This document shows, piece after piece, positions 1-64,000 of a DNA stretch of 64,000 bases. Source of the DNA: Dysgonomonas hofstadii (GTDB lineage Bacteria > Bacteroidota > Bacteroidia > Bacteroidales > Dysgonomonadaceae). Position 1 is the stretch's first letter. The number at the start of each line of letters is the position of its first letter. The stretch covers positions 248,001-312,000 of the forward strand of contig NZ_JACIEP010000001.1 in assembly GCF_014196915.1 (NCBI RefSeq). The letters run 5' to 3'. A model generated the notes under the pieces. The model was not told where the DNA came from. It ran no database searches and worked only from the letters and a program-made list of their open reading frames with translations. The position numbers and the translations under genes were made by a program.

Positions 1-2
1 TG

Positions 3-983
3 AAGCTGACCGGGGATATTGTAGTCACTATAGAAGGTATGTCAGAAGGTATATTCTGGGATTTTAAGACAAATACTTTATCTGAAGATGTCCTTAATTA
101 CTATGGCATCCCTAAAAGTTTCTTTCCTCAGATAAAACCGATTTTTGGAGTACAGGGCTATGTCTCTTCCGAAGCAGCGAAGGAATTGGGCCTTAAAGAA
201 GGCACTCCTGTTTCATACCGTGCCGGCGATCAGCCGAATAATGCGTTGTCACTAAATGTATTCGAACCGGGAGAGATAGCTTCTACTGCCGGAACATCTG
301 GAGTTGTTTATGGCGTATTAGACCAGTTAAACTATGATAAACTATCCCGTGTAAATACTTTTGCTCATGTGAATTATACAAAAGAACTGACAAGGCTTGG
401 TGTATTACTTTGTATAAACGGGACAGGAATCCTTAACTCATGGCTCAAACGTAATCTGGCTTTGGAGGGATTGTCTTACAATGATATGAATAACTTGGCG
501 GCACAATCGCCGATAGGATCGAAGGGAATAAGTATCATTCCATTTGGCAACGGGGCAGAGCGTGTGCTGGAAAATAAGGATGTAAACTGTTCGATACATG
601 GTATCAATTTCAATATACACGATAAGAAAGATATATTACGTGCCGCTCAGGAAGGAATTGTATTCTCATACGAATATGGTATGGAGATAATGCGCGAAAT
701 GGGAATGAATATCCGCACAGTAAAAGCCGGGTATGCCAACATGTTCCTGAGTCCGGTTTTCGCACAGACTTTGGCAAGCGTAAGTGATGTGACAATCGAG
801 TTGTATAACACCGATGGTGCGGCAGGTGCAGCTAAAGGTGCGGGCATCGGCATAGGATTGTACTCTACTCCACAACAGGCTTTTGCTTCTCTTGAAAAAC
901 TCGGTGTTATTGAGCCTGAAATGGATAAGAGACAACAATACCGGGAGGCTTATGAGAATTGGAAAAGTTTAATCAATAAATAA
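3..983 (+). CDS. xylB: Xylulokinase, 3' part (FGGY family)
   Basis: This is the C-terminal 326 residues of a D-xylulose kinase, which phosphorylates xylulose to xylulose-5-phosphate in the cytoplasm. The reading frame is open to the left edge, so the N-terminal FGGY domain lies outside the window and the ATG at 39 is internal. The visible part shows the second actin-like domain: a GTSGVVYG stretch, a glycine-rich segment near the C-terminus with TDGAAGAAKGAG, and the usual family C-terminal end. It precedes xylose isomerase and a xylose symporter on the same strand, which supports the assignment over other FGGY kinases. The gap to xylA is unusually long (about 515 bp) and holds palindromes, so xylA may have its own promoter. 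Confidence 0.92.
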   Translation, partial: KLTGDIVVTIEGMSEGIFWDFKTNTLSEDVLNYYGIPKSFFPQIKPIFGVQGYVSSEAAKELGLKEGTPVSYRAGDQPNNALSLNVFEPGEIASTAGTSGVVYGVLDQLNYDKLSRVNTFAHVNYTKELTRLGVLLCINGTGILNSWLKRNLALEGLSYNDMNNLAAQSPIGSKGISIIPFGNGAERVLENKDVNCSIHGINFNIHDKKDILRAAQEGIVFSYEYGMEIMREMGMNIRTVKAGYANMFLSPVFAQTLASVSDVTIELYNTDGAAGAAKGAGIGIGLYSTPQQAFASLEKLGVIEPEMDKRQQYREAYENWKSLINK

Positions 984-1110
984 TCCTGTCACAGAAATTT
1001 AAAAGAATTATCTATACCAATGAGTAGCTAGTAGAAGCGATCTTTGAAAACATTAAATAGAATTTATATTCAATAAGGTTATATATGGTTTATTCCCTGT
1101 GATTTAATAG

Positions 1111-1222
1111 CCTCCTGCTTTAGCTGGAGGATAATGGTCTAATCGGATAAAGGCTTTAGCCAAAATGTTTTGACTAAAGTCGTTTTCTATCTGTATCATT
1201 ATCCACGACTTAAAAGTCGTGG
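1111..1222. repeat. Cluster of REP-like palindromes
   Basis: Three stem-loops lie side by side. At 1111-1130 CCTCC/GGAGG arms enclose GCT-TT-AGC, with a T-T mismatch between the two stem parts. At 1152-1181 a larger imperfect palindrome is made of GGCTTTAGCC and GACTAAAGTC joined by AAAA-TG-TTTT. At 1203-1222 a perfect 9-bp stem (CCACGACTT) has a 2-base loop. All share the motif CTTTAG or its near relatives. The layout resembles bacterial repetitive extragenic palindromes. Other copies in the genome cannot be tested from this window. Confidence 0.6.
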
Positions 1223-1419
1223 CAACTAAAACGCCTAAAAACATGCATCTTACTCTTTTATTGAATATAAACTCTAATAGTTACAGGTATTTTTTGTTAA
1301 CTGTAAAGTTTGTCAGATTTTGATAGGGGTATCTCTTATGGGTGCCAGTTTGGACAAAATACGGGCGGATACAAGGCGCCGTCTCGACGAAGGAAAAATG
1401 ACAATAAGAGAAATGCTGC

Positions 1420-1443
1420 AAAAGTGTAACTTTTGTCACTTTT
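1420..1443. promoter_or_regulatory. Inverted repeat upstream of xylA, possible operator
   Basis: AAAAGTG (1420-1426) and CACTTTT (1437-1443) are perfect inverted arms with a 10-base spacer, centred about 70 bp before the xylA start. The size and position fit a regulator site, for example for a xylose regulator, but I do not recognise the motif. It could also be the edge of a lost mobile element. Confidence 0.25.
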
Positions 1444-1499
1444 TAACAAAATAAGAATTCATTATCAATAATTTATATCATATTAAATAGAATAACATT

Positions 1500-2828
1500 A
1501 TGGAAATTTTGAAAGGAACAAAAGAATTCTTTCCGGGAATAGGAAAGATCAAATTTGAAGGAAAAGAAAGTAAAAACCCTTTGGCTTATCGTTTTTACGA
1601 TGAAAATAAAGTGGTTATGGGTAAAACAATGAAAGACTGGATGCGTTTTGCTATGGCTTACTGGCATACACTGTGTGCTAACGGCGGTGATCCGTTTGGC
1701 GGACCTACAATCCATCATCCATGGAATATTGGTAACGATGCTATCAGCCAGGCTAAATATAAAATGGATGCAGCGTTTGAGTTCATGACAAAAACAGGTA
1801 TCAACTTCTACTGTTTCCATGATGTGGATCTGGTGGATGCGGGCAGTAACTGGACTGAATATGAAAAGAATCTGCAGGCGATAGTGGAGTATGCTAAAGA
1901 AAAACAAGCTGCTTCAGGCATCAAGCTTCTTTGGGGCACAGCCAATGTATTCGGACACGAGCGCTATATGAACGGAGCATCAACAAATCCTGACTTTAAT
2001 GTTGTGGCTTGTGCCGGAACCCAGGTGAAAAATGCTATCGATGCAACTATTGCCCTTGGTGGTTCAAACTATGTATTCTGGGGTGGCCGTGAAGGTTATA
2101 TGAGCTTGCTGAACACCGACATGAAACGCGAAAAAGATCATCTGGCACAATTCCTGACAATGGCTCGCGACTATGCCCGCAAACAAGGGTTTACCGGTAC
2201 ATTCTTAGTCGAACCTAAACCAATGGAGCCAACTAAGCATCAGTATGATTATGATACGGAAACTGTTATCGGATTCCTTCGCAATTATGGATTAGACAAG
2301 GATTTCAAAGTAAATATAGAAGTTAACCATGCTACTTTGGCGGGACATACATTCGAGCATGAACTTCAGGCTGCTGTAGATGCAGGAATGCTGGGCAGTA
2401 TCGATGCTAACCGTGGAGACTATCAGAACGGTTGGGATACTGATCAGTTCCCTCTCGATATTTATGATTTTGCACAGGCATGGTTGGTAATGCTGCCTGC
2501 CGGAGGACTGGGTAACGGAGGTGTAAACTTCGATGCTAAGATCCGTCGTAATTCTACCGATATGGATGACCTTTTCATTGCCCATATATCGGGTATGGAC
2601 GTGTTTGCCCGCGGTTTATTGGTAGCGGCCGATATTCTTGAAAACTCTGATTACAAGAAACTTCGTCAGACCCGTTATTCTTCATTCGATGGCGGTGAAG
2701 GTAAGGCATTCGAAGATGGAAAACTTACTCTTGAAGATTTACGCACAATTGCACACAAAGTGGGTGAACCTAAGCAAATAAGTGGAAAACAAGAGCTTTA
2801 CGAAGCGATTGTAAATATGTATATCTAA
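1500..2828 (+). CDS. xylA: Xylose isomerase
   Basis: The 442-residue protein interconverts D-xylose and D-xylulose in the cytoplasm and supplies xylulokinase. The length is that of class II (long) xylose isomerases. The catalytic histidine and its aspartate partner are seen in FHDVD (His107, Asp110). The metal and substrate site [16 protein letters not shown] carries Glu238 and Lys240. Later metal ligands are visible in [10 protein letters not shown] and in the DANRGD segment near residue 300. There is no signal peptide. The start at 1500 gives the normal family N-terminus (TKEFFPGI). It is followed 84 bp later by the symporter gene, and together with xylB forms a complete xylose uptake and entry route beside a xyloglucan locus. 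Confidence 0.97.
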
Positions 2829-2912
2829 ATAGATACAAGCTGACGAGATACAAGTGAACAAGCAAAACTTGTATCTCGTATCTTGTCTACTCGTTAACTA
2901 ACTAAAGAACCA

Positions 2913-4469
2913 ATGAAAAACGAAGTAAGTAAATCGTACACTTTAAAACTAACGCTTATTGCGACCCTTGGAGGATTGCTCTTTGGATATGATACGGCCG
3001 TTATATCGGGAACCGTGGAGTCTCTGAGGCATTTCTTTATTGAACCGATGGGCTTGCCGCTGAATGAGGCTAATGCGATGGAAGGTTTTGTGATAAGCAG
3101 TGCATTGATAGGTTGTATATTCGGTGCTGCAATGGCAGGTTGGGTAAGCCAGACTTTTGGACGCAAAAAAGCATTGTTTGCAGCTGCTGTCCTGTTCTTA
3201 TTCGCTGCTGTCGGTTCTGCTTGGCCCGAAATAGGGTTCCGCATGCCTGCCGAGGGTGATCATTCTTTTGTATATCACTTTGTGTTTTACCGGATAATCG
3301 GAGGAATCGGCGTAGGTATAGCTTCCATGGTGTCGCCTATGTACATTGCTGAAATTGCTCCACCTGATAAACGGGGCAGTCTGGTCGGATTGAACCAGTT
3401 TGCCATTATATTTGGTATGCTTGTCGTGTATTTTGTAAATTACTTTATTGCCAAGCAAGGCGACACACAATGGTTACATGCAACAGGCTGGAGATGGATG
3501 TTTGCTTCACTGGCTATTCCGTCGGTTATATTCTTCCTGTTATTGTTCATTGCACCAGAAACGCCAAGATGGCTTGTTATGAAAGGGCGTATCGCTCAGG
3601 CAGAAGCTATTCTTACCAAGCTTGTGGGCAGTACAATGGCCAAACAAGAGATAGTTGAAATACAGCAAAGTTTTGGAAAAGAAGAAAAAGTATCGTTGAA
3701 GCCTTATTACCGCTTTATGATGACCTGGCTGATACTGTTTGTGGTCGGAATTATATCGCTTTCGCTTGCCGGAGTTTCCAGTGCGTTGGAGATATCCATG
3801 ATAGCAAGTTTCATTATAGCATTGTATGTTCCTATCAAGTCTTACGGTTTCCTTATTATTATGACAGGGGTATTGCTTTCGGCATTCCAACAGTTTGTCG
3901 GCATCAATGTCGTGTTGTATTATGCACCCGAAATATTCAAAAGCATGGGTTCGGGAACCGATTCGGCATTATTGCAGACAATTATTGTCGGTATCATCAA
4001 CTTGTCGTTTACCGTATTGGCGATTATGACTGTCGATAAGTTCGGGCGTAAACCTTTACTGATTACGGGTGCATTGGTTATGGCTGTATCTATGCTGGGA
4101 CTCGGCACCTCATTCTCTCAGGGATTGCCTGGGGGGCTGAAGCTGGTATTTATGCTTACATACACAGCCGGATTTGCCATGTCATGGGGACCTGTTTGCT
4201 GGGTTATGTTGGCGGAAATATTCCCTAACTCGGTACGTTCCAGTGTGATGTCTATAGCCGTGGCGGCTCAGTGGGTGTCTAACTTCCTTATATCATGGAC
4301 ATTCCCTATTATGGACAAAAACGATACACTCGTCAGTACCTTTAACCACGGTTTCTCTTATTGGGTATACGGGGTATTAGCAATCTTTGCTGCTTTATTC
4401 GTTTGGAAACGCTTACCGGAGACCAAGGGAAAGACTTTGGAAGATATGGAGAAGGTTTGGAAGAAGTAA
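2913..4469 (+). CDS. xylE: D-xylose/H+ symporter (MFS sugar porter)
   Basis: A 518-residue inner-membrane transporter of the major facilitator sugar-porter family. Twelve hydrophobic segments are apparent. Family signatures are seen: LFGYDTAVISG in the first helix, GRKKAL in the loop after helix 2, the PMYIAEIAPPDKRG motif after helix 4-5, PETPRWL after helix 6, QQFVGINVVLYYAPEIF in helix 7, DKFGRKPLL in the 8-9 loop, and PETKGKTLE at the C-terminus. These are the classical XylE/GLUT-type motifs. Its place directly after xylA argues for xylose, although related porters also move arabinose or glucose. It ends before a bidirectional hairpin that separates it from the convergent GH43 gene. Confidence 0.93.
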   Translation: MKNEVSKSYTLKLTLIATLGGLLFGYDTAVISGTVESLRHFFIEPMGLPLNEANAMEGFVISSALIGCIFGAAMAGWVSQTFGRKKALFAAAVLFLFAAVGSAWPEIGFRMPAEGDHSFVYHFVFYRIIGGIGVGIASMVSPMYIAEIAPPDKRGSLVGLNQFAIIFGMLVVYFVNYFIAKQGDTQWLHATGWRWMFASLAIPSVIFFLLLFIAPETPRWLVMKGRIAQAEAILTKLVGSTMAKQEIVEIQQSFGKEEKVSLKPYYRFMMTWLILFVVGIISLSLAGVSSALEISMIASFIIALYVPIKSYGFLIIMTGVLLSAFQQFVGINVVLYYAPEIFKSMGSGTDSALLQTIIVGIINLSFTVLAIMTVDKFGRKPLLITGALVMAVSMLGLGTSFSQGLPGGLKLVFMLTYTAGFAMSWGPVCWVMLAEIFPNSVRSSVMSIAVAAQWVSNFLISWTFPIMDKNDTLVSTFNHGFSYWVYGVLAIFAALFVWKRLPETKGKTLEDMEKVWKK

Positions 4470-4537
4470 TATATCTCGGAAGATATGAAATAGGTATAAT
4501 ATTCTGAATAATAGCTTTTTATACTATATTGTTAAAA

Positions 4538-4561
4538 GAGGCTACCCATCCGGGTAGCCTC
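4538..4561. terminator. Bidirectional terminator between xylE and GH43
   Basis: A perfect 10-bp stem GAGGCTACCC / GGGTAGCCTC closes a 4-base loop. On the minus strand the stem is followed by TTTTAAC, so it is a good rho-independent terminator for the GH43 operon. It lies between convergent genes and may also stop xylE transcription. Confidence 0.85.
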
Positions 4562-4578
4562 TCATTATATTTACCAAA

Positions 4579-6171
4579 CTATTCTTTAACTTGATAATCA
4601 AACCAATCGAACCAGGCTTTCGCTTTACTCGGTTTCCCGTTCGAAGATGTGTACATTCCTATCATCACACCGGTAAAACCTCCGGCTACTTCTGTTGCCA
4701 GATAGCGGGTATCCAGTCTGCCGAGTTCCTGATAATCTTTATTGGTGGCATCAGAATAGGAAAATATGTATTGGGAAGGATTGCCTTCAATCTTCAGGCT
4801 TATCTTATTGCTCCTTATCTTTTGCTCAGCAGCGATATACGATAACGAGCCAAGCGTTACCCTCAATTGGGCAGAATACCCGTTTTTCACTTTCCGGATA
4901 AGGAAATCGTAATGGTGTGAGTTGTTCTGGATGAGCGTCAAACCGGCTTCTTCATTCTCAGATGATGAATCAAACACCATCAGGGTTGCTGCTTCAAAAT
5001 CATGTTCGGTTTGCCTGCGGCTGACAAAGGAAACAGCATCGAGATCATTCAGGGTAGAGGGGGATGTACTTATTCGTAACCAGCCTTTCCGTTCCGACAA
5101 TGAGTAGTTCTCCCTGACCGGGTTTCTGAGATATTGCCAATCGAAACCTAGCTTATCCTCATTAAATTCCGTCCTTTCCGGTGCTTTTGGAAATGGGTGA
5201 AGAGGCAGGGTAGGCACATCCATATTCAGGGAAACTGTTCCGTTACCGTTTACCTGTGGCCAGCCTCCTTTTGGCCAATCGACAGGAGCCAGGAATGTTT
5301 CACGCCCTAATATATGATAATAGGCCCATTTGTGTGTGACACGGAATCCTAAAAAGACCATCCACCAGGAACCGTCTTTCGCTTGTATGAGATCGGCGTG
5401 TCCGACACCCTGTATCGGGTTGCTCTGGCCTATGCGGTTGGCATGTGTAAGTATCGGATTTAGCGGGCACGATTCATAAGGGCCATAAATGTTCTTACTG
5501 CGACCGATGGTTGCACTGTGCATATACTCTGTACCACCTTCTCCTAATAGAAGATAATAAAAGCCATCCTTTTTATAAATATGGGGAGCTTCGGGGAAAC
5601 GCCCGCCTATACCGCCCCAGACAAGGTATTCGGGGCCGATCACCTTTCCGGTTTTAATGTCTATTTCCGTCACACGGATTCCTTCATCACCTTGTGTTAC
5701 GAAATAGGTTTTACCGTCTTCGTCCCAGAAAATATCCGGGTCGATACTTTTGATGTCTACCCATATCGGTTCGCTCCATGGTCCGGCCGGATCGGTTGCT
5801 GTGCAGTAGAAATTTCCGCCATGAGACACATTTGTAGTGATTACATAAAACAGTCCGTCATGATAGCGTATCGAAGGCGCATATATTCCACCCGACGCGG
5901 TAACTTTCTGTAATGGGAGTTGAGAATCCCTTGTCAGACAATGACCTATTTGCTGCCAGTTGATAAGGTCTTTACTGTGATAGATCGGTAGTCCGGGGAA
6001 GTATTCGAATGAGGAGGTAACAAGATAGAAGTCGTCACCTACCCGGCATACACTAGGATCGGGATTGAATCCTCTGATGATGGGATTTTTATATCCGCTT
6101 TGCGGGAATGCCTGTATTGAGAAAGCTGTTAACAGGCAGGTTAATACAACTGACTTAAAGAAGTTCTTCAT
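4579..6171 (-). CDS. GH43 beta-xylosidase / alpha-L-arabinofuranosidase
   Basis: Secreted or periplasmic five-bladed beta-propeller glycosidase of 530 residues. The start is placed at 6171, where MKNFFKSVVLTCLL begins a normal signal peptide; an in-frame ATG 17 codons upstream would put polar residues before it and run into a hairpin. The three GH43 catalytic residues are visible: Asp38 in NPDPS (base), Asp144 in SIDPDIFWDEDG (pKa modulator) and Glu194 in FPEAPHIY (acid). Residues about 330-530 form the C-terminal beta-sandwich common in GH43 xylosidases. It is last in the minus arm of the xyloglucan locus, after GH95 and GH3, so removal of side-chain arabinofuranose or xylose is likely. It ends with TAG. 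Confidence 0.93.
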   Translation of the reverse strand: MKNFFKSVVLTCLLTAFSIQAFPQSGYKNPIIRGFNPDPSVCRVGDDFYLVTSSFEYFPGLPIYHSKDLINWQQIGHCLTRDSQLPLQKVTASGGIYAPSIRYHDGLFYVITTNVSHGGNFYCTATDPAGPWSEPIWVDIKSIDPDIFWDEDGKTYFVTQGDEGIRVTEIDIKTGKVIGPEYLVWGGIGGRFPEAPHIYKKDGFYYLLLGEGGTEYMHSATIGRSKNIYGPYESCPLNPILTHANRIGQSNPIQGVGHADLIQAKDGSWWMVFLGFRVTHKWAYYHILGRETFLAPVDWPKGGWPQVNGNGTVSLNMDVPTLPLHPFPKAPERTEFNEDKLGFDWQYLRNPVRENYSLSERKGWLRISTSPSTLNDLDAVSFVSRRQTEHDFEAATLMVFDSSSENEEAGLTLIQNNSHHYDFLIRKVKNGYSAQLRVTLGSLSYIAAEQKIRSNKISLKIEGNPSQYIFSYSDATNKDYQELGRLDTRYLATEVAGGFTGVMIGMYTSSNGKPSKAKAWFDWFDYQVKE

Positions 6172-6194
6172 GGTTTGCTGTTTAAATTGGAAAT

Positions 6195-6236
6195 GCCATT
6201 CTGAGCAGTGATGAGAATCCACTGGCTCAGAACGGC
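6195..6236. repeat. Intercistronic hairpin, GH3 to GH43
   Basis: Arms 6195-6210 and 6220-6236 pair with one bulge and one mismatch (GCCATTCTGAGC... against ...GCTCAGAACGGC). It sits in the 85-bp gap between the GH3 stop and the GH43 start. There is no clear U tract, so it is more likely an mRNA-stability or attenuation element than a full terminator. Confidence 0.55.
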
Positions 6237-6256
6237 AGGAAAATGTGTTTAAATAA

Positions 6257-8458
6257 CTATTTTACACTTATCGTTACCGAGCTTTTTATATCTGTTGATG
6301 AGGCAGCACAATGCAGTGTGAACTTATCCGATTCCACTATCCAGGCATGAGCTTTGTCATCGAAGTAAGCGAGGTCTTTTACCGGAACTGCAATTTCTAC
6401 AGTCTGGCTCTCCCCTGCTTTAAGGAATACTTTTCGAAATCCTTTCAGTTCTTTTGCCGGACGATCCAGAGACGGTTTATTTTGAGAAGCGTATACCTGT
6501 ACAGACTCAGCTCCGTCAACTTTCCCTTTGTTAGTAAGGGTAAAGGCTATTTTGATAACATCATCTTTTCCGTATTCCTTTTTATCTGCTGAAGCTTTAC
6601 CATATTCAAATGTTGTATATGACAAGCCATAGCCGAATGGGAACAAGGCCGGAATCTTTTTCGTATCATGCCAGCGGTAACCCACAAGGATATCTTCTTT
6701 GTATATTTGCTTGCCATCTTGTCCCGGATAAGAGATTGCTCCGAACGAGATCGCCCCGTTATCTTCCGGCCTTTTCTGAATACTGAATGGCAGTTTGCCC
6801 GATGGGTTTACTTCGCCCGAGATAACATTTGCCGTTGCACTTCCTGCCTCAGAACCAAGATACCATGACTGCATCAGTGCAGGCACCTTATCGAGCCAGG
6901 GCATATTCACGCCATTGCCACTAATGATTATGACGCCCATATTCTTATTTATCGTCAGAATATCATCTATCAATTCATTTTGCCCGAAAGGCAGGTCGTA
7001 TGTGATGCGGTCTGCGCCTTCACAGTCTTGTTGGTAATTCTTGTTCAATCCTCCGAAGAATAATACCACATCTGCATCTTTAACCAGTTCCAATGCTTCT
7101 TTCTTCAGTGAATCGGCATCGTATGGCGATGGAACGAACTGGTCATAAACAGTAGGGCCCGAACCATATCCCATTGTATAGAATACTTTATCTTCACCAT
7201 ATTTATTAATAAGGCCTTCGAGAGGAGAGACTTCTTTTTTTACTTTCAGCTCGGAAGAACCTCCGCCGACGGTGAGCGGGCGTGTCGCGTTTTCACCGAT
7301 CACCACTATTTTGTTATACCTGTTTGTTGCGATAGGGAAGAAGTCGTTCGTATTTTTCAATAAAACGATTCCTTCTTCAGCTATTCTGCGGCTTACCCCG
7401 GCGTGTTCGGGTGTGGCAAAACTACCGAACGGACGGTTTCTGTTCATATTGGTTCTGAATGTAAGACGAAGTACACGGCGCACTTTGTCATCAAGGGTAG
7501 ACATTGGCAACTCGCCGCTTTGCAGCATTTTCAGGTATGGCTGCGACAGATAGTAATTGTCATAGGCGAAGCTTTCGCCCCATGTCAGGCCATTTGTCCA
7601 TGTTCCCATCTCTACGTCGAGACCATAAAGTGCTGCTTCGCGGGTATCGTGCGCACTACCCCAGTCGGTAACAACAATGCCGTCATAACCCCATTCGCCT
7701 TTCAGTATCTGATTTATGAGGCGCTCGTGATGACTACAATATTGTCCTCTGTATTTATTGTATGAGCCCATGATAGTCCATGCACCGCCTTCCTCTACTC
7801 CGGCTTTGAAGGCTGGTAAATAGATTTCGTAAAGGGCACGGTCACTTACTTCCACATCGATAGTATTGCGGTCGAGTTCCTGATTATTCAGGGCGAAATG
7901 TTTTAGACATGCCGATACTCCGTTTTGCTGTACACCTTTAATATATGGGACTACCATCTTTGATGCAAGGTAAGGATCTTCACCCATATATTCGAAATTA
8001 CGTCCGTTCATAGGCGTACGGTATATATTTACGCCAGGTCCCAGAATAATGTCTTTCTTCCTGAAACGGGCTTCTTCTCCGACTGCATTACCATAAATAA
8101 ATGACATCTCGGGATTGAAGGTGGCTGCAAGACAGGTCAAAGCGGGGAAAGCCGTGCATGAATCATTTGTCCATCCTGCATGATTCCATGTATCCCAGTC
8201 TATTTCCATGCGAACTCCATGAGGTCCGTCACTCATCCAGATTTCCGGAATACCCAGCCGGGGTACACCTGGAGTGCTGAACTTAGACTGTGCATGTATC
8301 ATCGCAATCTTTTCTTCGAGAGTCATCCGGGATAGAGCATCCTCTATACGGCTTTCTACCGGTTTGGTATCGTCCAGGTAGACCGGAACCTGTTTGGATT
8401 GAACATTTGTTTGCATAAGAAATAAACTGAATAGTCCGCAAATGAATAGTTTCTTCAT
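6257..8458 (-). CDS. GH3 beta-glucosidase / beta-xylosidase
   Basis: A 733-residue exported GH3 enzyme with a signal peptide (about 1-21), an N-terminal TIM-barrel, a beta/alpha sandwich and a C-terminal fibronectin-III-like domain (about 630-733). The nucleophile is Asp265 in VVTDWGSAH. Substrate-binding motifs GPGVNIYRTPMNGRNFEYMGEDP and LKHFALNNQE are intact. In a xyloglucan locus the likely work is release of glucose from the non-reducing end of de-branched oligosaccharides in the periplasm, but the sequence alone does not separate glucosidase from xylosidase. It starts 10 bp from the GH95 stop, so the two are surely co-transcribed. A close paralogue lies at 39916-42129 in the other locus. 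Confidence 0.93.
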   Translation of the reverse strand: MKKLFICGLFSLFLMQTNVQSKQVPVYLDDTKPVESRIEDALSRMTLEEKIAMIHAQSKFSTPGVPRLGIPEIWMSDGPHGVRMEIDWDTWNHAGWTNDSCTAFPALTCLAATFNPEMSFIYGNAVGEEARFRKKDIILGPGVNIYRTPMNGRNFEYMGEDPYLASKMVVPYIKGVQQNGVSACLKHFALNNQELDRNTIDVEVSDRALYEIYLPAFKAGVEEGGAWTIMGSYNKYRGQYCSHHERLINQILKGEWGYDGIVVTDWGSAHDTREAALYGLDVEMGTWTNGLTWGESFAYDNYYLSQPYLKMLQSGELPMSTLDDKVRRVLRLTFRTNMNRNRPFGSFATPEHAGVSRRIAEEGIVLLKNTNDFFPIATNRYNKIVVIGENATRPLTVGGGSSELKVKKEVSPLEGLINKYGEDKVFYTMGYGSGPTVYDQFVPSPYDADSLKKEALELVKDADVVLFFGGLNKNYQQDCEGADRITYDLPFGQNELIDDILTINKNMGVIIISGNGVNMPWLDKVPALMQSWYLGSEAGSATANVISGEVNPSGKLPFSIQKRPEDNGAISFGAISYPGQDGKQIYKEDILVGYRWHDTKKIPALFPFGYGLSYTTFEYGKASADKKEYGKDDVIKIAFTLTNKGKVDGAESVQVYASQNKPSLDRPAKELKGFRKVFLKAGESQTVEIAVPVKDLAYFDDKAHAWIVESDKFTLHCAASSTDIKSSVTISVK

Positions 8459-8468
8459 GTTTTAAATA

Positions 8469-10829
8469 TTAACTGGATATTGTGATTTTCACTTTGTTGC
8501 CTTTTTTCATAGGCAGATGGAGTCTGTCGTTTATAGTCTTATAACCGTTTATCCCTGATATGTGCAGATTCCCTTCAGGACTTTTCAGGATGAAATCATT
8601 ATCAGCTTTGGCTTCTATTTCGATATTGGTTATCTTGTTGTCTTTCCATTCAAAGCTTATTTCTGCACCACCACGGGCTTTCATTCCCCTGACTTTCCCA
8701 TCTTTCCATCCGGCAGGGATAGAAGGCAGTAGCTCTATATATCCTTCATGACTTTGCAGAAGCATTTCTCCTATTCCGGCCGATCCCCCGAAGTTACCGT
8801 CTATTTGCATAGGAGGATGCGCACTGAATAGATTTGGGTATGTGCCCCGGCTTTTTCCCGCGGGCTTCAGTAAGTCCCCGATAAGTTTGAATGCTCTTTC
8901 TCCATCTTTCAATCTTGCCCAGAAGTTGATTTTCCAAGCCATCGACCAGCCTGTAGATTCGTCTCCACGTCTGTTTAATGTGGTTATAGCAGCTTCCATT
9001 AAATGAGGTGTTTTCTCGTATGTCATTTCATAGCCCGGATGTAAGCCATATAGTTGCGAAACATGGCGGTGATGTATTTCGGCTTCGTCGTAATCCTCGA
9101 GCCATTCCATTATTTGTCCGTGCTTTCCTATAGAGGTAGGAGCAAGTCTTTCTCTTTTTTCTAAGAGTATTTTTGCCCAATCCTTATCGATATTCAGAAT
9201 ATCGGACGCAGTAGCGATATTTGTAAATAGTTCGCGAATTATCTGGTTATCCATTGTAGAACCTGCACATATACACACCTTCTCTCCGGATGGCATTATG
9301 TATGTGTTTTCAGGAGAGGTCGTCGGAGCAGTTACCAGATAACCATTGTTTGGATCTTCAATAAGCATGTCCTCGAAAAACTGCGCCGCACCTTTCATTG
9401 TTGGGTATACCAAACGAAGGTATTCCTTATCCTGTGTGTATAAATAATGTTCCCACAAATGCTGGCAAAGCCATGCTCCCGCAGTATTGGTCGCACCCCA
9501 CGACGGAGACTCGGATGGGGAAGTGAAACCCCAGACATTGCCGAGTATATGCGTTACCCATCCCCGGCTGTTGTAATAGATACGGGCGGTTTTTTCTCCG
9601 GGCTTTACCAGCGATCCGGTGTATTCTATCAGTGGCTTGTGTAATTCGGATAGATTGAACATCTCTGCACCCCACAGATTCATCTGTAAGTTAATGTTCA
9701 GGTGATAATCGCCATTCCACGGGGTGTGTATCTGATGTGCCCATAATCCTTGCAGATTGGGAGGCAATCCCCCTTCACGGGTAGAAGAAATCAGAAGATA
9801 GCGTCCGTATTGCGCATAGAGGGCAACGAGATCATAATCGCTTTTGTCGGTAACAAAGGCTTCAAGACGTTTGTCTATTGGCAAATTGGAGTTTTGGTTT
9901 TTGGCTAATGTGATATCTACACGGTTAAAAAGCTTTTGATACTCCTTTATGTGTTTTTGCTTTAGTTTATCATAGTTGTTTTCCGCTTTATTTAACAAAT
10001 CTGAAACCAACCTTTCATGATCTGTTCCTTTATAATCAGTTGCCATTGAAATAAATAATGTTACCTCATTCGCATCTCTGATCCTTATTTCCTTATCTGT
10101 TGTGAATAGTGAACCATCTTTATGAACTACCTTTACCATCCCTATGTATTTCATTCCTTGTTCACCTGTTCCGGCTTCGGATTGCCCGAATATATACAGG
10201 ATATTCCCACTTGCGTAAGTCTCATAGTTGCTTTCGCGGTGCAACGAAATATTCATACCCAAAGATTTGTATATACCAGATGTGTATTTAACAACGCCAA
10301 TATCATCTGCGAAAGACGTAAAATATTCTCTGGTATAGGGAATCCCTCCTTTCTTGAATGTATTAACCGACATGGCATTATTCATATCCAGTCTTCTGAT
10401 ATATTCCGATACAGCAGCAGTGGAATCGGGATAAATAAAGTCCACATACAGGTTCCCCAGATTTTCGAAGCGACCGTATTCCACACCGGCACTTCCTTTT
10501 CCTAGGCAGGTGAACGTTTTGTACATCAGGTCTTGTGCTTCTTTATTCTTCTTTTCGAACAGGAGCTTTCTTATTTCCCCCAGATACTTATGGGCTTCGG
10601 GATTATCCGTATCCTGTTTATTTCCTGCCCATAGGGAAATTTCGTTAAGAACAATTCGCTCCCGTTCTACTCCGCCATAAGGCATCATTCCGATACGTCC
10701 GTTTCCAAGAGGCACAGATTCTTCCCATATCGTTGCCGGACGGTCAAAGTAATATTGCCATTGGTTTTGCTTATCCTGAGCAGTCAGATTAAGAGCTAAT
10801 AAAGATAAAGCGATCAGAAGTTTTTTCAT
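8469..10829 (-). CDS. GH95 alpha-L-fucosidase
   Basis: A 786-residue exported GH95 enzyme. The start is put at 10829 (MKKLLIALSLLALNLTAQ, a clean signal peptide); the longer frame adds 13 residues that overlap the promoter box. The N-terminal beta-sandwich begins with PATIWEESVPLGNGRIGMMPYGG. The alpha/alpha-barrel shows HLNINLQMNLWGAE, TSPENTY, HRHVSQLYGLHPG, GDESTGWSMAWKINFWARL and DGNFGGSAGIGEML, all characteristic of the family. GH95 includes inverting alpha-1,2-L-fucosidases and some alpha-galactosidases; in a xyloglucan locus removal of terminal fucose from fucosyl-galactosyl side chains is the natural role. First gene of the enzyme part of the minus arm, 96 bp after the regulator. Confidence 0.9.
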   Translation of the reverse strand: MKKLLIALSLLALNLTAQDKQNQWQYYFDRPATIWEESVPLGNGRIGMMPYGGVERERIVLNEISLWAGNKQDTDNPEAHKYLGEIRKLLFEKKNKEAQDLMYKTFTCLGKGSAGVEYGRFENLGNLYVDFIYPDSTAAVSEYIRRLDMNNAMSVNTFKKGGIPYTREYFTSFADDIGVVKYTSGIYKSLGMNISLHRESNYETYASGNILYIFGQSEAGTGEQGMKYIGMVKVVHKDGSLFTTDKEIRIRDANEVTLFISMATDYKGTDHERLVSDLLNKAENNYDKLKQKHIKEYQKLFNRVDITLAKNQNSNLPIDKRLEAFVTDKSDYDLVALYAQYGRYLLISSTREGGLPPNLQGLWAHQIHTPWNGDYHLNINLQMNLWGAEMFNLSELHKPLIEYTGSLVKPGEKTARIYYNSRGWVTHILGNVWGFTSPSESPSWGATNTAGAWLCQHLWEHYLYTQDKEYLRLVYPTMKGAAQFFEDMLIEDPNNGYLVTAPTTSPENTYIMPSGEKVCICAGSTMDNQIIRELFTNIATASDILNIDKDWAKILLEKRERLAPTSIGKHGQIMEWLEDYDEAEIHHRHVSQLYGLHPGYEMTYEKTPHLMEAAITTLNRRGDESTGWSMAWKINFWARLKDGERAFKLIGDLLKPAGKSRGTYPNLFSAHPPMQIDGNFGGSAGIGEMLLQSHEGYIELLPSIPAGWKDGKVRGMKARGGAEISFEWKDNKITNIEIEAKADNDFILKSPEGNLHISGINGYKTINDRLHLPMKKGNKVKITISS

Positions 10830-10854
10830 GGTATGAAATATTAGAACTGCAATA

Positions 10855-10862
10855 CAAAAATA
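10855..10862 (-). promoter_or_regulatory. Promoter -7 box for GH95-GH3-GH43
   Basis: The minus strand reads TATTTTTG, matching the Bacteroidota consensus TAnnTTTG, 26 bp before the GH95 start. I see no good TTTG -33 box at the expected distance. It suggests the enzyme genes can be expressed independently of the upstream regulator gene. Confidence 0.35.
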
Positions 10863-10925
10863 TTGCATTGCGGTTTTGATTACTATTATTGATGTTTCCT
10901 AAATAGGGTTAATATGTTTACTGTA

Positions 10926-13900
10926 TCACTTTGATACGTTCTTTTTGTACTCATTGGGCGTCACACCGAACTCTTCTTTAAAGTATTTTCGGAAATATTT
11001 AGGATCGTTGAAGCCTACTTGGAAAGCGATCTCATTAACAAACATCTGGCTTTTTTCCAATAAGTCGGCGGCACGTTTCAACCGAATGAACCGGATAAAC
11101 TCGGAAGGCGTTTTATCGGTCAAAGCAAGTGTTTTCTTATAAAAGTAGACACGGCTCATTCCCATTTCTTTGCACAGATCCTCGACCAAAAAATCAGGAT
11201 TTCCTATATTTTCTTCAACTATGGCTATTGCCTTCTGTACAAATTTCTCATCCATCGAAGTAATCTCTATATCGCTGGGTGATATATCTATCTTCTTCTT
11301 GAAGTTACTGTGCAGCATCTTTTGTTTTTCGATGATCTTGGCAATTTTCAGTTTCAGCATATCTATATTGAATGGCTTGGATATATAATCATCTGCTCCG
11401 GCCTCTATACCCGAATATTTATTCTCTTCCGACGATTTTGCTGTGAGTAATATGATCGGTATATGTGATGTGCGCATATCTCCTTTAACATTACGGCAAA
11501 ATTCGTAGCCATCCATTTTAGGCATCATCACATCACAGAGAATTATATCGGGTAGCTGGTCGAGTACAGTTTTATAACCTTCTTCTCCGTCATTGGCGGT
11601 TACAATGCGGTAATCGTCAGTAAATAGTTCTGAAATGAAATCGCAGAAATCCTCATTATCATCAACAATAAGTAATAAAGGTAGATTTGCGTGCTGGGTT
11701 GATCTTTTGTCGTTTTTTCCTTCTTCGGTCTGAGTTGATGCTTCAGTGTCACCCGAGTGAATAACGGCCTGATTTCTTAGCTCTTGGAATGTGGAATTCT
11801 GTATCGGTAACAGGATGGTAAATACAGAACCCTTTCCGGCGTTGCTTTCTGCAAGAATTTCTCCTCCATGAAGTTTTACGTATTCACTGGCCAGATGAAG
11901 GCCTACTCCTGTCCCCGGCTGACTGTTTTTATCAGCGTTTTCGATGCGGAAAAATCTTTCGAATATCTTGTCAAGATACTCGGGATCTATACCTATGCCC
12001 GTGTCTGTGACTTTCAGGGTCATTAACTTTGCCGGGGTATTATCACTATTCTGCATTTGTTCGGATATACCGATACTGACATCTATATGTCCGTCCTCGG
12101 TATATTTGAATGCATTGGAGATAAGATTGGAGATGATCTTGTTCATCTTCTCTTTATCAAACTCCATTTGTAATTCCTGCAGGTATGTAGTGAATGTCAG
12201 CCTGATAGACTTTTCGGCTGCCAGAGAAGAGAATGACTGGCAAATTTCTTTCGTAAACTCTACAATATCACCACGTGATATATTCAAAGCCATCTTATTC
12301 AGATCGAATTTTCTGAAGTCGAGTATTTCATTTACCATATTCAACAAGTTCTGTGCATTCCTATGCATAATATCGAGAGTTGACTTGTTGTCTTGATAAA
12401 CAGGTGATTTTATCAGTTTTTCCAGTGGACTGAGAATAAGAGTTAGAGGGGTTTTAAATTCATGGCTTATATTAGTGAAGAATTTGAATTTGAGTTCATC
12501 CACTTCATGTAGCTTGTTTGCCTCCAGTATTTTTTGTGCCTGTTCGTATTCTTCTTTCTGTTTATTAAGCTTATATGTTAAAAACCATCTAATCAATGCG
12601 GTTGCAATAATTATGTAAATGATATATGCCCACCATGAGAACCAGAATGGTGGTTCTACGTTGATTTTTAATATAATTGGCTGATCGGCCCATGTGTTGT
12701 CGTCATTGCTTGCATATACAATGAGCTTGTATGTTCCCGAGTTAAGATTGGAATAAGAAGCTGCGCCTATACCGTTGGTAATTTCTGTCCATTTATTGTC
12801 CAGACCTTCAAGCATATATTTATATCTGTTCTTTTCGGGATGTATAAGGTTGAGTGCTGAGAACAATACGGTAAAATTAGTCTCTCCATATTGTAATGTT
12901 ATCTCGTCCAGATCGCTGATAGATTTTGATATGATTATGCGTCCGTTATACTCTTTATTCGGGCTGATTACCTGATTTGTGATCAATAGATCTGTAAAAC
13001 GTGGTTTTGGCAAAATTCTGTTGAAGTAGATTTCTTTCGGATTGAATGAGACATAACCGCCAGTACTTCCTACATATATGTAGCCGTCCTTGTCCTTGAA
13101 AATGGCATTAGGGTTACATACCGAACTAGGTAAACCATCATTCACATTGAAAAATGTTATGCGGTATTCTAATGTATTACCAGTGCTGCTGCAATAGATA
13201 CATGCCAGTCCGTTGCGTGTTCCTGCCCACACGTGGCCGTCGTTGTCTTCCACCAGTGATACTACATCATCACTCGGCAAACCGTCCGAAGACGTTATAT
13301 ACATAAATCGCCGGGTAAAAGGATTATATATATTAATTCCTTTATCGGTTGCTATCCATAACAATCCCCTGGAATCCATAATTTGGTAACTGATAGTTAT
13401 TGTACTTAATGAGTCGATATAATGTTCTTCAGGGAAATAAGCGGTAATATCCTTGTTATTATGGTCTATATAGTTTATTCCCCTGTCGGAACTCAGGTAT
13501 ATGTTTTTCAACGGATCGGCAAAAACAGATAGTATATAATCTGAGTGCAATTTACTGTTCTCTGTATTGTAGCGGGTAAATGTTTCTCTGTCGGAGTCCA
13601 GTTTATTCAGGCCTCCGCCAAGTGTGGCTATCCACAGATTATTGTCATTATCTTCGGTCAGACCATATACACTTTTGCTGGCAAGCGAGTTAGAATTGTT
13701 TTCGTCTATCTGGTACCGTTTGAATTCTTTTCCGTCGTATGCATTCATGCCTCCGAGGAATGTTCCTATCCACAGTGTCTGAGAGTGATCTTCGAATATG
13801 GATGTTATGATGTCTGCAGATATACTTTTGGAATTTTTGGGATCGTTTTTGAAGCGTTTTATTTCCTCTGTTTTGGAGTTGTATTTTATTAGCCCTTTAC

Positions 13901-15044
13901 CATTTGTTCCTATCCATAGATTGTCGGTTTTATCTTTGTAAAGACTGTTACAGTCGAAAATCTCAGCATTATGATTGAATGTATAGAATAACGGCGATTT
14001 CTTAAACTTAAACATATTAGGGTGGTAATAAGATAGCCCTTTTTTGTATGTTCCTACCCACACCGTGCCATCTTCTTCGCAAAATATACTAATAATGGAG
14101 TTCTGACTAATGGAATTTTCATTATAGATATTGTTTTCTACGACTTCGATAGAATTCTTTTTCTTGTCGAAGATATTTATGCCGCCGTGATCTGTACCTA
14201 TCCATATCTGTCCGTTAGAGTCTTGTCCGACACATCTTACAAAATTGTTTGATAAGGCTACTTTTGTGTTGGTATCCAGTAATTTCCATTGATTCTGTTT
14301 CAGATTCAGATAGGCTGTCCCTTTATCGTTAATACTGGGGAATATCCATACATCATTATCGTTGTCGATAAAGATAGATTTACGGATGGTGGAATTTTGA
14401 AGATTTTCTTTAAAGAATGTATTCCTGATATCTACCATTCCTGTTTCAGTGTTGATACGCTCCAATACTCCGTTTTTGTGGAGAACCCAAACAAAATGAT
14501 CCTTGATCTTGACGTGGGCTATTTCCGACAGGTCGAGATCATTGTTATTCTCTGATTGTTTATAGATAGTGATGTCCTTTGATTGGTTATTGTATTTATA
14601 AATACCTTTGCTGGCATAAGCAACAAAGAGGTTCTTGTCTTTGTCTATCTCTATGATAATTGGAGCCGGGGGTAATCCCATCGAAATGAGGACAGAATCG
14701 ATATTATTGATAAAAGATTCGCTTTGCCAGTCATATAGCATATACGTAGAGGCCTGTACCCACAAATTCCCATTGACATCTTCAGCAATACCTATTATCC
14801 TGTCGTGCATAGGACTGCGCTCATTATTCTTGATGTGCTTATAAGTTTTGAAATTTGCACCGTCGTAACGACTCAAGCCCATATTTGTCCCTATCCAAAG
14901 AAATCCCCTGCTGTCTCTGAACAAACATTCGACCTGATTGCTGGATAATCCGTTGCTGTTATTCAGGTGCGAGAATTCAAAGTGCTGAGACTGAATAGTT
15001 ATGATTGAACATAAGAAGATAAGGAGTAGAATTTGCCTTTTCAT
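10926..15044 (-). CDS. Hybrid two-component system regulator (HTCS)
   Basis: A 1372-residue one-protein two-component system that senses an oligosaccharide in the periplasm and controls the locus. Order: signal peptide (1-19); about 14 Reg_prop beta-propeller blades (about 20-690, repeated pattern DxxGxLWIGT); Y_Y_Y domain (about 700-790); membrane helix (about 795-820); HisKA with SHEFKTPLTLI (phospho-acceptor His861); HATPase with NLISNAFKYT and GTGVGLHLASEYV; receiver domain with VDDNED and CDVMMPKMDG (Asp1171); AraC-type helix-turn-helix at about 1270-1372. All phosphorelay residues are present. It is divergent from the GH31-SusC operon and upstream of GH95. The inducer is probably a xyloglucan oligosaccharide, inferred only from context. 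Confidence 0.95.
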   Translation of the reverse strand: MKRQILLLIFLCSIITIQSQHFEFSHLNNSNGLSSNQVECLFRDSRGFLWIGTNMGLSRYDGANFKTYKHIKNNERSPMHDRIIGIAEDVNGNLWVQASTYMLYDWQSESFINNIDSVLISMGLPPAPIIIEIDKDKNLFVAYASKGIYKYNNQSKDITIYKQSENNNDLDLSEIAHVKIKDHFVWVLHKNGVLERINTETGMVDIRNTFFKENLQNSTIRKSIFIDNDNDVWIFPSINDKGTAYLNLKQNQWKLLDTNTKVALSNNFVRCVGQDSNGQIWIGTDHGGINIFDKKKNSIEVVENNIYNENSISQNSIISIFCEEDGTVWVGTYKKGLSYYHPNMFKFKKSPLFYTFNHNAEIFDCNSLYKDKTDNLWIGTNGKGLIKYNSKTEEIKRFKNDPKNSKSISADIITSIFEDHSQTLWIGTFLGGMNAYDGKEFKRYQIDENNSNSLASKSVYGLTEDNDNNLWIATLGGGLNKLDSDRETFTRYNTENSKLHSDYILSVFADPLKNIYLSSDRGINYIDHNNKDITAYFPEEHYIDSLSTITISYQIMDSRGLLWIATDKGINIYNPFTRRFMYITSSDGLPSDDVVSLVEDNDGHVWAGTRNGLACIYCSSTGNTLEYRITFFNVNDGLPSSVCNPNAIFKDKDGYIYVGSTGGYVSFNPKEIYFNRILPKPRFTDLLITNQVISPNKEYNGRIIISKSISDLDEITLQYGETNFTVLFSALNLIHPEKNRYKYMLEGLDNKWTEITNGIGAASYSNLNSGTYKLIVYASNDDNTWADQPIILKINVEPPFWFSWWAYIIYIIIATALIRWFLTYKLNKQKEEYEQAQKILEANKLHEVDELKFKFFTNISHEFKTPLTLILSPLEKLIKSPVYQDNKSTLDIMHRNAQNLLNMVNEILDFRKFDLNKMALNISRGDIVEFTKEICQSFSSLAAEKSIRLTFTTYLQELQMEFDKEKMNKIISNLISNAFKYTEDGHIDVSIGISEQMQNSDNTPAKLMTLKVTDTGIGIDPEYLDKIFERFFRIENADKNSQPGTGVGLHLASEYVKLHGGEILAESNAGKGSVFTILLPIQNSTFQELRNQAVIHSGDTEASTQTEEGKNDKRSTQHANLPLLLIVDDNEDFCDFISELFTDDYRIVTANDGEEGYKTVLDQLPDIILCDVMMPKMDGYEFCRNVKGDMRTSHIPIILLTAKSSEENKYSGIEAGADDYISKPFNIDMLKLKIAKIIEKQKMLHSNFKKKIDISPSDIEITSMDEKFVQKAIAIVEENIGNPDFLVEDLCKEMGMSRVYFYKKTLALTDKTPSEFIRFIRLKRAADLLEKSQMFVNEIAFQVGFNDPKYFRKYFKEEFGVTPNEYKKNVSK

Positions 15045-15247
15045 GGGATTTTACGGTTCGTTCATGTAAATTTACACAAATTATATTATTTATTAGTATT
15101 TGTTACCATTTTGAACCCTGTTTGGAAACATTTCACCCCCTCCTCAAATCTTTGAATACTTTTATTAGGAACATTTAAGCAAGCCTGCCTGTAGATCATT
15201 ACATAATTTTGTATCAGAGAAAATCTAAACATTATTAGTATAATACC
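15045..15247. promoter_or_regulatory. Divergent control region of the xyloglucan locus
   Basis: This 203-bp gap separates the HTCS gene (-) from the GH31-led operon (+) and should contain the regulator's binding sites. Two similar direct repeats, GGAAACATTT (15124-15133) and GGAACATTT (15168-15176), are the only repeated motif I could pick out. A C-rich tract (CACCCCCTCCTC) lies between them. Confidence 0.4.
15204..15211 (+). promoter_or_regulatory. Promoter -7 box for the GH31-SusC-SusD operon
   Basis: TAATTTTG matches the Bacteroidota consensus TAnnTTTG exactly and lies 37 bp before the GH31 start codon. The upstream -33 element is weak (TTTA about 26 bases away), as expected for a promoter that needs an activator. 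Confidence 0.45.
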
Positions 15248-18079
15248 ATGAAGAAGAAAAATCTCGTATTGGCAGGATTTTTATCGGCGTTCATTTTTGT
15301 GGGTTGCCAAACCGCCCCCTACAAAAAGACGAATGACGGAGTGATCATAAGCCTTGCGCAGGAAAATATGCAATCTGCGAAAAAAGTACGGTTGCAAGTA
15401 ATAACCGACGATATTATCCGGGTATCAGCTACCCCCGCCGATAAACTGGCTGAGGATAAAAGCCTTGTAACAGTTTTTGATCAGACTAAGACAGACGGCT
15501 GGGAAATAATAGAGCAGGAAGGCAATATCACTGTGAAAACCGCTACCACTATAGCTAAAGTTTCTCTTACTACCGGAGAAGTTATTTTTACTGACCTTGA
15601 AGGGAATGTATTGTTGGCAGAGAATAAAGGAGGAGGAAAATATTTTTCCAATATCGAAGTAGATGGCAAGAAATCTTATTCCTTACAACAAATATTTGAA
15701 TCTCCTGCCGATGAAGCTTTTTATGGACTTGGACAGCATCAGGCAGATGAGTTCAATTATAAAGGGAAAAACGAGGAACTTTTTCAATACAATACCAAAG
15801 TCTCGGTTCCTTTTATATTGTCAAGTAAAAATTACGGAATTCTTTGGGATAATTATTCCCTGACCCGTTTTGGTGACGAACGTCCTTATGCGGATATCGA
15901 TCAATTTAAGTTATATGACAAAAACGGTAAAGAAGGAGGATTGACGGCCACCTATATGGTAAATGCCGATCCGAAGAATGTGTTTGTAGAAAGAACAGAA
16001 TCTGTGATAGATTATGAAAATCTTGAGACCGTGAAGAAATTCCCTCAGGATTTTCCTTTCTACAACTCGCGCATCACCTGGGAGGGAGAACTCGAAGCGA
16101 AAGAAGATGGAAAATATCACTTCATTCTATACTATGCGGGTTATACGACTGTATATATGGACGAAAACGTGATTGTCCCTGAACGCTGGCGCACAGCATG
16201 GAATCCCAATAGCTACAAATATACGGTGGATATGAAAGCCGGAGAACGCCGTAAGATCAAACTCGACTGGAAACCGGATGGTGGTATTTCTTATATAGGA
16301 CTAAAAGCTCTTAGCCCTAAAACAGCAGAAGAGCAGAATAAACTGGCCTTATGGTCGGAAATGGGTGACCAGATAGATTATTACTTCATTCGTGGCAACA
16401 ATATGGATGATGTGATAAAAGGTTATCGGACGATTACGGGTAAATCACAGATTATGCCTAAGTGGGCAATGGGATTCTGGCAAAGTCGCGAGCGTTATAA
16501 GACTCAGGATGAATTGCTTGATGTTGTAAGAGAATATCGCAGACGGAATATTCCATTGGATAATATTGTACAGGACTGGTCTTATTGGCCCGAAAACGCA
16601 TGGGGCAGTCACGATTTCGATTCGGTACGATTTCCCGATCCGAAAGGGATGATAGATAGTGTTCATGCGCTGGATGCACGTATTATGATCTCTGTATGGC
16701 CTAAGTTTTACTATACAACAGACAATTATAAAGCATTTGAAGAAAAAGGATGGATGTATGACCGTGCTGTAAAGGACAGTATCCGTGACTGGATTGCTAA
16801 TGGATATATAGCCGGATTCTATGATGCTTACAGCGAAGGTGCCCGTAAATTATTCTGGGATCAGATGAACGAAAAGCTTTATTCCAAGGGGATCGATGCC
16901 TGGTGGATGGATGCTTCTGAGCCGGATATTCTGTCGAATGCAAGTATACAGTATCGTAAAGAGCTGATGGGTACTACTGCTCTTGGGCCTTCTACCGAAT
17001 ATTTTAATGCTTACGCTCTTGTTAATGCAGAAGCTATTTATAACGGACAACGTTCCGTTAATCCTGACGACCGCGTGTTTCTGCTCACCCGCTCCGGATT
17101 TGCCGGATTGCAGCGCTATTCTACTGCAACATGGAGTGGCGATATTGGTACACGTTGGGAAGATATGAAAGCGCAGATCTCAGCCGGACTGAATTTTGCC
17201 ATGTCGGGCATACCTTATTGGACAATGGATATAGGTGGATTCTGTGTAGAGAAACGCTATGAGTTGGCAAAAGAAGGCTCGGAAGATTTGAAAGAATGGC
17301 GTGAATTGAACACACGCTGGTTCCAGTTCGGGGCATTCTGTCCGTTGTTCCGCAGTCATGGACAGTATCCTACCCGTGAAATATATAATATATCTCCGGA
17401 AGGACATCCTGCATATAACAGTATGGTGTATTATACTAAACTTCGTTACCGGATGATGCCATATATTTATTCATTGGCCGGGATGACTTATTTCAATGAC
17501 TATACAATTATGCGTGCCTTGGTTATGGATTTCACGGCAGACCGGAATACACATTATATAAGCGATCAGTATATGTTTGGCCCCTCTCTGATGGTTTGCC
17601 CTGTTTATACATATAAATCTACAAGCCGCGACATCTATTTCCCCGCCGGAGCAAACTGGTATGACTATGAAACAAATAAACATATCGTTGGCGGACAAAC
17701 CCTTTCTGTTGCAGCTCCGTACGAGCGTATACCTTTATATGTAAAAGAAGGAGCGATCATTCCTTTCGGAAAAGATATCCAAACTACAAAAGAAGTTCAG
17801 GATGACCTGACTATAAAGGTTTATATGGGAGCTAACGGTGATTTTACTCTTTACGAAGATGAGGGTGTGAACTATAATTACGAGAAGAACGCTTACAGCA
17901 CAATCAGACTGGCTTATGATGATGCTTCCCAAACCCTTGCTATTGAAGAACGTAAAGGTGAATATGCAGGTATGGCCAAAGAACGGGCATTCAATGTCGA
18001 ATGGATTTCAAAGGATAAAAAAGCTGTGACATCAGATATTAAATATAACGGAAGTAAAGTGACTGTAAAAATACCATAA
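15248..18079 (+). CDS. GH31 alpha-xylosidase with PA14 insert
   Basis: A 943-residue lipoprotein (lipobox FVGC, Cys20). An N-terminal GH31 beta-sandwich is interrupted by a PA14-type module (about 230-350, with FYNSRITWEGELEAKEDGKYHF and a YTTVYMDENV strand), then the (beta/alpha)8 barrel and two C-terminal beta domains. The nucleophile is Asp555 in WWMDASEPD and the acid/base Asp632 in WSGDIGTRWEDM. PA14 insertion is typical of the GH31 alpha-xylosidases that strip xylose from the non-reducing end of xyloglucan oligosaccharides, as in Bacteroides ovatus and Cellvibrio loci. It leads the plus-strand operon, 60 bp ahead of susC. The xylose it frees can use the xyl genes at the left of the window. 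Confidence 0.94.
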   Translation: MKKKNLVLAGFLSAFIFVGCQTAPYKKTNDGVIISLAQENMQSAKKVRLQVITDDIIRVSATPADKLAEDKSLVTVFDQTKTDGWEIIEQEGNITVKTATTIAKVSLTTGEVIFTDLEGNVLLAENKGGGKYFSNIEVDGKKSYSLQQIFESPADEAFYGLGQHQADEFNYKGKNEELFQYNTKVSVPFILSSKNYGILWDNYSLTRFGDERPYADIDQFKLYDKNGKEGGLTATYMVNADPKNVFVERTESVIDYENLETVKKFPQDFPFYNSRITWEGELEAKEDGKYHFILYYAGYTTVYMDENVIVPERWRTAWNPNSYKYTVDMKAGERRKIKLDWKPDGGISYIGLKALSPKTAEEQNKLALWSEMGDQIDYYFIRGNNMDDVIKGYRTITGKSQIMPKWAMGFWQSRERYKTQDELLDVVREYRRRNIPLDNIVQDWSYWPENAWGSHDFDSVRFPDPKGMIDSVHALDARIMISVWPKFYYTTDNYKAFEEKGWMYDRAVKDSIRDWIANGYIAGFYDAYSEGARKLFWDQMNEKLYSKGIDAWWMDASEPDILSNASIQYRKELMGTTALGPSTEYFNAYALVNAEAIYNGQRSVNPDDRVFLLTRSGFAGLQRYSTATWSGDIGTRWEDMKAQISAGLNFAMSGIPYWTMDIGGFCVEKRYELAKEGSEDLKEWRELNTRWFQFGAFCPLFRSHGQYPTREIYNISPEGHPAYNSMVYYTKLRYRMMPYIYSLAGMTYFNDYTIMRALVMDFTADRNTHYISDQYMFGPSLMVCPVYTYKSTSRDIYFPAGANWYDYETNKHIVGGQTLSVAAPYERIPLYVKEGAIIPFGKDIQTTKEVQDDLTIKVYMGANGDFTLYEDEGVNYNYEKNAYSTIRLAYDDASQTLAIEERKGEYAGMAKERAFNVEWISKDKKAVTSDIKYNGSKVTVKIP

Positions 18080-18139
18080 ATACTACATGAGAAATTTGGA
18101 ATTATTATCAATTAATTTAAACTGTTAAATGCTATTACT

Positions 18140-21100
18140 ATGTATGTAAAATCTAGACCATTAACAAAGCAAGTAAATTGCTTACGGAGGATATGTCTGG
18201 TACTTATTGTTAGTCTGTTCTCTGCTGCAGGGCTATATGCTCAGTCGGCCCGTGAGATTTCAGGTACGGTATCGGATGTTTTGGGCGAACCGCTAACAGG
18301 GGCGTCAGTAATAGAGAAAGGGACTACCAATGGAACGATGACAGATATCGATGGTAAGTTTACCTTGAACGTAAAGGAAAACGCAACAATAGAAATTTCA
18401 TTTATCGGGTTCAAGTCACAATCGTTGCCGGTAAAAGATAAAAGTATATTCAATATTGTACTTGAAGACGAAGCAAATCTTCTTGATGAAGTTGTAGCTA
18501 TCGGATATGGTGTCCAGAAAAAGAAACTGAACACAGGAGCTACAATACAGGTAAAAGGCGATGACCTGGCTAAAATGAACACTCTGAATCCCTTGCAGGC
18601 GCTTCAGGGACAAACTCCGGGTGTGCAGATTTCTACCACATCGGGACAACCGGGATCAGACATGAAAGTTATTATACGCGGAGTAGGGACTTTAGGTGAT
18701 GGCGCGCCTCTTTATATCATCGATGGAGTAGAAGGTGATATTAGTGCTATTAATGCTGCCGATATACAATCTATCGATGTGCTTAAAGATGCTGCCTCGG
18801 CAGCTATCTATGGTGCTCAGGCCGCGAACGGGGTTGTTCTGGTAACGACAAAACAAGGATCGAAAGGCCGTGGACAGGTTTCATTCGATGCATATTATGG
18901 TATACAGAATGTGGCTCGTAAAGCGAAAATGCTGAATGCAGATCAATACAAGACCATAATGACAGAACAGGCGTGGAATTCGGGTACAGCTATTCCCGAT
19001 TTTGCCACAATGAGCGGGCTTGCCGATACAGATTGGGTTGGGCAGATGTTTAAAGATGATGCAAAAACCGAAAGCTATACACTGGGAGTAAACGGAGGAT
19101 CGGAAACGTCAGTATACCTGCTTTCTCTTAATTATACATCACAGGAAGGTATAGCCGGAGGTAAAGATGTCTCAAACTATGAACGTTATGGATTTCGCAT
19201 CAATACCGAACATAAATTATATAACAATGTATTAAGGGTCGGACAGCATTTAAACTTTAATTATATAAAAAACAGAGGCATAAGTGTTGGTAACCAATAC
19301 AATAATACCCTGCGCGGGGCATTTGCCACATCTCCGTTGTCACCTGTATATAATGAAGACGGAGGGTATAACGATACTACCAATTCTTCATGGTACGCTA
19401 ACGACGGAAACCCTTACGGGAAAATGATGACTACTTCTAATAACGAAAACGATGCACAACGTCTGACTGCGGATGTTTATGCTGAATTAGAGCCATTAGA
19501 GAATCTGAAATTTAAAACAATATTCGGTATAAACTATTATGCTTCGGAATATCGTAGTTTAAGCCCATTATACAGTTTCTCAGCTGTAGATTATAATAAT
19601 GATCATACTACTACTACACAGAGTATGAGTAAAGGGCATACTTTAACATGGACTAACACTGCCGGATACGATTTCAAGGTAGCTGACGACCATTCATTCA
19701 ATGCTCTCATTGGTATGGAGGCCATCCGTTATCAGGGAACCACGATGTCTGCATCCAACTGGAATCTGTTATCCCAATTCAACGATTTTTCACATGCCTA
19801 TCTTGATAATACAATAGGACAGGCGCATTTAGATAGTGATGGTAATATTGTGGAAACAAGGACAGTAAGTGGTAAGCCGGAATATATCTATCGTAGGGCT
19901 TCATATTTCGGACGTATAGGATACAACTATCTTGAGAAATATATGTTCAATGCTACACTTCGCATCGACGGATCTTCCAAATTCGCACGGGGGCATCGCT
20001 GGGGATATTTTCCTTCATTTTCTGCTGGATGGGTTATTACCAATGAAGACTTCATGAAAAATATAACAGACAGCAGAGTACTTGATTTCCTGAAAATCCG
20101 TTTGAGCTGGGGACAGGTTGGAAACCAGGATATAGGAGACCAGCAGTTTGTTTCTCCTATCAATACTTCAAACAGTTATAGCGCTGATGAGCCTGCCGCA
20201 TATTATAACTTCGGGACAGGAAAAGTCAATGTGCCTGGTGCATATTCAACCCGTTTGGCAAATACTGAAGTGAAATGGGAAACATCAGAGCAGTTCAATG
20301 TGGGATTCGATGCTTATTTCCTTAAGAACAGATTGGGTGTAAACGCAGACTTTTATACTAAAACATCAAAAGACTGGCTGGTACAGATTCCGATACTCGC
20401 TACAGTAGGAACAGGAGCCCCCTATGTTAATGGAGGGGATGTAAAAAATACCGGTGTGGAATTGGCTTTCACATGGAGGGATAATATAGGGCAATTCAAT
20501 TACAATGTAGGAGTTAATGGTGCTTATAACAAGAACAAGATTGGTAATATTCCAACAGAAGGAGGAATAATAAACGGATTGTCTAATATGTTGTATGTGA
20601 ATGCCGGAGAGTTCTATCGTGCCCAAAATGGACATGCCATTGGTTATTTCTGGGGATATAAAACTGCAGGTATCTTCCAGAACGAACAAGAGATTGCTGA
20701 TTGGAAAGCGGCCGGGAATGGAACGCTTCAGACAAACCCTCAACCGGGAGATGTGAAATTCCTCGACCTTTACCATTATGATGAAAATGGAAATATTGTT
20801 CCTGGGGCGGATGGCAAAGTTGATACGGCCGATAAAGTGGATCTTGGTAATGGTACTCCTGATTTTACTTTCGGAATCAATATCGGATTCGAGTATAAAG
20901 GGTTCGATTTCAGCCTTAATGCCAATGGTGTTATGGGAAATAAGATAGTACAATCGTACAGAGACCACAACAACCCGAAGGCGAATTATACAACAGCTAT
21001 TCTTGACCGTTGGACAGGAGAAGGCACTTCGAACAGGATACCACGTGTGACAGAGACAAACGTTAACTGGGAGTTTTCAGACTTATACCTTCAGGATGGG

Positions 21101-21337
21101 GATTTTCTCCGCATAAGTAATATCACAGTCGGTTATGATTTCTCTAAGCTGATCCAATGGAAGTATTTGAGTCAGTGCCGTTTGTATGCATCGGTACAAA
21201 ATGCATTTACATTTACTAAATATGACGGAATGGATCCCGAAGTCGGATATGGAGTGGAAAGTTGGGTTTCCGGAGTTGATCTGGGTTTTTACCCTCGTCC
21301 ACGTACATTCTTATTTGGTGTAAATCTTAAATTCTAA
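18140..21337 (+). CDS. SusC-like TonB-dependent transporter (xyloglucan locus)
   Basis: A 1065-residue outer-membrane receptor that imports oligosaccharides with energy from TonB. A signal peptide ends at about residue 36 (GLYAQ). A carboxypeptidase-D regulatory-like domain follows (about 40-125, ISGTVSDVLGEPLTGASV). The plug domain carries the SusC-type signature SAAIYGAQAANGVVLVTTKQG. The large beta-barrel ends in a C-terminal aromatic residue (NLKF) suited to barrel assembly. It is preceded by GH31 and followed after 14 bp by its SusD partner. The cargo is inferred to be xyloglucan oligosaccharides from the neighbouring enzymes. Confidence 0.96.
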   Translation: MYVKSRPLTKQVNCLRRICLVLIVSLFSAAGLYAQSAREISGTVSDVLGEPLTGASVIEKGTTNGTMTDIDGKFTLNVKENATIEISFIGFKSQSLPVKDKSIFNIVLEDEANLLDEVVAIGYGVQKKKLNTGATIQVKGDDLAKMNTLNPLQALQGQTPGVQISTTSGQPGSDMKVIIRGVGTLGDGAPLYIIDGVEGDISAINAADIQSIDVLKDAASAAIYGAQAANGVVLVTTKQGSKGRGQVSFDAYYGIQNVARKAKMLNADQYKTIMTEQAWNSGTAIPDFATMSGLADTDWVGQMFKDDAKTESYTLGVNGGSETSVYLLSLNYTSQEGIAGGKDVSNYERYGFRINTEHKLYNNVLRVGQHLNFNYIKNRGISVGNQYNNTLRGAFATSPLSPVYNEDGGYNDTTNSSWYANDGNPYGKMMTTSNNENDAQRLTADVYAELEPLENLKFKTIFGINYYASEYRSLSPLYSFSAVDYNNDHTTTTQSMSKGHTLTWTNTAGYDFKVADDHSFNALIGMEAIRYQGTTMSASNWNLLSQFNDFSHAYLDNTIGQAHLDSDGNIVETRTVSGKPEYIYRRASYFGRIGYNYLEKYMFNATLRIDGSSKFARGHRWGYFPSFSAGWVITNEDFMKNITDSRVLDFLKIRLSWGQVGNQDIGDQQFVSPINTSNSYSADEPAAYYNFGTGKVNVPGAYSTRLANTEVKWETSEQFNVGFDAYFLKNRLGVNADFYTKTSKDWLVQIPILATVGTGAPYVNGGDVKNTGVELAFTWRDNIGQFNYNVGVNGAYNKNKIGNIPTEGGIINGLSNMLYVNAGEFYRAQNGHAIGYFWGYKTAGIFQNEQEIADWKAAGNGTLQTNPQPGDVKFLDLYHYDENGNIVPGADGKVDTADKVDLGNGTPDFTFGINIGFEYKGFDFSLNANGVMGNKIVQSYRDHNNPKANYTTAILDRWTGEGTSNRIPRVTETNVNWEFSDLYLQDGDFLRISNITVGYDFSKLIQWKYLSQCRLYASVQNAFTFTKYDGMDPEVGYGVESWVSGVDLGFYPRPRTFLFGVNLKF

Positions 21338-21351
21338 TAATAAAAGAATAA

Positions 21352-22980
21352 ATGACTATGAATAAGTTTAAACGAAATATATTAGTTGTTTTAGGGGTTA
21401 GTCTGGGTATGTTTTCATGTATGGATGGTTTCCTCGATTCAGAATCAAAAACCAATCTTACCGACGATAACTTCTATAAAACAATAGCAGATGCCGAAAT
21501 GGCACTGGTGGGATGTTACGATGGATTTCAACGTACATCGTCCAATGGAAATCTTTCTTTCTATGTTATTTCCGAAGTATTATCCGATAATTGTTTTGGC
21601 GGAACAGGCTCTTCCGACAGCCGTGCATATCAGGCTATTGACCGTTTCGACAGGTCTCAGTCTCCGTCAGAGAATGATTTATTTAACGGTACATGGAGTG
21701 ATTATTATGCAGGTATCTTCCGTTGCAATAGACTATTGCAGAGTTTCGCTGACATAGACTTTGGCAGCTATACAGATACACGCAACCGCATCGAGGGAGA
21801 AACACGTTTCCTGCGTGCTCTCATGTATTTCGATATGGTACGTTTGTTTGAGCGTATACCGTTGCTGACAGCTCCTACAAGTGACAATATTCCGCAATCA
21901 GACCCTACGGAAGTATACAACCTGATAGTGGAAGATCTGAAATTTGCAGCGGAGAATATTCCGGAAAACGCTTATCCTAAAGCAAATGCGAGCGAAAATG
22001 ACGGGCGTGTAACCAGTTATGCGGCAAAGGCTCTATTGGCCCGTGTATATTTGTTCTATACAGGCTACTATGGAAAAGATGGCCTCGGTGTAACTAAAGC
22101 GGAAGTTCTACAAGGACTTGAAGACGTGATCAATAGTAAAGAATACGACCTTGTAAAAGAATTTCATACTTTATGGCCGGCTGCCAGTTATGTGCCCGAT
22201 GCAAAAAATAATACGCTTGATAAATCAGCATTTGCAGGAGTGGGTAATGTGGAGACTGTATTTGCTCAGAAGTTTAATAATACATCCGATTATAATGGGA
22301 TGTCGGATGGCAATCGCTGGCTGGTGATGATGGGGCTGCGCAATACTAACTGGTCTCCTTACGGACAGGGATGGGGTGCATGTACGGTCAACCCGAAACT
22401 GGTCTCAGCATTTTTGCCGGCAGATACACGTAAAGTGGCATCTGTTATTGATATAGAAGGCGAGGGAATAGCCGATTCGTTCGATTTCGCCACACAGCGT
22501 GAATATACCGGATATACAGTAAAAAAATACACTCCGACAGCTTTGCCTGATGGTACGTCTGACACAGGTGGTTCGAATGATTTCCAGATATCACAGGATC
22601 AGGATTTTGTTGTGATCCGTTATGCAGATGTATTGCTTATGGCAGCAGAACTAGGCTCCTCCAATGCCCAGACTTATTTCGACAAGGTGCGTTCACGTGC
22701 GGGCCTGGGTTCTAAATCTACTACTGCTGCCAATATATTGGAAGAACGTAAGTTCGAGTTTGCTTTCGAAGGGTTACGTTATTGGGACTTACTCCGTCAG
22801 GGGATCGATGTAGCTGCATCTACTATTGCCCAGACGCAGAAGGTACTATCGAGTAATGCTGATGATGAAGTTGTTATTAGTGAAACTAATATCAAAAATA
22901 CCAGAGGTTTTATGCAAATACCAAATACTCAGATAAATCTTTCGAAAGGGGTACTAACTCAGAATGATGGTTGGAAATAA
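21352..22980 (+). CDS. SusD-like glycan-binding lipoprotein (xyloglucan locus)
   Basis: A 542-residue surface lipoprotein that caps the SusC channel and hands over glycans. The lipobox is MFSC (Cys23 from the first ATG; a second ATG two codons later at 21358 is an equally good start). The sequence has the SusD/RagB tetratricopeptide pattern: FLDSESKTNLTDDNFYKT, GETRFLRALMYFDMVRLFERIPL, the late ILEERKFEFAFEGLRYWDLLRQG motif and a C-terminal IPNTQINLS. All are standard family landmarks. It lies between susC and the surface glycan-binding protein in the same operon. Confidence 0.95.
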   Translation: MTMNKFKRNILVVLGVSLGMFSCMDGFLDSESKTNLTDDNFYKTIADAEMALVGCYDGFQRTSSNGNLSFYVISEVLSDNCFGGTGSSDSRAYQAIDRFDRSQSPSENDLFNGTWSDYYAGIFRCNRLLQSFADIDFGSYTDTRNRIEGETRFLRALMYFDMVRLFERIPLLTAPTSDNIPQSDPTEVYNLIVEDLKFAAENIPENAYPKANASENDGRVTSYAAKALLARVYLFYTGYYGKDGLGVTKAEVLQGLEDVINSKEYDLVKEFHTLWPAASYVPDAKNNTLDKSAFAGVGNVETVFAQKFNNTSDYNGMSDGNRWLVMMGLRNTNWSPYGQGWGACTVNPKLVSAFLPADTRKVASVIDIEGEGIADSFDFATQREYTGYTVKKYTPTALPDGTSDTGGSNDFQISQDQDFVVIRYADVLLMAAELGSSNAQTYFDKVRSRAGLGSKSTTAANILEERKFEFAFEGLRYWDLLRQGIDVAASTIAQTQKVLSSNADDEVVISETNIKNTRGFMQIPNTQINLSKGVLTQNDGWK

Positions 22981-22998
22981 TCTTAAAACTACTATATT

Positions 22999-24852
22999 AT
23001 GAAAAAAATATCGAAAATATTTGCATTGTTTGTATTCATCACTATGATGTTTGCGTCTTGCACTCCCGATAGTTATGAGTTGGGAGCTATAGATGTGAAG
23101 GCAGAGGATTTGGTAGAAGGAATTGCTTATAAAATAGAGCATGACGCATCGAATCCGAATATTGTGTACCTGACCAGTCTGATGGAAAGTAAATACACTC
23201 CTGTATGGAGTCATCCTCAGGGACGTAGCGTGAAGAGCAAGGTGAAACTGGAAATCGCTTTTCCCGGAACATACGAGGTTAAGTTTGGGGTGATGACCCG
23301 TGGAGGATTGGTATATGGAGAGCCTGTATCATTCGAGATTGATGATTTCTACGCAGGATTTGTTAGTGATGCCCTGTGGACAATGCTTTCGGGTGGAGTG
23401 GATAATGAAAAAACATGGTATCTCGATCTGGATGCTGATGGGGTGAGCCGCTATTTCACGGGGCCATTGTATTTCTATGGGACAGATGATAGCTGGGAGA
23501 CTGTAACAAATGGAGTTACTCTTCCTGAAGGAAGCGATTCGTGGAGTTGGCAAGCCGATTGGCCGGGGAATAAATGGATGATGGATGCTGCCAATTTTGG
23601 AACAATGACGTTCAATCTGAAAGGTGGTGCCAATGTAACTGTAGAACATTTGACGATTCCATCCAGAGGTACTGAAACCGGTACTTATATGCTGAGCGTT
23701 GAAGAACATACAATGCGTATTGTTGATGCTTCTCCGCTGCACGATACAAACCGTGACGGGCAGGTTATCGACTGGGGTGATATTAAGATATTATCACTCA
23801 CCGAAAATACAATGCAATTAGGTGTATTGCGTGATGCAGCCTTATCCGGAGAAGGAGCTTGTTTGTTAGTTTACAATTATATCAGCAAAGATTATTACGA
23901 CAATTGGGAACCGGGTGAGCCTGAGCCTCCTTATACCGGCAACGCGAATGATGACCTTACTTCTACCTTTACGAAAAAATGGAAGATGTCGGTCGAAACT
24001 CCGTATAACTGGACAGAGCTTGACGGAACATTCCTCAATAACTGGAGTTCTGCGGCTGATTATGCTTCGGCGGGTTACGACTACAATCAGGCTATGATCA
24101 AAAATATCTCACTGTCGATGACAAAAACAGGTGAAGATACAGGCAATTATATCTTTACAGATGGAAACGCAGCAGAAATAAAAGGGTCGTATGAGACCGA
24201 TGAAAAAAACAATATCATCTTCGATCAGGATATCAGTTTTGTTATATCCGGTTCGCAGAAATTATCGACTACTACTAAGGATAAAGCTTTGCGTATTATC
24301 CGCTCCGAAACGAACGAATCGGGCGAATTGTCAGGTTTGTGGTTCGGAAAACGCGACGAGACTAAGGAGGAATATATGGTCTATCATTTCGAACTGGTTA
24401 CTTCCGGATCGGGGGAGGGAAATGAAGGTACGGAAGTATCCTTTGACGCATCCAAAATATTATATGGCGATTTGGAAGGAAAAGGTAATCTGAGGATTGA
24501 AATATATAATGAGTATGGTGCAGGTACAGCTTCAAATCCACCATTGGATAAAGATAATTTTTCTTTTGCAGGTAGTGTTTCGGTTACGTTCACTCTCACT
24601 GGTGCTACCAATGCTGGAGCAACCGGAAGTTATGATGCGTCTATCTATTTTGCTGATGCTGATTGGAATCCGCAAGGTAACGGGGCAGTAGTAAATGTTA
24701 ATGGAGATGGGACTTATACTGTACAATTTAATTCAGCTGGTACAACTGCAGAGGGGATTATGGTATTTGTAGTCGATATAGTAGGCATGGCAGCAGATAT
24801 TACGGATATGAGTAGTGTTAAGGCTACGGTAGATAAGATTGTAGTCAAATAA
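22999..24852 (+). CDS. Surface glycan-binding lipoprotein (SusE/F position)
   Basis: A 617-residue lipoprotein (lipobox MFASC, Cys21). The first 110 residues look like a PKD/Ig-type spacer. Two middle modules of about 150-180 residues follow, rich in Trp and Gly (for example DSWSWQADWPGNKWMMD at about 175-192 and MSVETPYNWTELDGTFLNNW at about 330-350). A C-terminal beta domain of about 130 residues starts near FDASKILYGDLEG. I do not recognise a named enzyme family and no catalytic motif is visible. Its position after SusD and its lipobox indicate an outer-membrane protein that holds the polysaccharide for the cell-surface endoglucanase. Ligand specificity is inferred from the locus. Confidence 0.8.
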   Translation: MKKISKIFALFVFITMMFASCTPDSYELGAIDVKAEDLVEGIAYKIEHDASNPNIVYLTSLMESKYTPVWSHPQGRSVKSKVKLEIAFPGTYEVKFGVMTRGGLVYGEPVSFEIDDFYAGFVSDALWTMLSGGVDNEKTWYLDLDADGVSRYFTGPLYFYGTDDSWETVTNGVTLPEGSDSWSWQADWPGNKWMMDAANFGTMTFNLKGGANVTVEHLTIPSRGTETGTYMLSVEEHTMRIVDASPLHDTNRDGQVIDWGDIKILSLTENTMQLGVLRDAALSGEGACLLVYNYISKDYYDNWEPGEPEPPYTGNANDDLTSTFTKKWKMSVETPYNWTELDGTFLNNWSSAADYASAGYDYNQAMIKNISLSMTKTGEDTGNYIFTDGNAAEIKGSYETDEKNNIIFDQDISFVISGSQKLSTTTKDKALRIIRSETNESGELSGLWFGKRDETKEEYMVYHFELVTSGSGEGNEGTEVSFDASKILYGDLEGKGNLRIEIYNEYGAGTASNPPLDKDNFSFAGSVSVTFTLTGATNAGATGSYDASIYFADADWNPQGNGAVVNVNGDGTYTVQFNSAGTTAEGIMVFVVDIVGMAADITDMSSVKATVDKIVVK

Positions 24853-24860
24853 TTTACATT

Positions 24861-24895
24861 CATCCGGGCAATTATCTGTTTGTATTGCCCGGATG
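24861..24895. repeat. Intercistronic hairpin, glycan-binding protein to GH5
   Basis: CATCCGGGCAAT (24861-24872) and ATTGCCCGGATG (24884-24895) form a perfect 12-bp stem with an 11-base loop, in the 62-bp gap after the surface binding protein. No run of T follows directly. It is placed to protect the upstream susCD transcript or to reduce read-through into the enzyme genes. Confidence 0.7.
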
Positions 24896-24914
24896 ATGAA
24901 ATAAAAAGATATTT

Positions 24915-26618
24915 ATGGAAAAAATAATAAAACTGTTATTACTTGGATTTTGTCTGTTGACGACAGCTTATGCCTGTTCTAATGATGATGACGCACCAGA
25001 ACCCGAATTAATAGTATCTGCCGAAAGTATTCTTTTCAAGAAAGAGGGTGGCGATAAAGTGATGCATATAAAAACCAATCATCAATGGACTGTTTCCAGT
25101 TCCGAGACATGGTGTACTGTTACACCGTCTTCGGGTGACGGAACAGGTACTATCAAGCTGACTGTGAATGCGACAGAAAATACCTCCAATGATGAACGTT
25201 CGGCTGTACTCACAGTTAATGCCGGAGGTATAACAAAGCAGGTTGTAGTGACGCAGGCTTTGACAAACAAACTGGTGATAACAAAAAAAGAGTATGAAGC
25301 AAAAGTAGAAGGGGAAACAATTACTGTAAATTACCAGGCGACAGGTGATGTGGCTGTAAAAATAAACGGTGACTGGATTACCTAGTCATCTACAAAGGCC
25401 CTGTCAGATGAGTCAATTTCCTTTATTGTTGCTGCTAACAATAGTTTGTTTGCCCGTGAAGGAACTATAACATTTACTCTGGATGATCTGTCAGAAATTG
25501 TGACAGTTTCGCAATTGGCTTCAACACTTAATATTGCAGCAGACAAGACTGGTATGGACAGTGACGCTCCTGCCCTTGCTGCAAAAATGGGAATCGGATG
25601 GAATCTTGGAAATTCACTAGAGGCAACCAGTGGAACATCTGCCAGCGAAACCATGTGGGGTAATCCTAAAACAACCCAGACTCTGATAGATGGGGTGAAA
25701 GCCGCAGGATTCAATACAGTGCGCATACCTTGTGCATGGTCTGCTTATATAGAGGATGAAGCGACCTATAGGATAAAAGATTCGTGGCTTGCTCGCGTAA
25801 GCGAAGTCGTCGATTACTGTTTAAATAATGATATGTATGCTATTATCAATATACACTGGGATGGTGGCTGGCTTGAAGAAAACCCTACTTATGACAAACA
25901 GGCAGAAGCGAACAAAAAGCAAAAAGCCCTTTGGGAGCAGATAGCGGTTTACTTCCGCGACTATGACGAGCATCTGCTCTTTGCCGGAACAAATGAGGTG
26001 CATGCGAATTATAATGAACCCTCATCAGAGAATGTTGAAGTGCAATTATCATATAACCAAACTTTTATAGATGCAGTTCGCTCTACAGGAGGGAAAAACG
26101 CTTGGCGCAATCTTATTGTTCAGTCGTACAATACAAATATAGACTATGCTGTGAAATACCTGGAAATGCCAGTAGACCCTACTTCGGAACGTATGATGGC
26201 TGAGATACATTATTATGACCCTTACGAGTTTTGTATACAGGAAGCGAATACTGTTTTTCTTTGGGGTAAGGATTTCACGGGTATGACGGGAGTTGCTACA
26301 TGGGGTTTGGAAGACTGGGCTGATACCCAGTTCAATAAAATGAAGACGAATTTTACGGACAAAGGTATACCTGTCATAATGGGTGAATATGCTGCGACAT
26401 TGAGAACTTCGCTTAGTACTGCCGATTATGCCAATCATGTCAAGGCTCGTAACTATTATCTGAATTATATAACAAAATCGGCTATAGAAAACGGTATAGT
26501 TCCTGTTTACTGGGATAATGGCCCTACGGGAGACAATGCTTCAGGGCTGTTTAACCGGACTACAGGAGAGAAGGTGCATACCGATGCGATAGAGGCAATC
26601 ATCAGCGCAGGTAAATAA
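24915..26618 (+). pseudogene. BACON-BACON-GH5 endo-xyloglucanase interrupted by an in-frame TAG
   Basis: The reading frame is continuous from 24915 to 26618 except for one TAG at 25383-25385 (codon 157). Before it: lipobox AYAC (Cys21), a full BACON domain (about 30-118) and the first half of a second BACON domain ending GDWIT. After it the same frame resumes with SSTKALSDES, completes BACON 2 and continues into a GH5 domain (about 215-567) with the subfamily-4-like GWNLGNSLEA. The acid/base is Glu361 in GTNEVHAN and the nucleophile Glu491 in IMGEYAA. The architecture matches the cell-surface endo-xyloglucanase of known xyloglucan loci. TAG ends the neighbouring GH2 and GH43 genes, so it is a normal stop here. 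A fresh nonsense mutation, a base-call error or read-through are the options. Confidence 0.88.
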
Positions 26619-26641
26619 TAGATATTAAGGTTATCAAATGA

Positions 26642-26673
26642 ATGAAGGCCGGAAATATGCCGCCGGTCTTCAT
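26642..26673. repeat. Intercistronic hairpin, GH5 to GH2
   Basis: ATGAAGGCCGG (26642-26652) pairs with CCGGTCTTCAT (26663-26673) through one G-T pair, with a 10-base loop. It lies in the 120-bp gap between the GH5 frame and the GH2 gene. No T run follows, so attenuation or transcript protection is more likely than full termination. Confidence 0.6.
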
Positions 26674-26738
26674 TTCCCAAAGCGGTGTGTTATGGTTTTA
26701 TCTGACGCTGATCGGTAGTTAATTAATCTGATTTTATT

Positions 26739-29237
26739 ATGAAAATAATATATTTACTCATTACAAGTATCGTTTTATTCTCCTGCTCTTCGTATAAGGA
26801 AGCCAGGCATAACGAAGATTTTACCCTGGATTGGAAATTCTATCTGGGAGACGATTCGTTAGCTTCGGACTCACAATATGATGCTTCCGGTTGGCGGACT
26901 CTCGATTTGCCTCACGATTGGAGTATAGAGGCTGATTTTTCGGCAGACAATCCGGCAACACCGGGAGGAGGAGCTTTGCCTGGGGGAATTGGCTGGTACC
27001 GGAAAGAATTCGTAGTAGACAAAGCATGGGAAAATAAGAATATCTTTATTGATTTTGATGGTATCTACTGGAATAGTAAGGTCTGGATAAACGGACACTT
27101 GCTGGGTGAAAGGCCTAGCGGGTATGTCTCTTTCCGTTACGATCTTACTCCTTATATTAAGATTGGTGAGAAAAATACAATTGCTGTACGGGTTGATAAT
27201 TCAGAGCAGCCTAATTCCCGCTGGTATTCAGGATCGGGTATTTACCGCAATGTATGGCTGGTAGTCACTAATTCTTTGTATGTAGATCATTGGGGTACTT
27301 ATGTGACTACACCTCTTGTTTCTGCCGAAAAAGCAGAAGTGAAGATAGAGACGAGTGTGCGGAATACATCAAATAAGCCACAACAGTTCGAATTACACTC
27401 TATTATTATCGATAGACAAGGAAACGATGTGCTGAAGACAAGCAAACCTCTGACTGTTAGTTCCGATACCATTATCAGAGCCGAGCAGATATTAAATATG
27501 GTAAATCCGAACTTGTGGTCGGTAAAAACTCCATACATGTATAAAGTCCTGACTCGTATAGAACAGAATGGTAAAGTGATAGATGAATATGAAACACCGC
27601 TGGGTATTCGTTATTTTTCTTTCGATGCCGATAAAGGTTTTTTTCTGAACGGAGAGCATATAAAGATAAAAGGAGTATGTCATCATCACGATTTGGGGTG
27701 TCTTGGCACAGCCTTAAATGTACGGGCTTTGGAACGCCAGTTGGTTATGCTAAAAGAAATGGGATGCAATAGTATCCGTATGTCACATAATCCGCCTGCA
27801 CCCGAACTTTTGCATATGTGCGATACAATGGGCTTTATAGTTATGGACGAAGCTTTCGATATGTGGCGTAAAAGAAAATCACCATACGATTATTCACAAT
27901 ACTTTGCCGAATGGCACGAGCGTGACCTGACAGACCTTGTCTTGCGTGACCGCAATCATCCGTCTGTTTTTATGTGGAGCGTAGGCAATGAAGTATTGGA
28001 GCAATGGTCGCACATAGATGCCGATACACTCGACCTACAACAGGCAAATCTGGTATTAAACTTTGCTAATACCATGGATAAAAAGGATGAGGATTCAGAG
28101 GAATTGCATATCAATTCATTATTGGCGGTTAAGCTGGTTGACATTGTTAAGAAACTAGATTCTACGCGTCCCGTTACAACGGGAAATAATGAAACGAAGC
28201 CAGGCAATCATATTTTCCGTTCCGGAGCAATGGATATTATAGGATTCAACTATCATGTAAATGACTGGTCAGATTTTCAGGAGAAATATCCCGGACAAAA
28301 ATTTATTGTTACAGAATCAACTTCAGCTCTGATGTCGCGTGGTTATTATACAATGCCATCCGATAGCATCAGTATCTGGCCCGATAGCTGGGATAAGCCT
28401 TTGACCAAAGATGTCCAGCAATGTTCTTCTTATGACAATTGCCATGTGCCTTGGGGGAGTACACATGAAGTTACCTGGAATCTGGTGAAGAAACATGACT
28501 ATATTTCGGGTATGTATCTTTGGACGGGTTTCGATTATCTGGGCGAACCTACACCTTTCTGGTGGCCGTCGCGCAGTTCTTACTTCGGGGCGATAGATCT
28601 TGCAGGATTCACTAAGGATGTATACTATATGTATCAAAGCGAATGGACTGATAAGGATGTGTTACATATCTTTCCTCACTGGAACTGGGAGGAAGGGCAG
28701 GATGTAGATGTCTGGGCATATTATAACAACGCCGATGAGGTAGAACTTTTCCTCAATGGAAAGTCCTTAGGCCGTAAGTCCAAGCCCGAAGATACGTTTC
28801 ACGTATGGTGGCGTGTTTCTTATAAGGAAGGAATATTGAAAGCAGTTTCATATAAAAAAGGGAAAGAGGTGTTAACCAGAGAGATCAGGACAACAGGCGA
28901 ACCTGTATCTATACGCCTTACTGCTGACAGGCAGGAGATAAAAGCTGATGGCAGGGATTTATCCTTTGTTACGGTAGAGGCTCTCGATGCAGAAGGAAAT
29001 GCTGTCCCTGTAGCCGATGATCTTATTCGCTTTACGATAGAAGGGAATGGTTTTATTGCCGGAACGGATAATGGGGATGCTACCGACCCTGTTTCGCTAA
29101 AGAAGCCATACCGTAACTTATTTAGCGGGAAAGCACTAGTTGTAGTTCAATCCGGTAAAAATACAGGAGGTATAGTATTAAAAGCGACTTCTGACAATCT
29201 TAAAGAGGCAACTATTGTTATAAAAACCAAGAAATAG
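26739..29237 (+). CDS. GH2 beta-galactosidase (lipoprotein)
   Basis: An 832-residue lipoprotein (lipobox LFSC, Cys16). GH2 order is clear: sugar-binding domain (DWKFYLGD to about 180, with LPHDWSIEADF and GGIGWYRKEF), Ig-like domain (about 185-300), TIM barrel (about 300-600) and C-terminal Ig-like domains (about 600-832, including a DUF4982-type segment). The acid/base is Glu418 in MWSVGNEVLEQW and the nucleophile Glu526 in FIVTESTSA. GIKGVCHHHDLG and RMSHNPPAPELL are family motifs. In xyloglucan loci this type removes galactose from side chains. Last gene of the plus arm, followed by a strong terminator. It ends with TAG, which matters for judging the GH5 stop. Confidence 0.93.
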   Translation: MKIIYLLITSIVLFSCSSYKEARHNEDFTLDWKFYLGDDSLASDSQYDASGWRTLDLPHDWSIEADFSADNPATPGGGALPGGIGWYRKEFVVDKAWENKNIFIDFDGIYWNSKVWINGHLLGERPSGYVSFRYDLTPYIKIGEKNTIAVRVDNSEQPNSRWYSGSGIYRNVWLVVTNSLYVDHWGTYVTTPLVSAEKAEVKIETSVRNTSNKPQQFELHSIIIDRQGNDVLKTSKPLTVSSDTIIRAEQILNMVNPNLWSVKTPYMYKVLTRIEQNGKVIDEYETPLGIRYFSFDADKGFFLNGEHIKIKGVCHHHDLGCLGTALNVRALERQLVMLKEMGCNSIRMSHNPPAPELLHMCDTMGFIVMDEAFDMWRKRKSPYDYSQYFAEWHERDLTDLVLRDRNHPSVFMWSVGNEVLEQWSHIDADTLDLQQANLVLNFANTMDKKDEDSEELHINSLLAVKLVDIVKKLDSTRPVTTGNNETKPGNHIFRSGAMDIIGFNYHVNDWSDFQEKYPGQKFIVTESTSALMSRGYYTMPSDSISIWPDSWDKPLTKDVQQCSSYDNCHVPWGSTHEVTWNLVKKHDYISGMYLWTGFDYLGEPTPFWWPSRSSYFGAIDLAGFTKDVYYMYQSEWTDKDVLHIFPHWNWEEGQDVDVWAYYNNADEVELFLNGKSLGRKSKPEDTFHVWWRVSYKEGILKAVSYKKGKEVLTREIRTTGEPVSIRLTADRQEIKADGRDLSFVTVEALDAEGNAVPVADDLIRFTIEGNGFIAGTDNGDATDPVSLKKPYRNLFSGKALVVVQSGKNTGGIVLKATSDNLKEATIVIKTKK

Positions 29238-29275
29238 AAACAGGAGCGGAAACCTTTTTGTTCCTGTTTTTTGCT
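29238..29275 (+). terminator. Rho-independent terminator of the xyloglucan operon
   Basis: AAACAGGA (29238-29245) pairs with TCCTGTTT (29262-29269) and is followed by a T run. It starts right after the GH2 stop codon and closes the plus-strand operon before the convergent genes of the next locus. Confidence 0.8.
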
Positions 29276-29405
29276 ATTCGTAAATTACTGCAAACTCCAA
29301 TGGCAAGCTCGTAGAGAAAGAAGTACACATAGACATCAGTATAGGCCGAGAGCAGGGTTGTCCTTTTTTAATTAGGACATTTCCACTTTCTTATGGTATA
29401 ACTAT

Positions 29406-30629
29406 TTATATTTTAAGTTTTACTCCGACCTTATTCAATAGGGCAGTAACCCCAATAGTAAGAAATGAAAACACTATACATTTCACTATACCTACTGGGT
29501 ATGTTGTAACCGTATCGGGCAGATGAAAACTAGTCAGATAGAATATAGAATAAAGAATATACGGGATCAGGTAACAGGTAAGTGTAGCTGTTCCTGCAGG
29601 CTTGATAATGTTGAACCAGGAAGCTTTCCCTTTTTCCACAAGCCAGTATAAAAGCACATAAGTAGTTATAGAAATGGCTATGCAGTAAAATACCCATGGC
29701 GGAGTTTCCTGTACTTTAGATATTATCCAGAACTTATGGGAAATAAATCCTGCTGCAAATAGTATAACTATGGCTGCCCCTGCCATGATTAATTTCTTCT
29801 TGTTTCCTGTATTGATATATTTCACACCGATTACAGATAGAATAATTCCTCCCATTGTTAACGCAGGTAATGCACCATTGCCCAAATGCAGAATACTCAC
29901 CATTTGATCGAGGAAATTACCTTGCCGCAGGCTTAATATGGCAGTTCCATCTATCATCTTTGATTTGAGAATACACCAGATGATAAGGATCAGCCAGACA
30001 GGAATCAGATATTTCAGTCGATCCCGGGTAAACAAATAGGTGAAAGCGCAAACCAGGTATGTCCATCCTATCAATCCTAAAATACCCCACCAGCGTGATT
30101 TGAATACTCCTCCCTCCCCATCACGGAATACAACAGCCAAATAGAGAAGGATAAGGATTCCTGCAATTTTCAGAACTGTGAACAGATATGATAGTTGCTT
30201 CTTTTCAGTTTTTGGATATACATTCCAGATAAGGAAGAATGCGGCAACCATCAGTATCCTGTAAGTAGCTATATTTAACCCTGTTACTTCTGATACTCCT
30301 GATTCGGAATTGACAATGAATACACCCATCAGCAACAACGCCAACGAGCGCGTAAGAACATGGGCAACCGTGCTAACTCCCGATAATCCTTTGCTAAATC
30401 GCCTTTCTATGGCGTAAGGAATAGACATACCTACGACAAAAAGAAAGCAGGGGAAGACCACATCGGCCAGCCCAAGCATATCCTGATCGTATTCGGCATG
30501 TCCCAGCCAGTCGGGCTCTCCTTTTATACTCCACAGGTCGTTGACAAAAATCATAAGTAGCATTGTCAGGGCTCTCAGGATATCTATAGCCACGTTTCTC
30601 TGTGTAAATCCGGTGTTTACTTCGTTCAT
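29406..30629 (-). CDS. NagX-like multi-pass membrane protein (DUF5009, acyltransferase-type)
   Basis: A 407-residue integral inner-membrane protein with about ten hydrophobic helices. The N-terminal motif RNVAIDILRALTMLLMIFVND followed by DVVFPCFLFVVGMSIPYAI is typical of the family that includes human heparan-alpha-glucosaminide N-acetyltransferase and bacterial NagX. Members in chitin and N-acetylglucosamine operons are thought to act in periplasmic amino-sugar processing, but the reaction is not firmly established. It is the last gene of the long minus-strand operon and goes with the FHS permease, ROK kinase and NagB-like protein upstream, which supports an amino-sugar link. The substrate is unknown. 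Confidence 0.75.
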   Translation of the reverse strand: MNEVNTGFTQRNVAIDILRALTMLLMIFVNDLWSIKGEPDWLGHAEYDQDMLGLADVVFPCFLFVVGMSIPYAIERRFSKGLSGVSTVAHVLTRSLALLLMGVFIVNSESGVSEVTGLNIATYRILMVAAFFLIWNVYPKTEKKQLSYLFTVLKIAGILILLYLAVVFRDGEGGVFKSRWWGILGLIGWTYLVCAFTYLFTRDRLKYLIPVWLILIIWCILKSKMIDGTAILSLRQGNFLDQMVSILHLGNGALPALTMGGIILSVIGVKYINTGNKKKLIMAGAAIVILFAAGFISHKFWIISKVQETPPWVFYCIAISITTYVLLYWLVEKGKASWFNIIKPAGTATLTCYLIPYILYSIFYLTSFHLPDTVTTYPVGIVKCIVFSFLTIGVTALLNKVGVKLKI

Positions 30630-30670
30630 ATTTATTTAGTATTAGATTTAGTAAAAATAATCCTTTTTTC

Positions 30671-31489
30671 TTATTTCCTGAATGGATCTCCTTTTGTGTT
30701 TTGGCTTACTACCCATCTGAATGCATTCACAAACAGAAGCTTTTGTGTGGCATCAGTAAATTCGTCATCGCCATGTCCCATATTCAGGTAGATCATACGG
30801 TATTTTTTGTTTGTCCAAACGATAGGAAAATCTCCGAAGTTAACCACATCCTTGATCCCCAGAGGATAATTGTCGGGAGAGATTGACAATAAAACTTCCA
30901 CATCTTTATTCTCCCTCGGGCTGGGATTCCATTGATACCATTCGCTTTCGGGTGCAATGAATGATGAAGGCAGATTTTTTGTTACAGGATGTGTTGTATT
31001 ATCCATAACTAATTTTACGGGCTGAGGCGGCCAGTTGTTGCAATAAAAGATACCTCCGCCCAGGAATTCTACCAGCCAGGGCCAGTTCGTGTTTTTATCG
31101 TTGTAGGCAGCCGCATGGAAGCCAACCCAGCCGCCCCCGTTTTTCATGTATTTTTCGAAAGCTTCACGCTGGTCTTTTGCCTGTGGGGTTGCATTCAGCA
31201 TCACCACCACATCGTATTCTTTTAGTTTTTCGTAAGGGTATTGCGAAAAGTCTGCTGTGATATCCAGATTAAAGCCCCTGCCATAGTTCAGCCTTTTGAA
31301 GAATTCAACCCCCTGTTCGGCAAACTTCACATGCGCTTCTTCTGCATGCGTTGTGTAATAAACCAATGCCTTGAATCGTGGTTCTTTAGCATAATTGGCC
31401 GGATAGCCCGTATTGTCCTGAGCATTAAGTAATGATATTGAAAAGAAAAATAGTAATGAAAATATAAAATGTAATTTATTGTTAGTCAT
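30671..31489 (-). CDS. ThuA-like domain protein, secreted
   Basis: A 272-residue protein with a signal peptide (about 1-23, ending LLNAQ) and a ThuA fold, a class-I-glutamine-amidotransferase-like alpha/beta domain found in sugar-modification clusters. The motifs KALVYYTTHAEEAH, YDVVVMLNATP, GGWVGFHAA, HPVTKNLP, SEWYQWNPSPR and a late NMGHGDDEFTDA are family landmarks. The biochemical role of exported Bacteroidota ThuA proteins is not settled; they often occur near enzymes acting on oxidised or keto-sugars. A second, diverged ThuA gene lies 236 bp upstream in the same operon. I would not assign a substrate. Confidence 0.85.
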   Translation of the reverse strand: MTNNKLHFIFSLLFFFSISLLNAQDNTGYPANYAKEPRFKALVYYTTHAEEAHVKFAEQGVEFFKRLNYGRGFNLDITADFSQYPYEKLKEYDVVVMLNATPQAKDQREAFEKYMKNGGGWVGFHAAAYNDKNTNWPWLVEFLGGGIFYCNNWPPQPVKLVMDNTTHPVTKNLPSSFIAPESEWYQWNPSPRENKDVEVLLSISPDNYPLGIKDVVNFGDFPIVWTNKKYRMIYLNMGHGDDEFTDATQKLLFVNAFRWVVSQNTKGDPFRK

Positions 31490-31725
31490 TGTTATATGTA
31501 TTTTATTTATAGGTTGTTAAATATGTTTTTAACTAAAAAGTAATGAATGTAATGAAAAATGAAGAATCTGGATTTCTCATGTTATATCCATTTTAACTAA
31601 AAGGTAACAAAAGTAATAGATTCCACTATCTTTATTTTTATTTTCAAATTTTCTCATTAGCATATCGGCATATTATCATATTAGCTTTTTATCCTATAGA
31701 TAAAGATTCCTGGAATAAATAAAAG
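31490..31725. other. AT-rich gap between the two ThuA genes
   Basis: A 236-bp AT-rich interval with no gene or strong hairpin. AACTAAAAAGTAATGAATGTAATG and AACTAAAAGGTAACAAAAGTAATAG (near 31530 and 31595) are loosely similar direct repeats. I see no clear promoter. Confidence 0.4.
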
Positions 31726-32517
31726 CTATTTCCCTGTCTCTGCAGCCCAAAGGATCGCATTCGAAAACATCTTCACAAAATCCTTTGAATCGAATAATGT
31801 TTTGGCATGTCCCATCAGGAAATATACATTGTGTGCTTTCATTTTCTGGTTTGTCCATACGGCAGGATGATCACCCATTTTTATATCCGAATCGGGAGTA
31901 TATGTCGACTCGTCCACACTGGCCAGTACATGTACATTTGGCCTTGGGTTTTTATCGAATGTATACCATTCGTCATCAGGAATACTAAACGATTTATTCA
32001 CGCCTTTCATCACAGGATGATCCATGTCTTCCACATTTACGGTTGCAGTAGCAAGGGCAGCGATATAGTTTTTGAATTTGATACTACCCATAAAGCCGGA
32101 AAACCATTGCCACATGGGATATCCGTCAAATTCGCCAAGCAAAGTTGCATGATGGAATCCTACCCATCCGCCTTTTCCTTCTTCTATGTATTTAATAAAA
32201 GCCGATTCCGCATCATTTGTCCATGTATAGGGAGGGTAGTCTAATTGAATAATTACCTTATACTGTGACAGGAACTCTTCATTTATCTGTTTTGTATTGT
32301 TTATTTCGGTGTATTCAAAATTGTTCTCTTTCGAGAATGTATCGAGCCATTTCAAAGCCGCATCGGTAAAACCGCCATGTTGTCCACCACGCTCAGTTAA
32401 AACTAATATTTTAAGTGGCTCGTTTTGTTCCTGGCTTTGTTGACTTTGCGAGCCTTTGGTGTTACAACTGATCAGTGTCAGAGCGAAAAGGATAATTAAG
32501 TAATAAATCTTTTTCAT
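31726..32517 (-). CDS. ThuA-like domain lipoprotein
   Basis: A 263-residue lipoprotein (lipobox LISC, Cys18) with a ThuA-like domain. It has the same motif order as the downstream paralogue: LKILVLTERGGQHGG, YKVIIQLDYPP, GGWVGFHHATL, HPVMKGVN, DEWYTFDKNPRP and MGHAKTLFDSKDF. The extra His in GFHHA and the more divergent N-terminus mark it as a separate subgroup rather than a recent copy. The lipid anchor puts it in the outer or inner membrane facing the periplasm or surface, whereas the neighbour appears soluble. Function beyond the fold is unknown; the operon context is polysaccharide use. Confidence 0.85.
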   Translation of the reverse strand: MKKIYYLIILFALTLISCNTKGSQSQQSQEQNEPLKILVLTERGGQHGGFTDAALKWLDTFSKENNFEYTEINNTKQINEEFLSQYKVIIQLDYPPYTWTNDAESAFIKYIEEGKGGWVGFHHATLLGEFDGYPMWQWFSGFMGSIKFKNYIAALATATVNVEDMDHPVMKGVNKSFSIPDDEWYTFDKNPRPNVHVLASVDESTYTPDSDIKMGDHPAVWTNQKMKAHNVYFLMGHAKTLFDSKDFVKMFSNAILWAAETGK

Positions 32518-32590
32518 ATATTCGGATTTTAGATATTATTCAATTTTGTAATTTACAGTCTACTAACTACTGCTTACTCTCTACTAATCT

Positions 32591-32638
32591 TCAATATTTC
32601 GCTATCAATGTCAACCACTTCCCGGCCGAAGTGATCCC
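32591..32638 (-). pseudogene. Remnant of the 3' end of a second GH9 gene
   Basis: The minus strand encodes ITSAGKWLTLIAKY followed by TGA, nearly the same as the end of the intact GH9 gene at 33280 (ITSAGKWLTLTAEY). DNA similarity is also clear over about 48 bp and stops at the first base of the hairpin at 32636. Only about 14 codons are left, with changes at several wobble sites, so this is an old copy and not a fresh duplication. Confidence 0.7.
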
Positions 32639-32674
32639 CTGCTGGTGCGGATATCTCGTCCGCACCAGCAGGGG
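32636..32674. repeat. GC-rich REP-like hairpin, 16-bp perfect stem
   Basis: CCCCTGCTGGTGCGGA (32636-32651) pairs perfectly with TCCGCACCAGCAGGGG (32659-32674) around a 7-base loop. Its base composition differs from the AT-rich surroundings. It starts exactly where similarity to the GH9 gene ends. The shape fits a mobile REP-type palindrome. Confidence 0.7.
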
Positions 32675-32693
32675 GGTACTCAGGAACGGGCTC

Positions 32694-33113
32694 TTATTCT
32701 ACCCGTTCCCATATTTCATCGATTTCTTCCGGCCCGAAAGTTCCTGTACAATGCATCTTTCCATCTTCAAATTGTACCTTATATACAGCCTTTTCGCCTA
32801 TACAGTCTCTCATGTTCGGACTTCTGTATTGCACCTCTTCGGTATACGTTTCGCCATCAAAAGAACAGGTTCCCCCCAGCGAAAGTACAATTACATTATC
32901 GTAGGTATGTGTCCATACAAAATGTCCTTCCGTGATGATCTTAACCTTTGCCTGATTGCCCGCAATACCTACCGCCGGATATACAAGCTTCCATACTCCA
33001 ACAGTCGGATTTGGTTTCTTTGATTGGGCCTGAACGCTCGAAGCGGACAACGCAGTAACAAAAAGCAAAGCCATTATACAGATAAATGCAGAAAAGATAG
33101 TATTCTTCTTCAT
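32694..33113 (-). CDS. Small secreted lipocalin-like protein of unknown function
   Basis: A 139-residue exported protein. The start is set at 33113 (MKKNTIFSAFICIMALLFVTALSASSVQAQ, a good signal peptide); the longer frame adds ten polar residues before it. The mature part is a small beta-rich domain beginning VGVWKLVYPAVG and ending GTFGPEEIDEIWERVE, with GHFVWTHTYDN and LGGTCSFDGETYTEEVQY in the middle. This resembles lipocalin-like domains (DUF4488-type) common in Bacteroidota sugar loci, but I cannot name a family with certainty. Two cysteines (CSFDG and RDC) could form a disulfide. An 8-bp inverted repeat (32683-32690 / 32702-32709) encloses its stop codon. It lies between GH9 and the ThuA genes in the operon. 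Confidence 0.7.
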   Translation of the reverse strand: MKKNTIFSAFICIMALLFVTALSASSVQAQSKKPNPTVGVWKLVYPAVGIAGNQAKVKIITEGHFVWTHTYDNVIVLSLGGTCSFDGETYTEEVQYRSPNMRDCIGEKAVYKVQFEDGKMHCTGTFGPEEIDEIWERVE

Positions 33114-33279
33114 TGTCAAATCCCTTATTCGTGTCGGGCGCAACTTTTAAAATACTTAAAATATACTTGATTTATTTTGGATATTTATCAGCTAATTAAT
33201 TTCTTCAAAGAGCTACAAGCTAATGGCTAATAGCTTACTACATAGATAAAGTTTCCGATTTCCGATTCATATCGATATA

Positions 33280-35727
33280 TTAATATTCTGCTGTCAATGT
33301 CAGCCATTTCCCGGCTGAAGTTATCCATACTTCTTTATATGTAGCATTATTAGTCGGTGGCCAGTAAGGAATATCCTCATTTCCCAGACTACGTATGCCG
33401 ACAGGCATTTCACCTGCCATCTCGCCCGAAGAAAAGGTGTCCATCTGCGGATAGTTATATCCTTCGCCGTATATCATCGATTGCCCGAATGGATTTTTGC
33501 CTACTACCCAATACAATTGCTCTTTGCCAATACGAAGCAGTTCTTCATCTTTCAGAAAATTACCACAAATGGCAGCTGCTTTTCCCATCGAAAGGAGAAC
33601 TGCGTTATTCCCGTTGAAGATGCCGAATCCTACCGGGAAACGCCGCAGATAATGCTCCTTATCCAATTGTACGCCGTTTTTCAACTGTTTTGCGAATTCT
33701 CCGGCTTCATTTCCGCTGGTAAACAGATGCGAATGCTGGAAGCTAACTTCATCTTTCGGTTCATCGATATGGTAAACACCGCTGGCTATCATTCCGTAAG
33801 GTGCTGTATATTTGACAAGGCTTTTCAGGTAATCGCCATACAGGCGGATCGATTCTTCCCATTTTTTATAATCAGGGTGGTTTGGTTGTGTTTCGCAAAG
33901 GATTGTCATTGCCTGCATATAGACCTGCTCACGCGATTGGTGGTTATAGTGGACAATAACTTTCTTCGTTTTGTCACGATAGAAGAATCCTTTTATCTTG
34001 TCGTTGTCTCCTACTGGTTCTTTGCGTTGACAGTTGAGCGTGTAATTGATAAATTCAGTTGCCTTTTCTGCATAATACGGGTCTTTTGTTAGTTTATATA
34101 GCATACTGGCTGCCCACGATACAGTCGCCATATATTGGCTTTCCGATGTATTATAGCTATGTTCGTAGAAATGCAGGAAGCCACCGTAACCGTCTTTTTC
34201 GTATTTTCCCAGAGCGAACCTGAAGTCCTCTTTGGCTACCTTTGTAAGGTATTCCTGTAACATCGGGTCTCTGCCAATAGTAAGAGCTGCATAGGCTTCA
34301 TATCCTGCATATAGGAAATTATCGAAAGAAATATTTTGTACCCTTACACTGGAAATATCATCCAGCGTGCCGAAAACACCATCCTGCCAGATAAGTAACC
34401 CCATACTGCTTGCCCGGTAGCCGTCTCCATAACGGTTGCGCAGGATAAATTCCAAGCCCCATTCTGCTTCTTCAAGCATGCGGGCAGCCAACAGCTCATT
34501 CTTGTTTTTCTGGGTATTATATGATTCCAGCAGGGCAAAAGTCACATCACTTGTTTGCAGGGTTTGTTGGGAGAGATCACCTGCATCGTGCCACCCTCCG
34601 GCATACGAGATCATTTTTCCGTCGTGCTTCGAGCAAAGGTCTAGATGGCAGGTCCCATGTTTGCCGGGTACAGGATAGCCACAGCGCTGACAGAATATGA
34701 AATTTAACACCCGCCAAAGGGAATTTTCCCATATTCTTTTTCCTATCTGAAAAGGAGGGGTAGTATAGTCTCCTACTTTCAGACTATACATTCCGGATTG
34801 ATTAAAATCTGAAAAATCCAGGACATCGAATTCGCCTGTTGACGTTTTTTGCTTTTTTATTTTGCCATTGAAAGCAGTTTTATTGTTTTGCGTGTCTATA
34901 AGTTCAAAAGTATTATTGTGCTTCTCAATATTAATAATAGCAGTTTTTTTATCTCCTGACAGATAACCGCTTGTAGAGTAGATTATTTTATTCTTTCCCG
35001 GCACCCATCCACTGATTGTTTCGGGATTTTCTATCTGTTGCAGTTCTATATTTTTGATAAAATAACTGCAATTGTCACCTGTAGTTCTGTCTTTCCCCTT
35101 TATACTGACACTAAAACCTATTCTTTTTACTTTATCTCTCTGATATTCACTTAGATCAAGAAAGCAGGTATTGTCAGAATAATTAGTAAGATTGATCAGA
35201 TGAGAACCCGACTGCCGATTGAGGCCTTCCTTTAAAGTTGTATTAGCATTCTCAAAATTGACATTTAAATTAACAACCCGGGCGCCCTCGCAGGCCGGAT
35301 ATATATTGAAAACGATACGGTTGTATTTTTCCCAGTTCTCGCTATCCAGATCGAAATAAAAGTTTACATGTCCATAGGTCGCATAGTCTGGATCGGATTC
35401 GGAGCCTTTAGCCTTGTGTCCGGTGTAAGTAGAATAAGTGAATCCGGCTATCTTATCTCCCGTTGTTGTTTCTGTATTTATTATTTTGCCTGAACCGGAT
35501 ATTTTCCAGTTTATTTTATCTAAATTCAGTTTTTGAAAATATAAGACATTCTTTTTTAATTCCCCTGCTTCGTACGACTTTGATGTATCTATAAGTAGCG
35601 GGCTGTGGATTATCCCTGTACGGATAATATCTTTTTCCAGTTCTTTATCGGTTGCGAATCCTTGTTGTCCGGATACAGACAAAACGATAAAAAAAAGAAA
35701 GATAATAATAACAATATATTTTCTCAT
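33280..35727 (-). CDS. GH9 endoglucanase-type hydrolase with long N-terminal region
   Basis: An 815-residue exported GH9 protein. After the signal peptide (about 1-20) come about 220 residues of a carbohydrate-binding-like beta domain, a CelD_N Ig-like domain (about 240-335) and an alpha/alpha-barrel (about 340-815). The nucleophile pair is seen in GGWHDAGD (Asp381, Asp384). The acid is probably Glu799 in YKEVWITSAGKW, which replaces the usual NEVA-type ending. The family includes endoglucanases, xyloglucanases and exo-beta-D-glucosaminidases. Its neighbours (GH18, FHS permease, NagB-like) leave open an amino-sugar oligosaccharide substrate; beta-glucan or xyloglucan is equally possible. A 3'-end remnant of a second copy lies 640 bp downstream. 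Confidence 0.88.
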   Translation of the reverse strand: MRKYIVIIIFLFFIVLSVSGQQGFATDKELEKDIIRTGIIHSPLLIDTSKSYEAGELKKNVLYFQKLNLDKINWKISGSGKIINTETTTGDKIAGFTYSTYTGHKAKGSESDPDYATYGHVNFYFDLDSENWEKYNRIVFNIYPACEGARVVNLNVNFENANTTLKEGLNRQSGSHLINLTNYSDNTCFLDLSEYQRDKVKRIGFSVSIKGKDRTTGDNCSYFIKNIELQQIENPETISGWVPGKNKIIYSTSGYLSGDKKTAIINIEKHNNTFELIDTQNNKTAFNGKIKKQKTSTGEFDVLDFSDFNQSGMYSLKVGDYTTPPFQIGKRIWENSLWRVLNFIFCQRCGYPVPGKHGTCHLDLCSKHDGKMISYAGGWHDAGDLSQQTLQTSDVTFALLESYNTQKNKNELLAARMLEEAEWGLEFILRNRYGDGYRASSMGLLIWQDGVFGTLDDISSVRVQNISFDNFLYAGYEAYAALTIGRDPMLQEYLTKVAKEDFRFALGKYEKDGYGGFLHFYEHSYNTSESQYMATVSWAASMLYKLTKDPYYAEKATEFINYTLNCQRKEPVGDNDKIKGFFYRDKTKKVIVHYNHQSREQVYMQAMTILCETQPNHPDYKKWEESIRLYGDYLKSLVKYTAPYGMIASGVYHIDEPKDEVSFQHSHLFTSGNEAGEFAKQLKNGVQLDKEHYLRRFPVGFGIFNGNNAVLLSMGKAAAICGNFLKDEELLRIGKEQLYWVVGKNPFGQSMIYGEGYNYPQMDTFSSGEMAGEMPVGIRSLGNEDIPYWPPTNNATYKEVWITSAGKWLTLTAEY

Positions 35728-35745
35728 ATCTGCTTTTTATAAAAG

Positions 35746-35770
35746 TCCCCCTTGGGGGATTTAGGGGGCT
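35746..35770. repeat. C5/G5 palindromic repeat between GH9 and GH18
   Basis: TCCCCC-TT-GGGGGA (35746-35759) is a perfect hairpin. A further GGGGG follows at 35764-35768, so the C tract has two pairing partners. It sits in the 41-bp gap between the GH18 stop and the GH9 start. It looks like a short extragenic repeat of the kind scattered in Bacteroidota. Confidence 0.5.
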
Positions 35771-36797
35771 ACCTATTCAACCCATTGTACACCGCCTTGC
35801 GTAAAGTCCCCTCGTCATCGTCACCTGCATAATCCCAGTACATCGCGCCCAGCATACCGTTATCCTTAATATACTCACTTTTGATAGCTATGGAACGGGG
35901 ATCGTCATACCCGCAAACAAATTCTATAGAGTCGCTACTCAGGTACGGGGCTTTTGCCACATCATCCCAATTCCTTTCGAAATGGGTGAGAGTAATAATA
36001 TTTTTATAATTACTGAAATTGCCTACTTCTTTTCTTCCCCGTCCGTAGAAAGGTATACCCATTACGAGTTTATTTATTGGTATGCCTGCTTCCACATGAG
36101 CTTTTACTGCTTCGTCAACCGAAGTGCCCCCGGTGTATTTCGAACGGTAAAGTCCAGAGTGATGGTGTGGAGGATTTCCCATGTCGTAAGACATGATATT
36201 TACAAAATCGATATAGGGATCGATTCCTTTGAAATCGATGTATCTGGCATTAGCAGCCGTTGCAAGGGTCAATAGCTTATCTTTTCCTATTTCTTCGCGG
36301 ATATCTTTCATCATAAAGGTGAAGTTTGCCTTGTCGGCGGGTGAAGCAGAGATGCCTGCCATGTTTGATGTCGGGTATTCCCAATCGATATCGATACCGT
36401 CGAGCCCGAATTCGTCGACTACCCGTTTGCAGTCTTTGGCAAACGAACGGCGGTTATTCTCATCTGCCGCCATCTCGCTGAAACGTCCGCTTCCCCATCC
36501 TCCAATGGAAAGAATGATTGTTAATGATGGTTTTTGCTTTTTAAGTTCGACCAGTTGGCTTAGCCGGTTTTCATTATCTATGCGTACACCATCGAATGTA
36601 TTGGTCACATGGGCAAAGGCGTAATTTATATGTGTTATATAATCAGGATCGGGCATTATCCGGCTCCATGATGTAACATAGGCCACTACTATTTTCTCTT
36701 CTTTTTTGCTTGTTGTGCCCTCTGCCGTTTTGTTGGATTTACAAGAGAAAAGTAGTCCGGTAATAATAAGTAAGATTATTGTTTTAAGATAATTCAT
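35769..36797 (-). CDS. GH18 chitinase / endo-N-acetylglucosaminidase-type lipoprotein
   Basis: A 342-residue lipoprotein (lipobox LFSC, Cys19) with one GH18 TIM barrel and no binding module. The catalytic DxxDxDxE motif is intact in DGIDIDWEYP (Asp133, Asp136, Asp138, acid Glu140). SIGGWG on beta-strand 3 and MSYDMG on strand 6 complete the active site; a C-terminal YWDYAGDD segment supplies the strand-8 tryptophan. A chitin or chito-oligosaccharide substrate is typical for this architecture. It is 18 bp downstream of the FHS permease in the same operon as a ROK kinase and a NagB-like protein, which fits amino-sugar release. It ends with TAG. Confidence 0.92.
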   Translation of the reverse strand: MNYLKTIILLIITGLLFSCKSNKTAEGTTSKKEEKIVVAYVTSWSRIMPDPDYITHINYAFAHVTNTFDGVRIDNENRLSQLVELKKQKPSLTIILSIGGWGSGRFSEMAADENNRRSFAKDCKRVVDEFGLDGIDIDWEYPTSNMAGISASPADKANFTFMMKDIREEIGKDKLLTLATAANARYIDFKGIDPYIDFVNIMSYDMGNPPHHHSGLYRSKYTGGTSVDEAVKAHVEAGIPINKLVMGIPFYGRGRKEVGNFSNYKNIITLTHFERNWDDVAKAPYLSSDSIEFVCGYDDPRSIAIKSEYIKDNGMLGAMYWDYAGDDDEGTLRKAVYNGLNR

Positions 36798-36815
36798 GAT
36801 GTCGTTTTTTTGTTT

Positions 36816-38135
36816 TTATTCTGCTGTTTGTTTGATCCTTGAACCGATTAAAGCATAATACAACATAAATAATTCTCCGAATATAACTATCAACCATGTC
36901 CAGCGCCATCCGCCGAGGGCGTCGGCCAGTATGCCCTGCAGAAGAGGCAGGATAGCCCCACCGACTACTCCTATCATAAATACACCGGAAGCCACCGAAG
37001 TATATTTTCCCAGTTTGGCGATGGAAAGGGTAAAGATAGCCCCCCACATAATAGAGTGGAAAAGCCCTACGACGACCAACAGCCAGGGGTTATTTATTAT
37101 GATTGCCAATATCGTTAGTGTCGTTGCAGAAATTGTTGTGGTAGTAAGCTGCATTCGTGGAGGAACCTTACTCAAAGAACTTCCCACAAGCCTGCCGATA
37201 AGCATACCGCCCCAATAGAGGGTAGCCATAAGCGCAGGAATGGCAAAATTGGTTCCGAAAATGGTAAGGGAATTATTTCCAAAGAAAGAAAACGGTCCGT
37301 TCAGGCTTTCCTGTTCTATTGCATAAAGGTTTATATTTGCACCGATAGAGACTTCAACACCTACATAAAAGAAAATAGCGACTACTCCCAATGTGAGGTG
37401 GCTGAACGACCATATGCTTTTTTCGAGTTTTTCGCCTGCCTCAGCTTTTGTCCCTTCTACATCGGGTAAAGATAGTTTAGTAATAATAAATGTAACGATC
37501 AGCATTATCCCGCTTAAAGCGAGAAAAGGAATCATCAGTTGGCTGACCTGTACCTCTTCCATTGTCAGTCCGCCGAATACTATTCCTGTTACAAAGAAGG
37601 GTGCGATTGTAGTCCCGATTGAGTTAGATGAGCCGCCTATGGCAAGCCGTTGAATGGGTTGTGTGCCTCTTACCGTGCAGGCAACAAGATACGGGTTGAT
37701 CACCACTTGCAGAATAGTCGCTGATGCTCCTACAACGAACGAGCCAAGCAGGAATATGAAAAATCCTACAGGAACAGATGCCGATGCAATCTGTATTTTG
37801 GCTTCAGGAAACCAGACTGTGAACCATGAGGAAAGAAAGAAAATGAGCAGTCCCACGATCATGACAAGCAATCCTCTGACTAATGTGCCTTTGTAGCCGT
37901 ATTTTGTAACCCATGCCGAACCGATACCACCAGTCAGAGGATATGCCAGAAACCATGAAAATGTTATGAGTGTCGCAAATGTATTTTTCAGATCAACTGC
38001 TCCTTCAAGAAATGCAGCTTTAAGAGGGCCTTGGAATTGACCGTTTGCGGTGGTGAGGAAACCTACTACAAAAAACAGGAATACCAGTGTTATAAATGGG
38101 CCTATGTAATTTATTTGTTTTTCATGTATTGTCAT
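36816..38135 (-). CDS. FHS-family sugar permease (NagP/GluP/FucP type)
   Basis: A 439-residue inner-membrane transporter with 12 predicted helices in the fucose-galactose-glucose/H+ symporter group of the MFS. Recognisable motifs are FVVGFLTTANGQFQGPLK in helix 1, ATILQVVINPYLVA in helix 4 and RLAIGGSSNSIGTTIAPFF in helix 5. In Bacteroidota, members of this group carry glucose, fucose or N-acetylglucosamine (NagP). The gene is 12 bp downstream of the NagB-like gene and next to a ROK kinase and GH18, so N-acetylglucosamine or a related hexosamine is a fair guess. Specificity cannot be read from sequence alone. Confidence 0.85.
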   Translation of the reverse strand: MTIHEKQINYIGPFITLVFLFFVVGFLTTANGQFQGPLKAAFLEGAVDLKNTFATLITFSWFLAYPLTGGIGSAWVTKYGYKGTLVRGLLVMIVGLLIFFLSSWFTVWFPEAKIQIASASVPVGFFIFLLGSFVVGASATILQVVINPYLVACTVRGTQPIQRLAIGGSSNSIGTTIAPFFVTGIVFGGLTMEEVQVSQLMIPFLALSGIMLIVTFIITKLSLPDVEGTKAEAGEKLEKSIWSFSHLTLGVVAIFFYVGVEVSIGANINLYAIEQESLNGPFSFFGNNSLTIFGTNFAIPALMATLYWGGMLIGRLVGSSLSKVPPRMQLTTTTISATTLTILAIIINNPWLLVVVGLFHSIMWGAIFTLSIAKLGKYTSVASGVFMIGVVGGAILPLLQGILADALGGWRWTWLIVIFGELFMLYYALIGSRIKQTAE

Positions 38136-38147
38136 CTCGGTATGTTC

Positions 38148-38882
38148 TTAAGTTATATATTTTGCTGCTGCTTTATCGAGCAGGAATTCACAATTGGGAT
38201 GTAGTTGTAGTATGGACGCTGGAATATCTGTTGTAACAGGGCCATAAAGCATCTCTTTTACAATATCAGCTTTTGCTTCACCCTTTGCAACCAGAAGTAT
38301 TTTGCAGGAATGCATAATGTTTTTGAGTCCTAAGGTTATCCCTCCCAGTTTTTTCCCAACCGGAGTATTCGTTTCTTTTCTGATACGGGTTTCAAGTTCT
38401 TTGTCCATTGCCGATACCCATGTTTCCTGCCCGAATGGAGTTCCCGGTTGATTGAATCCCAGATGCCCGTTGGTGCCCAGTCCCAATATTTGTAAATCTA
38501 TATCTCCTCTTCTCTCGAGTTCGGACTGAAAAATTTCACATTCCTTTTCAAAATCACCGGATAGAGTAGGGGGGATGATAAAGTTTTCGTCTTTTATTTC
38601 TAATGGATCTACAATTTCGTTTTTCAGCATTGTATAACAGGCTCCGGCATAATCGCGAGGAATGTTTATTACTTCATCCAGGCCGAATATCGTAACTTTT
38701 GATGTATCAAAAGGGCCTGTTTTATATATATCACCTGCTATAAAATGCATGTTTTTTGTGGTTCGCCCTGTAGATAGTCCGATTACAGCTTTAGGATTCA
38801 CCAGCATTTCCCTGATGATTTGCCACGCCGCTATACGGTCAAATTCTACTTCGTTTTCGGCTATTGTTATTTTTAATGCCAT
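38148..38882 (-). CDS. NagB-family sugar-phosphate deaminase/isomerase with altered active site
   Basis: A 244-residue cytoplasmic protein of the glucosamine-6-phosphate deaminase family, which normally converts GlcN-6-P to fructose-6-P and ammonia. GLSTGRTT binds phosphate and FGLDEV has the catalytic acidic pair (Asp69, Glu70). The active-site loop reads LGTNGHLGFNQPG: His140 is kept, but Asn138 stands where E. coli NagB has Asp141 and Gln145 where it has Glu148. Asn at the first site is common in Gram-positive NagB; Gln at the second is not something I recognise. It may be a deaminase with changed ring-opening chemistry or a related isomerase. It lies 7 bp after the ROK kinase and 12 bp before the permease, in one operon. 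Confidence 0.82.
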   Translation of the reverse strand: MALKITIAENEVEFDRIAAWQIIREMLVNPKAVIGLSTGRTTKNMHFIAGDIYKTGPFDTSKVTIFGLDEVINIPRDYAGACYTMLKNEIVDPLEIKDENFIIPPTLSGDFEKECEIFQSELERRGDIDLQILGLGTNGHLGFNQPGTPFGQETWVSAMDKELETRIRKETNTPVGKKLGGITLGLKNIMHSCKILLVAKGEAKADIVKEMLYGPVTTDIPASILQLHPNCEFLLDKAAAKYIT

Positions 38883-38889
38883 AAAGTTG

Positions 38890-39882
38890 TCATTTTATAA
38901 ATGCATGATCCATCAGTACTTTCTCTATTGTCTGATATCCTTCCATAGCAACTGTAGCTGCGCCTAATAGTCCTGCTAAATTGGGATCGAGCTGAGTTAA
39001 TAAAACTCCATTGGAGACAAAGCGCATAGTTGTTTTATTCAGTTTATCGAGTATTTTAGGAAAAAGAAAACCGTCGGAAACAATGCCTCCACCGAGCACT
39101 ACTGTGTCAGGGTCTGTCACCCTTACCAGGTTCATAATAAGGTTTGCAATACCTGTAATTGCATTTTCCACGAGTTGAACACAAAGTGGATCGTTTTGCT
39201 GGCTTAGAAAGAATATTTCTTTTACATCTACTTTAATATCCTCATTGCTGGGAATATACAGCTTTGTTTTATATTCTTTACTTAATAACCGGGCAGAACA
39301 GTCAAATCCTAATCCGGCAGAAATAAGTTCAACGCAGTCTTCCCGCCCGCATCCGCATTTAACTCCGGCTTTCACTCCTACATTTGTATGGCCTACCTCG
39401 CCTGCATTAAAATGACTTCCTCTGATAAGCTGCCCGTTCACAACAAATCCGGCAGCAATACCCGAGCCTGCATTGATGTATATGAAATTGTCTGACAAAC
39501 GGCCATAGCCCCATCTTTTTACGGCTCTGGTAGCGCTTTTCACATCATTATCGATGAAACACGGCATTTCGAATGTTCTCGAAAGATCTTCTGCAAGAGG
39601 AATTTCCTGCGACCGTTTAGGATCGATTTGCAGCCAAATTCCGTTTCCATTGTCTACGCGCCCCATTAATCCGGCACCCATGCTTACCGGGCGTGCAGAT
39701 GTAGCCCATCCTATAGTGGAGATGTAATCTTCCAGAGATCTCTTTATAATAGAAAAGGCCGACAGCTGATCCATATATCCGGTTTCATACCTCTTGGAAT
39801 TAAGTATTTCACCTTTTTTGTTAACTTCACCTATTAGTAGTTTTGTTGCACCCAGATCGAGCGCCAGATATGTTTCATTCAT
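38890..39882 (-). CDS. ROK-family sugar kinase
   Basis: A 330-residue cytoplasmic kinase of the ROK family, which phosphorylates glucose, N-acetylglucosamine, N-acetylmannosamine or related sugars. The phosphate-binding start LALDLGATKLLIGEV, the GSGIAAGFVVNGQL loop, GEVGHTNV (substrate-binding Glu and His) and the zinc motif CGCGREDCVE are all present. VVLGGGIVSDG is the second adenosine-binding segment. There is no N-terminal helix-turn-helix, so this is an enzyme and not a ROK repressor. With the NagB-like protein and permease it forms a compact import-phosphorylate-convert module for a hexose or hexosamine released by the surrounding hydrolases. Confidence 0.88.
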   Translation of the reverse strand: MNETYLALDLGATKLLIGEVNKKGEILNSKRYETGYMDQLSAFSIIKRSLEDYISTIGWATSARPVSMGAGLMGRVDNGNGIWLQIDPKRSQEIPLAEDLSRTFEMPCFIDNDVKSATRAVKRWGYGRLSDNFIYINAGSGIAAGFVVNGQLIRGSHFNAGEVGHTNVGVKAGVKCGCGREDCVELISAGLGFDCSARLLSKEYKTKLYIPSNEDIKVDVKEIFFLSQQNDPLCVQLVENAITGIANLIMNLVRVTDPDTVVLGGGIVSDGFLFPKILDKLNKTTMRFVSNGVLLTQLDPNLAGLLGAATVAMEGYQTIEKVLMDHAFIK

Positions 39883-39915
39883 AATAATCCTTATTTTAAG
39901 CTCATCTCTTTCTCC

Positions 39916-42129
39916 TTATTCAAGAGTAAATCTGACCTTATCTTTGATGTCTGTCGCTGAGGCCGCAATTATTGCCTCGAACTCTCCATTTTCAGCTTTC
40001 CATTCATGTTTCTTGTCATCGAAGAAACTGAGCGCTGTTTTGTCTACAGTAAATGTTACTGTTTTCATTTCCCCAGTTTTCAGAAATACCTTTTCAAATC
40101 CTTTCAACTCTTTTATGGGCCTTGGCAAAGATGATTTAAGGTCAGAGATGTATAACTGAACGATCTCGGCTCCGTCACGCTTACCTGTATTCTTAACAGT
40201 CACCGAGAACGATATCTTTCCGTCTGCCGTCATTCCTTTCCTGTCTGCCGTAACCTTTCCATATTCGAATGTCGTATAACTCAAGCCATGGCCAAATGCG
40301 AACAGTGGTTTAACATTCTCTTTGTCCGTCCATCTGTAGCCGACAAATATACTTTCATTGTAAGTCACCTCTTTATCCACTCCCGGATACTGCCCCAGTT
40401 GATGCGCCCCGTTATCCGATAGCTTTACCGGAAAAGTAAATGGCAGTTTTCCCGAAGGATTGGTATCCCCGGTTAAGATAGCCGCCAATGCCGTACCCGA
40501 TTCCGTACCATTATACCATGATTGCACAATTGCCGGTACCTCATTTGCCCAAGGCATGGCCACCGCATTACCCGATATATTAACCACTACCATATTTTTG
40601 TTAGCCTTCAACAGTTCAGTAATCACTTTATCCTGATTGTATGGTAACTCCAGATGCTTACGGTCGTTCCCTTCCGCATCCTGAAAATTGCTCTTATTCA
40701 AACCACCGATAAATATCACCATATCTACCCCTTTGGCCATCGCAACCGCTTCGGCGATCAGTTCGTCCGCAGAACGCGGATCATTCAGATCTCTTTTTAA
40801 TACTACTCCGTTGTATTTGCTTGTAGGATCTCCCACATAACCACGTGCATAAGAGATTTCTGCTGATGCGCCAACACGTTCAACTATCCCGTCCAGCGGC
40901 GCTACTTCATATTTAGCCTTCAGTGAAGAACTGCCACCCCCGACTGTCATCGGCTTGATCGCATTTTCCCCTACCACCAGTATTTTTTTAGTTTTTGAAA
41001 AGTCGATAGGTAAGAGACCGTTTTTATTCTGTAACAAAACGATTCCTTCCTCGGCTATCTTTCGTCCTGCCGCTGCATGCTCCGGTGTGCCGAATGACCC
41101 CCATGGGCGGTTTCTGTCCATTGTTGTACGAAAAGCCAGACGCAGGATATTACGTACTTTTTTGTCTACTTCCTCCACCTTTACTTCTCCCGACCGTAAT
41201 AGTCTTAGGAACGGATTAGCCAGGTAATAATTATCGTACGCATTGCTGGTCCCTTCACTAAGGCCGTCAGTCCACGAACCAAACTCCATGTCGAGCCCGT
41301 TATATATCGCCTGCATGGTATTGTTGACACCACCCCAGTCAGAAACTACTACTCCATCGAATCCCCACTCACCACGGAGAATGTCATTCAGTAGATACTG
41401 ATTATGGCAAGCCCATTGTCCTTTATAGCGATTGTAGGCTCCCATGATCGCCCATGCATTTCCTTCCTGTACCGCAGCCTTAAAAGCCGGCAGGTATATT
41501 TCATATAGAGCCCTGTCATCCAGGTTTACATTCACTGTATGGCGATCTATTTCCTGATTGTTAAGCGCATAATGCTTCACGCAAGCAGCGACCCCGTTAG
41601 CCTGTACTCCTTGAATATAAGGTACTACCATTTTAGAGGCTAGAAACGGATCTTCACCCATATACTCGAAGTTGCGGCCGTTGAGTGGTGTCCGGTAAAT
41701 ATTCACTCCCGGGCCTAACAAAATATTTTTGTTACGGTAACGCGCCTCTTCTCCAATGCTTTTTCCATAGAGCAGGGACATATCTTTATTCCATGTAGCA
41801 GCCAGTGCTGTCAATGCCGGGAAAGCGATACACGAATCGTTTGTCCATCCTGCCTGTTCCCATTCGTCCCAAAGTACTTCAGGACGGATTCCATGGGGGC
41901 CGTCGGTCGCCCAATTCTCAGGGATCCCGAGTCGTGGCACTCCTGCCGAACTGAACTTGGACTGCGCATGGCACATGGCCACTTTTTCTTCGAGTGTCAT
42001 ACGGGATAATGCATCCTCCACTCTTTCTTCTATCGGACGAGTTTCGTCCAAGTAGACAGGAATTGTGTTTTGTGCAAATAGTGAAATGCAGGATATACTG
42101 ATCAGTAATAAACTTTTTATTTTTTTCAT
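39916..42129 (-). CDS. GH3 beta-glucosidase-type hydrolase (second locus)
   Basis: A 737-residue exported GH3 enzyme with signal peptide (about 1-20), TIM barrel, sandwich and C-terminal fibronectin-III-like domain. The nucleophile is Asp264 in VVSDWGGVNN. It is a close paralogue of the GH3 at 6257-8458: long identical blocks include GPGVNIYRTP, NGRNFEYMGEDP and RALYEIYLPAFKA. Differences around the substrate pocket (SDWGG against TDWGS, ATDGPHGIRPEVLWDEW against MSDGPHGVRMEIDWDTW) suggest they act on different glucan linkages. In a locus with GH30 and GH5 it probably finishes beta-gluco-oligosaccharides to glucose. Confidence 0.93.
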   Translation of the reverse strand: MKKIKSLLLISISCISLFAQNTIPVYLDETRPIEERVEDALSRMTLEEKVAMCHAQSKFSSAGVPRLGIPENWATDGPHGIRPEVLWDEWEQAGWTNDSCIAFPALTALAATWNKDMSLLYGKSIGEEARYRNKNILLGPGVNIYRTPLNGRNFEYMGEDPFLASKMVVPYIQGVQANGVAACVKHYALNNQEIDRHTVNVNLDDRALYEIYLPAFKAAVQEGNAWAIMGAYNRYKGQWACHNQYLLNDILRGEWGFDGVVVSDWGGVNNTMQAIYNGLDMEFGSWTDGLSEGTSNAYDNYYLANPFLRLLRSGEVKVEEVDKKVRNILRLAFRTTMDRNRPWGSFGTPEHAAAGRKIAEEGIVLLQNKNGLLPIDFSKTKKILVVGENAIKPMTVGGGSSSLKAKYEVAPLDGIVERVGASAEISYARGYVGDPTSKYNGVVLKRDLNDPRSADELIAEAVAMAKGVDMVIFIGGLNKSNFQDAEGNDRKHLELPYNQDKVITELLKANKNMVVVNISGNAVAMPWANEVPAIVQSWYNGTESGTALAAILTGDTNPSGKLPFTFPVKLSDNGAHQLGQYPGVDKEVTYNESIFVGYRWTDKENVKPLFAFGHGLSYTTFEYGKVTADRKGMTADGKISFSVTVKNTGKRDGAEIVQLYISDLKSSLPRPIKELKGFEKVFLKTGEMKTVTFTVDKTALSFFDDKKHEWKAENGEFEAIIAASATDIKDKVRFTLE

Positions 42130-42150
42130 GATGTTTTGTATTTTGTCACA

Positions 42151-43398
42151 TCATTCGGCTTTCAGCCCTAATGCACTGATGTAACCTTTTTGTATTATGT
42201 TGTTCTTGAATTTTGAATTTTCTATAAAGTCGAGCATGGCTTTCCATGCTTCCTCCTGATTGGGGCGAGCTTCGCGTATTTCTTTGTATGTACTGCGTGG
42301 AGCTTCTGAAAAAGCTTTCACCTTATCCCAGCCTTCCGGTTCTTCTATACCTACAAATGAAGAATTGTGGATTTTCTTGTACGGCCAGAATGTCCACCCG
42401 ATATTATTATCTTCCATTGTTTTGCAGAATGTAGCCATCCATTCATCGGTATTGTGTCCTATTTCTCCCATATACATCGGCAGGTTCACGCTATCGCGGA
42501 AATTGATAAAACCTTTGATGGCTTCAGGAGTAGGGTCTCCGCCGTAACGGTGGCAGGTATACATAATTTTGTCATCGAATTTAGAATCTTTAAACGGTTT
42601 GAAATTCCCGTTCCATTGTGCACCTCCCAATAGTATGATGTGATTTTTATTTACTTCACGAATCGCGGCGGTTCCCATTTTATACAAGTCTTCCAGTTTG
42701 CCGTTCAGTTCTTCCATGTTCTCAAAATAAGGAGCAATAGGTTCATTAAACAATTCGAAGCCTAGTATTGTTGGTTCGTTTTTATAATAATCGGCAATCT
42801 TTTTCCATATATCGCAATATAATTTCTGGCTGGCTTCGCTGTCGAATAGCCATGGGTAACCGTAGCTGTCGTCTATATTGTCACCGGTTTGTCCGCCGGG
42901 AGCATCATGCATATCGAGGATCAGGTAAAGACCTTCCTGCTTGCACCAGCTGATGAGTGTGTCAATACGTGCGAAACCATCCTGATTGGCCGTCAGTCCC
43001 ATATAATCTTCATCGGTAAAAAGTTTGTAATGAAACGGAAGGCGTACTGTATTGCTCCCCGTTTGTTTAATGAAGTGCAGGTCTTCGCGGGTGATATAAT
43101 TATCTTTGAATAGTGTCCAGAATTCGGTGGCACGATCCGGGCCTACTAGCTGAGAGAACATTTCATTTATAAAACGTGCCGAATTGGCCTTGCTGAATCC
43201 GAACATATAACCTTCGGGGTTGAGCCAGTTACCCAGATTGGTTCCTTTTATAAATAATTTCTCACCATCGGGGGTTGTCAGGTTATGCCCGTCAATACGT
43301 ATAAATGCTTCGGGAGCAAGTTGTGGCTCACTCTTTGTTTGCTGGCAAGCTGAGAATAGGAGCAGCGCCATTCCGATTATGTAAAATGTTTTTTTCAT
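42151..43398 (-). CDS. GH5 beta-glucanase-type lipoprotein
   Basis: A 415-residue lipoprotein (lipobox LFSAC, Cys18) with a single GH5 barrel. The N-terminal strand FIKGTNLGNWLNPEGYMFGF and SNTVRLPFHYKLF are typical of GH5 exo-beta-1,3-glucanase-like groups. The acid/base is Glu219 in FELFNEPIAP and the nucleophile Glu312 in MYMGEIGHN; MYTCHRYGG carries the conserved active-site His-Tyr pair. A C-terminal stretch of about 50 charged residues after the barrel has no clear domain. Unlike the amber-interrupted GH5 in the xyloglucan locus it is intact and has no BACON domains. Substrate is uncertain; a beta-1,3- or beta-1,6-glucan fits the neighbours GH3 and GH30. Confidence 0.88.
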   Translation of the reverse strand: MKKTFYIIGMALLLFSACQQTKSEPQLAPEAFIRIDGHNLTTPDGEKLFIKGTNLGNWLNPEGYMFGFSKANSARFINEMFSQLVGPDRATEFWTLFKDNYITREDLHFIKQTGSNTVRLPFHYKLFTDEDYMGLTANQDGFARIDTLISWCKQEGLYLILDMHDAPGGQTGDNIDDSYGYPWLFDSEASQKLYCDIWKKIADYYKNEPTILGFELFNEPIAPYFENMEELNGKLEDLYKMGTAAIREVNKNHIILLGGAQWNGNFKPFKDSKFDDKIMYTCHRYGGDPTPEAIKGFINFRDSVNLPMYMGEIGHNTDEWMATFCKTMEDNNIGWTFWPYKKIHNSSFVGIEEPEGWDKVKAFSEAPRSTYKEIREARPNQEEAWKAMLDFIENSKFKNNIIQKGYISALGLKAE

Positions 43399-43413
43399 AA
43401 TGTTATATAGTTT

Positions 43414-45738
43414 TTATTTATCTAAATTATTTCGTTTCAACAATGCTTCCAGAAAATAATAATCGGCGTAACTGATCGGTACATCTATTTCATCTCCCCC
43501 GGGATGATGGCCTGTTGAATGTAACAAAAGAAAGCCTTTATGTGTCTTCACTTCCGCTTTGTAATTATTGATAAGATTTGATAGAATTGTATCGGCCAGC
43601 CCGATATATTTTTCTTTGTTTTTGTCAGAATACGCTGCTAACTCATATAGTGCTGAAGCAGTGATGCATGCCGCCGAAGCATCACGTGGAGCGTTTGGAA
43701 TAGCAGGGTCATTAAAATCCCAGTAAGGAATAAGGTCTTTGGGTAAGTTAGGGTGTGAGAATATAAATCCGGCGACTTTTTCGGCCAGATCCAGATAATC
43801 TGCTTTTTTCGTATATCTGTATGACATTGTGAATCCATATAACGCCCATGCCTGACCGCGCGCCCATGCTGTGTGATCGGCATATCCCTGATGGGTTTGT
43901 TTTAGACGGGTATTCCCTGAGATGGTATCGTAATCTACTACATGGTAGGACGAATAATCTTCACGAAAATGATTCTTCAAAGTAGTCATTGCGTGAGCAT
44001 CGGCTATTTTGTAGAAAGAAGAGTCTCCGGTCATTTTAGACGCTTCGAAAAGAAGTTCAAGATTCATCATATTATCTATAATAACAGGGTATTGCCATGT
44101 TTGCCTGTTGAAATCCCATGAACGGATGGAACCTATCTTTTCATTGAACCGTAAAGATAATGTTTTTGCAGCCTGGATGACTACCTCTTTATATTCTTTA
44201 TTACCTGTAAATTTATAGCCATTGCCAAACGAATTGAATATTTTGAATCCTACGTCATGAGAGGTTTTATCGAATTTTTCACTTTCTATAAGCAGGGAAT
44301 GCTTAATTGCTTTTTCCTTCCATTTTTCATCTTTTGTGTACTCATACATAAACCACAATGAACCCGGAAAGAAACCTGAGCACCAATCACGCGGATTGAC
44401 AAGGCGCAGGCTGCCGTCTTTGTTTACAGAACGGGGATTAACAACATTTTTTCTTTTCGTTTTTGTCAATGATTCATCGATACATGTGAATGCATAATCA
44501 AACTGTTTGCCAGCAAAAGAAAGCGATTCGGCTATAGGATCGACTGTACCATATAAAAGGCAGTTTCTGTCTGAAGAGTCCTGCTTATTGTATTTCTTAT
44601 AAATATCCAGATACTGAGTTTGGGACGGATCAAGGTCAAGGATGCGGTATAAATCATTGCAAACATCCTGCTGTTTGGCTTCCCACCCACTTATTTGTTT
44701 GTAAGGCCATTCGGAAACATCTTTGCCCAGAAATGAAACAAGGTAGTCCATCGCTTTATAGAAGCTTCGTCCGTCGGGAGACTCTAATGTATATAATTCT
44801 TTTCCGAATTTCTTTGCAGTAGCAAAGAAGTCTATCATGTGGCTAAGATTGTATTCAGAATAATGGTAAGCCAGTGTACGCCATAGTTCATGGGGTTGTT
44901 TACCGTCAGGCTCTATTTGTTTGAACATAATATTTACGGGGAAAGTATCCATTATCTTTTTTGCTTCGTCGGTCTTTTCCGAAAACAACAAATAAGTCAC
45001 TAACTGGGAGTTGTATGCCGTGGCGTGATTGTTCTTCATTTCATGTTCTTTCTTCCCTTGCGGACTGGTTTGAAGCCATTTGGCAAATTCGCCGAACCAC
45101 TTTTGTAATCCTGTCTTATCCTGTGAAGTATAGCTTTTAGAGCCACCCAATAGCTGTATGCTGCTCAACATGCTAACAAAGGAGTAAGAGTCGATCAGCC
45201 CTTCGGGGCGGCCTTTCGAACCGTCTTTTCCCGGAATGAATTGAGAATAATTGAGATTAGGATTCATTTTGGTTTTCTCATTCAGAAACCAGGTACGAAT
45301 CAACTCGGTTGCTTTTGCCGCATAACGTTCTTCGTCGCTGTAGAAGTAGGCAAGCGCCAGTGTATTTACTGCACTGCACATTGTCCCTAACGGATTCCTA
45401 TCGTACTCATTGAGTTCCGGGTTTGACTGTCCATCCTTGAATACATAAGGCATTCCATCCTTCTTTTCAGGATTAGGCCACCAGTAGCGGCTCAAACTCA
45501 CATAATCGTGCTTGCTGCCACTGGGGGCGACTGCTTTTTTGTAAGTAACAGAATATGTGCCTCCCGATAAGCTGCGGTCGGCCTGCCTTATCAGTGCTTT
45601 ATAAGCATTTGAGTAAGCAAGGGTGTTTTTGCCAGCTTTTACTGTTTCCATTTTATCTCTGTTCCAGAGCCATTGGGCCTGTGTGCTCAGAGCGAAGCTA
45701 ACTGTCAGGACGAGGAGTATATATAACTTTTTCATCAT
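43414..45738 (-). CDS. Fusion of alginate-lyase-fold polysaccharide lyase (PL38-like) and GH88 unsaturated glucuronyl hydrolase
   Basis: A 774-residue exported protein with two complete catalytic modules. After a signal peptide (about 1-21) residues about 40-390 form an alginate-lyase-type alpha/alpha barrel with DYVSLSRYWWPNP, SQFIPG, GRPEGLIDS, MKNNHATAYNSQL and EPDGKQPHELWRTLAYHYSEYNL; this most resembles PL38, which includes glucuronan lyases. Residues about 400-774 are a GH88 unsaturated uronyl hydrolase with SHDVGF (Asp495), DNMMNLELL (Asp555), ARGQAWALYG and DASAACITASALYEL. The first module would cut a uronic-acid polymer and leave an unsaturated end; the second would remove it. The frame is unbroken across the junction. 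The exact uronan is unknown. Confidence 0.85.
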   Translation of the reverse strand: MMKKLYILLVLTVSFALSTQAQWLWNRDKMETVKAGKNTLAYSNAYKALIRQADRSLSGGTYSVTYKKAVAPSGSKHDYVSLSRYWWPNPEKKDGMPYVFKDGQSNPELNEYDRNPLGTMCSAVNTLALAYFYSDEERYAAKATELIRTWFLNEKTKMNPNLNYSQFIPGKDGSKGRPEGLIDSYSFVSMLSSIQLLGGSKSYTSQDKTGLQKWFGEFAKWLQTSPQGKKEHEMKNNHATAYNSQLVTYLLFSEKTDEAKKIMDTFPVNIMFKQIEPDGKQPHELWRTLAYHYSEYNLSHMIDFFATAKKFGKELYTLESPDGRSFYKAMDYLVSFLGKDVSEWPYKQISGWEAKQQDVCNDLYRILDLDPSQTQYLDIYKKYNKQDSSDRNCLLYGTVDPIAESLSFAGKQFDYAFTCIDESLTKTKRKNVVNPRSVNKDGSLRLVNPRDWCSGFFPGSLWFMYEYTKDEKWKEKAIKHSLLIESEKFDKTSHDVGFKIFNSFGNGYKFTGNKEYKEVVIQAAKTLSLRFNEKIGSIRSWDFNRQTWQYPVIIDNMMNLELLFEASKMTGDSSFYKIADAHAMTTLKNHFREDYSSYHVVDYDTISGNTRLKQTHQGYADHTAWARGQAWALYGFTMSYRYTKKADYLDLAEKVAGFIFSHPNLPKDLIPYWDFNDPAIPNAPRDASAACITASALYELAAYSDKNKEKYIGLADTILSNLINNYKAEVKTHKGFLLLHSTGHHPGGDEIDVPISYADYYFLEALLKRNNLDK

Positions 45739-45758
45739 TTATTTTTATCAGTTAATTA

Positions 45759-48392
45759 TTATAGCTTTCTCAGTTTTATCCCGTTGATAAATGCCTTTCC
45801 CGAACGGGCTTTGATCTCAACTGATATACTTTTTTCGCATTGTATTTTTACAATATATTTTTTTCGGATACCATGGAAGTTCCCGACTGTATTGTTCAGA
45901 TTTATAGCCGGATCGACAGTCATTGTATTAATGATGACATCGAAAATGTTATCCGAATTATTGTTTTGTGTATCAGAACCTAATGCATGGGCTATGCTTG
46001 TGCCTGAATGGAATATATCGGCAAACAGCAACTCTATTTCGTATTCCCCTTTAGGTACATCGAAACGATACATTTTGGAGGATGTTCGCAAAGTCTGGAA
46101 CAAAGGATTTTCATCGGTTCCCGTTATTTGTGCCTGAGTCGATTGTACCTCGCCTCCTACATATCCCCAGCTTCCGTTTGTATATTCCCTGTCGGGCAGC
46201 CATGTAAGATTGCTTTCGGGCGAAGTGTAAAAGGCATCACTTCCACAATTTATGGCCAGTTCTTTGTTATAGAAATTCTCATTGGTCAGTTTATCGGGAA
46301 TGGCAGTAAATGTTATTTCTATTCCGGTTTCTATGGTGTGACCATTATATTCCCCTTTTGCTGAAAAATGGTGCTCTCCGTCAGTAAAAGGAATGTCCCA
46401 TATTGCTTTGTGATTTTTGATTTTCTTTTTACCGAGCGATATTCCATTCATAAATAATTCAACTTCCGGTAGGTTGGAGTATATTTTCAATGGCTGAATC
46501 ACAGGCCCTCCGTCGATGGAAACATCTGTCCGGTTTTTCCAGTCATGCGATGCTATGTGTAATACCGGAATATCTTTCCTATAACTGGCTTTGAATAAAT
46601 AGTACACATCTTTAGGTGTGCGATCGGCATATACCAATCCTTTATTGTTGATCCTTGGCATGGATTCGTCCCGTTGAGCTGAACCAAAATCGATAAAATT
46701 CCAGTAAGTCGCACCGCAAATATAAGGCTTACGGGCAATAACCGACAAATAGTGTTCGGCGTATTCTTGCTGATATTCTATACTGAAATCGAATCTTTTT
46801 GGCTTCAGTGAATGTATGCGTTTATCCGATCCTGCTCCGTATTCACTGATAATCTTTGGCTTGCCGGGATGTTGCTTTTGCTGGTTTTCGATAAACTGAT
46901 CGAACTGTTGCATATTATCAGAATACCAACCCTGATATAAGTTCCATCCCACTATGTCTACAATATTGCCAAATCCGGCTTTATTGTATGAATCACTTCC
47001 ATGAAATGCCATCACGCTGTAACGGCGGCTATCTTCTTCTTTTAATACTTTTTCGAGGCGTTTGGCCAGATCGATTTCCCTGCTTATGAGTTCGTCCAAT
47101 TCTTTGCCTTTATGCTTACGTTGGGTAACGAGCAGTATTTCGTTCATATATCCCCACATGATAACTGATGGATGATTGTAATGCTGGCGGATCATTTCAC
47201 GGAGATTTGTTTCGCAATTATCGCCGAAAGAAGTTTCTTCAGGAATAATATCTATAATAGGGATCTCTTCCCAGACCAGCAATCCCAGCTTGTCGCATTG
47301 CTCTATAATGGCTTTATCTTGTGGATAGTGGGAGATGCGTACGAAATTTGCACCCATCTCTTTTATCAGTTGCATATCTCTACGGTGAGCTTCGTCGCTG
47401 AGGGCATTGCCTATTGGCATTTGATCCTGATGGCGACAAATCCCGTTTAGTTTATAGGGTTTTCCATTGAGGAAGAATCCTTTCTCTCCGTCAAAACGAA
47501 ACCATCTGAATCCTAGTGGAGAAGTAACTTCATCTAATATTTCCCCCGATATTTCATCGGAGATTGTTGTTTCTACTGTGTATAAATATGGTGTTTCGGG
47601 TGACCATAATAAAGGATTATTTATTGCGGCGTCCTGTTGAATTTCCTTTTTTTGATGTGCTTCGAGCAATAATTTTTTCTCCAGCGTTTTTATAATATTT
47701 CTGTGAGGATCTCTCACAGTATGGATTATCTTTATCTTAGCCTTTTTCCGTGAATCATTAGCTATACTGCTTCTGATAGAATAGAACGCTGATTTTTCGG
47801 AAACATTATCTGTATGTATAAATATCCCATCCGAACCAGAATCTGATAAGTCTATGTGTTGATCCGGCGTAGTTATTAACCATATGTCGCGGTATATTCC
47901 CCCGAAGATGGTAAAGTCTCCCGAGATGGGAGGAACATCTGTTATTGAGTTGTCAACCTTTACGGTGATTGTGTTTTCCTTATCGAATGTGCAATATGTG
48001 GTTATATTGAAAGTGAAGGAAGTATATCCTCCCTTGTGTTCTCCTGCCAGTTGCCCGTTAATGTAAACGGATGCTACCTGGTTTACTCCTTCGAAGCGAA
48101 GGTATATTTGCCTCTCTTTATCCCTGTCGGATAGGGTGAATGTTTTATGATACCATGCAATACCCCTGTAATAATCTTTTTGAATATAAGCGTCGGTATT
48201 CCATGTATGGGGAATGGATATTTTCTGCCATTCGTCTTTGTTGAAAGATTTATTTTGATCAATGTCTTTTTTAATGAAATGCCAATTATTGTTGAACGAT
48301 TGCATCTGGTGTTGTGCATACATAGCCAAACAGCAAAATTGAGCTGTTAGTATGAGAATAAATAATTTATGGTATTTCTGTCTCAGGTTCAT
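45759..48392 (-). CDS. GH2 glycosidase with C-terminal malectin-like domain
   Basis: An 877-residue exported GH2 enzyme with signal peptide (about 1-26), jelly-roll (about 28-190), Ig-like domain (about 195-300), TIM barrel (about 305-600), a further Ig-like domain (about 610-695) and a malectin-like carbohydrate-binding domain (about 705-877, INCGSDAFYTSP to the end). The acid/base is Glu418 in GYMNEILL and the nucleophile Glu517 in IISEYGAGSD. The family holds beta-galactosidases, beta-glucuronidases and beta-mannosidases. Lying 20 bp upstream of the lyase-GH88 fusion, a beta-glucuronidase or beta-galactosidase role is plausible, but I cannot decide. It starts a run of enzyme genes after a hairpin that follows susD. 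Confidence 0.88.
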   Translation of the reverse strand: MNLRQKYHKLFILILTAQFCCLAMYAQHQMQSFNNNWHFIKKDIDQNKSFNKDEWQKISIPHTWNTDAYIQKDYYRGIAWYHKTFTLSDRDKERQIYLRFEGVNQVASVYINGQLAGEHKGGYTSFTFNITTYCTFDKENTITVKVDNSITDVPPISGDFTIFGGIYRDIWLITTPDQHIDLSDSGSDGIFIHTDNVSEKSAFYSIRSSIANDSRKKAKIKIIHTVRDPHRNIIKTLEKKLLLEAHQKKEIQQDAAINNPLLWSPETPYLYTVETTISDEISGEILDEVTSPLGFRWFRFDGEKGFFLNGKPYKLNGICRHQDQMPIGNALSDEAHRRDMQLIKEMGANFVRISHYPQDKAIIEQCDKLGLLVWEEIPIIDIIPEETSFGDNCETNLREMIRQHYNHPSVIMWGYMNEILLVTQRKHKGKELDELISREIDLAKRLEKVLKEEDSRRYSVMAFHGSDSYNKAGFGNIVDIVGWNLYQGWYSDNMQQFDQFIENQQKQHPGKPKIISEYGAGSDKRIHSLKPKRFDFSIEYQQEYAEHYLSVIARKPYICGATYWNFIDFGSAQRDESMPRINNKGLVYADRTPKDVYYLFKASYRKDIPVLHIASHDWKNRTDVSIDGGPVIQPLKIYSNLPEVELFMNGISLGKKKIKNHKAIWDIPFTDGEHHFSAKGEYNGHTIETGIEITFTAIPDKLTNENFYNKELAINCGSDAFYTSPESNLTWLPDREYTNGSWGYVGGEVQSTQAQITGTDENPLFQTLRTSSKMYRFDVPKGEYEIELLFADIFHSGTSIAHALGSDTQNNNSDNIFDVIINTMTVDPAINLNNTVGNFHGIRKKYIVKIQCEKSISVEIKARSGKAFINGIKLRKL

Positions 48393-48424
48393 TCTATTTT
48401 TCCCTTTTCATATAAGATAAGGAT

Positions 48425-48449
48425 GCAGGGTCTTTATTGAAGACCCTGC
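48425..48449. repeat. Intercistronic hairpin, SusD to GH2
   Basis: GCAGGGTCTT (48425-48434) and AAGACCCTGC (48440-48449) form a perfect 10-bp stem with a 5-base loop in the 102-bp gap between susD and the GH2 gene. On the minus strand the following bases are ATCCTTATCTT, so termination would be partial at best. Likely an attenuator or a 3'-end protector for the susCD message. Confidence 0.7.
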
Positions 48450-48494
48450 CTTTCCCTATCAAGATCTAATTGATATACTGTTTAGTGAATCAGC

Positions 48495-50456
48495 CTATTC
48501 TGATTCTGTCGGCGGTTCAAGAACCTGGCTCCATAATGGGTTCTGCACTAACAGCCGACTCTTGCTTATTTCATTCTGAGGAACCGGATACCAGTACATT
48601 TCTTTTTTCCAGGTACGGTTTTCTATCTGTACACGGGTGAAATAAGATGTTGAGCTGCCGATAGGCTGATCGGCATATCCTCTCATATTCATTCCCGTGA
48701 AAAGAGTAATATCACCTTCCATTTCGCGGTTAGCTTCTGTTGGGTCGCATATCATCCATCTGCGCATATCGAACCAGCGTTGTCCTTCGGCCATGAGTTC
48801 GACACGGCGTTCGCGGTAAATTGCTTTGCGTTGCTTTTGTTGGTCGCCGATGATACCTGTTTTTTTCCCTTCACTTTGTAATTCCCCGTAGCCCATTATT
48901 CCTGCACGTTCTCTTACTCTGTCGACATACTCGATAATGCGCGAATCAGATGGATCTATTTCGTTGAGCACTTCTGCATAATAAAGATAGAAGTCGGCTA
49001 GACGAAGAAGGATTGAAGGACGGGCAAAACTTTTCAGATCACCACTGGCATTACTCCAAAGAACCTGCCTGTTTTTCAACTTATAAAGTAAGTAGCCTCC
49101 TCTAGGACTGTTATCATTCGATCCGTCAGATGGCTGACCCCAGGCGAAGCCTACCTGATAATTGGCATTATTGTTTGGTTGTTTGTGCCAGCTTTTACCC
49201 TGATAGGTTACCGCAGCATAGAAGCGCGCTTCTCTGTTCGCATACATATTGAAAATGTTAGTGTCGGTACGTTTGCTTGTATTGCAAGGGTTAACGATGC
49301 TAGTAAAGCCGTCTTCTCTATAACCTGAACCTTTATCGTTAATTTCGAGCCCATTGTTCATAAAGAATGCATCTACAGTTTCTTGTGAGACCCCAATATT
49401 TCCGTAGCAGGAATAAATATCGCGTGGAGTAGAGCGTTTCTCTGCGTTATGTTCTGCACTGTAATCATTTACTCCTGTCGCCCAAAGAATTTCATCGTTG
49501 TAAGCCTGATAAAGTTCATATACAGACAGGTCAGCGTCGATACTTCCGTTTGAATTCAATTTTACATATAATTTATGACCTTGTGCTTCTGCGAATGTCA
49601 AAAATTCTTCCAGTCTTTGTTTTGCGATATTCCATTTATTAGGATCTTTATCAGGAAACAAACGTGTTCCGTCAAAGTTAGTTATAGTAAGTGCTTCAGG
49701 GAAACCACCGTTAAATAAAGGAGATGCCGCATATACCCATAACTTTGCGCGAAGTGCCATTGCTGCTACTTTTGTAGGGCGAACAACTTCTGTGAGGTTA
49801 TAAGTTCCTTCTTTCCAGATTGAATTCGGTATATCCGGAGATTCGATAACTTCTACCAGAAGATCATCGATATGCTTAATTACATCGTCCAACGGAGCAC
49901 GGGCATAATCTATATTTTGATCTTCAGGATCAGCCAGGCCGGTGACAATAGGTATGGGGCCGTATAGTTCAAACAGTGAGAAATAAGCATAAGCGATGAG
50001 GAATTTGGCTTCCATTTTCATTTTTCTTACATCTTCTTCGCGCAAAGATGTGGATTCGTTAGGATTCCCTATAGGTTTTGCCCTTTCAATAAAGATCATT
50101 GCCTGACGGATATACTGATATTGTGTTGCCCAACGGTGAAGACCGGCACTGGATGGATTGTATCCTTGCACAAGCAAATTTTTTGCAGGACCGTTGTTTT
50201 GCATTATTTCTCCGGCGATTCCCGACCATGGATTTTTCATTCCACTGTTTGAGCTAGACCCGTTTTCGGAGTATTCACATATAGCGTTAAATATGTTACC
50301 ATGCCACCGCTTGGTGTAGCTTGCATTTTCGAAAACTTTGTCGACGGTAAGATTATCGGAAAGCTCACCCGAAACATCCAGGTAATCGCTACAAGATGTG
50401 AGAGCGATAGTACCTGCTGCTACTATGGATAAAAATATTTTATTTATTGTTTTCAT
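48495..50456 (-). CDS. SusD-like glycan-binding lipoprotein (second locus)
   Basis: A 653-residue surface lipoprotein (lipobox LTSC, Cys22) of the SusD/RagB family, larger than the one in the xyloglucan locus. Landmarks are the start SDYLDVSGELSDNL, KMEAKFLIAYAYFSLFELYGPIPI, the late ILLRLADFYLYYAEVLNEID and YRERRVELMAEGQRWFDMRRW, and a C-terminal YWYPVPQNEISKSRLL. It is 12 bp downstream of susC. The longer length comes mainly from loops in the second half that may shape the binding site for a larger or branched glycan. Confidence 0.95.
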   Translation of the reverse strand: MKTINKIFLSIVAAGTIALTSCSDYLDVSGELSDNLTVDKVFENASYTKRWHGNIFNAICEYSENGSSSNSGMKNPWSGIAGEIMQNNGPAKNLLVQGYNPSSAGLHRWATQYQYIRQAMIFIERAKPIGNPNESTSLREEDVRKMKMEAKFLIAYAYFSLFELYGPIPIVTGLADPEDQNIDYARAPLDDVIKHIDDLLVEVIESPDIPNSIWKEGTYNLTEVVRPTKVAAMALRAKLWVYAASPLFNGGFPEALTITNFDGTRLFPDKDPNKWNIAKQRLEEFLTFAEAQGHKLYVKLNSNGSIDADLSVYELYQAYNDEILWATGVNDYSAEHNAEKRSTPRDIYSCYGNIGVSQETVDAFFMNNGLEINDKGSGYREDGFTSIVNPCNTSKRTDTNIFNMYANREARFYAAVTYQGKSWHKQPNNNANYQVGFAWGQPSDGSNDNSPRGGYLLYKLKNRQVLWSNASGDLKSFARPSILLRLADFYLYYAEVLNEIDPSDSRIIEYVDRVRERAGIMGYGELQSEGKKTGIIGDQQKQRKAIYRERRVELMAEGQRWFDMRRWMICDPTEANREMEGDITLFTGMNMRGYADQPIGSSTSYFTRVQIENRTWKKEMYWYPVPQNEISKSRLLVQNPLWSQVLEPPTESE

Positions 50457-50468
50457 ATATCGTATTAT

Positions 50469-53400
50469 TTAAAATGTAACATCTAAACCTATTGTCCAGC
50501 TCGAACTCATCGGATATTTAGCTCCCGAACGCGCGTCTCTTAGTTCCGGATCCCAGAATTTTATGCTGTCCCATGTATACAGGTTTTGTCCTTGTACATA
50601 GAGCCGTATTCCATCCAGTTTTACTTTCTGTACAAGTTTCTTGCTGAATGTATAACCAAATTCTACATTTTTCAGGCGTAGGAAACTAGCGTTGCGATGC
50701 CACCAAGTACTCCATTCCTGGTTGTGAGAATAAGATGTCGAGTGTATTCTCGGGAAAAGAACATCCTGATTGTATGGATCTTCGAATCTCCAGCGGTCTA
50801 GTCCTTCTGTGCGCACCGATTGTTGCTCAAGCCCTCTCAGGAAAGGGACGAAGTTTTCGGCTTTGTTCAATAGGTTGGCAGACACGTTTCCTGTTCCCTG
50901 GAAGAATACACCTACGTTAAATCCTTTCCATTCCGCATTTAATCCGAATCCGTAAACTATTCCCGGAGAAGATGACGGATAGAAGCCATTGTCGTAAGTG
51001 CGGTCGTATGTATCGATAACGCCGTCCCCATTCAGGTCTTTGTATTTAATATCACCAGGAGCAACTACTGCACCCGGAACAGGCAGGCCTTCTTTCAGTT
51101 TATAGGTTTGTTTCTTTGTATGAGGATCGGTAGTGATATTGAAATCATCCGGAGTATACAAACCTTCGGCAATATATAAAAGCGGTTGTCCTATACTCTG
51201 TCCTGTGTACTGTTGGTATTTATAAACCTGAGGAATTTCGTCATACTCGGTTACCTTATTTTTAGTATAAGTAAAGTTTCCTCTGGCAGATAAAGACACG
51301 TCTCCTATTTCGTGACGTATAACTATATTGGCATCTATGCCCTGGTTTTCGGTTTTACCGAAATTTTGCATAGGACTTACGCGAAGTCCGGATGCAGACG
51401 GGATAGTTTGACGACGAATCAGGATAGAACTACGTTCGTTATGGAAATAGTCAAAGCCCATATCCACTTTTCCTCTGAAAAGTCCTACCTCCATCCCGAG
51501 ATTGAATTTATCTTCGATTTCCCATTGTAAAAGAGGGGTTGCGTAATCACTCTCAACAATGCCACTTCCCGGATTGTTGGTGCCACCTCCGCCAGAACCT
51601 TGAGTAATACCCAGCGGATAGCCGGATGCACCTTCATTTACTTTTTCGCGATAAGGGAAACGTATATCGGTATTGTCTATTCTCACCTGATCATTTCCGG
51701 TTCTACCATATGATACCCTGAATCGGAGTTTGCTTAGAGTATTTTCTATATTTTTCATGAAGTTTTCCTGGCTCACGGTCCATGCAGCACCTACTGCCGG
51801 AAAAAATCCCCAACGATGCCCTTTTGCAAAATTTTCACTTCCCGTCATCCCGAAACTGGCTTCCAAAAAGTATTTACTGTCGAATCCGTATGTACCACGG
51901 GCAACAACACTTTGCTTGCGATAAGGCAGCATTTCTATCCCGTTGCTGCGACTCTGATATTGTGTTTCTTTCTGGTTATACAGTATTAGCCCTGTTACGG
52001 CATGTTTTTGTGCAAACGTACGGTTATAATTTAAAGATGTTTCCAGATATATTCTTTTCTCTCCCGAACTGGATGAAGACGTAGGGTTTGCCAGAGCTGA
52101 TCCTGCCTTTATCTGTTTTAGGATCAGATTTCCATCGGCATCCCGTCCTTCAGCATAGTATGATTCTGCTTCTTTGGCTCTGTCTATGCGACCCTGAGTA
52201 AATGAATCGAAACTCATTGAACCTTTCCATGATAATCCATCGGTAATGAAGTCTAGCTTTTGTTCGAGGCCTACTCTTGTTTGTACAGTTACTTCCCAGT
52301 TTTTTGTGTAACCTACGTTATTCAACAGGTTATAAGGATTAGCCCGTTCGGCATTAGCATCGGTATTGAGTGGATGGTCGGAAAATGTACCATCAGAATA
52401 AACCATTGGAATCAGATGCGTAGGGAATATGGTGAATGCGCTAAATAAGCGGTCGGCTGTGCTTCTCGGTGCATTTTGTTGGACATAGAATCCACTCATG
52501 TCGACCGTCATTTTTGTCGTTTTGGTTATATCCATATCGATATTAGATCTTAGGTTATAACGCTCGTATTTGAGATTAGCATCATAGTTTTCTATCGGAT
52601 TCCCTTTGTATATACCGTCTTCATTATAATATGCGCCAGAAACAAAGAATTTTACTTTATCGCCTCCACCTCTGAAGTTGATAGTATAGCGGCTTGTATA
52701 AGTATGATCTCTCAACAGATCCATCCAGTTTGTATTCGGATAAAGGTCGGTATCTACACCTGTGCGGTATTTTTCCAGTACATCATCAGAGAATGGTGCT
52801 ACCCAGCCAGCCAGTGGATTTCCCGCATCGTTCCATATTGCTTCGTTGTATAAATTGAGTGATCTGTATGAATCCAGAATTTCGGGCAGACGGATCGGGG
52901 TTTTCATGGCATGCTCCATATTAAAACTTATAGCTGTTTTCTGAGCCTTACCACGTTTAGTTGTAACCAAAACAACACCATTCGCACCTTCGGCACCATA
53001 TACTGCAGTTGCAGCTGCATCTTTCAGTACGGTAAATGTTTCTATCTCGTCAACAGGGATGTTGCTGAAACTTCCTCTGGGAACACCGTCTACTACGATC
53101 AGCGGACTTGTACCTCCGGCAAAGGAACTTACGCCACGAATCCAGAAGTTAGAGTCGTCATAGCCCGGTTCGCCCGATGGCTGGATGGCTATTACCCCTG
53201 CTATCTGTCCGGCGATACTGTTAGCTAGGCTACGTCCGGTTACGGCAAGTTCTTTTGACGTGACTGTGTTTATCGCAGAAACTACACTTTCTTTTTTCTG
53301 TTGCCCGTAACCTACGATGACTACATCTTCCAGGTCTACTGATGATTCTACCATACGGATATTTATCGAGGTTTCTCCTTTTTTTACCTGGCGGGTTTCG

Positions 53401-53729
53401 GTGTTGAATCCGATATATTTGAATTCGAGAGTTTGTCCTTCAGCAGCCCTGATACTATAACGTCCGTCAACGTCCGTCATAACTCCGGTCGTAGTTCCTT
53501 TTACTGTTACTGTAACGCCGATCAAGGGGTTTCCGTCTCCTTCTGTAACCAATCCTGATATAGTGATCGCGGATTGTGTTATTTCATTGGTTACTGCTAC
53601 ATCATTCTTATCGGCTATAGCGTATACACTATTCGCAGTGCAGAATAATGACACGATTACCAGTAACATCGCTTTTTGCATAGGTACATGTCTGTGCCTT
53701 ATAGCGGTTATTTTTTCTGATATTTTCAT
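50469..53729 (-). CDS. SusC-like TonB-dependent transporter (second locus)
   Basis: A 1086-residue outer-membrane transporter. The signal peptide ends at about residue 37 (SVYA); an alternative ATG at 53681 (codon 17) would give a shorter and more typical leader. A carboxypeptidase-D-like domain (about 55-135, ISGLVTEGDGNPLIGVTVTVKG) precedes the plug with VIVGYGQQKKES and ATAVYGAEGANGVVLVTTKRG. The barrel ends in LDVTF. It pairs with the SusD encoded 12 bp downstream and is preceded by a surface glycan-binding protein, an order different from the first locus. Cargo is unknown but should match the GH30/lyase/GH18 substrate. Confidence 0.95.
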   Translation of the reverse strand: MKISEKITAIRHRHVPMQKAMLLVIVSLFCTANSVYAIADKNDVAVTNEITQSAITISGLVTEGDGNPLIGVTVTVKGTTTGVMTDVDGRYSIRAAEGQTLEFKYIGFNTETRQVKKGETSINIRMVESSVDLEDVVIVGYGQQKKESVVSAINTVTSKELAVTGRSLANSIAGQIAGVIAIQPSGEPGYDDSNFWIRGVSSFAGGTSPLIVVDGVPRGSFSNIPVDEIETFTVLKDAAATAVYGAEGANGVVLVTTKRGKAQKTAISFNMEHAMKTPIRLPEILDSYRSLNLYNEAIWNDAGNPLAGWVAPFSDDVLEKYRTGVDTDLYPNTNWMDLLRDHTYTSRYTINFRGGGDKVKFFVSGAYYNEDGIYKGNPIENYDANLKYERYNLRSNIDMDITKTTKMTVDMSGFYVQQNAPRSTADRLFSAFTIFPTHLIPMVYSDGTFSDHPLNTDANAERANPYNLLNNVGYTKNWEVTVQTRVGLEQKLDFITDGLSWKGSMSFDSFTQGRIDRAKEAESYYAEGRDADGNLILKQIKAGSALANPTSSSSSGEKRIYLETSLNYNRTFAQKHAVTGLILYNQKETQYQSRSNGIEMLPYRKQSVVARGTYGFDSKYFLEASFGMTGSENFAKGHRWGFFPAVGAAWTVSQENFMKNIENTLSKLRFRVSYGRTGNDQVRIDNTDIRFPYREKVNEGASGYPLGITQGSGGGGTNNPGSGIVESDYATPLLQWEIEDKFNLGMEVGLFRGKVDMGFDYFHNERSSILIRRQTIPSASGLRVSPMQNFGKTENQGIDANIVIRHEIGDVSLSARGNFTYTKNKVTEYDEIPQVYKYQQYTGQSIGQPLLYIAEGLYTPDDFNITTDPHTKKQTYKLKEGLPVPGAVVAPGDIKYKDLNGDGVIDTYDRTYDNGFYPSSSPGIVYGFGLNAEWKGFNVGVFFQGTGNVSANLLNKAENFVPFLRGLEQQSVRTEGLDRWRFEDPYNQDVLFPRIHSTSYSHNQEWSTWWHRNASFLRLKNVEFGYTFSKKLVQKVKLDGIRLYVQGQNLYTWDSIKFWDPELRDARSGAKYPMSSSWTIGLDVTF

Positions 53730-53767
53730 ATATAATTTAAAATTATAATTGTTAGATATTGGTTAAC

Positions 53768-55090
53768 TTATTCTTCAGTAACTGTGATTGTTACAGGTAA
53801 GCTGGACGCATTTATGGTAAATACGTATACTTTTCCTGTTACAAGAGTTTTGCCTGATTTCAGCCTGATGTTGCCATCTGTTGCCGGAGCTTCGAAAATG
53901 TCGCTGACAATGCTGATCCTGTCTTTCGTGAACTCGTTGCCCCAACCTCTCTGATAGAAGAATTTAAAATTAACGCCGCCAGATGAAGGTCTTAATGTGG
54001 TTCCGGCAATAAATTTAATTTGGAATGTTTTGTTTCCTAGAGGAGCTGTTGCGATTCCTTTGTCAGCATTCCAGTTGATAGAATTACGTGCGTAAGAAGG
54101 ATTTCCTACGTAGCCGTCACCTATTATCCAGATAGTTCCTTCTCCTGTAGTAGAATTGAAAACGGCAAGCGCATCACCTATCATCGGTTCTATTCTGAAA
54201 TATTTAAGATTGGCGTCGGCTGTGATCCGGTATTTACCATCTTTGGCGCGGAAAGTGAAAGAACCATCATTGTTTGTATCCAAGAATGTAGGGTCTATCC
54301 ACCAGTCGTTCAGGTCGGGATATCCGCCGATTACAATTGTTTGGTTTTGAGTGAATTCTTGTTCCAGAATACTTAATCCATTTGATGGATCGGGGAATAA
54401 ATGCCTGGCAAAGGATGGTGGAACAAACGGCCTTCCTTCATATGTGAGGGTATTGAACGAAATACCATATTCGCCTACCTCGTCGCTGAGGAAAGGGATA
54501 GAGTCTGTCTGGTTTTCTTTTATTATCCTGTTTTCTTTTACCCATCCGAAACTTATTTCATTGCCTCTTTCGCCATACGCAGGAGCAACAATAAGCGCAG
54601 GCGTATACTGCGATGGAAAAACTTCGCTGGCGACATAAAGATGCTCTCCCGTCGAACTAGGTTTCATCTGATATTCTCCTGCTTCAGTCTTTAATATCAG
54701 GTATGGGAATTGAGGACGGGAAAGGTTTATACTGGTACTTGATATAGCAAAATCAAAATCCTTATTCTTAACAACAAACTTCAGTTCGGCTGTTCCGTCA
54801 GGAATATTTCCCAGGAATGGAATAAATAGTTTACCGGAATATGTTCCCGGATTATTTACCGGAATAAAAGTCTCAGATACAAGAATATCACTGTAATAAA
54901 GTATAGCCTGGATTTTGTTTAATGGATCATTCCCATCGACAGTGACCGAAAAAGGAATGCTATCTCCGAAATAAGCAGAAGCCGCTACATCGAAAGACAC
55001 TAAATTCGGTATTTTATCCTTATCGTCATCGCAAGCTGCGAAACAGAAAAGGATTGCAAGCATTAGAATAAAAAATGTGCATTTTTTCAT
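53768..55090 (-). CDS. Surface glycan-binding lipoprotein (second locus)
   Basis: A 440-residue lipoprotein (lipobox FAAC, Cys20). It has an N-terminal Ig-like domain (about 25-125) followed by three or four beta modules with aromatic patches, for example NDWWIDPTFLDTNNDGSFTF, NSINWNADKGIATAPL and KFFYQRGWGNEF. These resemble the DUF5121/DUF5125-type binding proteins encoded beside GH30 enzymes in beta-1,6-glucan loci. No catalytic motif is apparent. It lies between the GH30 gene and susC and is probably the surface protein that recruits the polysaccharide. The family call is from overall pattern and not certain. Confidence 0.75.
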   Translation of the reverse strand: MKKCTFFILMLAILFCFAACDDDKDKIPNLVSFDVAASAYFGDSIPFSVTVDGNDPLNKIQAILYYSDILVSETFIPVNNPGTYSGKLFIPFLGNIPDGTAELKFVVKNKDFDFAISSTSINLSRPQFPYLILKTEAGEYQMKPSSTGEHLYVASEVFPSQYTPALIVAPAYGERGNEISFGWVKENRIIKENQTDSIPFLSDEVGEYGISFNTLTYEGRPFVPPSFARHLFPDPSNGLSILEQEFTQNQTIVIGGYPDLNDWWIDPTFLDTNNDGSFTFRAKDGKYRITADANLKYFRIEPMIGDALAVFNSTTGEGTIWIIGDGYVGNPSYARNSINWNADKGIATAPLGNKTFQIKFIAGTTLRPSSGGVNFKFFYQRGWGNEFTKDRISIVSDIFEAPATDGNIRLKSGKTLVTGKVYVFTINASSLPVTITVTEE

Positions 55091-55131
55091 AATAAATTTT
55101 GGCCTTTAATTGTTAGATAATTTAAATAGTT

Positions 55132-56697
55132 TTATTTTGCCCACCTGTAAGAGACCACAGATTTTGCCGGGACTTCGAATACGAAATGTTTTTTATTATC
55201 AGATATGGTTATTTTTTTACTGCTGCTGTTTTTGTTAAGTAATACCATTGCATAGGTGCCGTCGGTATTTTCGAATGCCGAATATATAAATCCGTCCTCG
55301 AAGAATCCCTTTGTGCCGATGCGGACGGCTCCGGGTTTTACGACCGATGACATATGTCCTATGATGTAATAATGGGAATTCCGTGTTATTGTTCTGAAAT
55401 CGGACAGGCTGATGTCTACTGCTCCGTAACATGTTTTACAACCTCCGTCACGCCATGGTCCCCGCGATGTGTCGAGCATAAGGTTCCATACAATAACGGC
55501 TTTGCACCAATTGTTGACAGTACCCAACGCCACATTCTCCATATCAGCCATCAGGCGTGAGTTCAGGTCTTGTCCGTTATTCCATGTGCCAATAGAGGTT
55601 TCTGTAAAAATGAGTTCTTTATCGGGTTGCCCGTTGTGGATATTGATAAGTTCGCTACGGTTTCCGCCATAGTCATGGTAAGCGGCTCCTGTTAAGTATT
55701 TTGCCGCATCCGTGTCCTGATATATTTTGAGAGGATAGCTTTTTTGACTTGCAATGTTATCATAGTTATAGTTATGGTCGAAAGCATAGACCTTAGGATG
55801 TAACCCGGATTTCTCCAACTGGGGGCCTAGTGCTGTTTTAATAAAATCTCTTTGTTCTTCCCAACCCATGTATAAAGAGGCTGAATTCTTTCTGTTCAAG
55901 GGCTCATTTTGAATGGTGATAGCCGTGATAGGTATTCCCTCTTTTTCAAAAGCCTTAATCCATTTTACAAAATAAGTGGCATAATCCTGATAGTATTTAG
56001 GGTTAAGTTGCCCGCTTGTCCATGAGTTGTAAGGTTGCAGGTCGCTCAGATTATTTACTTTCATCCAACGGGGGCAAGTCCAGGGCGAACCTAGTATTTT
56101 AATTGAAGGATTAATTTTTAGAATATCTTTCAATATTGGGATAACATAATCCTTTTCTTCGCTTTGAAGGGCAAAATTTTCGATGCCCTCTTCATCGCAA
56201 CAGGTATATTCGCTGAGTGAGAAGTCGGAGCAACCGATAGAGATACGGATGTAGCTGTAGCCCAAGCCGTCCTTCGGATCGAAAGTCTCTTTTAGAAATT
56301 TATATCTGTCTTCTTTGTCCATCCTTAGCAGGTTGAAGCATGTGGAGCCTGTTACCGCAGCTCCGAAACCATCCATTTCCTGAAATTTTTCGGAAGGATC
56401 GATCGTAATAGTAGATGGCGACATATTGCTTTTATCGCTGAAACTAACCCCTGTCCGGTGAAGATCCATAGACCGGTTTGTGGTTGTCACAATGATGCTT
56501 ACATCTTTATTATCCGGAGTTTCTCCTGGTTCTTCTTTCTTTATATCTTCATCTGGAGAGTTGCTGCTGCATCCCCATCCCATAAAAGAAATATTACAAA
56601 GAAGTAACAGAAGGAAAGCTCTTTTTAGCTGATGAACCAGTTGACTTATGAAAATCGGTTCGGTAGATGTTGATGGTTTGTTTTTTTGTCTAATCAT
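55132..56697 (-). CDS. GH30 glucanase-type lipoprotein (subfamily 3-like)
   Basis: A 521-residue lipoprotein with an unusually long 42-residue leader before the lipobox (MGWGC, Cys43). The GH30 barrel starts FQEMDGFGAAVTGSTCFNLL; SYIRISIGCSDFSLSEYT and SPWTCPRWMK are family motifs. The acid/base is Glu265 in TIQNEPLN and the nucleophile Glu366 in IFTETSIGTW. A C-terminal beta-sandwich ends KSVVSYRW. The pattern is that of GH30_3, where Bacteroidota members are surface endo-beta-1,6-glucanases. It is the first gene of the long operon after the promoter region and next to a binding protein and SusCD, as in known beta-1,6-glucan loci. Confidence 0.9.
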   Translation of the reverse strand: MIRQKNKPSTSTEPIFISQLVHQLKRAFLLLLLCNISFMGWGCSSNSPDEDIKKEEPGETPDNKDVSIIVTTTNRSMDLHRTGVSFSDKSNMSPSTITIDPSEKFQEMDGFGAAVTGSTCFNLLRMDKEDRYKFLKETFDPKDGLGYSYIRISIGCSDFSLSEYTCCDEEGIENFALQSEEKDYVIPILKDILKINPSIKILGSPWTCPRWMKVNNLSDLQPYNSWTSGQLNPKYYQDYATYFVKWIKAFEKEGIPITAITIQNEPLNRKNSASLYMGWEEQRDFIKTALGPQLEKSGLHPKVYAFDHNYNYDNIASQKSYPLKIYQDTDAAKYLTGAAYHDYGGNRSELINIHNGQPDKELIFTETSIGTWNNGQDLNSRLMADMENVALGTVNNWCKAVIVWNLMLDTSRGPWRDGGCKTCYGAVDISLSDFRTITRNSHYYIIGHMSSVVKPGAVRIGTKGFFEDGFIYSAFENTDGTYAMVLLNKNSSSKKITISDNKKHFVFEVPAKSVVSYRWAK

Positions 56698-56752
56698 ATG
56701 TATTCGATTTACGGTGTTTTATGAAATGTTCAGGTTTAGATATTTTTCAATG

Positions 56753-56760
56753 CAAACATA
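56753..56760 (-). promoter_or_regulatory. Promoter -7 box for the second-locus operon
   Basis: The minus strand reads TATGTTTG, an exact TAnnTTTG match, 56 bp before the GH30 start. A TTTG (minus strand, 56776-56779) lies 15 bases upstream, closer than the usual 19-21. It lies between the regulator's terminator and GH30, so a promoter is expected here. Confidence 0.45.
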
Positions 56761-56922
56761 TTTAGATTGGAAATGCAAAAATTTGATAAAACTAAAAAAG
56801 TGAAATGTTAAATTTCATAATTTGCTGATAAACATATTGTTGACATGCTGTCTGGAGGTTGAATAAGTGGAAAAAACACAAATAATTAAAGTTATTTTTA
56901 TCACATGAAAACAACTTTTAAT

Positions 56923-56953
56923 GAAAAATCCCGGCATTTTAACTTGTCGGGAT
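56923..56953 (-). terminator. Terminator of the TPR/HTH regulator gene
   Basis: On the minus strand ATCCCG (56953-56948) pairs with CGGGAT (56933-56928) and is followed directly by TTTTCAT. It lies 33 bp after the regulator stop codon and separates the regulator transcript from the GH30-led operon. Confidence 0.75.
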
Positions 56954-56985
56954 CGTAATATATTGAGAGTGGAACTTAACGGTTT

Positions 56986-58641
56986 TTATTTATGGAATGT
57001 ACTAATCTTTTTTACAGTCCATTCAAAATCTTCTCTTGATATTTTTGCTTTGTTTTTGATCTTCGCTCGGTAATTATATATTGTGTTGACCGAATAACCA
57101 AGAAAGTTAGCAATTTTGGTACTGTCGTCAATGCCAAGCCGCATGAGGGCATATATGCGAAGCTCGGTATTCAGGACTTCTCCTTTTTTCAATATGATTC
57201 TCTCATCATCTTGTAATAAAGAATTGAATTTATCTACAAAGTCGGGGAATAGATGCATAAACATATTGTCGAAGTTTGTGAAAAATTCTTTGAGTTCTTC
57301 CTCCTTCAACTGATTATTTTTGGTGATCTTGAATAGGTTTTCTATTTCTTTATTCTGAATTTTTTTATTTACCATTTTCCGGTATTCATCCATTTTTTCT
57401 ATATATTTCGAACATTGATCGAGAAAATATCCGATATATTCTTCTTTTATATAATTAGCCTCAGTTACCTCAATGTTTATATTTTTGAGGTTATTATTCA
57501 TATTATGTAATTTCTGATTGAGGGCATTTAGCTCCGTATTTGCTTCTTTAAGCCGTTTGCTGATTAAAATACCTTTCCTCATTTGTTTGTATACATAACA
57601 TACCGATATGATCAGCAATATGGATAAGACACTGGTAATAATAAGGGAAATGCGGAGCTTTTTTCTCTGTTCGTTACTCTTCGCCTGATAGGCTTTGTCT
57701 ATGATAGACTGGATATTAATTATCTCTGAACTTCTGATACGTGTGTTATAATCGTTGATGTTATCGAGGGAGAAGCGCACATACATATAGGCTCTGTTTA
57801 CATCTCCTTCCTGCATCAGCATATTTGCCAGGCTGGGTATAGACGCATTGTCTTTTATAGCTGACTGTATATCTGATATAGCAGATAAAATAAGATATTT
57901 TTTTTCCTGCTCTTTATCCTCTTTTTTTCTGTATAGTAACGACCTGTGAAAGGTGATTAAGGCATAACCGGGCGTTCCCATTTTAATATGTTGCAGCCGT
58001 TGATCGTTTATTTTCAGGGCTTCGTCTATTTTACCCTGTTCACGTATTGTATTCTCACGTAATCTGAGAGATATTTCTGAATTCGAATCGGCCAGGCTGA
58101 TTATAGAATCCCTGTAGGTGTTGTTTTTTTGCCAGTATCGCCATCTGTCACGGCTGTTTTGGGTGTATAGCCCCATTCCGGAATATATGCTCCGGTAAGC
58201 TGAATAATATTCTATTAATTGGGCTTTATCCAGAAACTCTCTTTTCACGTTATCGATTATGTCTATAGCTTCCTTATACATACCCAGAGCCGAAAAAATA
58301 TCTGCGGTAGCAATGGATGTTTCATTTATTTTATGAGGTTCGTTCAAAGAATATGCTATATCCATATTATAATTGAGGTAGCGTATGGCTGAATCTGAAA
58401 TAAAGGATTTGTATTCGTTGTAGATCGCAGAATTTAAAGAATACATTTTATCTATAGAATTTGCAGATCTTATTTTTTCAGATTTAAGTTCTTCTATTCT
58501 GGCTTCTTTTAATTCTACATATAAAGCACAATTCTTTATTTTATTGTCAAGTTCCTGAAATAGAGAATCCAATTCATTTTTTGAGTATAGGTTTTTAGAA
58601 AAAATGAAGATAACGACGAAGAAAAACAGTTTTTTTCCCAT
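56986..58641 (-). CDS. Membrane-bound TPR/helix-turn-helix regulator (DUF6377-like)
   Basis: A 551-residue protein with a signal peptide (about 1-20), a long helical periplasmic region with TPR-like repeats (about 25-320), one membrane helix (about 330-352, ISLIITSVLSILLIISVCYVY), a cytoplasmic coiled coil (about 355-470, KRLKEANTELNALNQKLHNM) and a C-terminal LuxR/GerE-like helix-turn-helix (about 490-535, LGIDDSTKIANFLGYSVNTIYNYRAKIKNKAK). There is no kinase or receiver domain. Proteins of this layout lie beside SusCD loci and likely sense a sugar or envelope signal and activate the adjacent operon. It is transcribed alone, upstream of GH30, in contrast to the HTCS of the xyloglucan locus. 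Confidence 0.85.
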   Translation of the reverse strand: MGKKLFFFVVIFIFSKNLYSKNELDSLFQELDNKIKNCALYVELKEARIEELKSEKIRSANSIDKMYSLNSAIYNEYKSFISDSAIRYLNYNMDIAYSLNEPHKINETSIATADIFSALGMYKEAIDIIDNVKREFLDKAQLIEYYSAYRSIYSGMGLYTQNSRDRWRYWQKNNTYRDSIISLADSNSEISLRLRENTIREQGKIDEALKINDQRLQHIKMGTPGYALITFHRSLLYRKKEDKEQEKKYLILSAISDIQSAIKDNASIPSLANMLMQEGDVNRAYMYVRFSLDNINDYNTRIRSSEIINIQSIIDKAYQAKSNEQRKKLRISLIITSVLSILLIISVCYVYKQMRKGILISKRLKEANTELNALNQKLHNMNNNLKNINIEVTEANYIKEEYIGYFLDQCSKYIEKMDEYRKMVNKKIQNKEIENLFKITKNNQLKEEELKEFFTNFDNMFMHLFPDFVDKFNSLLQDDERIILKKGEVLNTELRIYALMRLGIDDSTKIANFLGYSVNTIYNYRAKIKNKAKISREDFEWTVKKISTFHK

Positions 58642-58943
58642 ATTAAACTCTGTATAAATACAATTTTATAGTGGAAGTTAGGTTTTTGATTTTAATAGTA
58701 GTATAGAAAATAGCTTACTTAAACAAGTGTTTTTATAATACCAGTTTTATGAAGCTAAGATACAAAAATATAATATATGTCATAATGCTTAAATATAATT
58801 TAATAAGAGATGCACTCTTGATTTAGTTGTCTCTCTCGATTATAAGTATCCGAGATTTTTAATATATTTATGCTCACTATACAAAACCACGGCCATATAT
58901 AAAGTGTTCTTTATATAGTTTGGCGCCATTTTAAATAAAATTT
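58642..58943. other. Divergent AT-rich intergenic region
   Basis: A 302-bp interval between the minus-strand regulator and the plus-strand AraC fragment. The minus strand has TATTTTTG at 58763-58770, an exact TAnnTTTG promoter match for the regulator, about 120 bp before its start. I see no gene, strong hairpin or exact plus-strand promoter box; the sequence is very AT-rich. Confidence 0.4.
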
Positions 58944-59222
58944 ATGAAAGATTCAATATTAAGAGAAGTAACACCTCTGTCAAAAAGAGATTGTTTTATG
59001 ATATTTTCGCGGGTAAAACAACATTTTACCTTTCCTATACATGTACATGCCGAATATGAATTGAATTTTATAGAAAACGGAGCCGGTTCCAAACGCGTAG
59101 CAGGAGATAGTATCGAAGAAATCGGAGAACTGGAACTGACACTGATAACAGGTTCCAGCCTGGAGCATGGATGGCTCGATCATAAGTGCACTTCGAAAGA
59201 AATAAAGGAAATAACGATTCAT
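58944..59222 (+). pseudogene. AraC-family regulator, N-terminal fragment (truncated by deletion)
   Basis: The first about 92 codons encode the cupin-like ligand-binding half of an AraC-type regulator (TPLSKRDCFMIFSRVKQHFTFPIHVHAEYELNFIENG, then DLTL-like and HGWLDHKCTSKEIKEITIH). Similarity stops at EITIH (59221). The frame then runs on for 28 unrelated codons to a stop at 59306, because it has entered SusD sequence out of frame. The roughly 190 residues that should follow, including both helix-turn-helix motifs, are absent. The product could not bind DNA. It is probably the lost regulator of the mannan-type locus to the right. Confidence 0.85.
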
Positions 59223-60106
59223 CTTTGTTATTTGCCATACAATGCACAAATGACGGATACGGATATGGTAATCCGAGAAATGTTTCTCTTTCAAGAAACG
59301 CATTGATCACTCTGGGTTCTTCATGGGGAGCAGGGAAAGGCCCTACGCTTAGCTTGCAGGAAACATTTGACCCGAGAGACGCACGCCGTTATTATACTTA
59401 CATGAGAAATGGAGACTCGTATAGTAATCTGGGTGGTGGTGGCTATACTTACCGCAATTTTTCGGAAGATGAATCTACTGAAGCTGCCAATGAAATGCTG
59501 GCTCACGTCAGGAAATATGTAATCGGGGCGAATGCCGATTGCGATGGTTTGGCAGGAGCCACTAACCAGGATGCAGGGAATAACCTTTATCTGCTCCGTT
59601 TGACTGATGTATATCTTTGCTATGTTGAGGCTTGCATTGCTTCCGGTTCTTCTACGTCTGATGCCCTGGCTATAGATGTGTTTAAACAGGTGCGTACTCG
59701 TGCCGGACTTTCTTATGATGCTACATCAATCACTTATGATGACCTTATCAAAGAACGCCGTGTAGAGTTTGCACTTGAAAGTGTCAACTTCTTTGATGTC
59801 AAGAGAATGAGCTATCGCGATATGAGCAAAGCCCTATCTTATCTGAATGGCATGAAGCGTGAACGTCAGTATGTTTCTAATGCAAGTTATACATGGCAGG
59901 AGCGTAATGCCAGCGGTGCGTATCATGGAGGATTTACCCCAATTAATCCTAGTGCCGATCCTTCAGGAAAGGGTACTATTTTCTTCATCAATGAAGATGC
60001 CGCATCTATTACAATTACAGAAAAGAATCTAGTGTTACCGGTTCCGGCCGAGACTATAACAAAAACTCCTTCTATAACTCAGGAGCCTGTCGATTATCCA
60101 TTTTAA
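59219..60106 (+). pseudogene. SusD-like protein, C-terminal fragment (5' half deleted)
   Basis: From about 59219 the second frame encodes authentic SusD C-terminal sequence: SLLFAIQCTNDGYGYGNPRN, then LQETFDPRDARRYYTYM, NLYLLRLTDVYLCYVEACIASG, DLIKERRVEFALESVNFFDVKRMSYRDM and LVLPVPAETIT near the end. About 295 codons remain of a protein that should be 500-600. There is no signal peptide or lipobox; the first ATG in the frame (59186) lies in AraC sequence. The N-terminal half and the susC gene that normally precedes susD are missing. The fragment would not be exported. The genes that follow remain intact. Confidence 0.88.
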
Positions 60107-60126
60107 CCTTTTAGTTCAGATCGATT

Positions 60127-61401
60127 ATGAAAAAATATATATTTAATGTAATTGTCGCACTGTCAGCACTTATTGCATTTAACTCGTGCTCTGATGACGA
60201 TAACGGAGGATCGGGAAAAGGAACTCCGGTGGTAAGATATGTGCGGCCATGCGATGCCTCAGTTTCGGACTCATTGTTGACCGGAGCATATCTGGGTAAT
60301 CAGATTGCCATTATAGGAGAAAATCTGGGAAGTGTTAATAAAATATACTTTAACGACCAGAAAGCGAAACTGAACCCGAATTTTGTGACAGACAATGCTA
60401 TTATAGTGACTATTCCTTCAGGTATTCCGGGAGAGAAGGAAGATTTGATAAAGTTATATACGAATAATGACTCTTGCTATTATTCATTCGAAACATTAGT
60501 TCCTGCTCCATCTCCGCGGACAATGACTTGCGAATATGTAGAGGATGGAGATATTGCCTATATTCAGGGACTTTACTTTATTCATGAAGATGCAAATCCT
60601 TTAACGGTCACTTTTGCCGGAGGACTGAATGCTGAAATTATAAGTTATGATCTAAATAATATAGAGGTTCGTGTTCCCGCAGGTGCACAGAGTGGTCCTA
60701 TAGAAGTGACTTCTGTATATGGAACAAGTAAAAGTTATTTCGACTTCCGTGATCAACGCAATATTGTTCTCGATTTTAATAATGGCAATTATCCGGACTA
60801 TGACTATTTCTTTGGCTGGCATGGAGGAAAAGGAGTTACCTCTGATAATGGAATAAATGGGAATTATTTGATTTTCTCCGGAGATCTTGGTGGAGACGGA
60901 TCAAGTACAGATGCTGATTTCTGTTTCGATCGCTGGACATATACACCGGACGATCCTGACTTCTTCGATGCCAGTGCGTTAAGCAAATATGCAGTGAAGT
61001 TTGAGGCTAAAGTAATAGGAGACTGGTCGGCATGTGCATTCCAGGTTATTTTCACAGGAGTTGACGAGGTTTGGCTGAACTGGCAAAATAATGGTAACTG
61101 GCCTGACTATGCAGGTACTCATGGTGGCAATGAAACATGGAAACGGGATAGTACCTATCCTCGCGGATTGTGGACGCCTTGGGCGGAGACAGGTTCGTTC
61201 ACTACAGATGGCTGGATTACTGTGACAATGCCATTGAGCGACTTTAAATACGGTATAAACGGAGAGTCGATTAGCAGCCCTAAACCTGCCGGACATTATT
61301 CAGGAATTACTCTGTTTGTTGGAGCCGGAGGTGCTGAGGGGACAGACTGTTCTCCGACGATCTATGTTGATAATGTACGTGTAGTAGAAGCTGAAAGATA
61401 A
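60127..61401 (+). CDS. TIG-domain surface glycan-binding lipoprotein
   Basis: A 424-residue lipoprotein (lipobox FNSC, Cys21). Two IPT/TIG Ig-like domains come first (about 35-125 with GNQIAIIGENLGSVNKIYF, and about 130-210 with RVPAGAQSGPIEVTSVYG). A C-terminal beta-sandwich of about 200 residues follows (IVLDFNNGNYPDYDYFFGWHGG to YVDNVRVVEAE), rich in Trp and similar to the xylan/mannan-binding domain of SGBP-B proteins. It lies 20 bp after the SusD fragment in the usual position of a surface binding protein. It appears intact, although its transporter has been lost. Confidence 0.85.
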   Translation: MKKYIFNVIVALSALIAFNSCSDDDNGGSGKGTPVVRYVRPCDASVSDSLLTGAYLGNQIAIIGENLGSVNKIYFNDQKAKLNPNFVTDNAIIVTIPSGIPGEKEDLIKLYTNNDSCYYSFETLVPAPSPRTMTCEYVEDGDIAYIQGLYFIHEDANPLTVTFAGGLNAEIISYDLNNIEVRVPAGAQSGPIEVTSVYGTSKSYFDFRDQRNIVLDFNNGNYPDYDYFFGWHGGKGVTSDNGINGNYLIFSGDLGGDGSSTDADFCFDRWTYTPDDPDFFDASALSKYAVKFEAKVIGDWSACAFQVIFTGVDEVWLNWQNNGNWPDYAGTHGGNETWKRDSTYPRGLWTPWAETGSFTTDGWITVTMPLSDFKYGINGESISSPKPAGHYSGITLFVGAGGAEGTDCSPTIYVDNVRVVEAER

Positions 61402-61418
61402 TCTTAAAAACTGAAAAA

Positions 61419-63383
61419 ATGAATTTCACGAATATATATAACAGACTAATATTAATGATGCTGGCAGTACTTGTTGTCTCATTCACAGCTTGTTCCAACG
61501 ATGATGACGATAATGCGGGTTCGGTGTTACTCGAGGCTTATGGCCCGAGTCCCGCCCTGCGTGGCAGCCAGCTTACCTTTATCGGTAAAAATCTGGATAA
61601 AGTAACAAAAGTTATCTTACCTGATGATATAGAGATAACCGAAATAGAAGTAATAAGCAGTGAAAAAATCAAGGTGACCATTCCTCAGAATGCAGCTGAA
61701 GGTTATGTAAAACTGATTACACCGAATGGAGAACTGACCTCAAAAACTCTACTTACATATACCGAACCTATTTCTATTTCGAGTATAGCCCCGTCTCCGG
61801 TAAAGGCAGGACAGACACTGACTATCGAAGGTGACTATTTGAACCTTATACAAAAAGTGATCTTTGCAAAGGATGTTGAAGTAACTTACAAAGACTTCCT
61901 TACTTGGGAACGTGGGAAAATAGAAGTGACTGTACCGGATAAGGCTCAGACGGGAACTATTATTCTTGCCGATACTGCAGCTATTCCTATCGAACTGGAA
62001 TCGGAAATAGAACTACAGATTGTTCTTCCTTCTGTAGAGCAAATAGTTGACTTAACTAATAAGAAACCCGGAGGCTTAATCGAGTTTACAGGCAGCGATC
62101 TCGATCTGGTTAAATATGTGATATTACCGGATGGCGCAGCCGGAGACACTGTCGACTTTAAAGTGGAAAACAATAAACTGTCATTCACCATTACAGCTGG
62201 TGTTACCGATGGTGTTGTAGTGATGGTTCCGGCATCAGGGGTACATGTTTCCATCGCCAATATTGGTATGGCCATACCTACGGAATTGGTTGCGACTCCT
62301 TCAACAAATATCAGAACCGGAACAGTGATCACTATAACCGGGGTGAATATGGACTTGGTGACAAATGTAACTTTCCCGGGTGTAGAGGATTCGGTAGATC
62401 CATCTTCGCAAAGTGGAACAGAAATAAAAGTGACTGTTCCTGAAGGTACAATCAGTGGAAATCTCACATTGAATACTGCCAGTGGAAATTCTGCAACAAT
62501 AGCCGTTACAACATTGAAACCGGCAGTAACATCATACAGTCCGTCTTCGGTTCCCGCAGGAGAGAGTGTAACATTGAACGGTACAAATCTTGATCTGGTG
62601 GCAAAAGTAACATTTGGAGGTAATAAAACAGTGGAAGTGACTCCTGCATCAGCAACGAGCTTAGTTGTAGCTGTTCCGGTTGATGCAGAAAGTGGAGCTC
62701 TTACCCTTACTATGAAGAATGGTGAGACTATAACAAGTCCGTCGTTGACAGTAACTAAGCCGGAATTTTGTTATATCCCTGTACTTCCGGGAGATGATGA
62801 GGAAATTAAATCAGGAACGATATTGACCATTAGTGTTGAAAACGGAGATAAACTGACAGGGGTTCAGGTAAATGGAACTAATGTACAGTATATACTTCAG
62901 GGAAATACGCTTAGTATATCTGTTCCAAGCAGTGCAAGTGGTAATACCAACTTTAAGCTTATTTCTTCGAATGGAGACGTGACATATTCAATTTATGTGA
63001 TCAATTCGGCTGTAGTGGAAACAATTATATTCCAGGGGCCTTTGGCTATTACCTGGAGTGATGGAGGTAGAGCGATACTTTCAATCTCTGATTTTGAAAA
63101 TCTTAGGGCGGGCGCTATTCTTAAGCTTTATTTTACCCAAAATGATAATTGGGGACAATTACAGTTTAATTATGGTAACTGGGTTAATATGCCATTCGAT
63201 GAAATAGGAGGGGTCTATCTGACCACAGACGTTCTGGGGGATAAATCTATAAAAGAATATGAGCTGAGGCTGACGCAAGAAGGGCTGGATAATATAAGAG
63301 ATAAAACAAGCGAAGGCTATGGTATAATTATTCAGGGTTCAGATTTCACGATTGATAAGATCTCTATTATAACAGGGCGATAA
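61419..63383 (+). CDS. Six-TIG-repeat surface glycan-binding lipoprotein
   Basis: A 654-residue lipoprotein (lipobox FTAC, Cys25). Six IPT/TIG-like modules of about 80 residues start near residues 34, 117, 205, 284, 367 and 448, each with the pattern GxxLTxxGxNLDLVxKVxF and ending in GxLTLxxxxG. A C-terminal domain (about 535-654) with AITWSDGGRAILSISDFENLRAGAILKLYF and WGQLQFNYGNW looks like a carbohydrate-binding sandwich. The repeats would form a stalk that lifts the binding domain off the cell surface. It is 17 bp after the previous gene and followed by a hairpin and a GH26 gene, so its ligand is likely a mannan. Confidence 0.85.
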   Translation: MNFTNIYNRLILMMLAVLVVSFTACSNDDDDNAGSVLLEAYGPSPALRGSQLTFIGKNLDKVTKVILPDDIEITEIEVISSEKIKVTIPQNAAEGYVKLITPNGELTSKTLLTYTEPISISSIAPSPVKAGQTLTIEGDYLNLIQKVIFAKDVEVTYKDFLTWERGKIEVTVPDKAQTGTIILADTAAIPIELESEIELQIVLPSVEQIVDLTNKKPGGLIEFTGSDLDLVKYVILPDGAAGDTVDFKVENNKLSFTITAGVTDGVVVMVPASGVHVSIANIGMAIPTELVATPSTNIRTGTVITITGVNMDLVTNVTFPGVEDSVDPSSQSGTEIKVTVPEGTISGNLTLNTASGNSATIAVTTLKPAVTSYSPSSVPAGESVTLNGTNLDLVAKVTFGGNKTVEVTPASATSLVVAVPVDAESGALTLTMKNGETITSPSLTVTKPEFCYIPVLPGDDEEIKSGTILTISVENGDKLTGVQVNGTNVQYILQGNTLSISVPSSASGNTNFKLISSNGDVTYSIYVINSAVVETIIFQGPLAITWSDGGRAILSISDFENLRAGAILKLYFTQNDNWGQLQFNYGNWVNMPFDEIGGVYLTTDVLGDKSIKEYELRLTQEGLDNIRDKTSEGYGIIIQGSDFTIDKISIITGR

Positions 63384-63396
63384 TACTGATAAAGCC

Positions 63397-63423
63397 TGTC
63401 CGGTATGAAATAGTTACCGGACA
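63397..63423. repeat. Intercistronic hairpin, glycan-binding protein to GH26
   Basis: TGTCCGGTA (63397-63405) pairs perfectly with TACCGGACA (63415-63423) around a 9-base loop, in the 74-bp gap before the GH26 gene. It is in the same place as the hairpins at 24861 and 48425: at the change from binding/transport genes to enzyme genes. Confidence 0.65.
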
Positions 63424-63457
63424 AGCTCTTAACTGACAATACATATAAATAAAGATT

Positions 63458-64000
63458 ATGAAAAAAACACTATATACATTTTTCTGCCTGATTATAGGAG
63501 CATTGTTATTAACAACGCCTTCGTGTAATGATGTTGACGATCCTGTTATCGGTGATCCCGGGATACCAGAATTTGTGAGTAGTAATCCGGCTGATGGTAC
63601 TACAAATATTGATTTAGGAAAAGAAAATCCTAATGGTGATATGACAATAGTCCTGACTTATGATCAGAATATATTCTTCCCTTCTGCCGGGCTTGAAAAG
63701 ATTACCATAAACAATGGAGCATCTGTAACAAGCGTTTCGGGTAAATTACTAAAGCTTACAATAGAAATTACCGGATTGCAAAAAGGTGAAACCTACCAAT
63801 TGACAGTACCAGAAGGAGTGGTTGTTGGTCCTACTTACACCGGGGCACCAGAGGTTACGATCGGTTTCTCTGTAAAAGGCGATCCTGTGATAACAACTTC
63901 TCTTTGCAATCCGAATGCGACAGCTCAGGCTGTTAAACTATATGAATATCTCAGAGGCATCTATAAAGAAAAGGTGCTTTCGGGGACAATGGCCAATGTA
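63458..64000 (+). CDS. GH26 beta-mannanase-type lipoprotein, 5' part
   Basis: The first 181 codons of a lipoprotein (lipobox TPSC, Cys23). An Ig-like Big_5 domain (about 32-142, PEFVSSNPADGTTNIDLGKENPNG) is followed by AVKLYEYLRGIYKEKVLSGTMANV, which matches the start of GH26 catalytic domains in Bacteroidota mannanases. The catalytic glutamates lie beyond the window. A cell-surface endo-beta-mannanase is the likely product. It marks the truncated third locus as a mannan or glucomannan system. The family call rests on about 35 residues of the barrel, so it should be treated as probable. Confidence 0.75.
   Translation, partial: MKKTLYTFFCLIIGALLLTTPSCNDVDDPVIGDPGIPEFVSSNPADGTTNIDLGKENPNGDMTIVLTYDQNIFFPSAGLEKITINNGASVTSVSGKLLKLTIEITGLQKGETYQLTVPEGVVVGPTYTGAPEVTIGFSVKGDPVITTSLCNPNATAQAVKLYEYLRGIYKEKVLSGTMANV

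Follow-up and report, generated by a model that had tools for sequence, protein, structure and literature searches.

A beta-mannan utilization locus of Dysgonomonas hofstadii, very probably broken by a single recent deletion of some 5 kb

In Dysgonomonas hofstadii, a gene cluster predicted to bind and cut beta-mannan is preceded by the start of an araC-type regulator gene that runs directly into the end of a susD gene. What happened to this locus, and what can the genes that remain still do? We analysed a stretch of 64,000 nucleotides (the window), which corresponds to bases 248001-312000 of contig 1 in a genome of 5,035,418 bases (44 contigs, completeness 99.7%), the one genome of its species in the comparison (n=1). 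Set against intact loci in the genus, the evidence indicates that a beta-mannan utilization locus has very probably lost about 5 kb in a single recent deletion, likely between two short and imperfectly matching direct repeats, an event that would have put the locus out of order. The features concerned are collected in Table 1.

Table 1. Positions of the features discussed, in the window and in other loci. Coordinates in L025, L027, L028 and L031 are counted in turned orientation.
Feature	Position	Strand	Basis
5' remnant of araC-type regulator gene, ~93 of 292 codons	58944..59221	+	Alignment to relatives
Deletion joint, 18 bp alignable to both araC and susD of relatives	59204..59221	+	DNA alignment
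Open susD remnant (3' part) for the last 294 residues; start and N-terminal half gone	59222..60106	+	Pfam, relatives
Surface glycan-binding protein (SGBP) gene, SGBP_B_XBD and TIG, intact	60127..61401	+	Pfam, relatives
TIG-repeat lipoprotein gene, second SGBP-like protein, intact	61419..63383	+	Pfam, relatives
5' part of open GH26 gene (556 aa), which continues beyond the window as far as the equivalent of 65128	63458..64000	+	
59-bp block copies	L022 5127-5185; L025 4745-4803; L027 3825-3883; also L023, L024		Source loci of the weight matrix
Further block copies, score 10 to 26	L026 7392; L028 10876; L029 1569, 4256; L031 11735; L025 16375		Weight matrix
Remnant of the decayed locus in G015	L030 6050-6777 (turned orientation); L095		

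Two gene remnants and their intact counterparts

The first remnant is part of ORF 58944-59306 (+), whose 120-aa product starts as an AraC-type regulator. Its Pfam AraC match is weak (E 0.038, below the Pfam cut-off), and its identity is therefore secured by relatives with the intact gene, to which it is 83.5-90.1% identical over 91 codons (L022-L025). HTH_18, which occupies residues 206-283 of an intact relative's AraC, is absent, so that the locus is left with an AraC devoid of its HTH as linked regulator. The second remnant lies in ORF 59186-60106 (+), a 306-aa frame corresponding to the C-terminal part of SusD, with a strong SusD_RagB match (1.8e-29, profile positions 72-295 of 297). Intact SusD has about 565 residues in relatives, and the open frames in five other genomes are 562-576 aa long. 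The preliminary description had called the two genes fused, which is accurate for the DNA and not for the product: the araC and SusD parts are in different frames and there is no joint protein.

A DNA-level search of 41 genomes (own included) with the araC-susD query gave matches in 14, again counting the window's own, all of them in its genus. Identity over the araC part was 67-82% across the 13 other matching genomes, over a shorter stretch in some, and 77-81% for query bases 1-278 in G014, G017, G018 and G024. In these four genomes the query's two halves sit on one contig about 5 kb apart; in between lie a susC gene, with a product of about 1059 aa, and the remaining parts of araC and susD. 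The susC of G018 is in two frames (L025 4886-8064, turned orientation), a frameshift or a sequencing error in a locus that is otherwise complete.

The SusD remnant, searched at E <= 1e-60 in 25 genomes of the genus, was matched in six including its own, and the order araC-susC-susD-SGBP-SGBP-GH26 is found in all five others, four of them close and one distant (G009, with SusC 57% and SusD 47% identical to those of L023). Likewise, SusC and a near full-length SusD stand side by side in 19/19 further loci, two of which are G024 and G017 again. The fused araC-susD order, which the preliminary description had asked to be sought in relatives, was seen in none of the loci examined. Two named strains, the nearest named relatives of the window in the genomes compared, illustrate the difference. 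Dysgonomonas mossii DSM 22836 (L024/L054) and Dysgonomonas sp. 511 (L022/L053) have orthologous araC, susD, SGBP, GH26, GH5 and AXE1-family genes in the same order as the window, yet in both araC, susC and susD are intact and the 59-bp block described below is present. Upstream of araC, to judge from first ORF residues, the genes of these strains differ from those of the window and from each other.

Beyond these loci, SusD C-terminal parts 75-79% identical to the window's occur amid varying neighbours in L055-L060, L070 and L071, records of Bacteroides, Mangrovibacterium, Sunxiuqinia, Paludibacter and Barnesiella, and a susCD-SGBP module may possibly have spread laterally across those genera.

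A probable deletion between imperfect direct repeats

Compared with L022, L023, L024 and L025, the window lacks 5137, 4938, 4938 and 4935 bp, respectively, comprising the 3' two-thirds of araC, the araC-susC spacer, the entire susC gene and the first half of susD. This bears out the earlier proposal of a single event of about 4-5 kb that took the DNA-binding half of the regulator, susC and half of susD. Equally, the joint had been described as a few bases wide with a change of frame, and DNA alignments agree: AraC similarity stops at 59221 and SusD similarity starts between 59204 and 59231, and the joint falls within 18 bp (59204-59221) that can be aligned with either gene. The susD counterpart of these 18 bp is the GNN motif region, read in another frame than araC.

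Short direct repeats, also anticipated, are visible in two of the four close relatives and not in the others. By eye, the 18 bp at the joint, a single stretch in the window, differ by one base from araC of L023 and by two from susD of L024. Within L023 and L024 the araC and susD sites are identical to each other at 15/18 bases (best of nine offsets), a level reached by only two (L023) and six (L024) of 1,446,480 araC-susD site pairs. In L022 and L025 the match is 9/18 and 7/18, no unusual score among the site pairs. L023 and L024, whose SusD proteins are 97.3% identical, are closely related and thus do not count as two independent witnesses for the repeat pair. Since the pair is unseen in L022 and L025, and the two sites of the ancestor are not visible, we infer the repeat mechanism: a short imperfect direct repeat in araC and its counterpart in susD likely bounded the deletion of the 5 kb, and slipped mispairing or another RecA-independent route would have joined the one to the other.

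Could the joint instead be a chimera or collapse made by the assembler in a strain whose locus is intact? The assembly is a draft in 44 contigs, which leaves room for such errors, but at 18 bp the stretch shared by the two sites falls short of the word sizes that assemblers usually employ, and this nearly complete assembly should then have the missing 5 kb on some other contig. The whole genome (G000, 5.04 Mb) was searched with L023 DNA that starts at the araC joint, ends close to mid-susD and covers most of what is missing, as well as with the L023 proteins SusC, SusD and AraC. The DNA found only short matches, the best-scoring being 71% identical over 169 bp. The best-scoring SusC had 40% identity along its length (some short partial matches went higher, to at most 53%), and after the remnants themselves the best-scoring SusD and AraC were each 30% identical, so that no orthologue of any of the three was found in the genome. 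An assembly error is accordingly very unlikely; a culture variant could conceivably be the source of the joint.

The same search bears on two further readings. The separate, complete AraC/SusC/SusD set that the preliminary description had considered did not turn up: no copy of the missing parts was found in the genome. Relocation or duplication of the importer was rejected on this ground, nothing orthologous having been found. It would also be scarcely credible that the window has caught a reversible, phase-variable SusC/SusD arrangement in one of its states. SusC/SusD shufflons are known in Bacteroidota, but no alternative susC or susD of the lost pair's family was found in the genome, and there is therefore nothing to switch back.

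A deletion thus remains the preferred reading, and its age can be gauged from the SusD remnant. Its 291 codons contain no stop, and its dN to the four relatives (0.115-0.151) does not exceed that among the relatives themselves (0.119-0.161, save 0.013 for the close pair L023-L024). This comparison gives no sign of relaxed selection in the remnant, in what is a weak test given that synonymous distances from the window are saturated (at least 1.69). The absence of stops limits neutral drift to about 0.099 substitutions per site (P 0.05), a bound that uses the stop-making fraction and assumes a remnant that is untranslated and freely drifting. Because the remnant is free of stops and ordinarily diverged, the deletion looks recent; it seems to fall late on the branch, at a date that saturated synonymous distances do not provide.

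Lost importer, regulator and operator-like block

What did the deletion remove in functional terms? The SusC/SusD importer pair expected of a beta-mannan locus is gone, with susC absent, susD reduced to its C-terminal remnant and no orthologue found elsewhere. The genome does encode other SusC/SusD pairs near mannan-type genes. A further GH26 gene at C3:426133-427311 has in its vicinity a GH16 gene, a SusC/SusD pair and two genes of FAD-oxidoreductase type; the SusC of this pair is 36% identical to that of L023 across most of its length and 42% in roughly the final 100 residues. Four further GH130 genes are found elsewhere, one of which, on C23, adjoins a SusC/SusD pair (SusC 39% identical to that of L023). 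These two pairs may be regarded as candidate importers of mannan products, and no more than candidates; the best-scoring SusC (C11, 40%) has no GH26 nearby. Next to the locus, the window carries a divergent cluster at 53768-58641 (-) with genes for a GH30, a DUF5016/DUF5121/DUF5125 protein and a DUF6377 protein, and a SusC match on the same strand at about 50472-53564.

The lost spacer carried more than a gap between genes. All five intact loci (L022-L025 and L027) have in it a conserved block of 59 bp, located 82-86 nt before susC and containing TTTG-N20-TAnnTTTG, which we take to resemble the Bacteroidota promoter consensus. We infer that this block is a candidate target of the AraC-type regulator. 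A weight matrix built from the five blocks, in a scan run without L030, L032 and L034, recovered further copies (Table 1), the one at L025 16375 preceding an esterase gene. The top chance score was -2.9 in 30 single-base shuffles of the window (+ strand). Weaker matches were obtained in L054 (4.4) and L027 (-4.0), the score in L033 (-13.6) was not above chance, and there was no second copy in L022 (-27.4) and none in L036 (-23.8) or L085 (-28.0). In the window the block was not found on either strand, where the best score was -20.9.

On a wider scale, a 31-base pattern of the block, with up to 3 mismatches, matched 10 of the 25 genomes of the genus and none when read backwards. Eight of these ten belong to the 14 genomes with an araC-susD DNA match (G016 and G020 lie outside). 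The link between araC and the block is nevertheless imperfect, since six of the 14 (G000, G003, G010, G012, G013 and G015) are without a pattern match at this threshold, G012 having a block copy by weight matrix. The window's own genome (G000) thus has no match to the 31-base pattern; a shorter, looser pattern gave 20 matches there vs 13 for the control, none with fewer than 2 mismatches. TTG-N18-22-TAnnTTTG is likewise absent from the + strand between 58001 and the equivalent of 78000, a weak test as exact sites are rare. As judged from these comparisons, the deletion also took the predicted main promoter/operator-like block. What this comparison of loci brings to light is an operator-like block conserved close to mannan genes in several Dysgonomonas.

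The remaining cluster and its probable fate

Downstream of the joint, 13 genes are open, the two SGBP genes included. Past the window end follow the rest of the GH26 gene and genes for a GH5 (cellulase family), an AXE1-family esterase, a GH2, a probable mannosidase and a GH130, then an MFS carrier, an epimerase, a GH3 and two more GH26s, the cluster ending at contig position 328974. The three GH26 genes predict endo-mannanase activity, and the surface glycan-binding lipoproteins are represented by the SGBP_B_XBD and TIG protein and by the TIG-repeat protein (lipoprotein signal by eye). The GH130 phosphorylase, epimerase and MFS carrier score above the Pfam cut-off, which places them at family level. 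One cluster protein, for which Pfam gives a GH2_C match only, with no single passing stretch, we take to be a GH5_7-type mannosidase. The downstream genes had been described as intact, which holds for the SGBPs and the open GH26 gene, and as a surface apparatus, which is too narrow since the MFS, epimerase, GH130 and further hydrolase genes are open as well.

This gene set is of a known kind. As described in PMC13276840, BcMUL of Bacteroides cellulosilyticus shares with the window's locus GH26s, GH5s, a CE7-type esterase (AXE1 by Pfam here), a GH130, a GH3 and an MFS carrier, and an epimerase takes part in its pathway. The window's cluster includes the epimerase gene, which in DSM 14838 sits apart on a small contig, and BcMUL has SusC/SusD-like proteins and a transcriptional protein, the very components that are broken or gone here (PMC13276840).

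Might the cluster then have been trimmed adaptively, with importer and regulator shed and the surface and cytoplasmic enzymes kept as a public good, or fed in trans? As background, public goods from glycosaminoglycans are reported in PMC9745678. All 13 downstream genes are indeed open, and reduced forms can evidently persist: G012 (L026 6316-12807) and G021 (L031 4405-17005, turned orientation) have the same araC near GH5, GH130, MFS and epimerase genes, and within the 18-19 kb examined they lack the orthologous SusC/SusD, SGBPs and GH26. By their predicted gene content, these two loci are reduced forms of the mannan locus. G012, however, keeps araC and a block copy, unlike the window, where the recognisable promoter/operator has been lost too. 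Moreover, the SusD remnant looks recent, so that open downstream genes are explicable without selection, and no SusC in the genome exceeds 40% identity among matches that cover most of the query. Adaptive trimming is for these reasons improbable.

Most likely, we are dealing with an ordinary kind of gene loss, in an unusually clear case, within a known kind of beta-mannan locus. After such a deletion the downstream genes would now give no transcript, or a weak one from the araC promoter, and uptake of mannan oligosaccharides by the SusC/SusD route would be lost; part of the locus could still be of use through a promoter that escaped recognition or through a different importer. There is a very slim chance that the surface binding proteins and the mannanase are made constitutively from the araC promoter, without an importer of their own. 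If so, mannan would be cut at the cell surface and its products released, a natural, importer-less "donor" state. No description of this deletion was among the titles found by a literature search. The locus may offer a snapshot of the onset of PUL decay, in which a single small slip costs the locus its importer, regulator and promoter at once. It also carries a warning for annotation, as 13 readable downstream genes could be annotated as functional, and a gene inventory by itself can exaggerate what an organism is able to feed on.

Another Dysgonomonas may show where this leads. In G015 (L030, L095), araC is interrupted by stops and an internal gap. After it come a 33-residue epimerase tail, a GH3 gene that is still a long open frame (770 of 772 residues matched) and a fragment of a GH26 gene. 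This is the same locus, eroded like that of the window from araC downward, with losses that differ from the window's and are larger. The two sets of losses are independent, because araC in G015 keeps a C-terminal part that is missing in the window. The window's locus would thus represent the start of a decay that G015 displays in advanced form.
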